A DNA stretch of 64,000 nucleotides from Bacteroidetes bacterium MED-G20 (GTDB lineage Bacteria > Bacteroidota > Bacteroidia > Flavobacteriales_D > Parvicellaceae). The stretch is taken from the NCBI GenBank assembly GCA_905182745.1, contig CAJJCR010000010.1, positions 1-64,000 of the forward strand. Reading direction: 5' to 3'. The notes under the pieces were generated by a model, which did not search any database, was not told the origin of the DNA, and was given only the letters and a program-made list of their open reading frames with translations. Position numbers and translations under genes: made by a program. How positions within the stretch are numbered: the stretch's first letter is position 1; every line of letters starts with the position of its first letter. Shown piece after piece: positions 1-64,000 of the stretch.

Positions 1-314
1 ATAATCAGGTTAAATTCATGTCCAGAATATTTTTCTTTTAGATGCGTCAATGTATTTATTGTAAAAGATGGAATTGGTAAATTAAACTCTTCATTACATG
101 CTTTTAATTTAGGGTTTTTCTCAATTGCAATTCTCACTAAATTTAGCCGATGGTAATCTTCTAATAAAGACTCTTTTTTCTTTAAAGGGTTAAGTGGACT
201 GACGACAAACCAAACTTCATCTAAATTAGTGTATCCAACCATATAATTAGAAATTATTAAATGACCTACATGGATAGGATTAAATGTGCCAAAATACAAA
301 CCAACTTTTTTCAT
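1..314 (-). CDS. nadD: Nicotinate-nucleotide adenylyltransferase (partial, runs off the window start)
   Basis: Minus-strand translation from the ATG at 314: MKKVGLYFGTFNPIHVGHLIISNYMVGYTNLDEVWFVVSPLNPLKKKESLL; GTFNPIHxGH nucleotidyltransferase motif; next to gmk. Confidence 0.9.
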   Translation of the reverse strand, partial: MKKVGLYFGTFNPIHVGHLIISNYMVGYTNLDEVWFVVSPLNPLKKKESLLEDYHRLNLVRIAIEKNPKLKACNEEFNLPIPSFTINTLTHLKEKYSGHEFNLI

Positions 315-315
315 T

Positions 316-897
316 CTATTTTAAAATTTTCTCAACTATTTTAATTATTTTTTTGGTGGAAATACTTAGCTCGTCGTTGACGATTATTTTGTCAAATTTA
401 TCTATAGATTTCATTTCTTCAAAAGATTTTTCTATCCTATTTTTAATAGCTTTTCTATCATCTGCATTTCTTTTTTTGAGTCTTTCGCTTAAAACTTCCA
501 TACTTGGAGGTTTTATAAAAATTGATATTGAATTTCCCTTAAAATATTCTTTTAAAGAAATACCTCCAACTACATCAACATCAAAAACTACATGTTTTTT
601 TTCTTTCCATATTCTTTCAATTTCTTTTTTTAGTGTACCATATAAATTCCCTTTATAGACTTCCTCCCATTCTACAAAATCCTTTGTATTTATTTTTTCT
701 TTAAATTCTTCAATAGATAAGAAATAATAATCTTTTTTATCTTCTTCTCCATCTCGAGTCTCTCTACTACAAGCAGAAATGGAAAATAAAAGAGAAAAAC
801 CGACACCTAATAACTTGTTGACAAGTGTAGTTTTTCCTGCTCCAGATGGTGCTGAAATAATAACCGCTTTACCTTGGAAATTATTAGACAAATTCAT
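316..897 (-). CDS. gmk: Guanylate kinase
   Basis: ORF track; P-loop GKAVIISAPSGAGKTTLVNKLL and SRETRDGEEDKKDYYFLS. Confidence 0.95.
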   Translation of the reverse strand: MNLSNNFQGKAVIISAPSGAGKTTLVNKLLGVGFSLLFSISACSRETRDGEEDKKDYYFLSIEEFKEKINTKDFVEWEEVYKGNLYGTLKKEIERIWKEKKHVVFDVDVVGGISLKEYFKGNSISIFIKPPSMEVLSERLKKRNADDRKAIKNRIEKSFEEMKSIDKFDKIIVNDELSISTKKIIKIVEKILK

Positions 898-1766
898 AAG
901 ATGTTTAAAACTTGTTCTTTGATTTTTTCTAGTTCGTCTTTCATTTCAACTACTATTTTTTGAATTGATATGTGGTGTGCTTTCGAACCAAGAGTATTGA
1001 TTTCTCTTCCCATCTCTTGGGTAATAAAGCCTAGTTTTTTTCCAGAATTCATTTCTTTAAGAGTTTCCTTAAAATGGATACAGTGTTCTTTTAACCTTAC
1101 TTTTTCTTCGCTTAGGTCTAGTTTCTCAGCGTAATAGATAAGTTCTTGCTCCAATCTTTTTTCATCGATTTTAGATTTCAAATTTAGCTCTTCAATGGAC
1201 CGCAACAACTTCTGCTTTACTTTGGGAAGTCTTTCCTTTTCGAATGGATTTATTTTTGTTAGGTTATACAAAATAGAATTCACATAATTTAAAAGCTCTT
1301 TTTGGAGAGATTCTCCCTCTTTTTTACGAAAACTGTTTAGGTCCTCACAAGCTTCTTTCACAGCATTTATTAGGATTTCATTACTTTGTTTATCAATAGT
1401 TTCTTTTTGGTGTTGAATTACTTCAGGAAGCTTTAATGCATAACCCATGAAATCTTTATCATTCTGGTTATTTAGCTCTGTAGATATTTCCTTTAACTGG
1501 TTGTAATAATTTTTTAGTTGGTCCTTATTAATCGTGATTTTACTGCTAGAATTTATTTTTTCATAGTGAATAGCAAGCTCTACTTTTCCTCTTTTTAGAT
1601 CGTTCTTTATTATAGATCTTAATGAAGAATCAATTTCTTTAAATACTGAAGGTATTTTTAGAGTTAGGTCTAAAAACTTACTATTAAGAGATCGTATTTC
1701 AATATTTACATGAAGGTGACCAATGGTAACTTCTGACTTGCCAAAGCCGGTCATTGAATGTGTCAT
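894..1766 (-). CDS. YicC/YloC family endoribonuclease
   Basis: N-term MTHSMTGFGKSEV, C-term GSKAHHISIQKIVVEMKDELEKIKEQVLNIL typical of YicC. Confidence 0.9.
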   Translation of the reverse strand: MTHSMTGFGKSEVTIGHLHVNIEIRSLNSKFLDLTLKIPSVFKEIDSSLRSIIKNDLKRGKVELAIHYEKINSSSKITINKDQLKNYYNQLKEISTELNNQNDKDFMGYALKLPEVIQHQKETIDKQSNEILINAVKEACEDLNSFRKKEGESLQKELLNYVNSILYNLTKINPFEKERLPKVKQKLLRSIEELNLKSKIDEKRLEQELIYYAEKLDLSEEKVRLKEHCIHFKETLKEMNSGKKLGFITQEMGREINTLGSKAHHISIQKIVVEMKDELEKIKEQVLNIL

Positions 1767-1804
1767 AAAATCTTATTTACCCCAAAAGTAATCAATTGAT
1801 TTTA

Positions 1805-2699
1805 TTAGTATTTATACTTACTAAATAAACACCTCCAAAAATCATAAGTGAACACAACACACTTACAAATTCTATTTCTTCTCTTCCACTTAAAACAGCA
1901 ATAATAGGAGGTTAAAACAGGTTGTAGATAAATATATGTACTTACTACAGTTGGGCTTACGTATTTAATTCCATAAATATTAAACAGATAGCATAGATAG
2001 GTGGTGAATAAAATAACAAAGCCTATTTTCATAATGATATTGCCCCCCATATTCCCAGTTAACTTCGTCGATCTCATATATTCCAAATGGAATTACGCCA
2101 ATTAGTCCAAAGGTAAAAACCCATTTTGCAACTGTTATGGGACTGTATTTACTCATTAACGGTTTTACCAATATTAGATAGAGGCCAAAACTAGTAGCAT
2201 TTAAGAAAATAAATAAATCCCCTAATAAGCCGCTATTTCCAGCTCCAGATTTATTTTGAAATATTATTGTAATGGCCCCTGCCAAACCAATTAATACACC
2301 AAAAACCTTAGTAAGTCGCAATTTCTCTTTTAAGATAATAACAGAAAGAATACTCACAATAATTGGACTTGTCACCATAATAATTGACGCATGAATGGTA
2401 GATGTTAGTTCTAACCCATTAAAAAACATCAACTGATTTGCTGTTACTCCAAACAACCCGCAAAGTGCAAATTTAAGTAGGTCAGACTTAGAGTATTTCC
2501 TCATAAAAAAACAAAGAGGTTATCCAAAAAAGAAATGTTGCCCCAATTCCCCTAAAAAGAATAAAAGTGAATGGCGGAACATATCCTCCATTCATGACAT
2601 CTTTAGCAAAACCCATAGTCTTATCGCGTAAATTAAATTAGCTCCTATAATAGCAAGATGCGCAAAAAGTAGTTTTTTATTCAAAGTATCTTCAACATT
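1805..2699 (-). pseudogene. EamA/DMT-family transporter, frame-disrupted (at least 3 breaks)
   Basis: ORFs 1980..2504 and 1805..2086 plus upstream minus-strand translation (NKKLLFAHLAIIGANLIYAI / KTMGFAKDVMNGGYVPPFTFILFRGIGATFLFWITSLFF) form one EamA-like protein across breaks near 2634, 2050 and 1905. Confidence 0.7.
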
Positions 2700-2754
2700 T
2701 TTTTTTTGAATTTATTAAATAATTAGATTTGTATCATCATTCTAAAAATTTAAA

Positions 2755-3897
2755 ATGAAATTCAATACTAAAGTAATTCACGCAGGTGTTCACCCTGACG
2801 CCTCAACAGGAGCAATTATGACTCCAATTTATCAAACTTCTACTTATGTTCAAGATGAAATTGGTGTTCATAAAGGTTTTGAATATTCTAGAACTGGTAA
2901 CCCAACTAGACAAGCATTAGAAAATAATTTAGCAGCTATAGAAGGAGGGAAGTATGGAGCCTGTTTTGGAAGTGGTCTTGCGGCAATTGACGCTGTTGTA
3001 AAAATGTTAAAACCAGGAGATGAAGTAATTTCTACCAACGATCTGTATGGAGGTTCTTACAGGATTTTCACTACTATTTTTGAAAAGTATGGCATTAAAT
3101 TTCATTTTGTAAATATGTTGGATGTCCAAAATATAGAAGAAAAAATTAATGATAAGACTAAACTTATTTGGGCAGAAACCCCAACCAATCCAATGCTGAA
3201 TATTATAGATGTTAAGAAAGTTTGTGATTTGGCCCGTGAAAATGATATCATGGTAGGGGTGGACAATACTTTTGCGACTCCTTATTTGCAGAATCCATTA
3301 GCGCTTGGAGCAGATGTGGTAATGCATTCAGTTACAAAATATTTAGGTGGACATTCGGATGTTATTATGGGAGCTTTGGTTACAAATGACGATAAAATTG
3401 CAGAAGAAATTTACAGGATTCAAAACTCTAGCGGTGCTGTCTGTGGTCCTATGGATTCCTTTTTGGTCCTAAGAGGAATTAAAACTCTTCACCTTAGAAT
3501 GCAAAGACACTGTGAAAATGGTGAAAAAATTGCTCACTTTTTAGATGATCATCCGCTTATAGATACTGTTTACTGGCCAGGGTTAAAGTCTCATACTAAT
3601 CATGAAGTTGCTAAAAGTCAAATGAAAGACTTTGGTGGAATGATTTCTTTCAATTTAGTTGGTGATGATTTAGAGATGGCAAAGAAAGTAGTAAGCAAAA
3701 CAGAATTGTTTACATTAGCAGAATCTTTGGGTGGTGTTGAGTCCCTTATAGGTCATCCTTCAACAATGACACATGCATCAATTCCAAGAGCAGAAAGAAT
3801 GAAGTCTGGTGTTGTTGATTCACTTATAAGATTAAGTGTTGGAATTGAAGATGTTGAAGATTTAATTAATGATTTAAAAAATGCTCTAAGGGTTTAA
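2755..3897 (+). CDS. Cystathionine gamma-synthase / Cys-Met metabolism PLP-dependent enzyme
   Basis: 380 aa; IHAGVHPDASTGAIMTPIYQTSTY, EYSRTGNPTRQALE, HSVTKYLGGHSDVIMG (PLP lysine). Confidence 0.92.
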   Translation: MKFNTKVIHAGVHPDASTGAIMTPIYQTSTYVQDEIGVHKGFEYSRTGNPTRQALENNLAAIEGGKYGACFGSGLAAIDAVVKMLKPGDEVISTNDLYGGSYRIFTTIFEKYGIKFHFVNMLDVQNIEEKINDKTKLIWAETPTNPMLNIIDVKKVCDLARENDIMVGVDNTFATPYLQNPLALGADVVMHSVTKYLGGHSDVIMGALVTNDDKIAEEIYRIQNSSGAVCGPMDSFLVLRGIKTLHLRMQRHCENGEKIAHFLDDHPLIDTVYWPGLKSHTNHEVAKSQMKDFGGMISFNLVGDDLEMAKKVVSKTELFTLAESLGGVESLIGHPSTMTHASIPRAERMKSGVVDSLIRLSVGIEDVEDLINDLKNALRV

Positions 3898-3908
3898 AGA
3901 TCAAATTA

Positions 3909-6044
3909 ATGAAAATAATTTTTTCAGGTATTTTCTTTCTAACTCAGGTTTCACTTTTTTCTCAGTTTGTAGGTTCTAAAACAATCGACCCTGCTAATTG
4001 CAGAGACGGTGAAAATGTAGAATATTGTAAGACTCATAAATTAATGAATAAGCTTAAAAAAGACCCAGAAGCTTATCAGGCAATTTTTAGAAGAACAATT
4101 GGAAATAAAGAAAATAGAAAATCAAATTTCTAACAATCCTCGAAACAGAGCAATTTACACCATCCCTCTGGTTTTTCACGTATTGCACAATGGTGGTGTA
4201 GAAAATATTTCTCGTCAGCAGATTGAGGATGCAGTAGCAATTTTAAATAGAGATTTTAGACGTCAAAATGCAGATGCCAACACTGTTCAATCTACTTTTT
4301 CAGGAATGCCTGCTGATATTGAAATTGAATTTGAACTGGCTACTAAGGCTCCGAATGGTCAATGTTTTAGTGGAGCAAGTGGAGCCAAGTGGAGCAAGTG
4401 GAGCAAATGGAGCAAATATACCGAAACAATTACAACATAGCAATGATGTTTACAACGGTAATTGGCCAGGAAATAAGTATTTAAATATTTTTGTAGTAAA
4501 TGATGCTGATGGTGCTGCGGGATATACAACTAATCCAAGTAATAATCCTTTATTTGGTGTCAATATGAGAAATGGAATTTGGATTCTCCACGATTATGTT
4601 GGCTCAATTGGTACTTCAGATACATTATTCAAGTAGAGCGTTAACTCATGAAGTAGGACATTGGTTAAATTTAGAGCATTTATGGGGGCCAAATAATAAT
4701 CCTGGAACTGGGTCAAGTTGTTCTTCTGACGATTATGTGGACGATACTCCAAGATGTATTGGTGTAACATCTTGTAATTTAAACTCTAATTCTTGCTCCA
4801 ACGATGTCATTGATGGTTACTGGAACAGTGACGTAGTTGATAATGTTGAAAATTATATGGAATATTCATCTTGTAACAAGATGTTTACTAATGGTCAAAA
4901 AAATAGAATGAGAGCTGCAATGGTTAGTAGTATTGGCACGAGCATTTGGACCACCAACAACCATAACAATAAAGTCTCCAGCTTCAACATATAAGTTTTT
5001 GTTATTGACAGGTGGTTTGTGGAGGTGATAACATTCAATTTTTTGATGAATCTTATAATAATATAACTTCATGGAATTGGACTTTTCCTAATGGCACACC
5101 AAGTTCTTCGACACAACAAAATCCTGTTATTTCTTATTCCGGTTCGGGTTCATTTGATGTTACTCTTGAAGTTACAGATGCAATTGGGTAATAGCATGAC
5201 CCAAACTTTTCCAAATTTTGTTTCTGTAATTGGAAACCCAGGTTATCCGCCACCAATTTACGAAGGGTTTGAAACGATATCTTCTATTCCAAATAATGAC
5301 TGGACAGTTTCTAATCCAAATGGTCCAGGATTTGAGGTGGTTTCAACTGCTTTTCATACTGGTTCGAAAAGTGTTAAACTAGATAATTCCCAAGGCACTA
5401 ACGGCTCTGTAGATGAGTTAATCAGCAACACTATTGATCTGTCAAATAGTGCTGCAGCTAGTATATCATTTAAGTATGCTTTTGCAAAACGAAATAGTGG
5501 AAATACGGATTATCTTCAGGTTTATGCAAGTAAGGATTGTGGGGAAACTTGGTTTATGAGAAAAAATATTTCTTCTTCAATAATTTCTACTATGAATAAC
5601 ACCAATGCTGGTATTATTCCCACTGGATCAGACTGGAAAACCATTACCATTGGTCCAAATTCCTTCAGCAATTATTTGGTCAGTAATTTTAGGTTTAAAT
5701 TTAAATTTGTTAATGGTGGTGGTAATGACTTTTTTATAGATAATATAAATTTATCTGGGTCAGTTTCAATCGATGAAACTGAACTAAACCAAAGACTGAT
5801 AGTACATCCTAATCCAGTAATGGATAATATAAATATTTCATTTTATTCAATTTCAAAGTTGACAAATCCAGCATTAGAACTTTATGATGCCATGGGTAGG
5901 TTGGTTAATTCTAAGAAACTTTATCATCTTGGAACTGGTGCTAACGAAATTGAAATTCCTTCTTCAAATTTAGATGCTGGATGGTATCTTCTTGTTTTAA
6001 AATCTCAAGAAAAAACAATTACCAATAAGTTTCTAAAAAAATAA
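3909..6044 (+). pseudogene. M43 (pappalysin/cytophagalysin-like) metalloprotease with PKD-like region and T9SS type A C-terminal domain; frame-disrupted
   Basis: ORFs 3909..4133, 4099..4440, 4268..4636, 4572..4994, 5091..6044 are consecutive pieces of one protein; zinc motif HEVGHWLNLEHLWG; C-term VHPNPVMDNINISF...LDAGWYLLVLKSQEKTITNKFLKK. Confidence 0.8.
4369..4414 (+). repeat. 9-bp coding tandem repeat (AGTGGAGCA)n, 5 units, encoding Ser/Asn-Gly-Ala; one unit carries an extra C
   Basis: agtggagca agtggagcca agtggagca agtggagca aatggagca read directly. Confidence 0.9.
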
Positions 6045-6048
6045 CTAA

Positions 6049-7167
6049 ATGAAGAATTTATTTTGGACTCTTACTTTAATTCTTGGTTTATTTTCTTCAT
6101 GTGAAACAGATTTTGAGCTAAACGCATCCTATAAGACTATACCTGTAGTATACGGTCTATTAGATCAGTCGTTAGACACACAATTTATTAAAATTAATAA
6201 GTCTTATTTAGCAAATGCAAATAATGCTAATTTTGCTCCGATTAATGATTGTACCCAATTTGACTATATCCTTGCTGTTTTAGAAGAGTATAACCAAAAT
6301 AATGTTTTTCTAGGTTCTGACACCTTAAAGGAAATGATGGTTGGGAATTTACAGCCAGGAATTTTTTATGAAGATTCGCAGAAAATCTATTTCTTAGAAA
6401 CTTCTTCCAATTCTTTTGTAGACGAGCATACTTACAAGTTAAATGTCAATGTTCCTGACAAAAATTTGAATTTTAGTGCTCAGACAGATTTAGTCAATGG
6501 TACTGGTTTATCATTTGATTTTCTATCTAAAATTACTTTACAACTCAATGGGTTTCGTTGCGCAGATAAAGATTTAGCTACAACTGATGAGTTTTTCGAC
6601 CCTAGGCTAGACTGGAAAACAACTCTAAACGGAAAAAGATACGAACTGGTTCTTCGTTTTGCATATGTTGAACATTTTTTTAATGGCGATACCATTCAAA
6701 AATTCATTGATTGGGACTTAGGTGATCAGACAAGTGTAAATACAGATGGAGGAGAAAGTATGTTTAAAGTTGTTTCTGGAAGTAGTTTCTTTGAAATGCT
6801 TAAAGGTAGGTTATCTTCTTATGATCTAGAAGATCAAGTTGAAAAAAGAACTTTTAATAGTAATGCTATAGAATTCATTCTCACGGCTGGAAATGAGGAC
6901 TTAAACACTTACATGCAAATAAACGAGCCAGTTACAAGTATAGTTACAGAAAGACCTATTTTCACCAATGTTAATAATGGAATAGGTTTATTTGCTAGTA
7001 AGTATCAAACAGAGTTAGTTTGCTCTATGTCAGCAGGAACAATTTTAGAGCTTTGCTTAGGTCAAAAAACAAGTGGTTATAAATTTTGCCTTCCTAATAT
7101 AAATACTCCTTTTTATCAAAATTCACTTACTGAGTTGGATTTATATCCACAAATTGAGTGTAACTAA
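6049..7167 (+). CDS. DUF4249-like lipoprotein
   Basis: 372 aa; MKNLFWTLTLILGLFSSCETDFELNASYKTIPVVYGLLDQSLDTQFIKINKSYL, lipobox SSC, DUF4249-like start. Confidence 0.75.
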   Translation: MKNLFWTLTLILGLFSSCETDFELNASYKTIPVVYGLLDQSLDTQFIKINKSYLANANNANFAPINDCTQFDYILAVLEEYNQNNVFLGSDTLKEMMVGNLQPGIFYEDSQKIYFLETSSNSFVDEHTYKLNVNVPDKNLNFSAQTDLVNGTGLSFDFLSKITLQLNGFRCADKDLATTDEFFDPRLDWKTTLNGKRYELVLRFAYVEHFFNGDTIQKFIDWDLGDQTSVNTDGGESMFKVVSGSSFFEMLKGRLSSYDLEDQVEKRTFNSNAIEFILTAGNEDLNTYMQINEPVTSIVTERPIFTNVNNGIGLFASKYQTELVCSMSAGTILELCLGQKTSGYKFCLPNINTPFYQNSLTELDLYPQIECN

Positions 7168-7301
7168 TATCTACAGTTACATGGTTTTGAAAAATACACT
7201 TTTGCATTTGGTAGTAAGCCAATTATTTTTCTTTATTCTTTTTCATTTAAGGGGTCTACTCTCAAATCTTAGTGGTGGCGAACAAGTAGGTTGTAATTAA
7301 G

Positions 7302-8234
7302 TCAAAAGCATTCAAGAATTTTTTTAGCTTTTTCATTGTCATTTAAAATTTGACTTTTTAGGTCTTTCAAGGAATTGAATTTTACTTCGTCTCTTATTCT
7401 TTCAATTACTTTAGCTCTTAAATCTTGACCGTATATGTCTCTTTGGTAGTTAAAAAGGTGTATTTCTATTGTTCTTTTTTGACCTGCAACTAACGTTGGT
7501 TTATAACCAATATTCATTATTCCTTTAAAATTAGCATCTTTAATTTGGCAAATAACAGCGTAAACTCCATCTAATGGAATTATTTTTTCGTTACTATTTA
7601 CTTTAATATTTGCAGTAGGAGTGCCAATTGTTTTGCCAATGCCATTTCCATGGACAACTTCTCCAGAAAACTCGTAAAAATGTCCACAATAATCTCTTAC
7701 CATATGAATATTTCCCTTTTCAATTGCTCTTCTAACTTTTGTTGAGCTAATTTTTATTTCTTCAATTTCATGTGCTTTAATCTCCTCTAAATTGAATGGA
7801 TTTGATTTTTCATGCTTTTTAAGCAAATCAATATTTCCTTCTCTGTCATTGCCAAAATGATGATCGTAACCGATTACTAATGTGTGGGTGCCAAGTTTTT
7901 GAATTAAAAGGTCGTCTATATATCTTTTGGCACTAAATTTTGAAAACTCTATGGTAAAAGGATAAATAACTAAATGATCCAATCCTAATTGCTCTAAAAT
8001 ATTTATTTTTTCTTTGACAGTATGAATTAATTTCAGGCCTTGATCATTGAGAAGAACTTTTCTTGGGTGTGGATCAAAAGTCAAAAGAACAGATTCTCCA
8101 TTATTTTTTTTTGCAATATTTTGAAGTCTTTGAATTATTTTTTGGTGTCCAAAATGAATGCCGTCAAAAGTTCCAACGGTAACAATTGGATTTTTAATAT
8201 TCTTATATGATTCAAAGCCGTAGTGAACTTGCAT
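7302..8234 (-). CDS. ribF: Bifunctional riboflavin kinase / FAD synthetase
   Basis: VTVGTFDGIHFGHQKII; GNGIGKTIGTPTANIKV; LDGVYAV. Confidence 0.93.
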   Translation of the reverse strand: MQVHYGFESYKNIKNPIVTVGTFDGIHFGHQKIIQRLQNIAKKNNGESVLLTFDPHPRKVLLNDQGLKLIHTVKEKINILEQLGLDHLVIYPFTIEFSKFSAKRYIDDLLIQKLGTHTLVIGYDHHFGNDREGNIDLLKKHEKSNPFNLEEIKAHEIEEIKISSTKVRRAIEKGNIHMVRDYCGHFYEFSGEVVHGNGIGKTIGTPTANIKVNSNEKIIPLDGVYAVICQIKDANFKGIMNIGYKPTLVAGQKRTIEIHLFNYQRDIYGQDLRAKVIERIRDEVKFNSLKDLKSQILNDNEKAKKILECF

Positions 8235-8352
8235 CCTCTAATTTTTGAGCGAATTTACATTTTAATAATTAATCTAAGTGTTCTGTTAATTTGAACTTGA
8301 AATAATATGTTATATTTTATCAACATTGGACTTTAAATAATATAATTTATGT

Positions 8353-8360
8353 TAGATTTG
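8353..8360 (+). promoter_or_regulatory. Candidate Bacteroidota -7 element (TAGATTTG) upstream of atpD
   Basis: Matches TAnnTTTG 25 nt before the atpD ATG; a TTG lies at 8326-8328 (24-nt spacing, slightly long). Confidence 0.4.
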
Positions 8361-8372
8361 CAGCGTAATTAA

Positions 8373-9890
<1,518 letters not shown>

Positions 9891-9899
9891 AAATTCATT

Positions 9900-10133
9900 A
9901 TGGATGTTCAAATAATTACACCAGATAAATCTCTTTATGATGGGAAAGCTGACTTAGTCAACGTTCCAGGTACTTCGGGTTCTATTGGTATTTTAAATAA
10001 TCATGCTCCTTTAGTTTCTTCTCTTTCAAAAGGCGAAGTAAGAATTGTTCTCAATGACAAAGAAGAAATATTTAATATTGACGGAGGAGTTGTTGAAGTT
10101 ATGAAAAATAAGGTGGTTGTTTTAGCGTCTTGA
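9900..10133 (+). CDS. atpC: F0F1 ATP synthase subunit epsilon
   Basis: 77 aa, directly after atpD; MDVQIITPDKSLYDGKADLVNVPGTSGSIGILNNHAPLVSSL. Confidence 0.95.
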   Translation: MDVQIITPDKSLYDGKADLVNVPGTSGSIGILNNHAPLVSSLSKGEVRIVLNDKEEIFNIDGGVVEVMKNKVVVLAS

Positions 10134-10134
10134 T

Positions 10135-10710
10135 TTAAGTTAATTTGAAACTTTTTCTGTGGTGTTTTGTTATTCCAAACTCATAAATTGCATTTTTATG
10201 TTTTTTAGTGGGATAACCTTTATTTTGATTCCATAAATATTCTGGAAAACTAATCGAAAGTTTTTTCATTATTTCATCTCTTTTTGTTTTTGCAATTATT
10301 GATGCAGCAGCAATATTCATATACTTTCCATCTCCTTTGATAATGCAGGTATGGTCTATTTTTGGATATGGGTTGAACTTATTTCCATCAATTGCTAAAT
10401 GACTGGGTTTAACAGCTAGATTTTTTATTGCAAGGTGCATTGCAAAAAGAGAAGCTTGAAGAATATTTATTTTTTCAATTTTTCTTTCCTCTACAATGCC
10501 AATTCCAATTGCAATAGCATTTTTTTCAATATCAATTCTTAATTCGTTTCTATTTTTTTCAGAAATTTTTTTTGAATCATCAAGCTTTAAATTTTTATAG
10601 CCTTTAGGAAGAATAACTGCAGCAGCTACCACTGGTCCTGCTAGGCATCCTCTACCAGCTTCATCACAGCCAGCTTCTGTAAAAGAAGTTAGAAAAGGCT
10701 TTAATTTCAA
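10135..10710 (-). CDS. rnhB: Ribonuclease HII
   Basis: AGCDEAGRGCLAGPVVAAAVILP; ASIIAKTKRDEIM. Confidence 0.95.
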   Translation of the reverse strand: MKLKPFLTSFTEAGCDEAGRGCLAGPVVAAAVILPKGYKNLKLDDSKKISEKNRNELRIDIEKNAIAIGIGIVEERKIEKINILQASLFAMHLAIKNLAVKPSHLAIDGNKFNPYPKIDHTCIIKGDGKYMNIAAASIIAKTKRDEIMKKLSISFPEYLWNQNKGYPTKKHKNAIYEFGITKHHRKSFKLT

Positions 10711-12233
10711 AATAGTAGATTCATATTCACTTTAGAATCTATAAAATTAGATAATTCACTTATTTTTATTCTTTCTTGATTCATAGAGTCTCTTTCTCTA
10801 ACCGTTACAGAATTGTCTTCTATGGATTCGTAGTCAACGGTAATGCAAAAAGGGGTTCCTAGTGCATCGTTTCTTCTATATCTTTTTCCTATAGAATCTT
10901 TTTCGTCGTAAGCACAGTTGCAAATAGATTTCAGATCGTTAAATATTTCTTTGGCTTTTTCGGAAAGACCATCTTTCTTAACAAGTGGAAGAATTGCAGC
11001 TTTGTTAGGTGCCAAGCTAAAGGGTAGAGCAAGTACTGTTCTAGATGTTCCATCTTCAAGTGTTTCTTCCTTTAAGCTGTACGACATTAGAGCTAAGAAC
11101 ATTCTGTCTAGACCAATGGATGTTTCAACCACATATGGAATGTAACTTTCTTTTTTTTCAGGATCAAAATATCTAATTTTTTTCTTAGATAATTCTTCGT
11201 GTTGTTTTAAATCAAAATCTGTTCTTGAATGAATTCCCTCCAGTTCTTTAAATCCAAAAGGAAATTTAAATTCAATATCACACGCCGCATCAGCATAATG
11301 TGCAAGTTTTACATGGTCATGAAATCTTAAATAATCCTCGGGAATACCTAAAGATTTATGCCACTTCATCCTAGTTTCTTTCCAATGTTCGTACCATTTT
11401 TGTTGAGTTCCAGGTGTAATGAAGAATTGCATTTCCATTTGTTCAAACTCTCTCATTCTGAAAATAAATTGTCTTGCAATGATCTCGTTTCTAAAAGCTT
11501 TTCCGATTTGGGCGATACCAAAAGGTATTTTCTTTCTGCCAGTTTTCTGTACATTCAGATAGTTGACAAATATACCCTGAGCAGTTTCTGGTCTAAGAAA
11601 AATACTTTTTGATTCTCCAGAAACAGAGCCTAAGTCGGTTTGAAACATTAGATTAAATTGTCTAACACTGGTCCAGTTTTTAGAACCGCTTACTGGACAT
11701 ATTACTCCCAGTTCTATTATTAGGTCATAAATAGCAGATAAATCCTCACAATTAAAAGCTTTATCCATTTTGATTTTAATGTCGTTTATATCTTTTTCTC
11801 TTCTTAAGACATTTAAATTGGTTTCTCTAAAGGTTTTTTCATTAAAATCTTCTCCAAATCTTTTTTTAGCTTTTTTTATTTCTTTTTCTATTTTCCCTTC
11901 AATTTTAAGAATGTGGTCTTCAATCAGGATATCAGCTCTGTATCTTTTTTTAGAATCCTTGTTGTCAATTAGCGGGTCATTAAATGCATCAATATGTCCA
12001 GACGCTTTCCAAGTATTTGGATGCATAAAAATTGCAGCATCAATTCCAACAATATTTTCATGCATTTGTACCATTGAGCGCCACCAGTACTTTTTAATAT
12101 TGTTTTTAAGCTCTACACCATTTTGTCCATAATCGTAAGTTGCACTCAGTCCGTCGTAAATCTCACTACTGGGAAATATGAATCCAAATTCTTTGGAGTG
12201 GCTAATTATTTTTTTGAAATGTTCTTCCGTCAT
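10707..12233 (-). CDS. glyS: Glycyl-tRNA synthetase
   Basis: 508 aa class II aaRS; FIFPSSEIYDGLSATYDYGQNGVELKNNIKKYWW, FLRPETAQGIFVNYLN. Confidence 0.95.
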   Translation of the reverse strand: MTEEHFKKIISHSKEFGFIFPSSEIYDGLSATYDYGQNGVELKNNIKKYWWRSMVQMHENIVGIDAAIFMHPNTWKASGHIDAFNDPLIDNKDSKKRYRADILIEDHILKIEGKIEKEIKKAKKRFGEDFNEKTFRETNLNVLRREKDINDIKIKMDKAFNCEDLSAIYDLIIELGVICPVSGSKNWTSVRQFNLMFQTDLGSVSGESKSIFLRPETAQGIFVNYLNVQKTGRKKIPFGIAQIGKAFRNEIIARQFIFRMREFEQMEMQFFITPGTQQKWYEHWKETRMKWHKSLGIPEDYLRFHDHVKLAHYADAACDIEFKFPFGFKELEGIHSRTDFDLKQHEELSKKKIRYFDPEKKESYIPYVVETSIGLDRMFLALMSYSLKEETLEDGTSRTVLALPFSLAPNKAAILPLVKKDGLSEKAKEIFNDLKSICNCAYDEKDSIGKRYRRNDALGTPFCITVDYESIEDNSVTVRERDSMNQERIKISELSNFIDSKVNMNLLF

Positions 12234-12328
12234 CTTAGTTGTTAATTATTTGGAGTTAACACAAAAATAGAACTTCCGATGAAAGGGTTATATTTAAATT
12301 TTAAAAATTATAAAGTTTTACAGTTAAT

Positions 12329-12922
12329 ATGCTAAAAATTGAGGATAAAATCATTTCTGATGAGCTTTTTGAAAAAAAGTTTGTCTGTGATTTGCAAAAG
12401 TGTAAAGGCGGATGTTGTGTTGAGGGTGATTCAGGGGCTCCTTTAAAATCTATGGAGATTAAAGAAATCACCAAAAATCTTTCAATTATTAAATCCGAAA
12501 TGTCTGCAAAAGGTCTAAATGCGATTAAAAAAAATGACTTTCATTATGTGGATTCCGATGGGGATAAGGTAACCAAATTAGTAGATGGTAAGGAATGTGT
12601 TTTTGTTGTTTTTGATAAAAACAATATAGCCAAATGCTCTATAGAGTCAGCGTATAGAAAAAACAAAATAAATTTCAATAAACCTATTAGCTGTCATTTA
12701 TATCCTGTAAGGGTGAAAGAATATGATTCTTTCATAGCTGTAAATGTTGATAGCTGGCATGTTTGTAAGCCTGCTTGTGAATGTGGAACTGAACTAAATG
12801 TTCCAGTCTTTAAGTTTTTAAAAGATGCAATTGTAAGATCTTGGGGTTTAGATTTCTTTAACCATTTAGACTCTGTCTATAATGAGTTTTTTAATAATAA
12901 AAATCAAAATAATATTCCGTAA
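12329..12922 (+). CDS. DUF3109 family protein
   Basis: CDLQKCKGGCCVEGDSGAPL and Cys-rich motifs typical of DUF3109. Confidence 0.85.
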   Translation: MLKIEDKIISDELFEKKFVCDLQKCKGGCCVEGDSGAPLKSMEIKEITKNLSIIKSEMSAKGLNAIKKNDFHYVDSDGDKVTKLVDGKECVFVVFDKNNIAKCSIESAYRKNKINFNKPISCHLYPVRVKEYDSFIAVNVDSWHVCKPACECGTELNVPVFKFLKDAIVRSWGLDFFNHLDSVYNEFFNNKNQNNIP

Positions 12923-13099
12923 AATCTCAACTATGTAGCTTATAATTTTATAGTTGTAATATGTTTAAAACATTGTTGTTATTAACACGCGATTTTTAAT
13001 AAAGATTTTCACACAAAGGCTGAATATTAGACATCAAAAATTAACTTTAATAACCTTAAATACGTTCTTTTAGTGCCAATACTTGTCAATCGTTTTGAC

Positions 13100-13139
13100 T
13101 TTCAACAAGTTAACAAGTTTTAATTTTAATTTGTTGAAA
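13100..13139. promoter_or_regulatory. Inverted repeat TTTCAACAA...TTGTTGAAA upstream of nrdB (function unknown)
   Basis: 9-bp arms at 13100-13108 and 13131-13139 inside a ~410-nt non-coding gap. Confidence 0.4.
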
Positions 13140-13332
13140 ACTATTAAAAATGTTAGGTGTTTTTTTTTGTTAGACCTAGGATTATTTCTAATTTTTGTAT
13201 TCCACTAAAATTTGTTTTTTAGCTAGGCACCCAAAACGTATTTTTTAATGACTTTCTTCAAAAACTTTTTGTTTTTTTAGAAGATTTTTGGTCTTAATTT
13301 TTGCGTTTTTTGATTAAAATATAACTACGATT

Positions 13333-14376
13333 ATGGATAAAAATACTACAAAAGATATAAGTTCAGTAAACATTGACCTTGAAAAAGAATTGGATACTAA
13401 AATAACTGTTGAAGAACCAATTCTAAAAGAAAATCCAAACAGATTTGTGCTTTTTCCAATACAACACTCTGATATTTGGGAAATGTATAAAAAACAAGAA
13501 GCTAGTATTTGGACTGCAGAGGAATTGGATTTGTCTCCCGATTTAGTAGATTGGGAATCTAAACTTAACGATGACGAACGCTTTTTCATCAAACATGTAC
13601 TTGCGTTTTTTGCTGCCTCAGACGGGATTGTTAATGAAAATTTAGCAGAAAACTTCTTAAGCGAAGTTCAGTACACAGAAGCAAAGTTTTTTTATGGGTT
13701 TCAGGTAATGATGGAGAATATCCATTCTGAAACTTATTCGTTACTTATCGACACTTACATTAAAGATACCAAAGAAAAAAATTATTTATTCAATGCAATC
13801 GAAACTTTTGAGCCTGTAAAGAAAAAAGCTGATTGGGCCATGAGATGGATTGACAATGGCTCTTACGCCGAACGTTTAATCTCTTTTGCAGCAGTAGAGG
13901 GTATTTTCTTTTCAGGGTCATTCTGTTCTATTTTCTGGTTGAAGAAAAGAGGCTTAATGCCAGGGTTAACTTTTTCTAATGAGTTGATTTCAAGAGATGA
14001 GGGGTTACACTGTGATTTTGCTTGTATGCTTTACAACAACCATTTGGTCAATAAATTACCTAAGGAACAGGTTCAGAAAATAATTGCCGATGCTGTTGAA
14101 ATTGAAAAAGAATTTATAACCGAATCATTACCAGTAAGATTAATTGGAATGAATTCAGACTTGATGTCTCAATATATTGAGTTTGTCGCAGATAGATTAC
14201 TTACAGAGCTAGGTAATGAAAAAATTTACAATACTTCAAATCCTTTTGATTTCATGGATATGATTAATCTGCAAGGAAAAACTAACTTTTTTGAAAAAAG
14301 AGTGGGTGAATACCAAAAAGCAGGTGTTTTGAATAACGAAAATAATACCACCTTTAGTTTAGACTCAGATTTTTAG
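13333..14376 (+). CDS. nrdB: Ribonucleoside-diphosphate reductase small subunit
   Basis: 347 aa; [59 protein letters not shown]. Confidence 0.95.
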
Positions 14377-14398
14377 AAAACCATTATAATTATATTGT

Positions 14399-16714
14399 AT
14401 GTACGTAGTAAAAAGAGACGGAAGAAGAGAAGCAGTAAAGTTTGATAAAATAACAGCTAGAATCAAAAAGCTTTGTTATGGATTAAATCCTTTAGTAGCT
14501 CCTGAAAAAGTTGCTATGAAGGTGATAGAAGGTCTTTTTGATGGAGTTACTACTAGTGAGTTGGATAATTTAGCGGCTGAGGTTGCAGCAACCAATACAA
14601 TAACACACCCTGATTACGCTCTTTTAGCTTCTCGTATTGCTGTTTCCAATTTACATAAGAATACAAAAAAATCATTTTCAGATACTGTTACAGATCTTTA
14701 TGAATATATAGACCCAAAAACTAATGAAAAAGCACCACTTATTTCTGACGAGGTTTATAAAATAGTTAAAAAAAATGCAGATGTTTTAGACTCTACTATT
14801 ATTTATGATAGGGATTTCAGGTACGATTTTTTTGGTTTTAAAACTTTAGAAAGATCTTATTTATTGAAGTTGAAAGGTCAAGTTGCTGAGCGACCACAGC
14901 AAATGATAATGAGAGTTGCAGTAGGAATACATAAAGAAGACTTGGATGCTGCAATAGAAACTTACAATTATATGAGTGAAGGATGGTTTACCCATGCAAC
15001 ACCTACTTTATTTAATTCTGGTACACCAAAGCCTCAAATGTCTTCTTGTTTTTTACTTGCTACAAAAGAGGATAGTATTCCAGGTATTTACGACACTTTA
15101 AAGCAATGCGCTCAAATTTCTCAATCTGCTGGTGGTATAGGACTTTCTATTCACGATATTAGAGCTACTGGTTCTTACATAAAAGGCACCAATGGTACTT
15201 CCAATGGTATAGTTCCTATGCTAAGAGTATTTAACGATACTGCTAGGTATGTAGATCAAGGTGGCGGAAAAAGAAAAGGATCTTTTGCAATATATATTGA
15301 ACCTTGGCATGCAGACGTTTTTGACTTCTTAGATCTTAGAAAAAATCATGGCAAAGAAGAGCAAAGAGCAAGAGATTTGTTTTACGCTTTATGGACACCT
15401 GATTTATTCATGCAGAGAGTAGAAGAAAATGGTGACTGGACTTTGATGTGTCCACATGAATGTCCAGGTTTGTCAGATACTCATGGAAAGAAATTTGAGA
15501 AACTCTACAAAAAATATGAGTCGGAGGGGAAGGGTAGAAAAACAATTAAGGCACAAGAATTGTGGTTCAAAATTTTAGAAAGTCAAATTGAGACTGGAAC
15601 ACCATATATGCTTTATAAAGATGCTGCAAACGAAAAATCCAACCAAAAGAATTTAGGAACTATAAAATCTTCTAATTTATGTACGGAGATTATTGAATAT
15701 ACTTCTCCAGATGAAGTTGCTGTATGTAATTTAGCCTCTATAGCATTACCAAAATTCGTTATAGATGGTAAGTTCGATTTTGAAAAGTTGTTTAAGGTTA
15801 CCTATAGAGTTACAAGAAACTTAGATAAAGTTATTGATGCCAACTATTACCCAGTTCCAGAGGCAAGGAATTCCAATATGAGACACCGTCCTATTGGGAT
15901 TGGTGTTCAGGGTTTAGCTGACGCATTTATATTAATGAGACAAGCTTTTGAATCTGAAGAAGCTAGACAACTAAATAAAGATATTTTCGAAACAATCTAT
16001 TATGCTGCACTTACAGCCTCTAAGGACCTAGCCATTGAAAAAGGTCCATATGAATCATACAAAGGCTCCCCTGTGTCTCAAGGAATATTACAATTTGATA
16101 TGTGGAATGTTAAGCCATCTGAACGATGGGAATGGGATTTATTGCGAGAAGAGATTCAAAAAAATGGAGTAAGAAACTCTCTGTTATTGGCTCCAATGCC
16201 AACTGCATCTACTGCACAAATACTTGGAAACAATGAATGTTTTGAACCTTACACTTCAAATATTTATACAAGAAGAGTATTGTCTGGTGAATTTATTATT
16301 GTCAACAAGCATTTATTAAGAGACTTAGTTAAGCTAGGTATTTGGGACGATCGTCTTAAAAACAAACTAATGGCATCCAATGGCTCCATTCAAAATATTG
16401 AAGAAATACCTGACAATATTAAAAATCTATATAAAACTGCTTGGGAGATATCTCAAAAGGTTATATTGGATATGGCAGCAGATAGGGGTGCATTTATTGA
16501 TCAATCACAATCTCTTAATATTTTCATGGAGAATGCCAATTTTGCTAAATTAACTTCTATGCATTTTTACGGCTGGAAAGCAGGACTTAAAACAGGAATG
16601 TATTACTTGAGAACCAAGTCTGCAACTGACGCTATTAAGTTCACTTTAGACAAAGAAGCAATGTCTGAACCAGTTGCTAAAAAAGAGGAAGCAGTTGAAG
16701 TAACTAAGAAGTAA
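14399..16714 (+). CDS. nrdA: Ribonucleoside-diphosphate reductase large subunit
   Basis: 771 aa; N-terminal ATP-cone [76 protein letters not shown]. Confidence 0.97.
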
Positions 16715-16786
16715 GGTGATCTTCATTGTCTGCTACAATTTGGAAGTGTTATAATTTCTAACTAATCTCATTTCATAATTTTTATA

Positions 16787-17632
16787 ATGGGTTGGCAAAT
16801 TTATATTCTTAGATTTTACTTTAAATCTGTTTCTTTGTTTGTTCCAAAATTTGCCGGCTTAAAAGCATTCAAACTATTTCAAAAAGTACGAATTAAAACC
16901 ATAAGGAAAAGAGAGGAGGGGTTTTATAAAGAAGTCCATCACTTTACAGTTAGTTCATCAAAAGAAGACTTATTATGTTATGAAATTGGGTCTCAAAACA
17001 AGAATCTAGTTTTTTTATTACATGGTTGGGAATCGAATGCAGGTAGTCTTTCCAAATTTGCTTTTCAATTGTCCAAGAATAACTTTAGAGTCATTAGTTT
17101 TGATTTGCCTGGTCATGGAAAATACAAATCAAATTACACCAACTTAGCAGAGTGTGGAGAAGCCTTTACTAAAGTCATAGAATATATAAAACCTAGTAAA
17201 CCTTTCAGCGTGATATCTCACTCCTTTGGTTCAGCAGTTTGTACTTATACTTTGTCAAAATTGAACTATAAATTAGATAAACTTGTTTTTTTAACTTCCC
17301 CAAACTCCATTTTCGAAATATTTAAAGATTTCAAGAATATGATTGGTTTATCTAATGATTCCTTTACATACTTTGTTCAGAAAGCAAATTTATTAGCAAA
17401 TGAAGAAATCAAAAATATTAATGTAGACGCAAAACTAAAACTAATAGATTTTTCAAAATTGCTTTTGATTCATGACGAACATGATAAAATTATACCTATA
17501 AAAAACTCAGAAGAGATTAAGAAAATGAATACGGAAAATACACAGCTAATAAAATATTCTAAAATAGGTCATTATAAAATGTTGTGGAATGATAAAGTAG
17601 TAGAGGACACTATGTCTTTTTTTAAAGAATAA
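16787..17632 (+). CDS. Alpha/beta hydrolase
   Basis: VFLLHGWESNAGSL, FDLPGHGKY, SHSFGSAV, catalytic-type H near C-term. Confidence 0.85.
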   Translation: MGWQIYILRFYFKSVSLFVPKFAGLKAFKLFQKVRIKTIRKREEGFYKEVHHFTVSSSKEDLLCYEIGSQNKNLVFLLHGWESNAGSLSKFAFQLSKNNFRVISFDLPGHGKYKSNYTNLAECGEAFTKVIEYIKPSKPFSVISHSFGSAVCTYTLSKLNYKLDKLVFLTSPNSIFEIFKDFKNMIGLSNDSFTYFVQKANLLANEEIKNINVDAKLKLIDFSKLLLIHDEHDKIIPIKNSEEIKKMNTENTQLIKYSKIGHYKMLWNDKVVEDTMSFFKE

Positions 17633-17654
17633 AAAAAGGCACCCGAAGGTGCCT
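17631..17654 (-). terminator. Rho-independent terminator of the prohibitin-family gene
   Basis: Minus strand reads AGGCACC-TTCG-GGTGCCT followed by TTTTTT; perfect 7-bp stem with TTCG tetraloop. Confidence 0.85.
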
Positions 17655-17681
17655 GTAAACAATTCAAATTATCTGTATCAA

Positions 17682-18542
17682 TTATTTTAATCCTTTAATT
17701 ACAGAAGTACCTGCTCCGAAAACATTGTCTTGACCATAAGGAGAACCTTTTCCGTCTGCATAACCTTTCCATTTAACTAGCTCTATATAGTTTGGGGATC
17801 TAGTCAACTGCTGCTGTACCAATCTTATTTCTTCAGCTCTACCTTGAGCTCTTAAAATAGCTGCTGTCTTTTCACCTTCCGCCTTCATTATCTCTGCATT
17901 TGCAAGATATTGTTGTTCTTCTTCCAACTCTTTAGCTTTCTGATTTCTTTGCTTTTGGGTCTCTTTTTCAGTAATTGCAACTTTTACGTTATCAGGTAAA
18001 TTAACATCTGCAATTTCACAGAAATTATAAGAGATAAAATTAGCAGGAAATTCAGATTGAAATATAGTATCCATTTCTGTTTCTAAAGCTTCTCTTTTTG
18101 TAGAGTAAATTTCTTCATAGGTATATCGTCCAATCACATCTTTAATAACCCCTCTTACTTTAGCGTCTATAAAAGAGCTTTCAAATGCTTTTCCATGTTT
18201 TAGGTGTAATCTTGCTGTGTTATTTTGCATAGGATTGTAATTAATAGTTACATCAATTCCAATTTCCATTCCGTTTTTTTCCATCACCTTAGAACTATAG
18301 TTTCTACTTTGCTGAAGTATATTATAGGTTATCATTTCATTCCAAGGAGCAATAAAAACGGTTCCTTCAGTATAAACATTAGTTTGATCTATACCGCCTG
18401 TATATGGTCTATATATAAAACCTTCTTCACCTGGATTTACATCTGTCCATGACATGAAAAATAAGGAGATAAGGATTATTCCTATTCCACCGAATAAAGT
18501 TGTTTTTAAAATGTTTTTAGGTTCTATTTCTATTTCACTCAT
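17682..18542 (-). CDS. SPFH/prohibitin family protein
   Basis: 286 aa; N-terminal TM helix, PGEEGFIYRPYTGGIDQTNVYTEGTVFIAPWNEMITYNI, coiled-coil KETQKQRNQKAKELEEEQQ. Confidence 0.9.
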   Translation of the reverse strand: MSEIEIEPKNILKTTLFGGIGIILISLFFMSWTDVNPGEEGFIYRPYTGGIDQTNVYTEGTVFIAPWNEMITYNILQQSRNYSSKVMEKNGMEIGIDVTINYNPMQNNTARLHLKHGKAFESSFIDAKVRGVIKDVIGRYTYEEIYSTKREALETEMDTIFQSEFPANFISYNFCEIADVNLPDNVKVAITEKETQKQRNQKAKELEEEQQYLANAEIMKAEGEKTAAILRAQGRAEEIRLVQQQLTRSPNYIELVKWKGYADGKGSPYGQDNVFGAGTSVIKGLK

Positions 18543-18721
18543 GATTTTGGTTTATTAATTATTGTTTTATAAGTATTGTATATTGCTAGAATGTTCAAAA
18601 ACAGTGCCAAGATTTTTATAATTGGGTGTGTTCTAATTGCATACATGATGGTTACCACAAAAAGCAGTGCAGCCAAAGTAATATTTAGAATTATACTTAA
18701 AATGTATCTATTATTATTCAT
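18539..18721 (-). CDS. Small hydrophobic membrane protein (60 aa)
   Basis: ORF overlaps the start of the prohibitin-family gene; two predicted TM stretches. Confidence 0.65.
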   Translation of the reverse strand: MNNNRYILSIILNITLAALLFVVTIMYAIRTHPIIKILALFLNILAIYNTYKTIINKPKS

Positions 18722-20107
18722 TATATCATTTTTTTAGGATCTACCCACAGATCATATTCCTCTGCTGAGACATATCCTAAGTTGATGGCTTCTTCTTTCA
18801 AAGTTGTGCCATTTTTATGTGCAGTATTTGCTATTTCTGCAGCTTTATAATAGCCTATTTTAGTATTTAAAGCAGTTACAAGCATTAACGAATTGTTTAA
18901 TAGTTTTTCAATATTTGCATGATTTGGCTCAATTCCTTTAGCACAATGCTCATTAAATGACAAAGTGGCATCTGCTAAAATTGTTGCACTTTCAATTAAA
19001 TTTTTTGCCATCATAGGCTTGAAGACGTTCAATTCATAGTGTCCTTGAGCTCCTCCAAAACTTATCGCTACATCATTTCCCATTATCTGAGCACACACCA
19101 TTGTAAGAGCTTCACTTTGTGTAGGATTCACCTTTCCGGGCATTATGGACGAGCCAGGCTCATTTGCAGGGATAATTAATTCACCAATACCAGATCTTGG
19201 TCCAGAGGCCAGCATCCTAATGTCATTAGCAATCTTATTGATAGATACTGCCAATTGTTTTAAAGCTCCATGTGTTTCTACAATTGCATCGTGGGCAGCT
19301 AGTGCTTCAAACTTATTTTTAGCAGTTATAAAAGGTAAATTGGTTAGTTCTGCAATATTTTTTGCCACCATTTCCGCATAACCTTTTGGAGTATTCAGTC
19401 CAGTACCAACAGCCGTTCCCCCTAAAGCTAGTTCACTTAAATGCTCCAATGTATTGTTAAGAGCTTTTAATCCATGATCTATCTGAGACACATATCCAGA
19501 AAATTCTTGTCCCAAAGTTAAGGGAGTTGCATCCATTAAATGGGTTCTTCCAATTTTAACCACTTCCTTAAACTCTATTGCTTTTTTCTCTAATTGTTTC
19601 TTTAAGTGCAGTAACTCCAGGTATTGTTCTCTCAATTATTACTTTATATGCAGCAATATGCATTGCAGTTGGGAAAGTGTCATTTGAAGATTGAGATTTA
19701 TTAACATCATCATTCGCTTTTAAAGTAGAATTGCCTTCAGCTAGAGAACCTCCATTTAAAACATGTGCTCTATTGGCAATAACTTCATTTACATTCATAT
19801 TGCTTTGTGTTCCAGAACCAGTTTGCCAAACTACAAGAGGAAACTCATCGTTTAATTGGTTATCTAGGATTTCGTCACAAACCTTGGCTATTAAATCTTT
19901 TTTATTTTCTTCTAAGGTGCCAAGTTGAAAATTAGTGATGGCTGCTGCTTTCTTTAAAACGGCAAATGCGTGGACTATTTCTAATGGCATAGATGCTGGT
20001 GGGCCAATTTTAAAATTATTTCTTGATCTTTCAGTCTGAGCTCCCCAATATTTTGTTGACTCAACTTGAATTTCTCCAATGGTATCTTTTTCGATTCTAA
20101 AGCTCAT
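18721..20107 (-). pseudogene. fumC: Fumarate hydratase class II, split by one frameshift at an A6 run
   Basis: ORFs 19568..20107 ([30 protein letters not shown]) and 18721..19635 ([40 protein letters not shown]); removing one A restores [20 protein letters not shown]. Confidence 0.9.
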
Positions 20108-20163
20108 TTATATATTTTTATTACTAATTTAGTTCAAAGAAACTTAATTCAAATTTAAAATTT

Positions 20164-20319
20164 ATGGTTATAGGTACAGCAATATTTTTGTTTTTCTTTG
20201 GAATGGCTTTTTGGGTACTGTTATTTTTAGGTGGTTTTATTGGTCTTTGGGTTCAATGGGGATTGATAGATATCACCAAAGCTCAATTGTCCAAAAGAGG
20301 CATCATAAAAGATGTTTAA
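20164..20319 (+). CDS. Small membrane protein (51 aa)
   Basis: MVIGTAIFLFFFGMAFWVLLFLGGFIGLWVQWGLIDITKAQLSKRGIIKDV, one long TM segment. Confidence 0.5.
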   Translation: MVIGTAIFLFFFGMAFWVLLFLGGFIGLWVQWGLIDITKAQLSKRGIIKDV

Positions 20320-20659
20320 TTTATAATTTTTAAGAAATTTTCTTTAGGCCTTCCTATCTCAGCTAAGTTTTCATTTACTAGAATAGGCCTTTCAATCAAT
20401 TTAGGTTCTTTTACCAACCAATTAATTATCTCATTTTCAGAGAGGGATTTTCCTTTTATATTTTCTTTATAAACAGCTTCACTTTTTCTAATAAGCTCGG
20501 ATGCAGAAAGATTCAACTTTTTTAAAAGAGCTATCAGCCCCTCTATTAGAAATTCTTATTTTCCAAATAATTAATAATTTCTGGTTGTATGTTTTTAGAT
20601 TCTAGGAAAGCCAATCCTTCTCTACTTTTACGACATCTATTGTTGTGATAATATTTCAT
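20316..20659 (-). pseudogene. ArsC/Spx-family arsenate reductase-like protein, frameshifted
   Basis: Upstream frame MKYYHNNRCRKSREGLAFLESKNIQPEIINYLENKNF plus ORF 20316..20516 (ENEIINWLVKEPKLIERPILVN) form an ArsC-like protein. Confidence 0.75.
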
Positions 20660-21749
20660 TTATTTTGATTTTCCATAACTCATTAAATAAGAATTTAAAA
20701 ATGGCTGTAATTCACCATCTAGGACTTTAAATGGATCATTGCTTTGAAAATTTGTTCTATGATCTTTGACTCTTTTATCATCTAATACATAGCTTCTAAT
20801 TTGGGATCCCCACTCAATTTTCTTTTTCCCAGCTTCAATTTCGTCTTGTTTTTCTCTTCTTGCTCGTAATTCAAGCTCATAAAGTTGAGACTTTAATAAT
20901 TGCATGGCTTTTTCTCTATTTCCAAGTTGAGACCTAGTTTCAGTATTTTCGATAACAATTCCGGTTGGGGCATGTTTTAGCCGCACTCCAGTTTCAACTT
21001 TATTAACATTTTGCCCTCCCGCACCTCCGCTTCTAAAAGTATCCCAGCTAATATCAGCTGGAGAAATATCTATTTCTATGGTGTCATCAACACTTGGATA
21101 GACATAAACTGATGAAAAAGAAGTCATTCTTTTCCCTTGTGCATTAAATGGGCTTATTCTCACTAGTCTGTGAACACCATTTTCACCTTTTAAATATCCA
21201 AATGCTGAATCTCCAGAAATTTCGAGAGTTACTGTTTTAATTCCAGCTACATCTCCATCTTGAGAATGAATTTCTTTGACTTTGTATCCATTCTTTTCAC
21301 ACCACATTAAGTACATTCTCATTAGCATTGCACTCCAATCACAACTTTCTGTGCCACCAGCACCAGCAGTAATTTGAAGAATTGCATCTAAATGATCTTC
21401 TTCGGAAGAAAGCATGTTCTTTAACTCCAAACCCTCTAAATTTTCAACTAATTTTTTATATTGACTTAAAACTTCTTCTTCAGAAGATTCACCTTCTTTA
21501 AAAAATTCAAATAGAACTTCGGTGTCTTCAAGATTGGTTTTTAAATTGTCGTAAGACTTTACCCACAATTTCTTGTTTTTTATAGACTTTAATACTATTT
21601 CTGCTTCTTTAGGGTCATTCCAAAATTCAGGATCTTGAGTTACTAATTCTTCTTCCTGGATTAATTCTCTTTTATCATCAATGTCAAAGATACCCCCTTA
21701 ACGCTTCCAGACGATCTTTAATAACTTTAAGTTGCTCAGGTGAAATCAT
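20660..21749 (-). CDS. prfB: Peptide chain release factor 2, expressed by programmed +1 frameshift
   Basis: ORF1 [24 protein letters not shown], then +1 into [22 protein letters not shown]...; [24 protein letters not shown]. Confidence 0.95.
21683..21698 (-). promoter_or_regulatory. prfB: prfB +1 programmed frameshift signal (AGG GGG TAT CTT TGA C)
   Basis: Minus strand reads TTA AGG GGG TAT CTT TGA C ATT GAT: SD-like AGGGGG, slippery CTT, in-frame TGA followed by C. Confidence 0.95.
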
Positions 21750-21782
21750 GTTGTTGAATTTTAACAATGTTAATAGAAAAAT

Positions 21783-22655
21783 TTATCTTAATCTTAATTT
21801 ATCCCCATTATTTAAGCTGTTTTTTAAAATTAGTTGATTTCTTTTTTTCAATGACTTCATTTTAACGCCATAGGTTTGAGAAATAGTTCTCAAATCTTCC
21901 CCATTATTCACCACGTGAATTCTTTGTTTAGATCTATTTCTTTTTGGTTGAATAAATACTTTAGTCCCTACATTTAATACAGACTGGTTATTGTCGTCAT
22001 TATATTTCAGTATTTGTTTTAATTTAATATTTAAGCTTTTCCCAATTGTCTTATAAGTCTCTTGATTTTTAGAGATTACATATTTTATTTTATTGGGATG
22101 CATGTAAATATTTCTTTTGCCAGATATCAAATTCTTATCAATTTTTTTGCTGTCAAATTGATACAGTTTATTTTCTTCAATAATTTTTATAAGAAGTTCT
22201 GGATACTTGTTGTTGGTTGCATAACCAGCTTTTTTAAGACCCTTTGCCCAAGACTTATAATCTGTAATTTTATAGTCAAAAAGAAATTCATATCTGCTGT
22301 ATTTATTTAGAAAAAGGGAGTGGTCAACAAAGGACTCCAAGACGTTTTTATAATTTCTAAAACATTCGTTCTTTTTATCATCATCGGCAAATATCTTTTT
22401 CCCTTCCCACCCATGACACTTTATTCCAAAGTGATTATTTGCTTTTGTAGCCAGCCTTGAATTTCCATTGTTACTTTCTAATATACCTTGCGCTAAAGTA
22501 ATACTTGCTGGAATCTTATATTGATGCATTTGTTTTACTGCTAAGGAAGAGTATTTTTCAATATATTCTTTTCTTGAGATTTCTTGTCCAAATGCAGAGT
22601 TTGTTGAAATTACTAACCCAATAGCAATGCACTTAAAGTATTTACTCAAAATCAT
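21783..22655 (-). CDS. Glucosaminidase-domain peptidoglycan hydrolase with C-terminal LysM
   Basis: IPASITLAQGILESNNGNSRLATKANNHFGIKCHGW; LysM-like RIHVVNNGEDLRTISQTYGVKMKSLKKRNQL. Confidence 0.9.
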   Translation of the reverse strand: MILSKYFKCIAIGLVISTNSAFGQEISRKEYIEKYSSLAVKQMHQYKIPASITLAQGILESNNGNSRLATKANNHFGIKCHGWEGKKIFADDDKKNECFRNYKNVLESFVDHSLFLNKYSRYEFLFDYKITDYKSWAKGLKKAGYATNNKYPELLIKIIEENKLYQFDSKKIDKNLISGKRNIYMHPNKIKYVISKNQETYKTIGKSLNIKLKQILKYNDDNNQSVLNVGTKVFIQPKRNRSKQRIHVVNNGEDLRTISQTYGVKMKSLKKRNQLILKNSLNNGDKLRLR

Positions 22656-23383
22656 TTTGTCGGTGTTTTATTGTAAAGAAAAATATTTTTAAAATCTTTT
22701 TCAATAGAAGTTCCTATAACTGCTATATCTGCGCCAGCATCCCAAACATTTTCTAAATCTTGTTGACTATTGATACCTCCACCAACAATTAATGGGATAT
22801 CTATTGTTTTTTTTACCTCTGCTATCATTTTCTCTCCAATGCTTTCTGCTGCACCTGATCCTTTGTCCAAATAAATATATTGAAGTCCCAATTGTTCACC
22901 TGCTAAAGCAGTTGCAGCAGCAATAGAACTTTTATTTTTTGGTATTGGAAGAGATTCACTCATATAAATGGCTGAGTTTAAATTATCTCCCTCTACAAGA
23001 ATATAGCCACATGGTAAAACTTCAAGGTTGCTAGCTTTGATCTTAAATGCTGATTTTACATGTTGTCCAATCAAAAGCTCTGGGTTTCTCCCACTTATCA
23101 GAGATAATAAAAATATGCCATCTGCATACTTAGAAATTTGTTGGTTATCCCCAGGGAAAATTAAAACAGGCTTGGAGGAAAGAGTTTTAATTTCCTTTAA
23201 AAAATTATCGAACATCTGGTGATTAATTAAACTCCCACCAACTAAAACAAAGTCACAGCTAGAATTATTTGTTAGAGAAATTAATTCGCTTATTTTCTCA
23301 AAAACAATCTTATCAGGATCTATTAAAACACACCATTGTTTTTCTCCTTTTGATATTTTATCGCTAATAATCTTCTTAATCAT
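22652..23383 (-). CDS. Geranylgeranylglyceryl/heptaprenylglyceryl phosphate synthase family (PcrB-like)
   Basis: VLIDPDK, FVLVGGSL, KPVLIFPGDNQQISKYADGIFLLSLISGRNPELLIGQHV, YIYLDKGSGA. Confidence 0.88.
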   Translation of the reverse strand: MIKKIISDKISKGEKQWCVLIDPDKIVFEKISELISLTNNSSCDFVLVGGSLINHQMFDNFLKEIKTLSSKPVLIFPGDNQQISKYADGIFLLSLISGRNPELLIGQHVKSAFKIKASNLEVLPCGYILVEGDNLNSAIYMSESLPIPKNKSSIAAATALAGEQLGLQYIYLDKGSGAAESIGEKMIAEVKKTIDIPLIVGGGINSQQDLENVWDAGADIAVIGTSIEKDFKNIFLYNKTPTK

Positions 23384-23993
23384 GAATAATGGTATAATCT
23401 GTGTTGAAAGCTAAAAAATAATTTCGAAAGTTGGATACTTTTATATTACTAGAGAATGAAAAATTTGGATGACTGCAAAAGCCTTTATATCCATCAGATT
23501 TTTTTTTGACTATTAAATGATTGTTAAATAAAACTGAATTGTCTTTTTTGGATTTATAAAGGACCTCTTTAATACACCATTTTTTAAGCAACTCTTTTAA
23601 ATCACTACCATCATTGAAGTCTTCTTTATTTGTGAATTTATGTTTTATTTTCAGTGTGTTCCTATTGTTTTGTTCAATGTCTATTCCACATGGGAAATCT
23701 GCAATAATTATTGCAATTGTATTTTTAGTGTGAGTAATAGAAATCTCTTTATTGGACTTTTCTATATAAGGAATTCCATTTTTTGAAATTAATATTTCAT
23801 TATCAATAAGTTCATTAAAAAGAAGTTTCACACCATAAATTTGCCATTTTCTACTTTCATTTTTGTAATCTATAAAATCCTTATGGTAATTAGGATGAAT
23901 GATCTTGCAATGATTAAGATTAAACTCATCTTGATTAAATTCCCAAATACCAACTTTATAGTTAGTCCCTTTAGATATTTTTTGTAGTGGCAA
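23376..23993 (-). CDS. 4'-phosphopantetheinyl transferase superfamily protein
   Basis: ISITHTKNTIAIIIADFPCGIDIEQ and WCIKEVLYK. Confidence 0.85.
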   Translation of the reverse strand: MPLQKISKGTNYKVGIWEFNQDEFNLNHCKIIHPNYHKDFIDYKNESRKWQIYGVKLLFNELIDNEILISKNGIPYIEKSNKEISITHTKNTIAIIIADFPCGIDIEQNNRNTLKIKHKFTNKEDFNDGSDLKELLKKWCIKEVLYKSKKDNSVLFNNHLIVKKKSDGYKGFCSHPNFSFSSNIKVSNFRNYFLAFNTDYTIIHD

Positions 23994-24250
23994 AACTTAT
24001 AATTAAAAGTAATTTATTTATTTGTAAAATTATTAACAATAAAAAAAGTCTTTTTTTAGTTGATTTAAAAGAGCCTCTTTATATTTGTTCAAATATTTTA
24101 AAAATAAAAATGATATTTTAGGATGACAACCTAATTTCCATTTCTCAAAAAAAAAGAAATAATCTACTATTGAGAAAATAAATTTAAATAATAAGGTTAT
24201 TAAGTTATCCAAGTTAAATAGAATCGTAAATTAATTACTCCAAATCATTA

Positions 24251-25723
24251 ATGAAGGATTTATATATATATAATTCTCTAAGTTCTAAAAAAGAGAAATT
24301 TATCCCAATTGAAAAAGATCATGTTGGAATGTATGTCTGTGGTCCCACTGTCTACAGCAACGTTCATGTTGGAAATGTAAGAACATTTATGTCCTTTGAT
24401 ATGGTGTATCGATATTTATTGCATTTAGGTTATAAGGTAAGATATGTTAGGAATATCACGGATGCAGGACATTTGGAAAATGATGCCGATGAGGGAGAAG
24501 ACAGAATAGCAAAAAAAGCACATTTAGAGAAAATTGAACCTATGGAGGTCGTACAACGCTATACTGTAGATTTTCACAACACATTAAACCGTTTTAATTT
24601 TTTACCACCTAGTATTGAACCTACTGCAACTGGCCATATTATTGAGCAAATAGAAATTATCAAGCAAATTGTAGACAAGGGATTTGCCTATGAAGTTAAA
24701 GGGTCAGTTTATTTTGATGTTTTAAAGTACAATCAAGAAAACAACTATGGAATATTAAGTGGAAGAAAAATCGAAGATTTAATACACAATACTCGTTTAC
24801 TAGATGGTCAGTCGGATAAGAAGAATCCACAAGATTTTGCTCTTTGGAAACGTGCAGAGCCACAACATATAATGAGATGGCCATCACCATGGGGAATTGG
24901 TTTCCCGGGTTGGCACTTGGAATGTACTGCAATGAGCACTAAATATTTAGGTAAAAAATTTGATATTCATGGAGGCGGTATGGATTTGAAATTCCCTCAT
25001 CATGAATGTGAAATCGCTCAAGCTGAAATATGTAATGATAGCAGCCCAGTTAATACTTGGATGCATACAAATATGCTCACCTTAAACGGTCAAAAAATGG
25101 CTAAATCTACAGGGAATTTTATTTTACCAAATGATTTCTTTACTGGAGATAGCAAACATTTAAGTAAAAGTTTTTCTGCCGGTTGTCTTAGGTTTTTCAT
25201 TCTCCAAGCACATTATCGAAGTATTTTAGACTTTTCAAATGAGGCATTATTGGCTTCTGAAAAAGGGTATAATAAACTAATGGAAAGTATCCGAATTTTA
25301 GAAACTTTAAGTCCTTCTGCAAGCACTTCAGATTTTAATGTGGTATTGTGGAAAGACAATTGTTACAATGCAATGAATGATGATTTTAATTCTCCTATTT
25401 TAATTGCAGAACTATTTAGCGTTGTAAAATTTATAAATCAGGTGGAAGATGGTAGCTCTACAGTTAGTAAAAAAGATTTGGAGATTGTTATGAACACAGT
25501 CAATGTGTTTGTTTTTGAGATTTTAGGTCTTCAAAATGTTAATGAAGCTGAAAATCAATACAAAGAAAAATTAGAAGAGACTTTGGAGTTGCTAATTAAA
25601 ATGAGGTCGGATGCAAGAGCGAATAAGGACTTTGAATTATCAGATAAAATAAGAATTGAATTAGATGAGATTGGCATTCAACTTAAAGATTCCAAAGGGG
25701 GGACAACCTTTAAAATTGATTAA
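24251..25723 (+). CDS. cysS: Cysteinyl-tRNA synthetase
   Basis: [39 protein letters not shown]. Confidence 0.97.
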
Positions 25724-25725
25724 AT

Positions 25726-27282
25726 ATGAATTTCCCAATTGTAAATAAATTTTTTCTTATATCTAGTTTATTGTTTGGAGTAAATAGTTTTTTTTCTCAA
25801 AACAGTATAGTAGATTCTTTATTTAGTATTAAAGGAGAACAATATTTTTCTTTTGATCCTCCAAAAAATATTAACACCGTTAGTAAAATTATATCCATAG
25901 ACCATAAATCAAATTCCCAAAAGATTTATGCTTATGCCAATAAAAAAGAATTCATTGATTTTTTAGATTTAGAAATTCCATTTGAAATATTAAATAATGA
26001 AATACAAATACTGGAGCCAACTAATTCAAGATCTTCTTGGAATTTTTATCCTAATTACCAAGAATACGAAAATATGATGCAAGCATTTGCCGATTCTTTT
26101 CCAGCAATTTGCAAACTTCATAATCTTGGCACATTAAATTCAGGACATAAAATTTTAGCCGTTCAAATATCTAATAATGTTGGGATTCCTGAAAACGAGC
26201 CTTCGTTTTTATATACTTCTTCTATGCATGGAAATGAGCTAACTGGCTACGTTTTAATGTTGAGGTTGATTGATGAAATTTTAAATGGCTACAGTGTTGG
26301 CAATTACACTAAAATTGTCGATGGAATAGATTTATGGATTAACCCTTTAGCTAATCCAGATGGAGCATTTGCATTAAGTGATCTTTCTGTTAATGGTGCG
26401 GTGAGAGGCAATGCGAATTGGATTGATTTAAATAGGAATTATCCAGATCCAGTAGATGGCGATCATCCAGATGGAAATCCATGGCAAGAAGAAACAATTA
26501 TTTTCATGAATCTTTCGGATTCTATTCCTTTTAGTATGTCATGTAATTTTCACACTGGAGCAGAAGTCTTTAATTATCCTTGGGATACATGGTCAAATTT
26601 AACTGCAGACGATACTTGGTGGCAAAATGTTGGTTCTAGCTACGCAGATACTGTTCATCAATACGGTCCTTTGGGATATTTTAATGATCTAAATAATGGA
26701 CTTACCAATGGATGGGTATGGTATGAGGTAGACGGAGGAAGGCAAGATTTTATGAATTATTTTAAACGTTGTAGAGAATCTACCATTGAACTTTCCTCGA
26801 CTAAGGTTCCTAATCCTTCTACTTTGCCAAATTATTGGAATGCAAATAAAGCTTCTTTGATTAATTATATTGAAGAATCTTTAAATGGTCTTAGAGGAAT
26901 AGTATCAGATTCTATAACTGGACAACCAATTAATGCCAGAGTAGAGATTTTTGGCCACGATTATGACAGCTCTCACGTTTATTCGAATTTACCAGTGGGG
27001 AATTACCACAGATATTTAAGTCCAGGTAATTATTTAGTTAATTTTAGCGCTCAAGGTTACCAAAGTAAGTCCATAAATGTGGATATTTACATGGCAACTC
27101 CTGCAGTTTTAAATGTACAATTGGGAGAGAGTAATTTGGTTGGAATTACTGATTTAAATAGCGAAAAAAAGTTGATAAAAAAAGTAGATGTCTTGGGTAG
27201 AGAGGGTTCTGAAAATTCTTTACAAATTCAAATATTTGACGATGGTTCAACATTAAAAATATTCAACATTAAAAATAAATAA
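25726..27282 (+). CDS. M14 family zinc carboxypeptidase, exported, with a truncated T9SS-like tail
   Basis: SSMHGNELTGYVLMLRLIDEI, NPLANPDG, NRNYPDP, HTGAEVFNYPWDTW; C-terminal carboxypeptidase-regulatory-like domain; tail KKLIKKVDVLGREGSENSLQIQIFDDGSTLKIF. Confidence 0.87.
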   Translation: MNFPIVNKFFLISSLLFGVNSFFSQNSIVDSLFSIKGEQYFSFDPPKNINTVSKIISIDHKSNSQKIYAYANKKEFIDFLDLEIPFEILNNEIQILEPTNSRSSWNFYPNYQEYENMMQAFADSFPAICKLHNLGTLNSGHKILAVQISNNVGIPENEPSFLYTSSMHGNELTGYVLMLRLIDEILNGYSVGNYTKIVDGIDLWINPLANPDGAFALSDLSVNGAVRGNANWIDLNRNYPDPVDGDHPDGNPWQEETIIFMNLSDSIPFSMSCNFHTGAEVFNYPWDTWSNLTADDTWWQNVGSSYADTVHQYGPLGYFNDLNNGLTNGWVWYEVDGGRQDFMNYFKRCRESTIELSSTKVPNPSTLPNYWNANKASLINYIEESLNGLRGIVSDSITGQPINARVEIFGHDYDSSHVYSNLPVGNYHRYLSPGNYLVNFSAQGYQSKSINVDIYMATPAVLNVQLGESNLVGITDLNSEKKLIKKVDVLGREGSENSLQIQIFDDGSTLKIFNIKNK

Positions 27283-27284
27283 AT

Positions 27285-28496
27285 ATGAAAAACCTTTTAA
27301 TTATTTCAATTTCGTTTATGTCTTTAGGCGTTTTTTCTCAAGAAAAATTTGAGACTAACAGAAAAGATAGTGATTATAAATTCAAAGTGCTTAAGGATTT
27401 AGAAGCAACAGATGTCCAAGATCAAGGAAGAACTAGTACTTGCTGGAGTTTTTCTTCTTTGTCATTTTTTGAATCGGAAATTATAAGATTAAAAAACGAA
27501 CGTCATAATCTTTCAGAAATGTTTATTGCCAGAAATGCTTATTTAGGAAAGGCAGAAAATTACTTGAGAATGTACGGTACTTTTACTTTTGGTCCAGGTG
27601 GAGCATTTCATGACATACCATGGGTTATTAAAAGATATGGTATTGTTCCAGAAGAAGTATATCAAGGCTTGAGTTATGGAAGTACTACCCATAAGCATTC
27701 AGAAATGGAGGCAGTTTTAGATGCTGCCGTTAAAGCACTAGCTAAAAAACCTCAGAATGGAAAATTAACCCCGGTTTGGAAAAATGGTATAGAAGGCATT
27801 CTCGATGCATATTTAGGGGAGCTGCCTAGTGATATAGAAGATTTTAATTTCACTTATAATGGAAAGCAGTACAATCCAAAATCTTTTTCAAAATCCTTAG
27901 GACTAAATATGGAAGATTATATTTCTATTACTTCATTTTCTCACCACCCATTTTACAGTCAATTTGTATTAGAGGTTCAGGATAATTGGGCAATGCAATC
28001 TAGCTATAATTTGCCACTTGATGAGTTCATGAACGTAATGGAACAAGCTATTATGAACGGCTATACTTTTGGTTGGGGAGCAGATGTTTCAGAAAAAGGT
28101 TTTGGCTATAGAGATGCTTTGGCAATTGTTCCTGAAGATGAATCAACTATCCAAAAATCTGGAAAGGATAGTAAAAGATTTAACGATGCTGGTGCTGTTA
28201 GGGTTAGCAATGCCTTTGTTTCCCCTGTAAAAGAGAGAAATATTACCCAAGAAGATAGACAAATTGCATTCGATAATCAAGAGACTACGGATGATCATGG
28301 AATGCATGTTACTGGTTTGGTAGAAGATCAAAAAGGGACTAAGTATTTTATAGTTAAAAACTCTTGGGGAGAAAGCAATGATAGAGATGGCTATTTCTTT
28401 GCCTCATTCCCATATGTAAAGTATAAAACTTTAAATATTCAAGTTCATAAAGATGTATTGTCAAAAGATCTCAAAAAAAAATTAGGAATTAAGTAA
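27285..28496 (+). CDS. C1 family (bleomycin hydrolase/aminopeptidase C-like) peptidase
   Basis: [54 protein letters not shown]. Confidence 0.9.
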
Positions 28497-28717
28497 TGTT
28501 AAGAATATTGGGATTTATATTGATTGCTCCCATATGGTTGTATCAAAAATTAATTTCTCCTTTTTTCCCTAGTACCTGTAGATTCAACCCAACTTGCTCC
28601 AACTATGCAATAGATGCTATTAAATTAAAAGGCCCCTTTGTTGGATTTTGGTTAGCTTTAAAAAGAATTTCAAAATGTCATCCTTGGGGAGGAACAGGTT
28701 ACGATCCACTTCCCTAA
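28496..28717 (+). CDS. yidD: Membrane protein insertion efficiency factor
   Basis: 73 aa; [59 protein letters not shown]. Confidence 0.95.
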
Positions 28718-28727
28718 AATTTTTAAT

Positions 28728-29735
28728 ATGCTAAAAATAGATATGCATTCTCATATAATTCCAAAAAACCTTCCAGACTGGGAGAAAAAGTTTGGTTATG
28801 AGGGTTTTATAAGATTAGAACATCATAAACCTAGCTGGGCCAATATGATGCAGGGAGATAACTTTTTTAGAGAAATAAATCACAATTGTTGGGATCCCGA
28901 AACTAGGATCAATGAGTATGAAAAATATGCTACTCAAGTGCAAGTAGTATGCACGATTCCTGTTCTATTTGCTTATTTTTCAAAACCAAAAGATGGTCTA
29001 GAAGTAGCTAAATTTTTAAACGACGATTTAGCCAATTTGGTAAATAAATATCCTAAAAAATATATTGGTTTAGGCTCTTTGCCCATGCAAGATCCTGAGC
29101 TTGCAGTTCAAGAACTTTTTAGAATCAAAGAATTAGGACTAAAAGGAGTGCAGATAGGATCTAATATTGAAGATAAAAATTTAAATGAACCTGATTTTTT
29201 TCCAGTTTGGGAAGCTTGTGAAAAGCTTGGGTTGGCTGTATTGGTTCATCCATGGAATATGATGGGTAAGAAAAATATGAGTAAATATTGGCTTCCTTGG
29301 CTAGTTGGTATGCCAGCGGAAACTTCTCGTGCAATGTGCTCTATGATATTTGGAGGAGTTTTTGATAAGTTCCCAAATTTAAGAGTCAATTTTTGCCATG
29401 CCAGTGGGTCTTTTTTATCAACTATTGGAAGAATTGAACATGGTTTTAATTGTAGGCCAGATCTTGTGGCGGTAGATAACCTTAAAAACCCAAGAGAATA
29501 TTGTGGTCATTTTTGGGTAGATTGTATTACCCATGATCAAGACATGCTCCATTATGTTTTAAAAATGCAAGGTTCTAAAAGAGTTACATTGGGAAGCGAT
29601 TATCCATTTCCATTGGGTGATTTAGAAATAGGAGAGTTAATAAATCGAATGAATTTAGAAAAATCTGTTGTTGAGGATATTTTTTGCAATAGTACTTTAG
29701 AGTGGTTGAACCTAAAAAAAGAAATATTTTTATGA
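28728..29735 (+). CDS. Amidohydrolase family protein, ACMSD-like (2-amino-3-carboxymuconate-6-semialdehyde decarboxylase)
   Basis: IDMHSHIIPKNLPDW; GLGSLPMQDPELAVQEL; VLVHPWNMMG; LGSDYPFPLGD. Confidence 0.88.
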   Translation: MLKIDMHSHIIPKNLPDWEKKFGYEGFIRLEHHKPSWANMMQGDNFFREINHNCWDPETRINEYEKYATQVQVVCTIPVLFAYFSKPKDGLEVAKFLNDDLANLVNKYPKKYIGLGSLPMQDPELAVQELFRIKELGLKGVQIGSNIEDKNLNEPDFFPVWEACEKLGLAVLVHPWNMMGKKNMSKYWLPWLVGMPAETSRAMCSMIFGGVFDKFPNLRVNFCHASGSFLSTIGRIEHGFNCRPDLVAVDNLKNPREYCGHFWVDCITHDQDMLHYVLKMQGSKRVTLGSDYPFPLGDLEIGELINRMNLEKSVVEDIFCNSTLEWLNLKKEIFL

Positions 29736-31612
29736 GAGTTTTAATTTGGTTTCTATTAATACTATTTTATTCTTTGACATCTTTTTCACAAGATAGTTAT
29801 TGGCAACAAAATATAAAATACGATATGAATATTGATTTTGACCAAGAAAGTCATCAATTTGATATTCACCAAGAAATTACTTACACCAATAATTCACCAG
29901 ATGAATTGTTCAAAGTATATATGCATTTATTTTACAATGCTTTTCAGCCGGGGTCTATGATGGATGTAAGATCAAGGTCAATTGCTGATCCTGACTCCAG
30001 AGTTGTGGACAGAATTTACAACCTCGATAAAAACGAAATTGGATTTCAAAAAATTATTAGTGTAAAAAATGGGTCCAATAATTTGAACTTTTTTCAAGAG
30101 GGAACCATTTTAGAGATTTTTTTAAATAAGTCCATTAAGCCTGGTAAGAAGTTAAATTTATCTATTGATTGTAAAAGTCAAATCCCAATTCAAATACGAA
30201 GAACGGGAAGGTATAATAAAGAAGATGTAGCTTATTCTATGACCCAGTGGTATCCCAAAATGTGTGAATACGATTTGGAAGGTTGGCATACCAATCCTTA
30301 TATAGGGAGAGAATTTTACGGAGTTTGGGGAGATTTCAATGTAGTAATTAATATTGATAGTTCATTTGTTTTAGGTGGAACTGGAATTCTTCAAAACCCA
30401 AATGAGATAGGACATGGATATGAGACCGAAAAGAAAGACAGAAAAGAGGAATTCAAATAAATTAAAATGGCATTTTAAAGCAGAAAATGTCCACGATTTT
30501 GCTTGGGCTGCAGATCCATTTTTTATTCATGAACAAACTTCTTTAGAAAATGGAACGATACTTCATTTTTTGCATAAAAACGACTCTTTAAATGACAATT
30601 GGAAACGATTACAATCATATGCTGTAAAATGTTTTGAATATATGAACGAAAATTATGGTGAATATCCTTACAAACAGTATTCAATTATTCAAGGTGGTGA
30701 TGGAGGAATGGAATATCCAATGTGTACCTTAATTACTGCTGAGGGTTCGTTCAAGGGATTGGTTAGTGTTACTGTGCACGAATCTATACATAGCTGGTTT
30801 CAAGGAATTCTTGGGACTAACGAGTCTAAATATGAATGGATGGATGAAGGATTTTGCACCTATGCACAATACGAAGTCTTAAACTATTTGTACAAAAAAA
30901 ATGTTTTAAATCCTCTATATCGACAGTATAAGAGCTATTCCAATGTGGCAAAATCTAGTTACAAAGAACCTTTATCAACCCATGCTGATTTTTACAACTT
31001 AAATTATGTTTACGGAGTAAATGCTTACAATAAAGGTTCTGTTTTTCTTCATCAATTGGGATATATAATTGGATCTGAGGTTTTAAAAACTGGCATGAAA
31101 AAATATTTTGAGACATGGAAGTTTAAACACCCTAAACCAACAGATTTTAAGAGGATAATGGAGTTAGAGAGTGGATTAGAACTAGATTGGTATTTTGAGC
31201 AGTTTACACAAACTACCAACACAATTGATTATGCGATTGCAGGAGTTAAGTCTTTAGGTGAAAAAACTCAAATTTTATTCCAGAAAAAAGGGAAGAATTC
31301 CAATGCCTTTAGATATTTGTCTTGTCACCAATGATTCCAATGCTGTTTGGTATAATATTCCTCTTAGAATTATGCGTGGGTCCAAGAAAAATGATATGAT
31401 AGGAGATACTTTTAAGACAATATCAGATTGGCCTTGGGTATATGAATACTATGAATTTGAAGTAGATTTTTCAATTAGAAGAAATTAAAAAAATTCAAAT
31501 AGATCCCTCTACTAGACTCGCAGATATTAATTTAGAAAACAATACTTGGCCTTTAAAAACTACTAATGAGGAATTAATAGTTCCTGAAATTATTTTTAAG
31601 AGTAAATTATAA
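29732..31612 (+). pseudogene. M1 family metallopeptidase, frame-disrupted (3 breaks)
   Basis: ORFs 29702..30460, 30414..31334, 31258..31488 and the final frame IKKIQIDPSTRLADINLENNTWPL...KSKL; zinc motif VHESIHSWF...WMDEGFCTYAQYE. Confidence 0.85.
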
Positions 31613-32254
31613 ATATTTTTTAAAGGCTATTGAAATTAGTTGCTGGTTTGCTAATCTTAAACCCCAATATTCCTGACTTAGTGCGGCAGTTCCCCCATTG
31701 CTATTTATAATTGTTGCTTGGTAATATTGATGAAAGCCAATATTAAAATTGGCAATTATGTTTAAAAAAACATCTTTTTTAATTAAATGTTCAAAAAACA
31801 TAAAATACTCTAATCCTGTTCCAAAATAGTCGGAGGACCAAAATGCTTGTGTTCCGGATACAACTTGTCCTCTATAAATATTACACCTAAAATAAGGACC
31901 TATTCCGTGACCAATTTTTGTGTTTCTTTTATCCATTATCCACTTGCTTTTATTAACACTAATTAAAAAATTATTTAAACTTAACATTGGATTTTTATAG
32001 GATGGAGAAAACTTAGAATGGACTCTGTAAAAGTTGTTTTCCGAAATTGTCATTTGATAATCGATGAGAACCCCAAATTTTTCTTCATATTTTGAGTCAA
32101 ATAGCGTTGAAATTGAACTTATTGGATTGCTCCATCCAATGGAAATTGCATGTGATAAGTCATTATTTTCATCTTTATTATTTATTTGAGCAAAAACTTG
32201 AGAATAATCCTAATAGTATAAATAATACATAATAGAAACTTATACATTAATTAA
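31607..32254 (-). pseudogene. Acyloxyacyl hydrolase/PagL-like outer membrane protein, frameshift in the signal peptide region
   Basis: Minus strand: MYKFLLCIIYTIR.. (signal) then QVFAQINNKDENNDLSHAISIGWSNPISSISTLFDSKYEEKFGVLIDYQMTISENNFYRVHSKFSPSY...; ORF 31607..32053. Confidence 0.5.
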
Positions 32255-32686
32255 AATATGAATTTGGTTGGATGTAACATTCAAAACTAGTTTGGTAATT
32301 TTTCAGGGAATAGCTAGCAGGACCTTGAATTACTAGTCCGTCAAAGAGTTGATATCTGACTACTGTCACATGCACATTCAACGAAAGAGTTAGTAGAATC
32401 TACTGTTGCTTTTCCACATGGATTTTCGGAGTTGATAGGTACAGTGCCTGTCGTATGCACTAAATTGATCATAAGATTGTCTGTAGATGATTATTCCTCT
32501 TACTTCCCCCTGTTATATATGCCCAGCCACCAATTGAATTTAATGAAGAATAACTAGGCAAAGAAATATTTATGTATTGGTCTACATATACGTATGGAAC
32601 TATATTTTGATTTTTGTACAACTATTTATAGAAATTATACAAAAACATATCAAGAGATTTTTAAATTTGATAATTATTTTATTCAT
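32247..32686 (-). pseudogene. Small Rieske-like-domain lipoprotein, frame-disrupted
   Basis: Minus translation across frames: MNKIIIKFKNLLICFCIISINSCTK-NQNIVPYVYVDQYINISLPSYSSLNSIGGWAYITGG-VRGIIIYRQSYDQFSAYDRHCTYQ-...NSFVECACDSSQ-YQLFDGLVIQGPASYSLKNYQTSFECYIQPNSYFN; lipobox INSC. Confidence 0.55.
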
Positions 32687-33041
32687 GAATAATTTAGTTT
32701 TAAAATCTACTGTAGTTTTTCTAATAGTTATCATTAGTAAATAAGTATTCACTCTCAAAACAAGGGTGAGTTGGTAGGTTCAAATAAACATTCTATTAAT
32801 CAAAATTACAAAATACCTGGAAATAACAACGAAGTTGTTGAAGGTCTTTCTTACAGTGATTTAAAAAGACAGCAAAATTACAACATTAAAGTACCAAGAA
32901 AATTCTAGAAAAGATTTGTTAAAAAGCCATTATTAAAACAAACAAAACCCACTAGAAAAAGAATGAAGCAAACTTTGAAAAAATCTCAAAGTTTGTTAGC
33001 AGGTAAAGCCCGTGGCATCAACTTGGCAAGTTTGGGTTAAT
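32685..33041 (+). pseudogene. Short putative secreted protein, heavily frame-disrupted
   Basis: MNNLVLKSTVVFLIVIIS signal-like start, then KGELVGSNKHSINQNYKIPGNNNEVVEGLSYSDLKRQQNYNIKVPRKF* and KRFVKKPLLKQTKPTRKRMKQTLKKSQSLLAGKARGINLASLG*. Confidence 0.3.
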
Positions 33042-33190
33042 AGGAATAAAACTTTATCTCAACGTAAGGAAAACAAAAATGAGGATTAAACTTTTTGAAT
33101 TTAAATTGTCTAAATGTTAAAAATTCGTTAATTATTGTTTAATTTGTGAAACGATTATTCGTTACGTTCAAGTTTTAAAGATAACAGACT

Positions 33191-36100
33191 ATGCTTAGAA
33201 AAATATTTTTATTATCCGTATCTCTTTTTAGTTTATGCTTTGTTAGTTATGCTCAGCCTCAAGGAGGAAGTGTAAAAGGTAAGGTTTTTGATGAATTGAA
33301 AGATGGTTTTCCATTTGTTAATGTCGCACTTTTTCAAAATGGAAATATAAGGGGAGGTGCAACTACTGATTTCGATGGTGTTTTTAAGATTAGTAATATT
33401 TCTGCTGGATCCTATACTCTTGAAATTAAATTTGTAGGATATCAAACTTACAGACTTGAAGGTTTGATTGTTAAGGGTGGAAAATTATTGCCATTATCCC
33501 CAATATATTTAAAAGAAGCAACAGAGCTTTTAAAGGAAGTGGAAATTGTTAGTTATAAAGTTCCTTTAATTGATAAAGACGGAGGTGCTTCTGGTGGAAC
33601 TGTTACAAGAGAGGATTTAGCTAGAATGCCAGGAAGGTCTGCTGGTTCTATTGCAAGTACTGTTGGTGGTGTACAATCGGATGCTAATGGTAACATTACA
33701 TCTGTAAGAGGTTCTAGAGATGATGCAACTTTTTATTATATTGATGGAATTAAAGTTAGAGGTTCTACTAATTTACCTAAATCTGCTATTGAAGAAGTAA
33801 GTGTAATGACAGGTGGGGTTCCTGCAAATTTTGGAGATGCAACAGGTGGTATAATATCTATTACTACAAGAGGAGCTTCAAGAACTTATTTTGGAGGAAT
33901 TGAAGTAGTAAGTTCTGGTTTGCTTTAAATGAAAATGTTTATGGATTAGACAATAATGGATTCAATCTTTTAGAAGGTACTTTTTCAGGTCCATTACTTA
34001 TGAAAAAAGACAGTACTGGAAAGAAAACAGATCCTATTCTTAGGATTCTTTGTTTCTGGAAACTTTAACCATGTCTTAGACCCAAGACCTCTTGCTGGTG
34101 ATCAATATAGACTTAAGCCAGCATACAAAGATTCGCTAATAGATCCTTCTAAAATGGGGCCATTAAGACCAACTGGTTTGGGCTTTGGTGCCTATTACAA
34201 TACAGATTTTTTGACCGATGATGCTTTCGAAAAAGTTAAGTATCGTCAAAATGTAGATAGAACTACTGCTTCTCTCGCCGGTAAAATAGATGTTAATGCT
34301 GGTCCAAATATGAATATCTCATTTGGAGCTTCTGGTTCTTATTCAGATCGTAATGGAGCTTCTTGGGAAAGTTCGCTTATGAATTACTGATAATTTAGCC
34401 AATTATAGAGATTTTGACTGGAGAGCTTATGGAAAATTTACCCAACGTTTTCAAAATGTAGCTGAAGATGCTAACTCTCAAACTGGGGTTAAAAATGCTT
34501 ACTATACTATAATGGTGGATTATTCAAGAAACTATGGTTGGGTAGAAGACAATGTCCATGGAGATAATTATTTTAATTATGGTCATATTGGAAATTTGAT
34601 ATTGCTAAAACACCTTCTTATGAGTTTTCAGACTTTGATGGAAATGGAGTTTTAGATCTTGTTCAAACTGGTGTTAATGACGATTCCATTGTTTTCACCC
34701 CCTCTAGCTACTAATGCAGATATGGCTGCAATAACAACTCAGTACTTTTCTCTTTACGACGATGTTGCTGGAAATTACGAAAATATAACTCAACTATTAG
34801 ACGGAGGTGCTCTTTTGAATGGAAGAAGACCAACCAATGTTTATGGACTTTGGCAAAATATTGGATATGGATATAATGGATCCAACCAATCAGATAATTC
34901 TCAGTTTAGGATAACTGCTGTTGGTTCTGCAGATATTGGAGACCATGCTCTTTCTTTGGGTTTTGAATACGAGCAAAGAACAGATAGATATTTTGGAGTA
35001 GCACCTATAGGGCTCTGGGGTTGATGAGGCAGCTTGCTAACTCTCATACGGATTATGGTAGAGGAATTGACGAAAGCCAACCTATATATAACAACTTTGG
35101 TTCGTTTACTCAAATAAGCTTTGAAACTTTAAATACAGCACCAGGAGCTTATTCTGGTTCAGATCCTCAATCATTTTTTGATTACAATTTAAGAAATAGC
35201 CTAGGTTTAGATCCAAATGGCACTGACTTTATCAATATTGATGCAATGGATCCTTCTGAGTTTAGTTTAGATATGTTCAGTGCAGATGAATTATTAAACT
35301 CTGGAAATAACTACGTAACCTACTACGGCTACGATCATAAGGTGATAAAATTTCTGGAAGGCCTAGTTTTGATGATTTCTTTAACAAAAAAGATCAATAT
35401 GGTAATTACACTAGACCAATTGGTGCATTTGAACCAATTTACATTGCGGGTTATATTATGGACAAGTTCGCTTTTGATGATTTAATATTTAATGTTGGAG
35501 TCAGAGTAGATAGATTTGATGCAAATCAACAAATTTTAAAAGACGATTTTTCTTTATACCCTACAAGAACTGTTGGAGAGGTTAGTGATATTAATGGACA
35601 GTCCGTAACCCATCCTACAAATATTCCTTCAACTGCTACAGTTTATATAAATGATATTGAAGACCCAACAACTTTAATGGGTTATAGAGAAGGGAATCAA
35701 TGGTATACTTCTAATGGTGTAGCTGTAAACGATTTAGAGTCTATTACGCCAAGTGGTTATGTTGTTCCTCAGCCATACTTATCCCAAGGAGTTTCTACGG
35801 ACGACGATGTTAGTTCTAATGCATTTGAAGATTACAAACCTCAAATTAACATTATGCCTAGAATTGCATTTTCTTTTCCTATTTCAGATGAAGCTCTGTT
35901 TTTTGCTCATTACGATGTTTTAACAAAAAGACCAACTACAGGTAATAGATTAAATCCAATAGATTATTTTTATTTACAAACTGGAAATATTGGAACTGTA
36001 AATAATCCTAGTCTTCTTCCTGAAAAAACAATCGATTATGAAATTGGATTTCAGCAAGTTCTTAATATTAGGTCTTCCTTAAAAATATCGGGTTTTTACA

Positions 36101-36909
36101 GAGAGCAAAGAAACCAAGTGGCTTTAGTTAACAAAATTGGTGCTTATCCTCAAACTTACTCTACGTGGGGAAATATAGATTTTGGAACTATTAAAGGTTT
36201 AACAGTTGCTTATGATTTAAGAAGAACTGGTAATATGTCAATGAGAGCATCTTATACATTACAGTTTGCTGATGGAACAGGGTCTAATCCATACGCTGCA
36301 CAAAATTTGATTGCTTCTGATCAACCAAACTTAAGAACAATTTACCCATATACGTATGACCAAAGACACCAAATTATTACAGCTATTGATTATAGATATG
36401 GTTCTGGTTCTAGTTACGATGGTCCTAGAATTGCAGGAAAAGAAATTTTTAAAAATACTGGACTAAACTTAGTAGCAAATTTTGCTTCTGGAATGCCATA
36501 CTCCAGACAACAAAGAATAACAGGTGCTGCTTTAATTTCTAATCCTGTTCCTATTTTAGAGGGAGAACCCTTAGGATCTAGAAAGCCTTGGAATTTTAGA
36601 GGAGATCTTCAAATTGATAGAAATATTAGTTTAGAGTTTGGCAATGGAGAATCTAAAAAGAAAACAGCTAATCTTAATGTATACCTGTTAATGACCAATG
36701 TGTTTAATACTTTAAATATTACCAATGTTTACCGAGCTACTGGAAATGCTGGAGATGATGGCTATTTAAATGCTGCAAGATTCCAAACATCTATTAGTAC
36801 TCAAAATAACGAAGAAGTTTTTAGATATTATTACGCTATGAAGGCCAATAATCCATATAATTTTGGAATACCTAGACAAATAAGGTTGGGTGTAAAATTA
36901 GATTTTTAA
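33191..36909 (+). pseudogene. TonB-dependent outer membrane receptor with N-terminal carboxypeptidase-regulatory-like domain; several frameshifts
   Basis: ORFs 33191..33928, 34154..34390, 34659..35024, 35021..35485, 35458..36909 are consecutive pieces; GSVKGKVFDELKDGFPFVNVALFQNG, plug domain DGIKVRGSTNLPKSAIEEVSVMTGGVPANFGDATGGIISITTRG, C-term GIPRQIRLGVKLDF. Confidence 0.88.
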
Positions 36910-36929
36910 TAAAATATTATAAAAAGTAT

Positions 36930-39900
36930 ATGAGACAATATTTAATATTATTATTTATTAGCACATTATTAATTGCTAATCCTACTTATGCATGGAACGA
37001 TCCTGCTAATTCTGGAAAAAAATCCAACAAAAATAATTCTTTGGTATCAAGAGCTGCTAATTGTACCCCTGCTACCGGAAAGAAATTTCTTGAATTTAAC
37101 AATGTATCTGCCTTAATAGAAACGGGTGGTTCTATGTGGCAAGACAGGTCTAGAAGTGATGCAGCATACGAAGTCCCTAAAGGTTCTGGAGAGACTGTTA
37201 TATATGCTGGTGCTTTATGGATGGGTGGAACAGATCCTAATAATCAATTAAGAATTGCAGCATTAACTTTTAGAAATGGAAACGATTTTTGGGCAGGGCC
37301 TCTTTCAGTAGATGGAGGTGGTTCTTTTGATATAACTCAAGGAACTTTAGACTGGGGATTTGCAGATATTTCACCAGAAGTTTGTATGGAGTACGACAAC
37401 TTTTACATTACTGAAAGACAAAATATAGAGCTTTTTAATGCTTGGTACGAATGTTCTTCTGACCCAAATTGTGACGCTGGTCTTGAATATCCTGATTACC
37501 AAGTACCATCTAGCATTTTAGAATGGCCTGGTAATTTTAATAACGACTTAGACTTAAACCAATCTTATGATTTTAATTTAGCTCCTTTTTATGATAGAAA
37601 TAGTGATGGTATTTATAATCCTGTAGATGGTGATTATCCATGGTATGATTTATCTGGACAGATAGATTGTAGAACTAGTAGAAGAGTAACCTTGTACGGA
37701 GATTTTAATATGTGGTGGGTTTTTAACGACAAAGGAAATATTCATACAGAAACTGGTGCGGATCCTATAGGAATGGAAATTAAAGGCTCAAGCATTTGCT
37801 TTTGCTACCAACGATGAAGTTAACTCTATGACTTTTTATAATTACGAACTTATAAATAGAAGTTACTATACCTTAAACAATACTTATTTTGCTATTTGGG
37901 TAGATTCTGATATTGGTTGTTCTGAAGATGATTACGTTGGTTGTGATGTTCAAAGAGGTTTGAGCTACCAATACAATGCTGATGCAAATGATGATGGATG
38001 TCAATATGCTATTCCAGGTTATACTCCTGCTATTGGAGTTGACTTTTTTGAAGGTCCTTATCAAGATAATGACGGAGTTGATAATCCGTTGACATCTGAT
38101 GTTTCCTCTGCTAAAAATCTTGGTGGCATTCCTTATCAAGGACTAGGTATAGGTTATGGAGATGGTGTCATTGACAATGAAAGATTTGGTATGAAAAGGT
38201 TTGTTTATTTTGATAGAACACTTAATTCTACAATTTATGGGGATCCAAACACAGGGGTTGATTTTTATAATTATATGCTTGGTTTTTGGAAAGATAATAC
38301 ACCATTTGTTTATGGAGGAACTGGAAATGCTTCTGATGCAAATGCAACTTCATTAGTTACCAATTACTGTTTCCCTGGAGATAGTGATCCATTAAATTGG
38401 GGTACAGTTTCTGCCGGTGGCGGATCTACTGTTCCTTTTGATTACTGGTCTGAACAATATCCTACAGGTACTGGTAGCACACCAAATCCGCAGGGAGATA
38501 GAAGGTTCGTCCAGGCAGCAGGCCCATTTGTTTTAGAGCCAGGTGCTTTAAATAATATTACAACAGGAGTAGTTTATGCAAGAGCACAATCTCCTGATCC
38601 TTTTCAATCAGTTGAGTTAGTTCGTAAGGCAGATGACAAGGCCCAGGCTTTGTTTGATAATTGTTTTAGGATTTTGAATGGTCCAGATTCTCCGGAGATG
38701 TCTATTCAGGAGTTGGATAAGGAGTTGATACTGTATTTGAATAAGACAGATAAAGTAGAGTCTTATGAGGAAGTGGATCCAAATATTCTTATTTATGTTA
38801 CAGATGTAGAAGAAGCAAAATACCGTTTTCAAGGTTATCAGGTATACCAAGTTAAAGACGGATCAGTAGATCCATCTCTTTTAGGGGATCCAAATCAGGC
38901 TAGGTTGATTGCCCAGTGTGATGTTAAGGATGGAGTTGGTCAGTTGGTTAATTTTAATTTTGATGAAGATTTATTAGCGGCAGTACCGACTTCTATGGTA
39001 AATGGATCTGACGATGGCATACTGCATTCTTTTCAGGTATTGAATGATGCCTTTGCCCAGGGAGATGTTAGGTTAATCAATCATAAGAAATATTATTTCA
39101 TGGTTCTTTCCTATGGTTATAATAATTACCAGCCTTATGATCCTTCTAATAGTGCTTTAGGTGGTCAGCAGTTGCCCTATAAGGCAGGAAGAAAGACGGT
39201 TAGTGGAGGATCGATTACTTCTTATGTTGGTATTCCTCATATACCTAGTTCTGAGGCTGGCGGAACGATACAGTTGGCAGCATATGGAAGTGGTCCACAG
39301 ATTACAAGGGTAGAGGGTAGAGGCAATGGCTATAATTTGGTAGAGTTAACGCCTGAGAGTGAAGCTGATATAGTATCTAATATTTATCCAAAACGAGTTA
39401 CTTATAAGAACGGGAAAGGTCCTGTTGCGGTTAAGATAATAGATCCTTTGAATGTACAAAAAGGAGATTATCAGCTTTGGGTAAATCCTCAGGACACAGT
39501 AGATTTAGATGAATCGTACTGGATGTTGGTAAGGAATTATGAAGATCAGAGCGATACTATTATATCTATTCAGAGTATAACTGTGGGTAATGAGCAGTTA
39601 ATACCTCAGTGGGGTTTATCGGTAAATATTGAGTATTACAATCCTTACGATGCATCGATAGGTAAGAATTTTCCAGAGTTGTTATTTTCTAGTGTAGAGT
39701 TTGCAGATTCTTCGAAGCAGTGGATTGCCGGTGTCCCAGATCAGGATGGATCTTCGCCAAGAAACTGGATACGTTCGGGAACATCTGAGGAGAGTCAAGA
39801 TTATGCTGCCTATTCTAGCAAGTGTGATGATCCTTATATATACAATGATTTTATAGGAGTTGACGATGCAGAAGTGTATGAGAAGGTGATTGAAGGCGTG

Positions 39901-41284
39901 TGGGCACCATATAGGTTGGTTGCAGCCGGTGATTGTAACCACCAGCCAGTAACTGCAGGTGGTGACTGGGCAGATAATGCATATGAGACACCACAAGTTG
40001 CACCAGATGACAATGCTCAAATGACATTGGCTACAACAAGGGATCAATCAGATTTAAAGTATTTACCGTCTATAGATGTAGTAATTACAGCAGATAAGAG
40101 TAAGTGGACTAGGTGTCCTGTGTTGGAGACACAGGATAATCCTTCTCTGTCTTGGGATCAGTCTGGACAAGTAAATCAGTCTATGGGTAATAAGTATGGT
40201 AATGGTACGTCTGTAGCAAGGGTGTATAAGCAATATCCAAAGTGGAAGCCTTCGGTAGATAAGGAAGGTAATCCATCGACAAGTCCTGGAAGTGTTAGTA
40301 ATCCTACGGTATCGAATGATCCAAATGATCCAAATTATATTTGTGGATATGGTATGGGCTGGTTTCCTGGGTATGCAATAGATGTAACCACTGGTGAGAG
40401 GTTGAATATAGCTTTTGGAGAAGACAGTTGGTTGGGTAACCATGGCGGGAATGATATGATGTTTAATCCATCTGCTTCGGAGCAATTAGGATTTGGAGGG
40501 TTTGGGAGATTATGTTGGAGGAGGAAAGCATTTTATATATGTTTTCAGGAACTCAGCAAAGTACAGTGCAACGGATGATCCTGGTAGTATGGTTGGATAT
40601 GACCATGGTGCTTTTTTCATGGAGAAGTTTCAGAAGTCAAGTTTCAGGCCAGATATGTTAAAGATATGGAAGTCATGTGCTTGGGTAGGATATCCTATAC
40701 TGAATGGAGATTATAATACGCAGTATTTGGAGGTAGCACCAACAGATCCGAGTTCGTTTATAGCGACAGATGTGCGGGTAAAATTAAGAGTGGCGAGTCA
40801 GTACCAGTATATGAATACTAAGGATGGTAATGGAGATGGGATAAGAGATAATGGTACGTCTAATCCTTCCAATACTAGTGGTTCAGAAAACAGTTGGAAT
40901 CCACTGTATGAGTTTAGTACGGATGATATTGCGGTGACAACCAATAGTGATTCAGCAGCGTTAGAGGCATGTGAAATATTAAATGTGGTGCCTAATCCAT
41001 ATTATGCATATTCCAATTATGAGTTTGACAAGTTGGATAATGTAGTAAAGATTGTGAACTTACCAGACGTTTGTACGGTGAAGATATACACAGTAAGCGG
41101 AACGTTGGTAAGATCTTATAGTAAGGATAGTCCGGTGACGTCTATAGATTGGGATTTAAAGAATTTTGCAGGTATACCAATAGCAAGTGGAGTTTATTTG
41201 ATACATATCAATATTCCGGGAGTATGTGAAAAGGTATTGAAATGGTTTGGGGTGATAAGACCTCCAGATTTGGATCAATTTTAA
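36930..41284 (+). pseudogene. Large exported protein, paralog 1 (~1,450 aa), with two single-nucleotide frame breaks
   Basis: Signal peptide MRQYLILLFISTLLIANPTYA; ORFs 36930..37817, 37828..40578, 40493..41284 align end-to-end with the paralog at 42352..46695; extra G at ~37790 and ~40505 relative to that paralog. Confidence 0.85.
38621..41284 (+). repeat. Copy 1 of a ~2.66-kb nearly identical direct repeat (C-terminal ~885 aa of the paralogs)
   Basis: Matches 44033..46695 at offset +5412 (becoming +5411 after the extra G near 40505). Confidence 0.93.
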
Positions 41285-41302
41285 TTAAATTATTAATAGA
41301 TT

Positions 41303-42359
41303 ATGATTTACAATAAAATAAATTTTTTTTTACTACTGTTTTTGTCCTTTAATATTGCTTTTGCTGGTAATGAAGACAGAGCTGGTTCTGCTGGTGCTAC
41401 AGAGATGTTAGTTAACCCATGGGCAAGAAGTTCAGCATGGGGTTCTGCAGGTGTTTCATCTGTCAATGGATTAGAAGCCATGTTTCTAAATGTTGCAGGT
41501 TTGGCGTATGCAGATAAAACTGAAATTCAATTTTCAAGAACAAACTGGCTAGGCTCAATTACTGGTATTGGACTAAATGCTGCAGGTTTAGCTCAAAGAG
41601 TTGGTGAATCTGGTGTAATTGGTCTTTCTTTTACTAGTATGAATTATGGAGATTTACAAATTACAACTACAGAACTTCCAGAAGGTGGAATAGGTACATT
41701 CAACCCATCTTCTACGAACTTCAATTTAGCTTATGCAAAGAAATTTTCACAATCTATAAGTGGAGGGTTGAATTTAAAAATAGTTTCACAATCTATAGCA
41801 AATGCCAGAGCCCAAGGAGTTGCTATTGATGCTGGCATAAGATATGTTACAGGTGATCAAGAGCATATTAAATTTTCTATTAGTCTAAAAAATGTTGGTC
41901 CTCCAATGTCTTTTTCTGGAGATGGTTTATCTTTAGATATGCTAAACCCATCAACTAGTATTTCTATAGGTATGCAACAAAGAGTAGCTAGTTACGAGCT
42001 TCCATCTCAACTAAATATAGGCGCTTCTTATGATTTTAATTTTAACGAAAATCAAATATTGACAGTTGCTGGTTCTTTCTCTGCAAACTCATTTTCAAAA
42101 GATCAATTTAGAGGAGGTGTAGAATATACTCTAAAAACAGAAAAAGCATCTTTCACATTAAGAGGGGGGTTTGTATATGAAGAATCTCTGTTTAATTCTG
42201 TACAAGTCTCAACAGCTCTTTCTGGTCCCAAGCGGCGGGTTTTCCTTTAACTTTCCGTTTGGTGAAAGTGGTTCTGATATTGGAATAGATTATGCTTACA
42301 GGCAATCTATTTTGGGTGGAGTTCACAGTGTTGGTGCAAGAATAAACATTAGTGAATAA
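41303..42359 (+). pseudogene. PorV/PorQ family protein (T9SS-associated beta-barrel), frameshift near the C-terminus
   Basis: ORFs 41303..42250 and 42171..42359; AGSAGATEMLVNPWARSSAWGSAGVSSVNGLEAMFLNVAGLAYADKTEIQFSRTNWL...ARINISE. Confidence 0.85.
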
Positions 42360-45300
42360 TTCTAAAGCATCATTTTTAATATTACTTATTTTATCCTGTC
42401 TTAATTCTTTTGCTTGGCAAGATCCATCTGTAGCTATTACCATCTAATTCTTCATCTTCTTTGCTCTCAAGAGCAGCTAATTGCACACCTGCCAGTGGAA
42501 GAAAATTTCTTGAATACAATAACGTCTCTGCCTTAATTGAAACTGGTGGTTCTATGTGGCTGGATCGTTCTAGAGGGAAAAACGCTTATGAGGTCCCAAA
42601 AGGTTCTGGCAATACGTTGGTTTATATTGGTGCTTTATGGATGGGTGGAATGGACGTTAATAATCAACTAAAAATTGCAGCTTTAAGATATAGAATAGGA
42701 AATGATTTCTGGGCAGGGCCTCTTTCTACAAACCCAGGTACTGCCGATATTACAAATGGTAAATTAGACTACGGTCCAGCAGAAATTGATGCTGACGATT
42801 GTTCTAAATGGGATCAGTTTTTTATAACAAAAAGAAGTGAAATAGAGCTTTTTAATGCTTGGTACGAATGTTCTTCTGATCCAAATTGTGATGCTAATTT
42901 TGAATACCCAAATTACCAAATACCAGAAAGTATATTAGAATGGGGTAATGCTACCCATGGAAATTTAGCAAAAAATCAAGACTTTTATTTAGCTCCTTAC
43001 TACGAAAGACCTGAAGGCAATATTGGTTATGACCCTATAAACGATGGTGATTATCCATGGTATGATTTATCTGGACAGATAGATTGTAGAACAAGTAGAA
43101 GAGTAACTTATATGGAGATTTTAATATGTGGTGGATTTTTAACGATAAAGGGAATATTCATACAGAAACTGGTGGAGACCCCATAGGGATGGAGATTAGA
43201 GCTCAAGCATTTGCTTTTGCTACCAACGATGAAGTTAACTCTATGACATTTTATAATTACGAACTTATTAATAGATCAACCCAAACACTTACTAATACGT
43301 ATTTTGGTGTTTATTTAGATTCTGACATAGGCTGTTCATTTGATGATTACGTTGGGTGTGATGTGCAGAGAGGCTTAGGCTATTGTTACAACGGTAATTC
43401 TGTTGATGCTATTGGTTGTGGTTCTTGGACAACTCCTATTGGTCCAAATCCACCTGCTATTGGAGTTGATTTTTTTGAAGGTCCTTATCAAGACAACGAC
43501 GGAGTTGATAATCCATTGACCCCTAATATTTCACTTGCATTAAGTCAGGGTGGTATACCTTACAAGGGTTTAGGAGTAGGTTATGGAGATGGTGTTATTG
43601 ACAATGAAAGATTTGGTATGAGAAGATTTGTTTATTACGATGGACAACTTCCTCAGAATTCGTTTGGTGATCCTCAAACAGCAATTCAATACTATAACTA
43701 TATGAGAGGTTTGTGGAGAGATGGAACCAGATTTGTTTATGGTGCTTCAGGAAATATTTCTAGCACAGGTTCTTTAGTCAATGTATCAACTGACTACTGT
43801 TTTCCTGGAGATAGTGATCCTCTACATTGGGGAACAGCTGGAGTTGTAACAAACTTTGAGTGGAGTGAGCAATTTCCTGCTCCTGGTATTTCTGCCAACG
43901 TTGTTGGTGACAGAAGGTTTGTTCAGTCAGCTGGTCCGTTTGTTTTAGAGCCAGGCGCTTTAAATAATATCACTTTTGGAGTAGTTTATGGTAGAGCTTT
44001 TGATGGGGATCCATTTAGTTCTGTTTTAGAAGTCCGTAAGGCAGATGATAAGGCCCAGGCTTTGTTTGATAATTGTTTTAGGATTTTGAATGGTCCAGAT
44101 TCTCCGGAGATGTCTATCCAGGAGTTGGACAAGGAGTTGATACTGTATTTGAATAAGACAGATAAAGTAGAGTCTTATGAAGAAGTGGATCCTATTATTC
44201 TTTCTTACGGTTTTTCTGAAGAAGAAGCAAAATACCGTTTTCAAGGTTACCAAGTATACCAAGTTAAAGATATAAGTGTTGGTCCATCAGAACTTACAGA
44301 TCCAAATCAGGCGAGGTTGATAGCCCAGTGTGATGTTAAGGATGGAGTTGGTCAGTTGGTTAATTTTAATTTTGATGAAGATTTATTAGCGGCAGTACCG
44401 ACTTCTATGGTAAATGGATCTGACGATGGCATACTGCATTCTTTTCAGGTATTGAATGATGCCTTTGCCCAGGGAGATGTTAGGTTAATAAATCATAAGA
44501 AATATTATTTCATGGTTCTTTCCTATGGTTATAATAATTACCAGCCTTATGATCCTTCCAATAGTGCTTTAGGTGGTCAGCAGTTGCCCTATAAGGCAGG
44601 AAGAAAGACGGTTAGTGGAGGAGCGATTACGTCTTATGTTGGTATTCCTCATATACCTACTTCGGAGGCTGGCGGAACGATACAATTGGCAGCATATGGA
44701 AGTGGTCCACAGATTACAAGGGTAGAGGGTAGAGGCAATGGCTATAATTTGGTAGAGTTAACGCCTGAGAGTGAATCAGATATAGTATCTAATGTTTATC
44801 CAAAACGAGTTACTTATAAGAACGGGAAAGGTCCTGTTTCGGTTAAGATAATAGACCCGTTGAATGTACAAAAAGGAGATTATCAGCTTTGGGTAAATCC
44901 TCAGGACACAGTAGATTTAGATGAATCGTACTGGATGTTGGTAAGGAATTATGAAGATCAGAGCGATACTATTATATCTATTCAGAGTATAACTGTTGGT
45001 AATGAGCAGTTAATACCTCAGTGGGGTTTATCAGTAAATATTGAGTACTACAATCCTTACGATGCATCGATAGGTAAGAATTTTCCAGAGTTGTTATTTT
45101 CTAGTGTAGAGTTTGCAGATTCTTCTAAGCAGTGGATTACCGGTGTGCCAGATCAGGATGGATCTTCGCCAAGAAACTGGATACGTTCGGGAACATCTGA
45201 GGAGAGTCAAGATTATGCTGCCTATTCTAGTAAGTGTGATGATCCTTATATATACAATGATTTTATAGGAGTTGACGATGCAGAGGTGTATGAGAAGGTG

Positions 45301-46695
45301 ATTGAAGGCGTGTGGGCACCATATAGGTTGGTTGCAGCCGGTGATTGTAACCACCAGCCAGTAACTGCAGGTGGTGACTGGGCAGATAATGCATATGAGA
45401 CACCACAAGTTGCACCGGATGACAATGCTCAAATGACATTGGCAACCACAAGGGATCAATCAGATTTAAAGTATTTACCGTCTATAGATGTAGTAATTAC
45501 GGCAGATAAGAGCAAGTGGACAAGATGTCCTGTTTTAGAGACTCAGGACAATCCTTCTCTGTCTTGGGACCAGTCTGGACAAGTAAATCAGTCTATGGGT
45601 AACAAGTATGGTAATGGTACGTCTGTAGCAAGGGTATATAAGCAATATCCAAAGTGGAAGCCTTCGGTAGATAAGGAAGGTAATCCATCGACAAGTCCTG
45701 GAAGTGTTAGTAATCCTACGGTATCGAATGATCCAAATGATCCAAATTATATTTGTGGATATGGTATGGGCTGGTTTCCTGGGTATGCAATAGATGTAAC
45801 CACTGGTGAGAGGTTGAATATAGCTTTTGGAGAAGACAGTTGGTTGGGTAACCATGGCGGGAATGATATGATGTTTAACCCATCTGCTTCGGAGCAATTA
45901 GGATTTGGAGGGTTTGGAGATTATGTTGGAGGAGGAAAGCATTTTATATATGTTTTCAGGAACTCAGCAAAGTACAGTGCAACGGATGATCCTGGTAGTA
46001 TGGTTGGATATGACCATGGTGCTTTTTTCATGGACAAGTTTCAGAAGTCAAGTTTCAGGCCAGATATGTTAAAGATATGGAAGTCATGTGCTTGGGTAGG
46101 ATATCCTATACTGAATGGAGATTATAATACGCAGTATTTGGAGGTAGCACCAACAGATCCGAGTTCGTTTATAGCGACAGATGTGCGGGTAAAATTAAGA
46201 GTGGCGAGTCAGTACCAGTATATGAATACTAAGGATGGTAATGGAGATGGGATAAGAGATAATGGTACGTCTAATCCTTCCAATACTAGTGGTTCAGAAA
46301 ACAGTTGGAATCCACTGTATGAGTTTAGTACGGATGATATTGCGGTGACAACCAATAGTGATTCAGCAGCGTTAGAGGCGTGTGATATATTAAATGTGGT
46401 GCCTAATCCATATTATGCATATTCTAATTATGAGTTTGACAAGTTGGACAATGTGGTAAAGATTGTGAATTTGCCGGATGTATGTACCGTGAAGATATAT
46501 ACGGTTAGCGGTACTTTGGTTAGGTCATATAGTAAGGATAGCCCGGTGACGTCTATAGATTGGGATTTAAAGAATTTTGCAGGTATACCAATAGCAAGTG
46601 GAGTTTATTTGATACATATCAATGTCCCTGGAGTATGTGAAAAGGTATTGAAATGGTTTGGGGTGATAAGACCTCCAGATTTGGATAGTTTCTAG
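42352..46695 (+). pseudogene. Large exported protein, paralog 2 (~1,440 aa), probable GTG start overlapping the PorV-like stop; two frame breaks
   Basis: GTG at 42352 gives VNNSKASFLILLILSCLNSFAWQDPS; ORFs 42461..43186 and 43126..46695; paralogous to 36930..41284; missing 1 nt at ~43108 relative to paralog 1. Confidence 0.85.
44033..46695 (+). repeat. Copy 2 of the ~2.66-kb nearly identical direct repeat
   Basis: Matches 38621..41284; e.g. 40681-40970 and 46092-46381 read identically. Confidence 0.93.
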
Positions 46696-46727
46696 AGTAA
46701 TTTTTTATATTTGTATAAATATTTATT

Positions 46728-46750
46728 ATCCGCTGATGGCGGATTTCTTT
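46728..46750 (+). terminator. Candidate terminator hairpin after paralog 2 / before greA
   Basis: ATCCGC-TGATG-GCGGAT followed by TTCTTT. Confidence 0.45.
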
Positions 46751-46767
46751 GTCAAAAAATTCATCCT

Positions 46768-47241
46768 ATGTCAGAAATTAGTTATTACACAGAAGAAGGT
46801 TTAAGTAATTTAAAGAAAGAAATTAAAAATTTGGAGTCCGTAGAAAGACCTAAAATTTCTCAACAAATAGCAGAAGCTAGAGACAAAGGAGATCTTTCTG
46901 AAAATGCCGAATACGATGCTGCTAAAGAAGCTCAAGGTATGCTTGAAGCTAGAATCTCAAAACTAAAAAATAAATTTGCTAACGCAAGATTAATTGATGA
47001 TAGCGAAATTGACGATAGTAAGGTATTTATACTTTCAACAGTAAAAATAAAGAATATTAAGAATTCCATGCAAATGTCTTACACTTTAGTTGCTGAAAAT
47101 GAAGCAGACATAAGAGCTGGTAAAATTTCCGTTGATTCTCCTATTGGAAAAGGCTTATTGGGAAAGGAAGTAGGTCAAATTGCAGATATTAGTACACCAG
47201 CAGGAATTATGGAATTTGAAATAGTTTCCATCCAGCGTTGA
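46768..47241 (+). CDS. greA: Transcription elongation factor GreA
   Basis: MSEISYYTEEGLSNLKKEIKNLESVERPKISQQIAEARDKGDLSENAEYDAAKEAQ; start moved from the ORF-track 46711 to the ATG at 46768. Confidence 0.95.
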   Translation: MSEISYYTEEGLSNLKKEIKNLESVERPKISQQIAEARDKGDLSENAEYDAAKEAQGMLEARISKLKNKFANARLIDDSEIDDSKVFILSTVKIKNIKNSMQMSYTLVAENEADIRAGKISVDSPIGKGLLGKEVGQIADISTPAGIMEFEIVSIQR

Positions 47242-47636
47242 TGGAAGATTCTATTTTCACCAAAATAATTAACGGTGTCATTCCATCTTATAAAATTGCA
47301 GAAGATGATAATTTCATAGCCTTTCTAGATGTTAATCCATTGCAAGAAGGACATACACTGGTAGTTCCAAAAATACAAATTGATTATATCTATGACCTCC
47401 CTGATGATATTTTATCAGAGTTGTTTATTTTCTCTAAAATAGTCGCTAAAAAAATTGAAAATGTAATTAAATGTGAAAGAATTGGAATAGCTGTTGTTGG
47501 TTTAGAAGTTCCCCACGCACATCTTCATTTAATTCCAATTAATGAAATATCTGACATGAATTTTCAAACTCCAAGAAAAATTTTTTCTAAAGTAGATTTT
47601 GAAAAAACTACTAATAAAATCTTAGAGTCTAACTAG
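47241..47636 (+). CDS. HIT family protein
   Basis: FTKIINGVIPSYKIAEDDNFIAFLDVNPLQEGHTLVVPK; HxHxH motif VPHAHLHLIPI. Confidence 0.93.
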   Translation: MEDSIFTKIINGVIPSYKIAEDDNFIAFLDVNPLQEGHTLVVPKIQIDYIYDLPDDILSELFIFSKIVAKKIENVIKCERIGIAVVGLEVPHAHLHLIPINEISDMNFQTPRKIFSKVDFEKTTNKILESN

Positions 47637-48180
47637 ATCTTTTAGGATTGTTTTTTAAAAAATCTTTCCACCCAGTATAGTTACTAGTTTTTTCGTGAGT
47701 ATTCTGAAAATAGTGACAAATAGCAACAGCAATCCCATCCGTTGCATCAAATTCTTTGGGAAGTGTTTTTAATTTCAAAACTGTTTGAATCATTTTAGCA
47801 ACTTGATCTTTACTTGAAGCTCCGTTACCAGTGATGGACTGCTTGACTTTTCTTGGAGAGTATTCTTCAATTGGTAGTCCTTTTACAAGGCTAGCTGCCA
47901 TAGCGACGCCCTGAGCTCTCCCTAGTTTAAGCATAGATTGTACATTTTTCCCAAAAAAAGGAGCTTCTACAGCAACTTCATCAGGATGGTATTCTTCAAT
48001 TAAATGTGTGATGCTCTCAAATATTTTTTTTAGCTTCAACTGATGATTCTCAAGTTTAGACATTCTCACAACTCCTGTACTTATCAAAGTCATTTTTTTA
48101 TTCGTAATGCCTATTAACCCATAACCAAGAATATTAGTGCCAGGATCTATACCTAAAATTATTTTATCGAAGTCTTTCAA
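47629..48180 (-). CDS. ruvC: Holliday junction endodeoxyribonuclease RuvC
   Basis: IILGIDPGTNILGYGLIG; VAVEAPFFGKNVQSMLKLGRAQGVAM; ATDGIAVAICHYF. Confidence 0.95.
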   Translation of the reverse strand: MKDFDKIILGIDPGTNILGYGLIGITNKKMTLISTGVVRMSKLENHQLKLKKIFESITHLIEEYHPDEVAVEAPFFGKNVQSMLKLGRAQGVAMAASLVKGLPIEEYSPRKVKQSITGNGASSKDQVAKMIQTVLKLKTLPKEFDATDGIAVAICHYFQNTHEKTSNYTGWKDFLKNNPKRSS

Positions 48181-49150
48181 GGATTTTTACTTAAGTAGTT
48201 CTAAATACTATTCTAAAAATACTTTTTTTATTTCATTATTGGTTTTTGTTTTTGCAATTGCATACATATTAACAAGTATTGAAAGTCAAAAAAATCTAAT
48301 ATCATTAGTTGCTAAAGATTTTTCAACTACCATTATACCTTATTTTATATTAATTTTTCTCTTACAGTTTGTAAATTGGACCCTTGAAGCATTGAAGTTT
48401 TATTTCCTTTTACCTGATTCTAAAGATCTATCCTTTAATCAAGTATTAAAATCTGTATATGTTGGAAATCTAACTGCAATTGTTACTCCTAAAAGATTAG
48501 GTAATTTTATAGGAAGAAATTGGATTCTTAAAGACAAAGCTCAACAGGTGATAATTTCAACTATTTCTGGAAATTTTTATCAGCTTTTCATTACTATAAT
48601 AATGGCTTTTTGTTCATTTTTATATTTGTATTTTTTTAAAACACAATTTCTTTTAGAACTAAAATATTATTTTTTATTATTAGTTTTTTTTTACTCATTT
48701 CTCTTATTTTTTATAGGCTACACTATATTTAATAATGATTGGCACCCAATAGTCAATAAATTAAAACTGGTTAAATATTTCAATATCTCTACAGATCATT
48801 TAACTAGCATTAGCTCTTTTAAAAGAATAAAAGTTTTATTTTTTGCAATGTCTAGATATTGGATTTTTATTTTTCAGTATTATCTCCTACTCAAAGGATT
48901 TAATATAACTGTAGATTTTTTAGATGTAATAATTCTAGTTGGTCTTTTATTTGGAACGGTTACCTTCCTACCATCATTTGCACCAGGAAACCTAGGGACT
49001 AGAGAAGCATTGTCCATCTTTATTCTTGGAGGAAGTGCTCTTGGAATTAAGTTTGCTTTAGTTTCCTTTTTAGTATGGTCTGTAAATGTTGCATTTTCGG
49101 CTTTAATTGGTGCTGGCTTTTTGTTTACTTCCAAAACCATAAAATGGTAA
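48137..49150 (+). CDS. Flippase-like / lysylphosphatidylglycerol synthase TM-family membrane protein (start uncertain)
   Basis: Polytopic; GNLTAIVTPKRLGNFIGRNWIL and FLPSFAPGNLGTREALSIFILGG resemble the UPF0104/LPG_synthase_TM family. Confidence 0.75.
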   Translation: MPGSIPKIILSKSFKDFYLSSSKYYSKNTFFISLLVFVFAIAYILTSIESQKNLISLVAKDFSTTIIPYFILIFLLQFVNWTLEALKFYFLLPDSKDLSFNQVLKSVYVGNLTAIVTPKRLGNFIGRNWILKDKAQQVIISTISGNFYQLFITIIMAFCSFLYLYFFKTQFLLELKYYFLLLVFFYSFLLFFIGYTIFNNDWHPIVNKLKLVKYFNISTDHLTSISSFKRIKVLFFAMSRYWIFIFQYYLLLKGFNITVDFLDVIILVGLLFGTVTFLPSFAPGNLGTREALSIFILGGSALGIKFALVSFLVWSVNVAFSALIGAGFLFTSKTIKW

Positions 49151-50238
49151 TTCTTTATTGTCTATTCATATTGTATCTATGTTTAATGTTCATCTCGATA
49201 ATTGGATTTATAAGAACAACTAAAGCTTTGAAAAGTGAAGATTCAGATGCTTTTATAACATTAATTATATCCTATAGAAATGAAGAATATAGAATTCAAA
49301 ATTTGTTAGCTTCTTTAGAGAGTCAAAAAGATATTTCATCCGTTAGTAAAATAATATTTGTAGACGATCATTCAACAGATTCCACTAGAAAAAATATTAA
49401 TAATTGGATTTCAAAACAAGACTTAAATTGTGAATCTCTTTTTTTAGATAAATACCATGGAAAAAAAAGAGCAATTGATTTAGGTGTGCAAAATAGCTCT
49501 TCAGAATTTGTAATGATTATGGATGCTGATATATCGTTTAAAGATGTTTTTTTTGCTTCAATCAAAAAGAATATAGATTTAAGTCATGATCTATATTTAA
49601 CTTCAGTGGTTGAAAAAAATGGAATTGTATGGTCTAGAATTTTGTCTTATAGTATAAGTGTAATATCCATTGGTATGGCCAATTTAGGAATTCCAACTTT
49701 AGCCAATGGCGCAGGTTTAATCTTTAGAAGAAAATCCTATAATGAATTAATGCCATTCTCCTCTAATTTTAATATTTCATCTGGAGACGACATGTATTTA
49801 CTTAATAGTTTTTTATCTAATAAAAAATCTATCAAAACTATATTCAACAGTAATTTATTTATCGAAACACAAGGCTCTAGAGATCTTCAAGATATGGTTG
49901 AAAGATCGTTAAGATGGTCGGGGAAAATGAAAATGAAAGGATTGTTAACTACTAAATTAGTTGGGTTGCTTGTTGTTGTATGTAACCTTTTAATAATTCC
50001 ACTTACAGCTTTAAGTATTTTTAAATTTCAGTGGATGTTTTTTTCACTTTTATTATTGAAACTATTGCCTGATTTATTGGTTATAATTATTGGATCTTTT
50101 TTTTATAAAGAGAATAAATTATGGAAATATTCTTTGCCAATGTTTTTATTATATCCGTTGATACTTGTTTTAATAATACTCTTGCAAGCTACAAAGTATA
50201 AAGTAAAGTGGAAAGAAAGAGATTTATTAAATATTTGA
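49144..50238 (+). CDS. Family 2 glycosyltransferase, membrane-anchored
   Basis: FITLIISYRNEEYRIQNLLASLESQ, IIFVDDHSTDST, MIMDADISF; start refined to the ATG at 49144. Confidence 0.88.
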   Translation: MVILYCLFILYLCLMFISIIGFIRTTKALKSEDSDAFITLIISYRNEEYRIQNLLASLESQKDISSVSKIIFVDDHSTDSTRKNINNWISKQDLNCESLFLDKYHGKKRAIDLGVQNSSSEFVMIMDADISFKDVFFASIKKNIDLSHDLYLTSVVEKNGIVWSRILSYSISVISIGMANLGIPTLANGAGLIFRRKSYNELMPFSSNFNISSGDDMYLLNSFLSNKKSIKTIFNSNLFIETQGSRDLQDMVERSLRWSGKMKMKGLLTTKLVGLLVVVCNLLIIPLTALSIFKFQWMFFSLLLLKLLPDLLVIIIGSFFYKENKLWKYSLPMFLLYPLILVLIILLQATKYKVKWKERDLLNI

Positions 50239-50523
50239 ACTTATAGTTTCAATAAATTCTTTCTCTTCAATTACTCCAGATTTTCTCCATTTTATCTCAC
50301 CTTGCTTAAATAAAATGAAAGTTGGAATTCCTCTTACTTGAAATTTCCCAGCAACTTTTTCGTTGTTGTCAACATTTATTTTTAGAATTTTAATATCATC
50401 TCCAAAATGTTTTTTAATTGATTTCAATGTTGGATTCATCATTTTACATGGATTGCACCAATCTGCATGAAAATCTACCAATACTGGTTTGTCTCCTTTT
50501 ATTATTTCTTGAAAAGTAGCCAA
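50227..50523 (-). CDS. Thioredoxin family protein
   Basis: PVLVDFHADWCNPCKMMNPTLKSI; VRGIPTFILFKQGE. Confidence 0.93.
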   Translation of the reverse strand: MATFQEIIKGDKPVLVDFHADWCNPCKMMNPTLKSIKKHFGDDIKILKINVDNNEKVAGKFQVRGIPTFILFKQGEIKWRKSGVIEEKEFIETISSNI

Positions 50524-50531
50524 ATCTCTCT

Positions 50532-51924
50532 TTAGTTTTGTAAAATTTCCAACGACGTATTGTTTGAGATAGAACCGAATCCACCTTCAACATCAATTGT
50601 ATTATCAAATCCGTTTTTCTTTAAAATAGAACATGCTATCATACTTCTGTAGCCTCCAGCACAATGGATATAATATTTCAAAGATTTATTTAAAGATTTA
50701 TTATCAGAATCTATTAAAGCAAGTGGTATATGTTCTGAGTTTTTTAAATATCCATTATTTCTTTCCCCAACTTGTCTAACGTCCAATATATTAATCTTGT
50801 CATTTATAGATTTTTCAAACTCTTTTGCACTCTTAGAATCTATTGTATCGATTGGATTGCTTGAACTCAGCCACGTCTTAAATCCTCCCTTTAAGTAACC
50901 AAGACAGTTGTCAAAACCTACTCTTGATAATCTCATGATTGCTTCTTTTGCTTGACCTTCTTCACAAACCAATAATATTTTCATGTTTATATCCTTTAAA
51001 ACAGCTCCAACCCAAGGTGCAAATCCACCATTCAAGCCAATAAATATTGAGCCAGGAACAAACCCATTTTTAAAAACATTTTGATTTCTTACATCCAGAA
51101 TTATTGTATTTTCTTTGGAAGATAAATTAATAAATTTTTCCAATTCTAGTGTAATTAATCCTCTGTCTAAAACTTTATCAAAATCTAAATAACCCTTTTG
51201 GTTTAATTTTACATTTGATGGAAAATAGGTTGGGGGTTCTGGTAAATTATCTGTCAACTCTCCCACAAAACCTTCTTTTAGAAAACGTTCCATTTAAAGC
51301 ATAATTTATTTTTTTTTGATTCTCTTGAGTATCTACGGTTTCCTTCATCATATTTTTACCACATGCAGAACCTGCTCCATGACCTGGATAAACTAATATA
51401 TCATCAGGAAGTGGTTTTATTCTATTGTTTACAGACTCATATAAAATCCCAGCCAATTCTTCTTTAGAAACGCCCATATATCGTTGAGCAACATCTGGAA
51501 TTCCAACATCTCCTAAAAACAAAGTATCACCAGTGAAAATACAGTGTTCTTTTCCATTTTCATCTTTTAGAATATAGGATGTACTTTCTAAAGTATGACC
51601 AGGTGTATGTATTGCAGTTATGGTAACTGCTCCAATTTTAAATACCTGATTGTCTTGCGCTATAATTGATTCAAAATTTGGATCTGCTTGTGGTCCATAA
51701 ACTATTTTTGCACCAGTTTTATTAGCAAGGGTTAAATGGCCACTTATAAAATCTGCATGAAAATGAGTTTCAAAAACATATTTAATCTTGGAATTGGAAT
51801 CTTCTGCTAGCTTTAAATAGTTAGAAATTTCTCTTAATGGATCTATTACAGCAGCTTCACCATTGCTTTCTATAAAATAAGCACCTTGAGACAGACAACT
51901 AGTATAAATTTGTTCTACTTTCAT
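50532..51924 (-). pseudogene. MBL-fold metallo-hydrolase plus two rhodanese domains (persulfide dioxygenase/CstB-like), one frameshift
   Basis: ORFs 51247..51924 (VFETHFHADFISGH, IHTPGHTLESTSYIL, FTGDTLFLGDVG) and 50532..51293 (two rhodanese domains); removing one T from TTTT restores YALNGTFLKEGFVGELTDNLPEPPTYFPSNV. Confidence 0.88.
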
Positions 51925-51990
51925 ATGGTAAAATTAGTTATACTCTTTTGATTACCCAACAGATTATTGCTTAAATCACTTCTTTAGTAT

Positions 51991-51998
51991 TAAATTTG
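51991..51998 (+). promoter_or_regulatory. Candidate Bacteroidota promoter -7 element (TAAATTTG) upstream of lgt
   Basis: TAnnTTTG 4 nt before the ATG; TTG at 51967-51969 with 21-nt spacing. Confidence 0.5.
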
Positions 51999-52002
51999 TA
52001 AA

Positions 52003-53070
52003 ATGATTAGTAATTTTTATTTGTATATATCTTGGAATGTTGATCCTGCACTCTATGATGGTTTTATTACCCTTAGATACTACAGTTTATTTTTTGCACT
52101 TTCATTCATAATAGGATTTCAAATAGTAAAAAAAATGTTTGACAACGAATCTGCTCCTGAGCAGTGGATGGATAAGCTGCTTGTTTATACAGTTATAGGT
52201 ACTATTCTAGGAGCTAGACTAGGACATGTTATTTTTTACGAACCCAATTATTATTTAGAAAATATTTCCGAAATATTAATGGTATGGAAAGGTGGATTGG
52301 CTAGCCACGGAGCAGCAGTTGCGCTAATAATATCTATGTGGATTTTCTCTAAAAAAGTCACCCACAAAAAAACTATGTGGACCATGGATAAATTGGTGGT
52401 TGCCGTTGCTTTAGCTGCAGGTTTTATAAGAGTAGGAAATTTAATGAATTCTGAAATTGTTGGAGTAAGAACAGAAAGTGAGTCAGGTTTTTTTTACGAG
52501 TATAAAGCTAAGAATCAAATAGCAAGTTTTTTTAGCGTAGAGAGTGAAAAAATTCATCTAGATGAAACATCGATAGACACAACAATAAACGATATTAAAT
52601 ATTCACAATTAAAGGTAAGTGTTCCTCTTGGTAATAAAAAAATGAATCCTTATTATTCTGAAGCTTTCTCAAATGCATTTAATTTTCAAGCAATTGATTC
52701 TGATGCAGATTTTTTCTCTTCTAATGATAAAAATGATTTTATAGTTAGCTCTACCAATGAATTAATTCTCCCAATTTATATCATCCCAAGAATTCCTACG
52801 CAGTTGTATGAGGCAATCTCCTACTGGCTTATTTTTTGTTTTTTATTTTGGGGCTATTGGAAAAGAGATTGGTATTTATATTCTGGAAAGTTATTTGGTG
52901 CATTTTTCACACTTTTATTCGCCTCTAGATTTATTGTCGAATTCTTTAAAGAACATCAAACATTGGAAAATAGTTCGCTGTTAACCATGGGACAATACTT
53001 AAGCATTCCCTTAGTTGGAGTTGGCTTATATTTTTGGATTAAATCAAAAAAAATTGATACGCACAAATAA
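52003..53070 (+). CDS. lgt: Prolipoprotein diacylglyceryl transferase, long lumenal insert
   Basis: GTILGARLGHVIFYEPNYY, WKGGLASHGAAVALI, GFIRVGNLMNSEIVG, RIPTQLYEAISYW. Confidence 0.95.
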   Translation: MISNFYLYISWNVDPALYDGFITLRYYSLFFALSFIIGFQIVKKMFDNESAPEQWMDKLLVYTVIGTILGARLGHVIFYEPNYYLENISEILMVWKGGLASHGAAVALIISMWIFSKKVTHKKTMWTMDKLVVAVALAAGFIRVGNLMNSEIVGVRTESESGFFYEYKAKNQIASFFSVESEKIHLDETSIDTTINDIKYSQLKVSVPLGNKKMNPYYSEAFSNAFNFQAIDSDADFFSSNDKNDFIVSSTNELILPIYIIPRIPTQLYEAISYWLIFCFLFWGYWKRDWYLYSGKLFGAFFTLLFASRFIVEFFKEHQTLENSSLLTMGQYLSIPLVGVGLYFWIKSKKIDTHK

Positions 53071-53683
53071 TATTACTGTAAAATACGGTGAAATAGAGAT
53101 TAAATTTCCAAATATAAATTTGGATTATGGTGGTCAGTTGCTAATCATAGGAAAAAGTGGTTCAGGTAAAACAAGTTTACTTAATGTTTTAGGAGGACTA
53201 TTGTCTGCTGAAAGCGGAAATATATTGGTTAATGATATAGATCTTTTTAGTTTGTCCAACAAAAAAAGAGATAAATTTCGAGGGCAACAAATTGGATTTG
53301 TATTTCAAACCCCTCATTTTATAAAGTCTCTCTCTGTTAATGACAATTTAAAGTTTTCACAATACATGTCTTCTAAAATAAATCAATCTAAAATTGATAT
53401 GCTTTTAAAAAAGGTGGATTTAAACCATTTAAAAAACGCTTCAATTCAAAATCTAAGCGAAGGTGAAAAACAAAGAATTTCGATAATAAGAGCACTGGTA
53501 AATCAACCATCTATCATTTTTGCAGACGAGCCAACTTCTGCTTTGGACGACAATTCATGTAATAATGTGGTTGATTTATTAACCAATTTATCTCGGGAAA
53601 ATAATACTACTCTTGTAATAGTAACTCACGATAATAGAATTAAAGATAAGTTTCCCAATCAAATAAATTTAAATGATTTTTAA
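53015..53683 (+). CDS. ABC transporter ATP-binding protein (LolD/MacB-like); true start probably further downstream than in the ORF track
   Basis: Walker A IGKSGSGKTSLLN, LSEGEKQRISIIRAL, Walker B IIFADEPTSALDD. Confidence 0.9.
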   Translation: MELAYIFGLNQKKLIRTNNITVKYGEIEIKFPNINLDYGGQLLIIGKSGSGKTSLLNVLGGLLSAESGNILVNDIDLFSLSNKKRDKFRGQQIGFVFQTPHFIKSLSVNDNLKFSQYMSSKINQSKIDMLLKKVDLNHLKNASIQNLSEGEKQRISIIRALVNQPSIIFADEPTSALDDNSCNNVVDLLTNLSRENNTTLVIVTHDNRIKDKFPNQINLNDF

Positions 53684-54923
53684 GTTAGCCTGGAGAAATA
53701 TTATAACTAGACCTCTTTCAAGTGGTCTTTCTGCAGTTTTACTCAGTTCATCAATAATGGTAATTGTTTTATCAATGCTTACCATGAAACAAATGAAATC
53801 TAAGTTTAATGAAAATGCAAATAAGATAGATTTAGTAGTTGGGGCGAAAGGCAGTAGACTTCAGTCAGTATTATGTAATGTTTTCCATATAGATTATCCC
53901 AACGGTAATATAAAGCTCAAAGAAGTTGATTTCCTCTTCAAACATCCTTTTGTGAAAAGTGCAATACCAATTTCGCTTGGGGATTCTTATAAAAAACATA
54001 GAATAATTGGAACAAATCCAAATTTCATTACCCAGATATACAATGGATCAATTTCAAAAGGAAATTTTTTTAATAAACCTTTAGAAGTAGTAATTGGTGC
54101 CAATGTTGCAGCAAAATTAAAATTAGATATTGGTGACTCTTTTAGTGGGAGTCATGGAATAGAAGAATCAACCCACGATCATGAAGATTTTCCGTACAGA
54201 GTAGTAGGTATTCTTTCACCAACAGGAGAAATTATTGATCAGTTGATAGTAACTTCTTTAGAAAGTGTTTGGCAAGTTCATCCTCATAATGATAAAAAAG
54301 GTTCTTTTGATTTAAAAACTGCTGAAGAACACGACCATCACTCTCATGATCACAAATCAGAAGTTTATGAAAATAATAAGGAGGTAACAGCAGTTTTAGT
54401 AAATTACAATTCACCTAGAGCAAAATTTTCAATTCCAGGAATTGTCAATCAAAAAAATGCATTGATAGGGGCAGAACCAGCCATTGAAATCAAACAACTT
54501 TTAGATCTTATAGAACCTGCTGTAAACGTTATTTACGTCTTGTCACTATTTATTTTCGGGCTTTCTCTTTTTAGTATTGTTGTTACATTATTAAATTCGA
54601 TGAAAGACAGAAAGTATGAAATATCTATGATGAGAGTTGGAGGAGCTAGTGTTAGATTAATTTTTATTTCTATAATTTTAGAGGGTTTCTTTATTGGGCT
54701 ATTAGGGAGTATTTCAGGATTGATATTGGGACATTCAATCATGGGAATTATGGCTAGATTTTTAAATCTTAAGTACAATTATCAATTTTCAGGTTTGGTA
54801 TTTGATAGCCTAGAATTAGTTTTGCTTATTGTGACAATACTAATTGGAATGACCGCGGCAATATTCCCTGCACTAGCAGCCTACAGACTTGATATATCAA
54901 AGACATTAAAAAATAAAACATGA
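53673..54923 (+). CDS. FtsX-like ABC transporter permease with His/Asp-rich extracytoplasmic segments
   Basis: TM architecture with MacB/FtsX domain; EESTHDHEDFPYR and AEEHDHHSHDHKSE. Confidence 0.88.
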   Translation: MIFKLAWRNIITRPLSSGLSAVLLSSSIMVIVLSMLTMKQMKSKFNENANKIDLVVGAKGSRLQSVLCNVFHIDYPNGNIKLKEVDFLFKHPFVKSAIPISLGDSYKKHRIIGTNPNFITQIYNGSISKGNFFNKPLEVVIGANVAAKLKLDIGDSFSGSHGIEESTHDHEDFPYRVVGILSPTGEIIDQLIVTSLESVWQVHPHNDKKGSFDLKTAEEHDHHSHDHKSEVYENNKEVTAVLVNYNSPRAKFSIPGIVNQKNALIGAEPAIEIKQLLDLIEPAVNVIYVLSLFIFGLSLFSIVVTLLNSMKDRKYEISMMRVGGASVRLIFISIILEGFFIGLLGSISGLILGHSIMGIMARFLNLKYNYQFSGLVFDSLELVLLIVTILIGMTAAIFPALAAYRLDISKTLKNKT

Positions 54924-55360
54924 GAAACAAAATAATTTTAGCTACCACTTTTTTTTTATTTTTTATGGGTAATATTTATAGTCAAAATATCATTACTTGG
55001 GAGCTTTTGAAAAATGTAGAGTTTGATGAGATTTGGTCTGAAGAATTTCAGGCTTATTATATGGTGCCAAAGTTTTCGGAATCCGTTAAAGAAATGGACG
55101 GCAAAGAAGTCCAAATTAGAGGCTTTATAATTCCGGTGGATATTGTTCAAGACTATTATGTGCTTTCTGCCAACCCATATAGTTCTTGTTTCTTTTGCGG
55201 TCAGGCTGGTCCTGAATCTGTAATGGAGATTCAAATGATTAAAAAATATGAAGGGTTAAGAATGGACCAGGTAATAACTTATAAGGGCACTTTAAAATTA
55301 AACGTGGATGACATTTACCAATTGAATTATATTCTAGAGGATGCAGAAATAATAGAGTAG
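54920..55360 (+). CDS. DUF3299-like exported protein
   Basis: Signal peptide; ITWELLKNVEFDEIW...MDGKEVQIRGFIIPVD...SCFFCGQAGPESVMEI. Confidence 0.75.
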   Translation: MRNKIILATTFFLFFMGNIYSQNIITWELLKNVEFDEIWSEEFQAYYMVPKFSESVKEMDGKEVQIRGFIIPVDIVQDYYVLSANPYSSCFFCGQAGPESVMEIQMIKKYEGLRMDQVITYKGTLKLNVDDIYQLNYILEDAEIIE

Positions 55361-56590
55361 TTAAACCAATTTTTGAATTTCATTCCAAACGATTTCTGTA
55401 GCTCCTTTATTCTCTTTTATAATTTCTTTGGCTTTTTTCTTTTTTTTCTCTAATTCAGCTTTATTTCCAATTAACTTTGAAATAATATTTTTTAGATCTT
55501 TAGAATCGTGGATAGTCTCTGCAATCTCTTCTTTAAGCATTAAATTAGCTTCTGGATACTTGTCAATATTGGGGCCAAATAAAAGAAAGTTTCCCTTTGC
55601 TGCTGCCTCTAAGATGTTGTGTAGTTTGCCAGAGAACCCTCCTCCAATAAAGGCAATATCGCTATAGTTGTAAAGATCTGCAAGAATTCCAATTTGATCA
55701 ACAATTAATACTTTAGGTATCGGTTTCTTTAAATCAATTTTCGAGTATAGTAAAGCTTCATTTCCAAATAATTTTTTTGTTTTTAAGATTTTATTTTCTT
55801 TAATCTCATGTGGAGTTATTATCCAATTAACATTGTCTATCTTCTTAATTATTTCTGCAGTTATTTTTTCTTCTTTTTCCCATGAGGAACCTAAAATAAC
55901 ACATGGGGACTTTATATCTAAAACTAAATTTGATTCAACTTCATTAAAGGTGTCAAATCTAGTATCTCCAGAATATTTAAAATTAGAAAATCCATTTTTT
56001 TCTAATATTTCTTCAGATGAATGATCTGCAGTTAATATCAAACTCATGGACTGAAGTATTTTTTTAGCAGATTTTCCTAGCATATTAAAATACCAATGGT
56101 TCTTTCTAAATTTGGAAGAAAATACCAAAGAAGGAATTTTTCTATTATTACATTCACTGATTAAATTGAGCCATAGGTCATACTTCACAAAAATTAAAAT
56201 ACTTGGTTTAATAAAATCTATAATTTTTTTTGAATTTCTTTTTTTATCAAAAGGCAAATAGAATTTATGAAAATTTTTATTTTCAAAATTATAGTTGTCA
56301 TAACCAGATGGGCTAAAAAACGACATGACCACTTGGTTGTTTTTTTGATTTAAAATTTCTCTAACCATAGAACTTGCCATAACAGCTTCGCCGTGGGAAG
56401 CAGCATGAATCCAAAAAGTTTTTTTATCGGAATTTAAATTGGATAAGTTTTTTTGCCAATTTTTTTGGCCTTTTATTGATTTTTTGGATTTATTTTTTCC
56501 AAAAAAAGCAGAAGCTTTTATGTAAATAGACAATAGCTCAATAGCAATTTGATAATGAAATAAACCCATTTTAATTGTAGTAAAATTCAT
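55361..56590 (-). CDS. waaA: 3-deoxy-D-manno-octulosonic acid (Kdo) transferase; start may be the ATG at 56569
   Basis: FWIHAASHGEAVMASSMVREIL; VILGSSWEKEE; DIAFIGGGFSGKLHNILEAAAKGNFLLFGPN. Confidence 0.92.
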   Translation of the reverse strand: MNFTTIKMGLFHYQIAIELLSIYIKASAFFGKNKSKKSIKGQKNWQKNLSNLNSDKKTFWIHAASHGEAVMASSMVREILNQKNNQVVMSFFSPSGYDNYNFENKNFHKFYLPFDKKRNSKKIIDFIKPSILIFVKYDLWLNLISECNNRKIPSLVFSSKFRKNHWYFNMLGKSAKKILQSMSLILTADHSSEEILEKNGFSNFKYSGDTRFDTFNEVESNLVLDIKSPCVILGSSWEKEEKITAEIIKKIDNVNWIITPHEIKENKILKTKKLFGNEALLYSKIDLKKPIPKVLIVDQIGILADLYNYSDIAFIGGGFSGKLHNILEAAAKGNFLLFGPNIDKYPEANLMLKEEIAETIHDSKDLKNIISKLIGNKAELEKKKKKAKEIIKENKGATEIVWNEIQKLV

Positions 56591-57332
56591 TGGGATCCTT
56601 TCTTAAAACTGGGAAAAACCATCCTGCTCTTAATCCAAGATACACATCAAATTTATTATCAGTATAAGGCCCCATTAAATCAATTTGATAATCCCTCATT
56701 CCTCTGTTAAATCCTTCTATAATCTCTATCCCAACTGTGAAATTTACCAGTTTGTTGTTGCTCATGTTTTGGTAGCCAATATATTGTTTCAATAATACCC
56801 CAACTGTGAGTCTATCATAGTATTTTAAATATTCCTTTTTGAGTTGAGGAATTAGATTTTCTTGATTTTCAATTCTTATTTTATGATACATAGATCCAAT
56901 ACCCCCTTTTAGCAAAATTCCAGAATTTGGATTTGGTCCAATAAGATTTAAGACTTTTCCAAAATCTAAACTAATTAATCCTCCTCTATGATACATTAGA
57001 AATAGATTTTCTTCACCGTACTGGTTAATAATCCATCCTTGATCATTTATTAAGTGATCTAAGACGCTTGTGTTTTTAACATTTTCACTATGAATAAAAT
57101 TATAATTTAATTCGAAAGTTTGATTTCTTTTATTTTTCCACCCAATTGAAAGTCCAATATTAGAATTTATCCCATAGTTTTCTGCTAAATCCCCCTTAGG
57201 AGACTGCACAGCTAGGCTAAATCTTACAAAAGGGAAATAAATAACAGAATCTTTATTTATTTGACATGTTCCATTAGGCAATAATAATATTGAAAATAGT
57301 AAAATGACAAGTACTTTATTTAACAGTGTCAA
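56571..57332 (-). CDS. Hypothetical exported/outer-membrane protein
   Basis: 253 aa with signal peptide and alternating beta-like pattern; C-terminal aromatic residues. Confidence 0.65.
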   Translation of the reverse strand: MTLLNKVLVILLFSILLLPNGTCQINKDSVIYFPFVRFSLAVQSPKGDLAENYGINSNIGLSIGWKNKRNQTFELNYNFIHSENVKNTSVLDHLINDQGWIINQYGEENLFLMYHRGGLISLDFGKVLNLIGPNPNSGILLKGGIGSMYHKIRIENQENLIPQLKKEYLKYYDRLTVGVLLKQYIGYQNMSNNKLVNFTVGIEIIEGFNRGMRDYQIDLMGPYTDNKFDVYLGLRAGWFFPVLRKDPNEFYYN

Positions 57333-57420
57333 CTTTAAGAAGTATTAATTTGAAAAATCAAATATAAGAATTGCCATAAATCTAGGATATAGTTATATTC
57401 GCAATTGTTAATTTATAGAG

Positions 57421-58564
57421 ATGAGCGAAAATAATTTAAATATTCAAATGGTTGACCTAAAAAGTCAATATATGAAGATCAAGCCTCAAGTAGATCAAGC
57501 TATAAATGATGTTTTGAGTTCTACACAATTCATAAATGGAGAACATGTCAAATCTTTTCAAAATGAATTAGCTGCTTATCTTGATGTAAAACATGTTATT
57601 ACTTGCGCAAATGGAACAGATGCGCTTCAAATATCTATGATGGCTCTTGGCTTAAAGCCTGGAGATGAGATAATAACTCCATCTTTCACTTACATAGCTA
57701 CTACAGAAGTAATAGGGCTTTTAGGGTTAAAACCTGTGTTTGTGGATTGTAATCCTGAAAATTTTAATATTTCTGTTGATGAAGTAGAAAAGGCAATTAC
57801 TAAAAAAACCAAAGCCATTGTTCCAGTTCATCTTTTTGGACAGTCGTCTGATATGAAGTCTATTATGAGTTTGGCCAAGAAATACAATCTTTTTGTAATT
57901 GAAGACAATGCTCAAGCAATCGGTAGTGATTATTTAGGATTTAACCAACCTCAAAAAACAGGAACTATAGGAAATATTGGATGTACTAGTTTTTTCCCCT
58001 CTAAAAATTTAGGGTGTTTTGGTGATGGCGGTGCAATGATGACTAACGATGATGAGTTAGCAAAAAAACTTCGAATGATAGCTAATCATGGACAAAGTAA
58101 AAGATATTACCATGATATAGTTGGGTGTAACTCAAGATTAGATAATATTCAGGCTGCAGTACTAAGAATTAAGCTCAAAGAACTTGATCAATACATTTTA
58201 AACAGACAGAAAGCCGCAAATTATTACGATCAAAATTTAAAGGACTTAGATCAACTTACACTTCCATTCAGAAACTTAGATTCTAATCATGTTTTTCATC
58301 AATATACTTTAAAGCTAGATGACTCTATATGTAAGAGATGAATTAATCCAATATTTAGCGGATAAAAACATTCCGGCAATGGTATATTATCCAGTACCTG
58401 CTCATAGGCAAAAAATGTTTTCCAAAATCCCGAATTCTTGTGGAAATATGAAAGTTACCAATTGGCTTTCATCCAGAGTATTTTCATTGCCAATGCATAC
58501 AGAACTTTCTACTTTGCAACAAGACTATATAATTGAAAATATTTCTAATTTTTTAAATAAATAA
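57421..58564 (+). pseudogene. DegT/DnrJ/EryC1/StrS sugar aminotransferase (WbpE-like), one frameshift near 58330
   Basis: ORFs 57421..58341 and 58319..58564; DVKHVITCANGTDALQISMMALGLKPGDEIITPSFTY, FFPSKNLGCFGDGGAMMTND, HQYTLKLDD / YVRDELIQYLADKNIPAMVYYPVPAHRQ. Confidence 0.88.
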
Positions 58565-58570
58565 TAAATA

Positions 58571-59893
58571 ATGAAAATAGCTGTAATTGGAACTGGATAT
58601 GTAGGTTTAGTAACTGGGACTTGCTTAGCAGAAACAGGAAATATAGTTACTTGTGTGGATATTGATGAACAAAAAGTCCATAAATTGAAAAATGGAAAAA
58701 TTCCAATTTATGAGCCTAATCTTAACAACTTTTTCCAAAGGAATATTGCTCAAAAAAGATTGTTTTTTACAACTCAATTAGAAGAAGGAATAAAAGATGC
58801 ACAATTAATATTTTTAGCACTTCCAACACCTCCTGGTGACGATGGTTCTGCAGACTTAAGCTATATTCTTTCGGTAGCCAAAGACCTTGGAAAGATTATT
58901 AAGAATTATAAAGTAATTATTGACAAAAGTACAGTTCCAGTTGGCACAGCTGAAAAAGTTACTAAAGTAATTAGAGAAAATTCTAGTGTGGATTTTGATG
59001 TGGTTTCAAATCCTGAATTTTTAAGAGAAGGTTTTGCAGTAGAAGATTTTATGAAACCAGAAAGAGTTGTGGTTGGAACAAGAAGTGAAAAAGCGAAAAA
59101 GTTAATGGAGGAATTATATCAGCCATTTGTTAGACAAGGAAATCCTATACTATTTATGGATGAAAAATCAGCAGAGCTTACCAAGTATGCCTCCAATTCT
59201 TTTCTTGCTACAAAAATAACTTTCATGAACGAGATTGCCAATTATTGCGAAATGATTGGTGCAGATGTGGATATGGTTAGAAAAGGAATGGGAACAGATT
59301 CTAGAATTGGTAAAAGATTTTTATTTCCTGGTATTGGCTATGGAGGGAGCTGTTTTCCAAAAGACGTTAAAGCATTAAAAAAAGCTGGTCAAATTGAAAA
59401 TTATCAGTTTAAAATAATAGATGCAGTAATGAAAGTTAACGACATCCAAAAAATGAGCTTGGTTAAGAAAGTAAAATCTTATTTTGGAGAGGACCTAAAA
59501 GGAAAAAGATTTGCATTATGGGGACTTGCTTTTAAACCAGAGACGGACGATATAAGAGAAGCTCCATCCTTGTCCATTATCAAAGAATTAACTGATTCTG
59601 GAGCCGAAATTGTCTCCTATGATCCTGAAGCAATGGATAATGTTCGAGATTTGCTTGGAGATAAAATCCAATATTCTAAAAATGGTTTAGATGCTTTAAA
59701 AGATGTAGATGCATTATTAATTGCAACTGAATGGTCTGCTTTTCGAAATCCCGATTTTAATTTAATGCATTCTTTAATGAAAAGCCCAATAATATTTGAT
59801 GGCAGAAATTTGTACTCTTTAGAGTCCATGGAAAAGAAAAACTTTTATTACCAAAGTGTTGGTAGAAAAGTAATTAATAATTTAAATAAATGA
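58571..59893 (+). CDS. ugd: UDP-glucose 6-dehydrogenase
   Basis: [54 protein letters not shown]. Confidence 0.94.
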
Positions 59894-60877
59894 AAAGGGT
59901 ATTAATTACTGGAGCAGCTGGGTTTTTAGGTTCGCATCTTTGCGAAAGGTTTTTAAATGAAAACTTTTTTGTAATTGGTATGGATAATTTCATTACAGGC
60001 TCTTCAAAAAATATTGACTTATTTAAAACCCATAATAACTTCAAATTTATTGAACATGATGTATCAAAATATGTTCAAATTGATGGGGATTTAGATTTTA
60101 TTCTTCATTTTGCATCTCCTGCAAGCCCTATAGATTATTTAAAAATACCTATCCAAACTTTGAAAGTAGGCTCTTTAGGAACTCATAATTTATTAGGTTT
60201 AGCCAAAGCAAAAAAAGCTACTATTTTAGTTGCTTCTACAAGTGAGGTTTATGGCGATCCGCTTGTTCATCCACAAAATGAAAGCTACTTTGGAAATGTA
60301 AATCCTATTGGTCCTAGAGGAGTTTACGATGAGGCTAAAAGATTCCAAGAAGCTATTACTATGGCCTATCATAGATTCCATAATTTAGATACTAAGATTG
60401 TAAGAATTTTCAACACTTATGGCCCTAGAATGAGATTGAACGATGGCAGAGTTTTGCCAGCATTTATAGGACAATCTTTAAGAAATGAGGATTTGACTAT
60501 TTTTGGAGATGGTTCTCAAACTAGATCCTTTTGCTATGTAGATGATTTGATTGAAGGAATTTATAGGCTTTTACATAGTGATTATAATTATCCGATTAAC
60601 CTTGGAAATCCCAACGAAATTACCATTAAAGATTTTGCTAATGAAATTGTACAATTTAACTGGAAAAAATCAAAATATTATATTTAAAGAATTACCTGAA
60701 AATGACCCTTTAAAAAGAAAACCAGATATAGATCTGGCAAAGAAGATATTAAACTGGGAACCTAAAATCCATAGAAATGAAGGTTTGAAATTAACTTATG
60801 ATTACTTTTGTAGCCTATCAGTTGAGGAATTAAATAAGAAAGACCATCAAAATTTCGAATCTTACAACAACTATTAA
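59890..60877 (+). pseudogene. UDP-glucuronate decarboxylase (UDP-xylose synthase), one frameshift near 60655
   Basis: ORFs 59890..60687 and 60551..60877; [54 protein letters not shown]; removing one T from caatttaac restores [29 protein letters not shown]. Confidence 0.9.
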
Positions 60878-61443
60878 TGAATTATTTCGCACATCCTACA
60901 GCAGTAATTGATGAAAATGTAAAAATTGGCAATGAATCTAAGATTTGGCATTTTAGCCATATTATGAGTAATTCAGCAATTGGAATAGGTTGTAATATAG
61001 GTCAAAACGTAGTGGTTTCTCCTTATGTAGAATTAGGCAATAATGTAAAAGTTCAAAATAATGTATCAATCTATACAGGTGTAGTTTGTGAGGATAATGT
61101 ATTTTTAGGTCCATCTATGGTTTTTACAAATATTCTAAATCCTAGAAGTGCGATTGTTAGAAGAGATGCATATGTTAAAACTTTGGTAAAGAAAGGAGCT
61201 TCTATTGGTGCAAATGCTACAATTATTTGCGGTAATAGTATTGGTGAATATGCTCTTATAGGAGCAGGAACTGTTGTTACTAAGCCAGTTAAGCCCTATG
61301 CTTTAGTAGTTGGAAACCCTGGCAAACAAATTGGATGGGTCAGCGAGTATGGTCATAGATTAGAGTTTGTTTCTGGAAAAGCCACATGCCCAGAGTCGTT
61401 AAAGTCTTATGAACTAAAAAATGAATTCTATAAAAGAGATTAA
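60877..61443 (+). CDS. Left-handed beta-helix acyltransferase (WbpD-like N-acetyltransferase)
   Basis: Hexapeptide repeats; FAHPTAVIDENVKIGNESKIWHFSHIMSNSAIG; GNPGKQIGWVSEYGHRL. Confidence 0.88.
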   Translation: MNYFAHPTAVIDENVKIGNESKIWHFSHIMSNSAIGIGCNIGQNVVVSPYVELGNNVKVQNNVSIYTGVVCEDNVFLGPSMVFTNILNPRSAIVRRDAYVKTLVKKGASIGANATIICGNSIGEYALIGAGTVVTKPVKPYALVVGNPGKQIGWVSEYGHRLEFVSGKATCPESLKSYELKNEFYKRD

Positions 61444-61446
61444 ATA

Positions 61447-62466
61447 ATGGATAAAATTAAGTTTGGAATAATTGGAGCTGGTCATATTGGTAAAAGACAT
61501 GCAGAAATGGTATTAAGAAATACAAATTGTGAACTTACTGCTATTTGTGATGTTTTACCCAAAGAAAGTTTAGCATTAGAACCTTACGATGTTCCATATT
61601 ACAATGATTATTTAAAAATGCTTAACTCACATCAAGAAATAGATGTTGTTTGTGTTTGTACTCCAAATGGTTCACATTCTGATATTTCTATTTCTGTTTT
61701 GAAACACGACAAACACGTTGTAATAGAAAAACCAATTGGACTAACTGTAGCCAATTGTGAAAAAGTGATTTTTAATGCACTTCAAAGAAACAAACATGTA
61801 TTTGCTGTCATGCAAAACAGATATTCTCCCCCAAGCGAATGGATCAAAGAAATTATTGAAACTAAAAAATTAGGAGATATATTTATGGTTCAAGTAAACT
61901 GTTTTTGGAATAGAGACGATAGGTATTATAAAAAAGGAGGATGGAAAGGAACGCAAGACTTGGATGGTGGTACACTTTTTACGCAATTTTCACATTTCAT
62001 AGATATCATGTATTGGTTGTTTGGAGACATAGAAAATATTCAAGGGAAATTTGAGGACTTTACCCACCAAGAATCTACAGATTTTGAGGACTCAGGAATA
62101 GTTTCTTTTGATTTTAAAAAAGGTGGTATGGGCTGTTTGAATTATTCTACAGCAGTTTGGAACTCCAACTTGGAAAGCAGTATGACAGTTATTGGAAGTA
62201 AAGGAAGTATTAAGATTGGAGGTCAGTATATGAATGAAATTGAATATTGCAATATAAAAGATTATAAAATGCCCGAGCTAGCACCTTCTAATCCCCCAAA
62301 TGATTATGGTCCTTATAAAGGAAGTGCAGCAAACCATCATTATATTATTGAAAATGTTGTAGAGACACTAAGAGGACAAAATGTAGCCACCACCAATGTT
62401 TTGGAAGGATTAAAAGTAGTAGAAATTATAGAAAAAATTTATAAACTTAGAGATAGTCAAAAATGA
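61447..62466 (+). CDS. Gfo/Idh/MocA family oxidoreductase (WbpB-like UDP-sugar 3-dehydrogenase)
   Basis: FGIIGAGHIGKRHAEMVLRN, VIEKPIGLTVANCEKV, RYSPPSEWIKE. Confidence 0.88.
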   Translation: MDKIKFGIIGAGHIGKRHAEMVLRNTNCELTAICDVLPKESLALEPYDVPYYNDYLKMLNSHQEIDVVCVCTPNGSHSDISISVLKHDKHVVIEKPIGLTVANCEKVIFNALQRNKHVFAVMQNRYSPPSEWIKEIIETKKLGDIFMVQVNCFWNRDDRYYKKGGWKGTQDLDGGTLFTQFSHFIDIMYWLFGDIENIQGKFEDFTHQESTDFEDSGIVSFDFKKGGMGCLNYSTAVWNSNLESSMTVIGSKGSIKIGGQYMNEIEYCNIKDYKMPELAPSNPPNDYGPYKGSAANHHYIIENVVETLRGQNVATTNVLEGLKVVEIIEKIYKLRDSQK

Positions 62467-63758
62467 AAATTTACAATAAATTAATTGCTAAAGAAGAAAA
62501 AATTGCTGTTGTTGGGTTAGGATACGTAGGTCTTCCAATTGCATTAGAATTTGCCAAAATAACTAACGTTATAGGGTTTGACATTAACCCAGAAAGGGTT
62601 TCTATGATGAAAAATAAAATTGACCCTAGTAATGAGTTAGTTTCAACTGATTTTGACAATTGTTCAATAGAGTTTACTCATAAAATTGAAGATTTAAAAG
62701 AAGCCAAGTTTTTTATAGTCGCTGTACCAACACCAATTGATCAAAGTAAAGAACCCAATATTAAGCCATTACTTTCGGCAAGTGAAACTGTTGGAAAGGT
62801 TCTTAAAAAGGGAGATTATGTGGTATATGAATCTACAGTATATCCAGGATGCACAGAGGAAGATTGTATTCCTGTTTTGGAAAAATTGAGTGGTTTGAAG
62901 TTTGTAAAGGACTTTAAAGTAGGTTACTCCCCTGAAAGAATTAATCCAGGAGATAAAGTTCATACTCTTTCTAGTATTGTAAAAGTCTCCTCTGGATGCG
63001 ATGAAGAATCTTCAGAAGAAATTGCCAAAACCTATGAGTTAGTTGTTTCTGCTGGTGTACATAGAGCTTCATCTATAAAAGTAGCGGAGGCTGCTAAAAT
63101 TATTGAAAACACTCAAAGAGATGTAAATATTGCTTTGATCAATGAACTTTCTGTAATATTCAATAGGATGAATATAAATACTTACGAAGTATTAGAAGCT
63201 GCAGGAACTAAGTGGAATTTTTTGAATTTTCGGCCTGGCCTTGTTGGTGGTCATTGTATTGGAGTTGATCCATATTATCTCACGCACAAAGCCAAGGAAC
63301 TTGGCTACCATGCACAAATAATCAACTCTGGAAGAGCGGTTAACGATTCTATGGGGGCTTATGTTGGTAGAACAGTTGCTAAAAAAGTTATAGCTTCAGG
63401 AACTCCAATGCAAGAAGCTCGAGTTTTGGTTATGGGAGCTACTTTTAAGGAAGATGTTTCTGATATAAGAAATTCTAAAGTAGTAGATGTAATCAACGAA
63501 TTAAAATCTTTTTCTTGCCATGTTGAAGTCGTTGATCCTCATGCAAATTCTGGTGAATTAGTGGAAGAATATGGTTTTGATTTAGTACCTAAAACAAGTG
63601 GAATTTACCACTCTGTAATTGTTGCAGTAAATCATCAAGAGTACACTCTTTTAGATGAAAATTACTTTGCTTCTATTCTTTCTGAAAAAGGAGTTTTAGT
63701 AGATTTAAAAGGTGTTTTTAGAAATAAAATTCAAAAACTAAATTATTGGACATTGTAA
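62463..63758 (+). CDS. Nucleotide sugar dehydrogenase (UDP-N-acetyl-D-glucosamine 6-dehydrogenase, WbpA/TviB type)
   Basis: [74 protein letters not shown]. Confidence 0.92.
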
Positions 63759-64000
63759 TGGATTATAAAAAAATCATACTTATAACAGGTGGTGCTGGCT
63801 TTATTGGCTCCCATGTGGTTAGAAAAATGATTAATCAATACCCTGAATACTTTATAGTTAATTTAGATAAATTAACCTATGCAGGTAACTTAAATAATCT
63901 AAAGGATATTGAAAATAAATCCAATTATAAATTTGAAAATATTGATATTAATAACGAAGATGCCGTTCAAATTTTATTTGAAAAATATTTATTTGATGGG
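63758..64000 (+). CDS. rfbB: dTDP-glucose 4,6-dehydratase (partial, runs off the window end)
   Basis: [52 protein letters not shown]. Confidence 0.88.

What the first reader, a model, noticed from the sequence alone, without database searches (positions are those of the whole stretch)
36930..46695. Two ~1,400-aa exported paralogs flank a PorV-like gene; last ~2.66 kb nearly identical, N-terminal part diverged
Seen directly: 38621..41284 and 44033..46695 match at offset 5412/5411 with long identical runs (e.g. ~290 nt from 40681). The upstream ~1.7 kb of each gene is clearly homologous but strongly diverged at nucleotide level. A uniformly old tandem duplication would not look like this. Recent gene conversion, or replacement of a C-terminal cassette beneath variable N-terminal modules, would. 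With the upstream TonB-dependent receptor and the intervening PorV/PorQ-like protein, this looks like a modular surface-protein locus that may exchange cassettes. The system-level function is inference.
Basis: partly seen in the sequence, partly recalled or inferred. Interest (0 to 1): 0.8.

Follow-up and report, generated by a model that had tools for sequence, protein, structure and literature searches.

The report
Surface-protein twins sharing a copied module
Two neighbouring genes for giant, uncharacterised surface proteins in a marine Bacteroidota bacterium keep different front halves but repeatedly copy one back-half module onto each other, and the same thing, with much the same module border, has happened independently in several related lineages, even between copies hundreds of kilobases apart.

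Summary
Copies A (36930-41284) and B (about 42352-46695) are about 72% identical at DNA level over the first ~1.7 kb and about 97-100% over most of the last 2.4 kb. Comparison with relatives shows textbook concerted evolution. In the front half A groups with A and B with B across species; in the back half A and B of one genome group together. C-half dS between the paralogs is 0.13 in this genome and 0.01 in a same-genus genome, against about 1.2 between the two species. The pattern recurs in other genera and families of the order. Outside this genus the upstream border is always near residue 757-796, a predicted linker, and it also occurs between unlinked copies; one complete genome has three copies sharing a 98-99% identical internal cassette. 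The genes belong to a conserved operon: TonB-dependent receptor, ~1,400-aa protein with a PorZ/PorU-like C-terminal domain, PorV/PorQ-family barrel. Ten of ten genomes checked have one receptor and one barrel of this type. Best reading: ectopic gene conversion, kept by selection, homogenises a module that works with a shared partner while N-terminal heads stay distinct. Function is inferred. The window's frameshifts look like assembly errors. I found no sign of silent cassettes.

The parts
33191..36909 (+). TonB-dependent receptor (about 1,240 aa in relatives), first gene of the operon; frame broken in the window by single-base indels
   Evidence: Pfam CarboxypepD_reg and Plug domains; one intact frame of 1,230-1,254 aa in relatives; indels absent from three close relatives
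36930..41284 (+). copy A: ~1,450-aa exported protein with T9SS-type C-terminal domain; frame broken near 37785 and 40504 in the window
   Evidence: orthologue G001_A 1,460 aa intact
36930..38620 (+). copy A, paralogue-specific N-terminal part
   Evidence: dN to B 0.23 but to the orthologous A of G001 only 0.07; groups with A orthologues
38621..41041 (+). copy A, homogenised part (strictly near-identical from 38887); module border of the family maps to about 39240
41042..41284 (+). copy A, C-terminal domain resembling PorZ/PorU and type A T9SS domains; less recently homogenised (dS 0.76 in its first part), last residues DLDQF
41303..42359 (+). PorV/PorQ-family outer-membrane barrel (351-353 aa in relatives), single copy; 1-bp shift near 42228 in the window
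   Evidence: NF033709 131.8 bits against cut-off 90 for the orthologue; one copy of this type per genome in 10 of 10 genomes
42352..46695 (+). copy B, likely GTG start overlapping the PorV-like stop; frame broken near 42440 and 43108 in the window
   Evidence: orthologue G001_B 1,456 aa intact
42352..44032 (+). copy B, paralogue-specific N-terminal part
   Evidence: dN to the B orthologue of G001 0.06 against 0.23 to A; B clade support 100
44033..46452 (+). copy B, homogenised part (strictly near-identical from 44299); module border about 44650
46453..46695 (+). copy B, C-terminal domain; last residues DLDSF, kept in the B orthologues of the genus

Best explanation
This is a three-component outer-membrane/surface system (TonB-dependent receptor, ~1,450-aa exported protein, PorV/PorQ-family barrel) in which the exported protein has been duplicated. 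SHOWN by sequence comparison: the two copies were distinct before the species of this genus split; since then their N-terminal parts have stayed paralogue-specific, while the C-terminal module has been overwritten again and again by ectopic homologous recombination (gene conversion) between the two copies, independently in this species, in its relative, and in other genera and families. INFERRED: the protein is exported by Sec and the type IX secretion system and held on the surface by its C-terminal domain on the adjacent PorV/PorQ-like barrel, as PorZ is on PorQ and PorU on PorV; both copies use the same single barrel and single receptor. Gene conversion is kept by selection because the homogenised module must fit a common, fast-changing partner (the receptor, or the other copy in a mixed assembly), whereas the N-terminal heads do different jobs.
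For: Codon analysis: C-half dS 0.135 (G000) and 0.012 (G001) between paralogues against 1.15-1.21 between orthologues; N-half dN 0.23 between paralogues against 0.06-0.07 between orthologues. AU tests reject A+B of one genome as a clade for the N half (p 6e-7 and 8e-62) and reject A+A or B+B across species for the C half (p 2e-10 and 1e-6). Recurrence: C-half dS 0.00 (G111), 0.01 (G016), 0.01 (G074, unlinked copies), 0.11 (G116, unlinked copies), 0.20 (G040), with N-half dS 1.6 or saturated except G016, where only part of the N half was comparable (dS 0.53). Shared upstream border at residue 757-796 in seven lineages, which is a low-confidence linker (757-782) in the AlphaFold model. In G116 three copies share a 98-99% identical internal cassette while the linker-side part and the C-terminal domain are 59% and 65% identical between operon and orphan copies. 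Conserved gene order from this order to Saprospiria; one receptor and one barrel of this type per genome. C-terminal domain: best fold matches PorZ and PorU; SprA translocon present. PorZ and PorU domains are uncleaved and bound to PorQ and PorV (PMC10202324); cognate shuttle/anchor barrels are established for type B cargo (PMC12618676; PMC9143113).
Against: No experiment. Export route and partner binding are inferred; the C-terminal domain scores 20 bits on TIGR04183, below the cut-off of 23. In two lineages (G116, G090) the C-terminal domain itself is excluded from the homogenised tract, so barrel binding alone cannot explain why the cassette is kept uniform. Some tandem pairs are not homogenised (G022, G037, G118, G217). 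For G111 the N-half tree does not exclude a lineage-specific duplication (p 0.33). Structure models are weak (N 38, C 60 mean pLDDT).
Confidence: 0.72

Rival explanations
1. Neutral concerted evolution: homologous recombination copies tracts at random between paralogues; the C half stays similar enough to keep recombining, while the N half passed the divergence threshold and became immune. No selection for uniformity is needed.
For: Gene conversion between paralogues is a general process. In this genus N-half synonymous divergence between paralogues (0.78-0.86) is below that of orthologues (1.45-1.59), as if conversion reaches there too.
Against: The C half is the faster-evolving half between genomes (ratio 1.30), so it should be the first to lose homology. 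Borders fall at the same place in unrelated lineages. In the N half amino-acid differences persist (dN 0.23) while synonymous sites are closer than in orthologues, which suggests selection against converting the N module. Unlinked copies are homogenised too.
Confidence: 0.25
2. Independent recent duplications in each lineage followed by rapid divergence of the N half (new heads on a shared tail).
For: Tandem copies are prone to duplication; for G111 the N-half tree does not exclude it (p 0.33).
Against: A and B clades of the N half span the genus with support 100 and AU tests reject A+B within a genome. N-half synonymous sites are strongly diverged. The orphan copy's N half in G116 is 72-73% identical to orphan copies of other genera but 52-53% to its own operon copies.
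Confidence: 0.04
3. Assembly artefact: collapse or mis-polishing of a repeat in the window's genome made the C halves alike.
For: The stretch 30.4-43.1 kb carries many single-base indels, so read support there was poor.
Against: About 60 differences in the near-identical part, mostly at third codon positions. G001 shows the same intact arrangement; a single-contig genome (G116) and one in two contigs (G074) show the pattern in unlinked copies. Contigs of other same-genus genomes end at the repeat, as expected of a true near-identical repeat.
Confidence: 0.03
4. Phase- or antigenic-variation locus with silent cassettes that are shuffled into an expression site.
For: Modular genes with a near-identical segment next to each other, surface context.
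Against: Only two copies and no further cassette in the genome; no inverted repeats in 30-50 kb; both genes are intact in relatives; the shared module is uniform, not variable, within a genome.
Confidence: 0.04

Closest known systems
PorZ-PorQ and PorU-PorV pairs of the type IX secretion attachment complex (P. gingivalis)
   Same: C-terminal domain of A/B is closest in fold to those of PorZ and PorU; partner gene is a PorV/PorQ-family barrel; those domains are kept uncleaved on the barrel (PMC10202324)
   Different: No sortase or PorZ-like N-terminal part detected; the family is much longer, has no Pfam domain, and sits behind a TonB-dependent receptor
Type B cargo with cognate PorP/SprF shuttles (F. 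johnsoniae SprB-SprF, P. gingivalis PG1035-PorP)
   Same: Cargo gene directly followed by a PorV-like barrel that serves as shuttle/anchor (PMC12618676, PMC9143113)
   Different: Here the C-terminal domain is type A-like and the barrel belongs to PorV/PorQ (NF033709); one barrel would have to serve two or three cargo paralogues
Long-lasting concerted evolution of prokaryotic genes (tuf, amo/hao, flagellin; PMC6053082)
   Same: Recurrent homogenisation of old paralogues by gene conversion in many species, seen at synonymous sites
   Different: That survey covered homogenisation across the full gene length and leaves partial-gene cases to future work; here only one module is homogenised, with a shared border
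Helicobacter pylori bab/hom/alp outer-membrane paralogues
   Same: Surface-protein paralogues with segmental gene conversion (literature listed; details from general knowledge)
   Different: There conversion relates to allelic diversity and adhesion within strains; here it is recurrent within-genome uniformity of one module across species, in a different phylum and secretion type

Membership tests
Concerted evolution by gene conversion | Paralogues within a genome more alike than orthologues, including synonymous sites | tested here: met
   C half: dS 0.012-0.135 against 1.15-1.21; trees and AU tests
Concerted evolution by gene conversion | Recurs independently in several lineages | tested here: met
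   Low C-half dS in G000, G001, G016, G040, G074, G111, G116; protein-level signal also in G073, G077, G090, G243
Concerted evolution by gene conversion | Affects the whole gene | tested here: not met
   N half keeps orthologous grouping; the case is a partial-gene variant
T9SS cargo with type A C-terminal domain (TIGR04183) | Match to TIGR04183 above its cut-off | tested here: not met
   20.1-20.2 bits, cut-off 23
T9SS cargo with type A C-terminal domain (TIGR04183) | Ig-like C-terminal domain fold | tested here: met
   Foldseek best matches PorZ 5m11 (E 6e-5) and PorU 6za2; profile match to 5m11 E 0.02
T9SS cargo with type A C-terminal domain (TIGR04183) | Genome encodes the SprA translocon | tested here: met
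   6 of 6 genomes incl. the window's
T9SS cargo with type A C-terminal domain (TIGR04183) | Sec signal peptide | not tested
   Hydrophobic N terminus visible in translations; no predictor run
T9SS cargo with type A C-terminal domain (TIGR04183) | Secretion depends on T9SS | not testable with these tools
   Needs experiment
PorV/PorQ family (NF033709) | Model match above cut-off | tested here: met
   131.8 bits, cut-off 90
PorV or PorQ proper (NF033710, NF033711) | Equivalog match above cut-off | tested here: not met
   65.4 against 250 and 63.6 against 220
TonB-dependent receptor | Plug domain | tested here: met
   PF07715 33.8 bits, cut-off 23.9
SusC/SusD nutrient-uptake pair | SusD lipoprotein partner next to the receptor | tested here: not met
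   The adjacent proteins have no Pfam match (A/B) or PorV only
Silent-cassette antigenic variation | Additional silent copies in the genome | tested here: not met
   Only the two copies in G000 (69% complete); two in G001 (96% complete)

The most novel reading that the evidence does not exclude
The ~590-aa internal module is a species-specific, genome-uniform module of a near-universal but uncharacterised surface machine of this bacterial order: it must be identical in all copies because the copies co-assemble or meet the same rapidly changing partner, and ectopic gene conversion, even between unlinked loci, keeps it so.
Probability: 0.3. Interest if true: 0.8.

Novelty: new variant of a known kind. 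Interest (0 to 1): 0.62.

Why it matters
The protein family is present in 234 of 249 sampled genomes of the order (172 of 176 good ones), has no Pfam domain, and sits in a strictly ordered three-gene operon, so it is probably a basic part of the cell surface that nobody has named. The repeated, border-sharing overwriting of one module is a natural experiment: it marks out which part of the protein works with a common partner and which part is specific. It is also a clear case of recurrent partial-gene concerted evolution, a class that the one large prokaryotic survey found here did not cover.

Tried and rejected
Assembly artefact as the cause of the near-identity (rejected by third-position differences, same-genus and single-contig genomes). 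Recent duplication (rejected by N-half trees, except unresolved for G111). Silent cassettes or inversion (no further copies, no inverted repeats). Pseudogenes (frameshifts are absent from relatives and cluster with intergenic indels). A sequence search of solved structures with the N half gave nothing meaningful; the N-half model was too poor to use (pLDDT 38). Literature searches for this operon found no description of it.
Full report
WHAT IS THERE. The window holds, on the + strand, a TonB-dependent receptor (33191-36909), a ~1,450-aa exported protein A (36930-41284), a PorV/PorQ-family barrel (41303-42359) and a second ~1,450-aa protein B (about 42352-46695). The repeat scan and a base-by-base alignment confirm the finding: mostly 50-80% identity in the first 1.7 kb, 97-100% in most blocks after 38.9 kb, offset 5412 then 5411 because of one inserted base at 40504. 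Differences in the similar part sit mainly at third codon positions, so these are two living copies.

FRAMES. In the window the receptor, A, the barrel and B are each broken by single-base shifts. Three close relatives lack these shifts; about 30 of them cluster between 30.4 and 37.8 kb in genes and between genes alike, while flanking stretches have almost none. I read this as a poorly polished assembly patch. All four genes are single open frames in same-genus genome G001.

THE TEST. G001 has the same four genes, with A and B of 1,460 and 1,456 aa. Codon comparison: in the N part (codons 60-600) paralogues differ by dN 0.23 and orthologues by 0.06-0.07; in the C part (640 to end) paralogues differ by dS 0.135 (window) and 0.012 (G001) while orthologues differ by 1.15-1.21. 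So the C part was overwritten separately in each species after they split, and the N part was not. Trees put A with A and B with B (support 100) for the N half, and A with B of the same genome for the C half; AU tests reject the alternatives. Contigs of other same-genus genomes end where the repeat begins or ends, as expected if every species of the genus has a near-identical pair. In the N part, paralogue dS (0.78-0.86) is below orthologue dS (1.45-1.59) although paralogue dN is higher: conversion seems to reach there at times, but amino-acid differences are retained.

HOW GENERAL. The protein is found in 234 of 249 genomes sampled from the order and, more distantly, in 54 of 248 across the phylum. 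Among 1,686 between-genome pairs the C half is the faster-evolving one (distance ratio C/N median 1.30, 1st percentile 0.86). Within genomes, eleven of twenty-six paralogue pairs have ratios below 0.6. At synonymous sites: G111 C 0.00 against N 1.59; G074 0.01 against saturation with copies about 2.65 Mb apart on one contig; G016 0.01; G116 0.11 with copies about 470 kb apart; G040 0.20. In G073, G077 and G243 the C half is also at saturation, so there the homogenisation is older and seen only at protein level. G022, G037, G118 and G217 are tandem pairs without recent homogenisation. Apart from this genus (572 and 661), the estimated upstream borders are 757, 775, 776, 777, 777, 782 and 796 in residues of G001_B, which coincides with a low-confidence linker (757-782) in the model of the C half and with the point where orthologues G018/G025 also switch from slow to fast change (782). 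In G116 and G090 the tract stops at about 1370, before the C-terminal domain. In G116 three copies share a 98-99% identical 790-1365 segment, although the orphan copy is 52-53% identical to the others in the N part and 65% in the C-terminal domain, and its N part is 72-73% identical to orphan copies of other genera. In the window, too, the stretch at the start of the C-terminal domain (about codons 1380-1440) is the least homogenised part of the C half (dS 0.76).

WHAT IT MIGHT DO. Gene order receptor - protein - barrel holds in every operon locus with enough flanking sequence, including Saprospiria; unlinked extra copies lack the neighbours. Each of ten genomes checked has one receptor and one barrel of this type. 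The barrel is PorV/PorQ family but neither PorV nor PorQ proper. The protein has no Pfam domain; its C-terminal domain matches TIGR04183 just below cut-off and by fold is nearest to PorZ and PorU, the two cases in which the domain is retained on PorQ and PorV (PMC10202324). Dedicated barrels for individual cargo are established for type B domains (PMC12618676, PMC9143113). Hence the inference: export by Sec and type IX secretion, retention on the neighbouring barrel, and joint work with the receptor. Why the internal module is kept uniform is not shown; a shared fast-changing partner or mixed assembly of the copies are the two readings I prefer, because the C-terminal domain itself is exempt in some lineages. 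Neutral conversion is the main rival.

KNOWN OR NEW. Gene conversion between paralogues is known and recurrent concerted evolution has been surveyed for whole genes (PMC6053082, which leaves partial-gene cases to future work). I found no paper on this operon in the library searched. I therefore call it a new variant of a known kind. Limits: genomes in the comparison are unnamed, the window's genome is 69% complete, only a few dozen pairs were examined and these were partly chosen because both copies were listed as near full length, and nothing has been tested at the bench.

Noticed in passing
30440-37790, plus 40504, 42228, about 42440, 43108: About 30 single-base insertions/deletions against three close relatives, in genes (receptor, M1-type peptidase) and between genes; almost none in 26.6-30.4 or 46.5-50.5 kb. 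Looks like an unpolished assembly patch.
   Followed up: partly
window genome G000 contig C6:1-3856: A second, fragmented SprA-like gene with frame breaks besides the near-complete one on C4; possibly strain mixture or another error-rich stretch.
   Followed up: no
42345-42360: Stop of the PorV-like gene and probable GTG start of copy B overlap (GTGAATAA), also in G001 and G004, suggesting translational coupling of barrel and copy B.
   Followed up: no
related genomes, e.g. L068:2286 (651 aa), L124:8554 (656 aa), matches with open frames of 550-650 aa: Shorter proteins carry only the N-terminal part of the family with other C termini, so the N module also occurs outside the three-gene operon.
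   Followed up: no
L088, L110, L113, L117, L119 (family f8): An old class of orphan paralogues with its own C-terminal tail (KAFIAMR in most, KSFIAMR in L088, instead of KFFGGMR), yet sharing the internal module of the operon copy to a greater or lesser degree.
   Followed up: partly
L077 and L078, between the barrel and second copy: Gap of about 3.4 kb between barrel and second copy in two genomes; content not examined.
   Followed up: no
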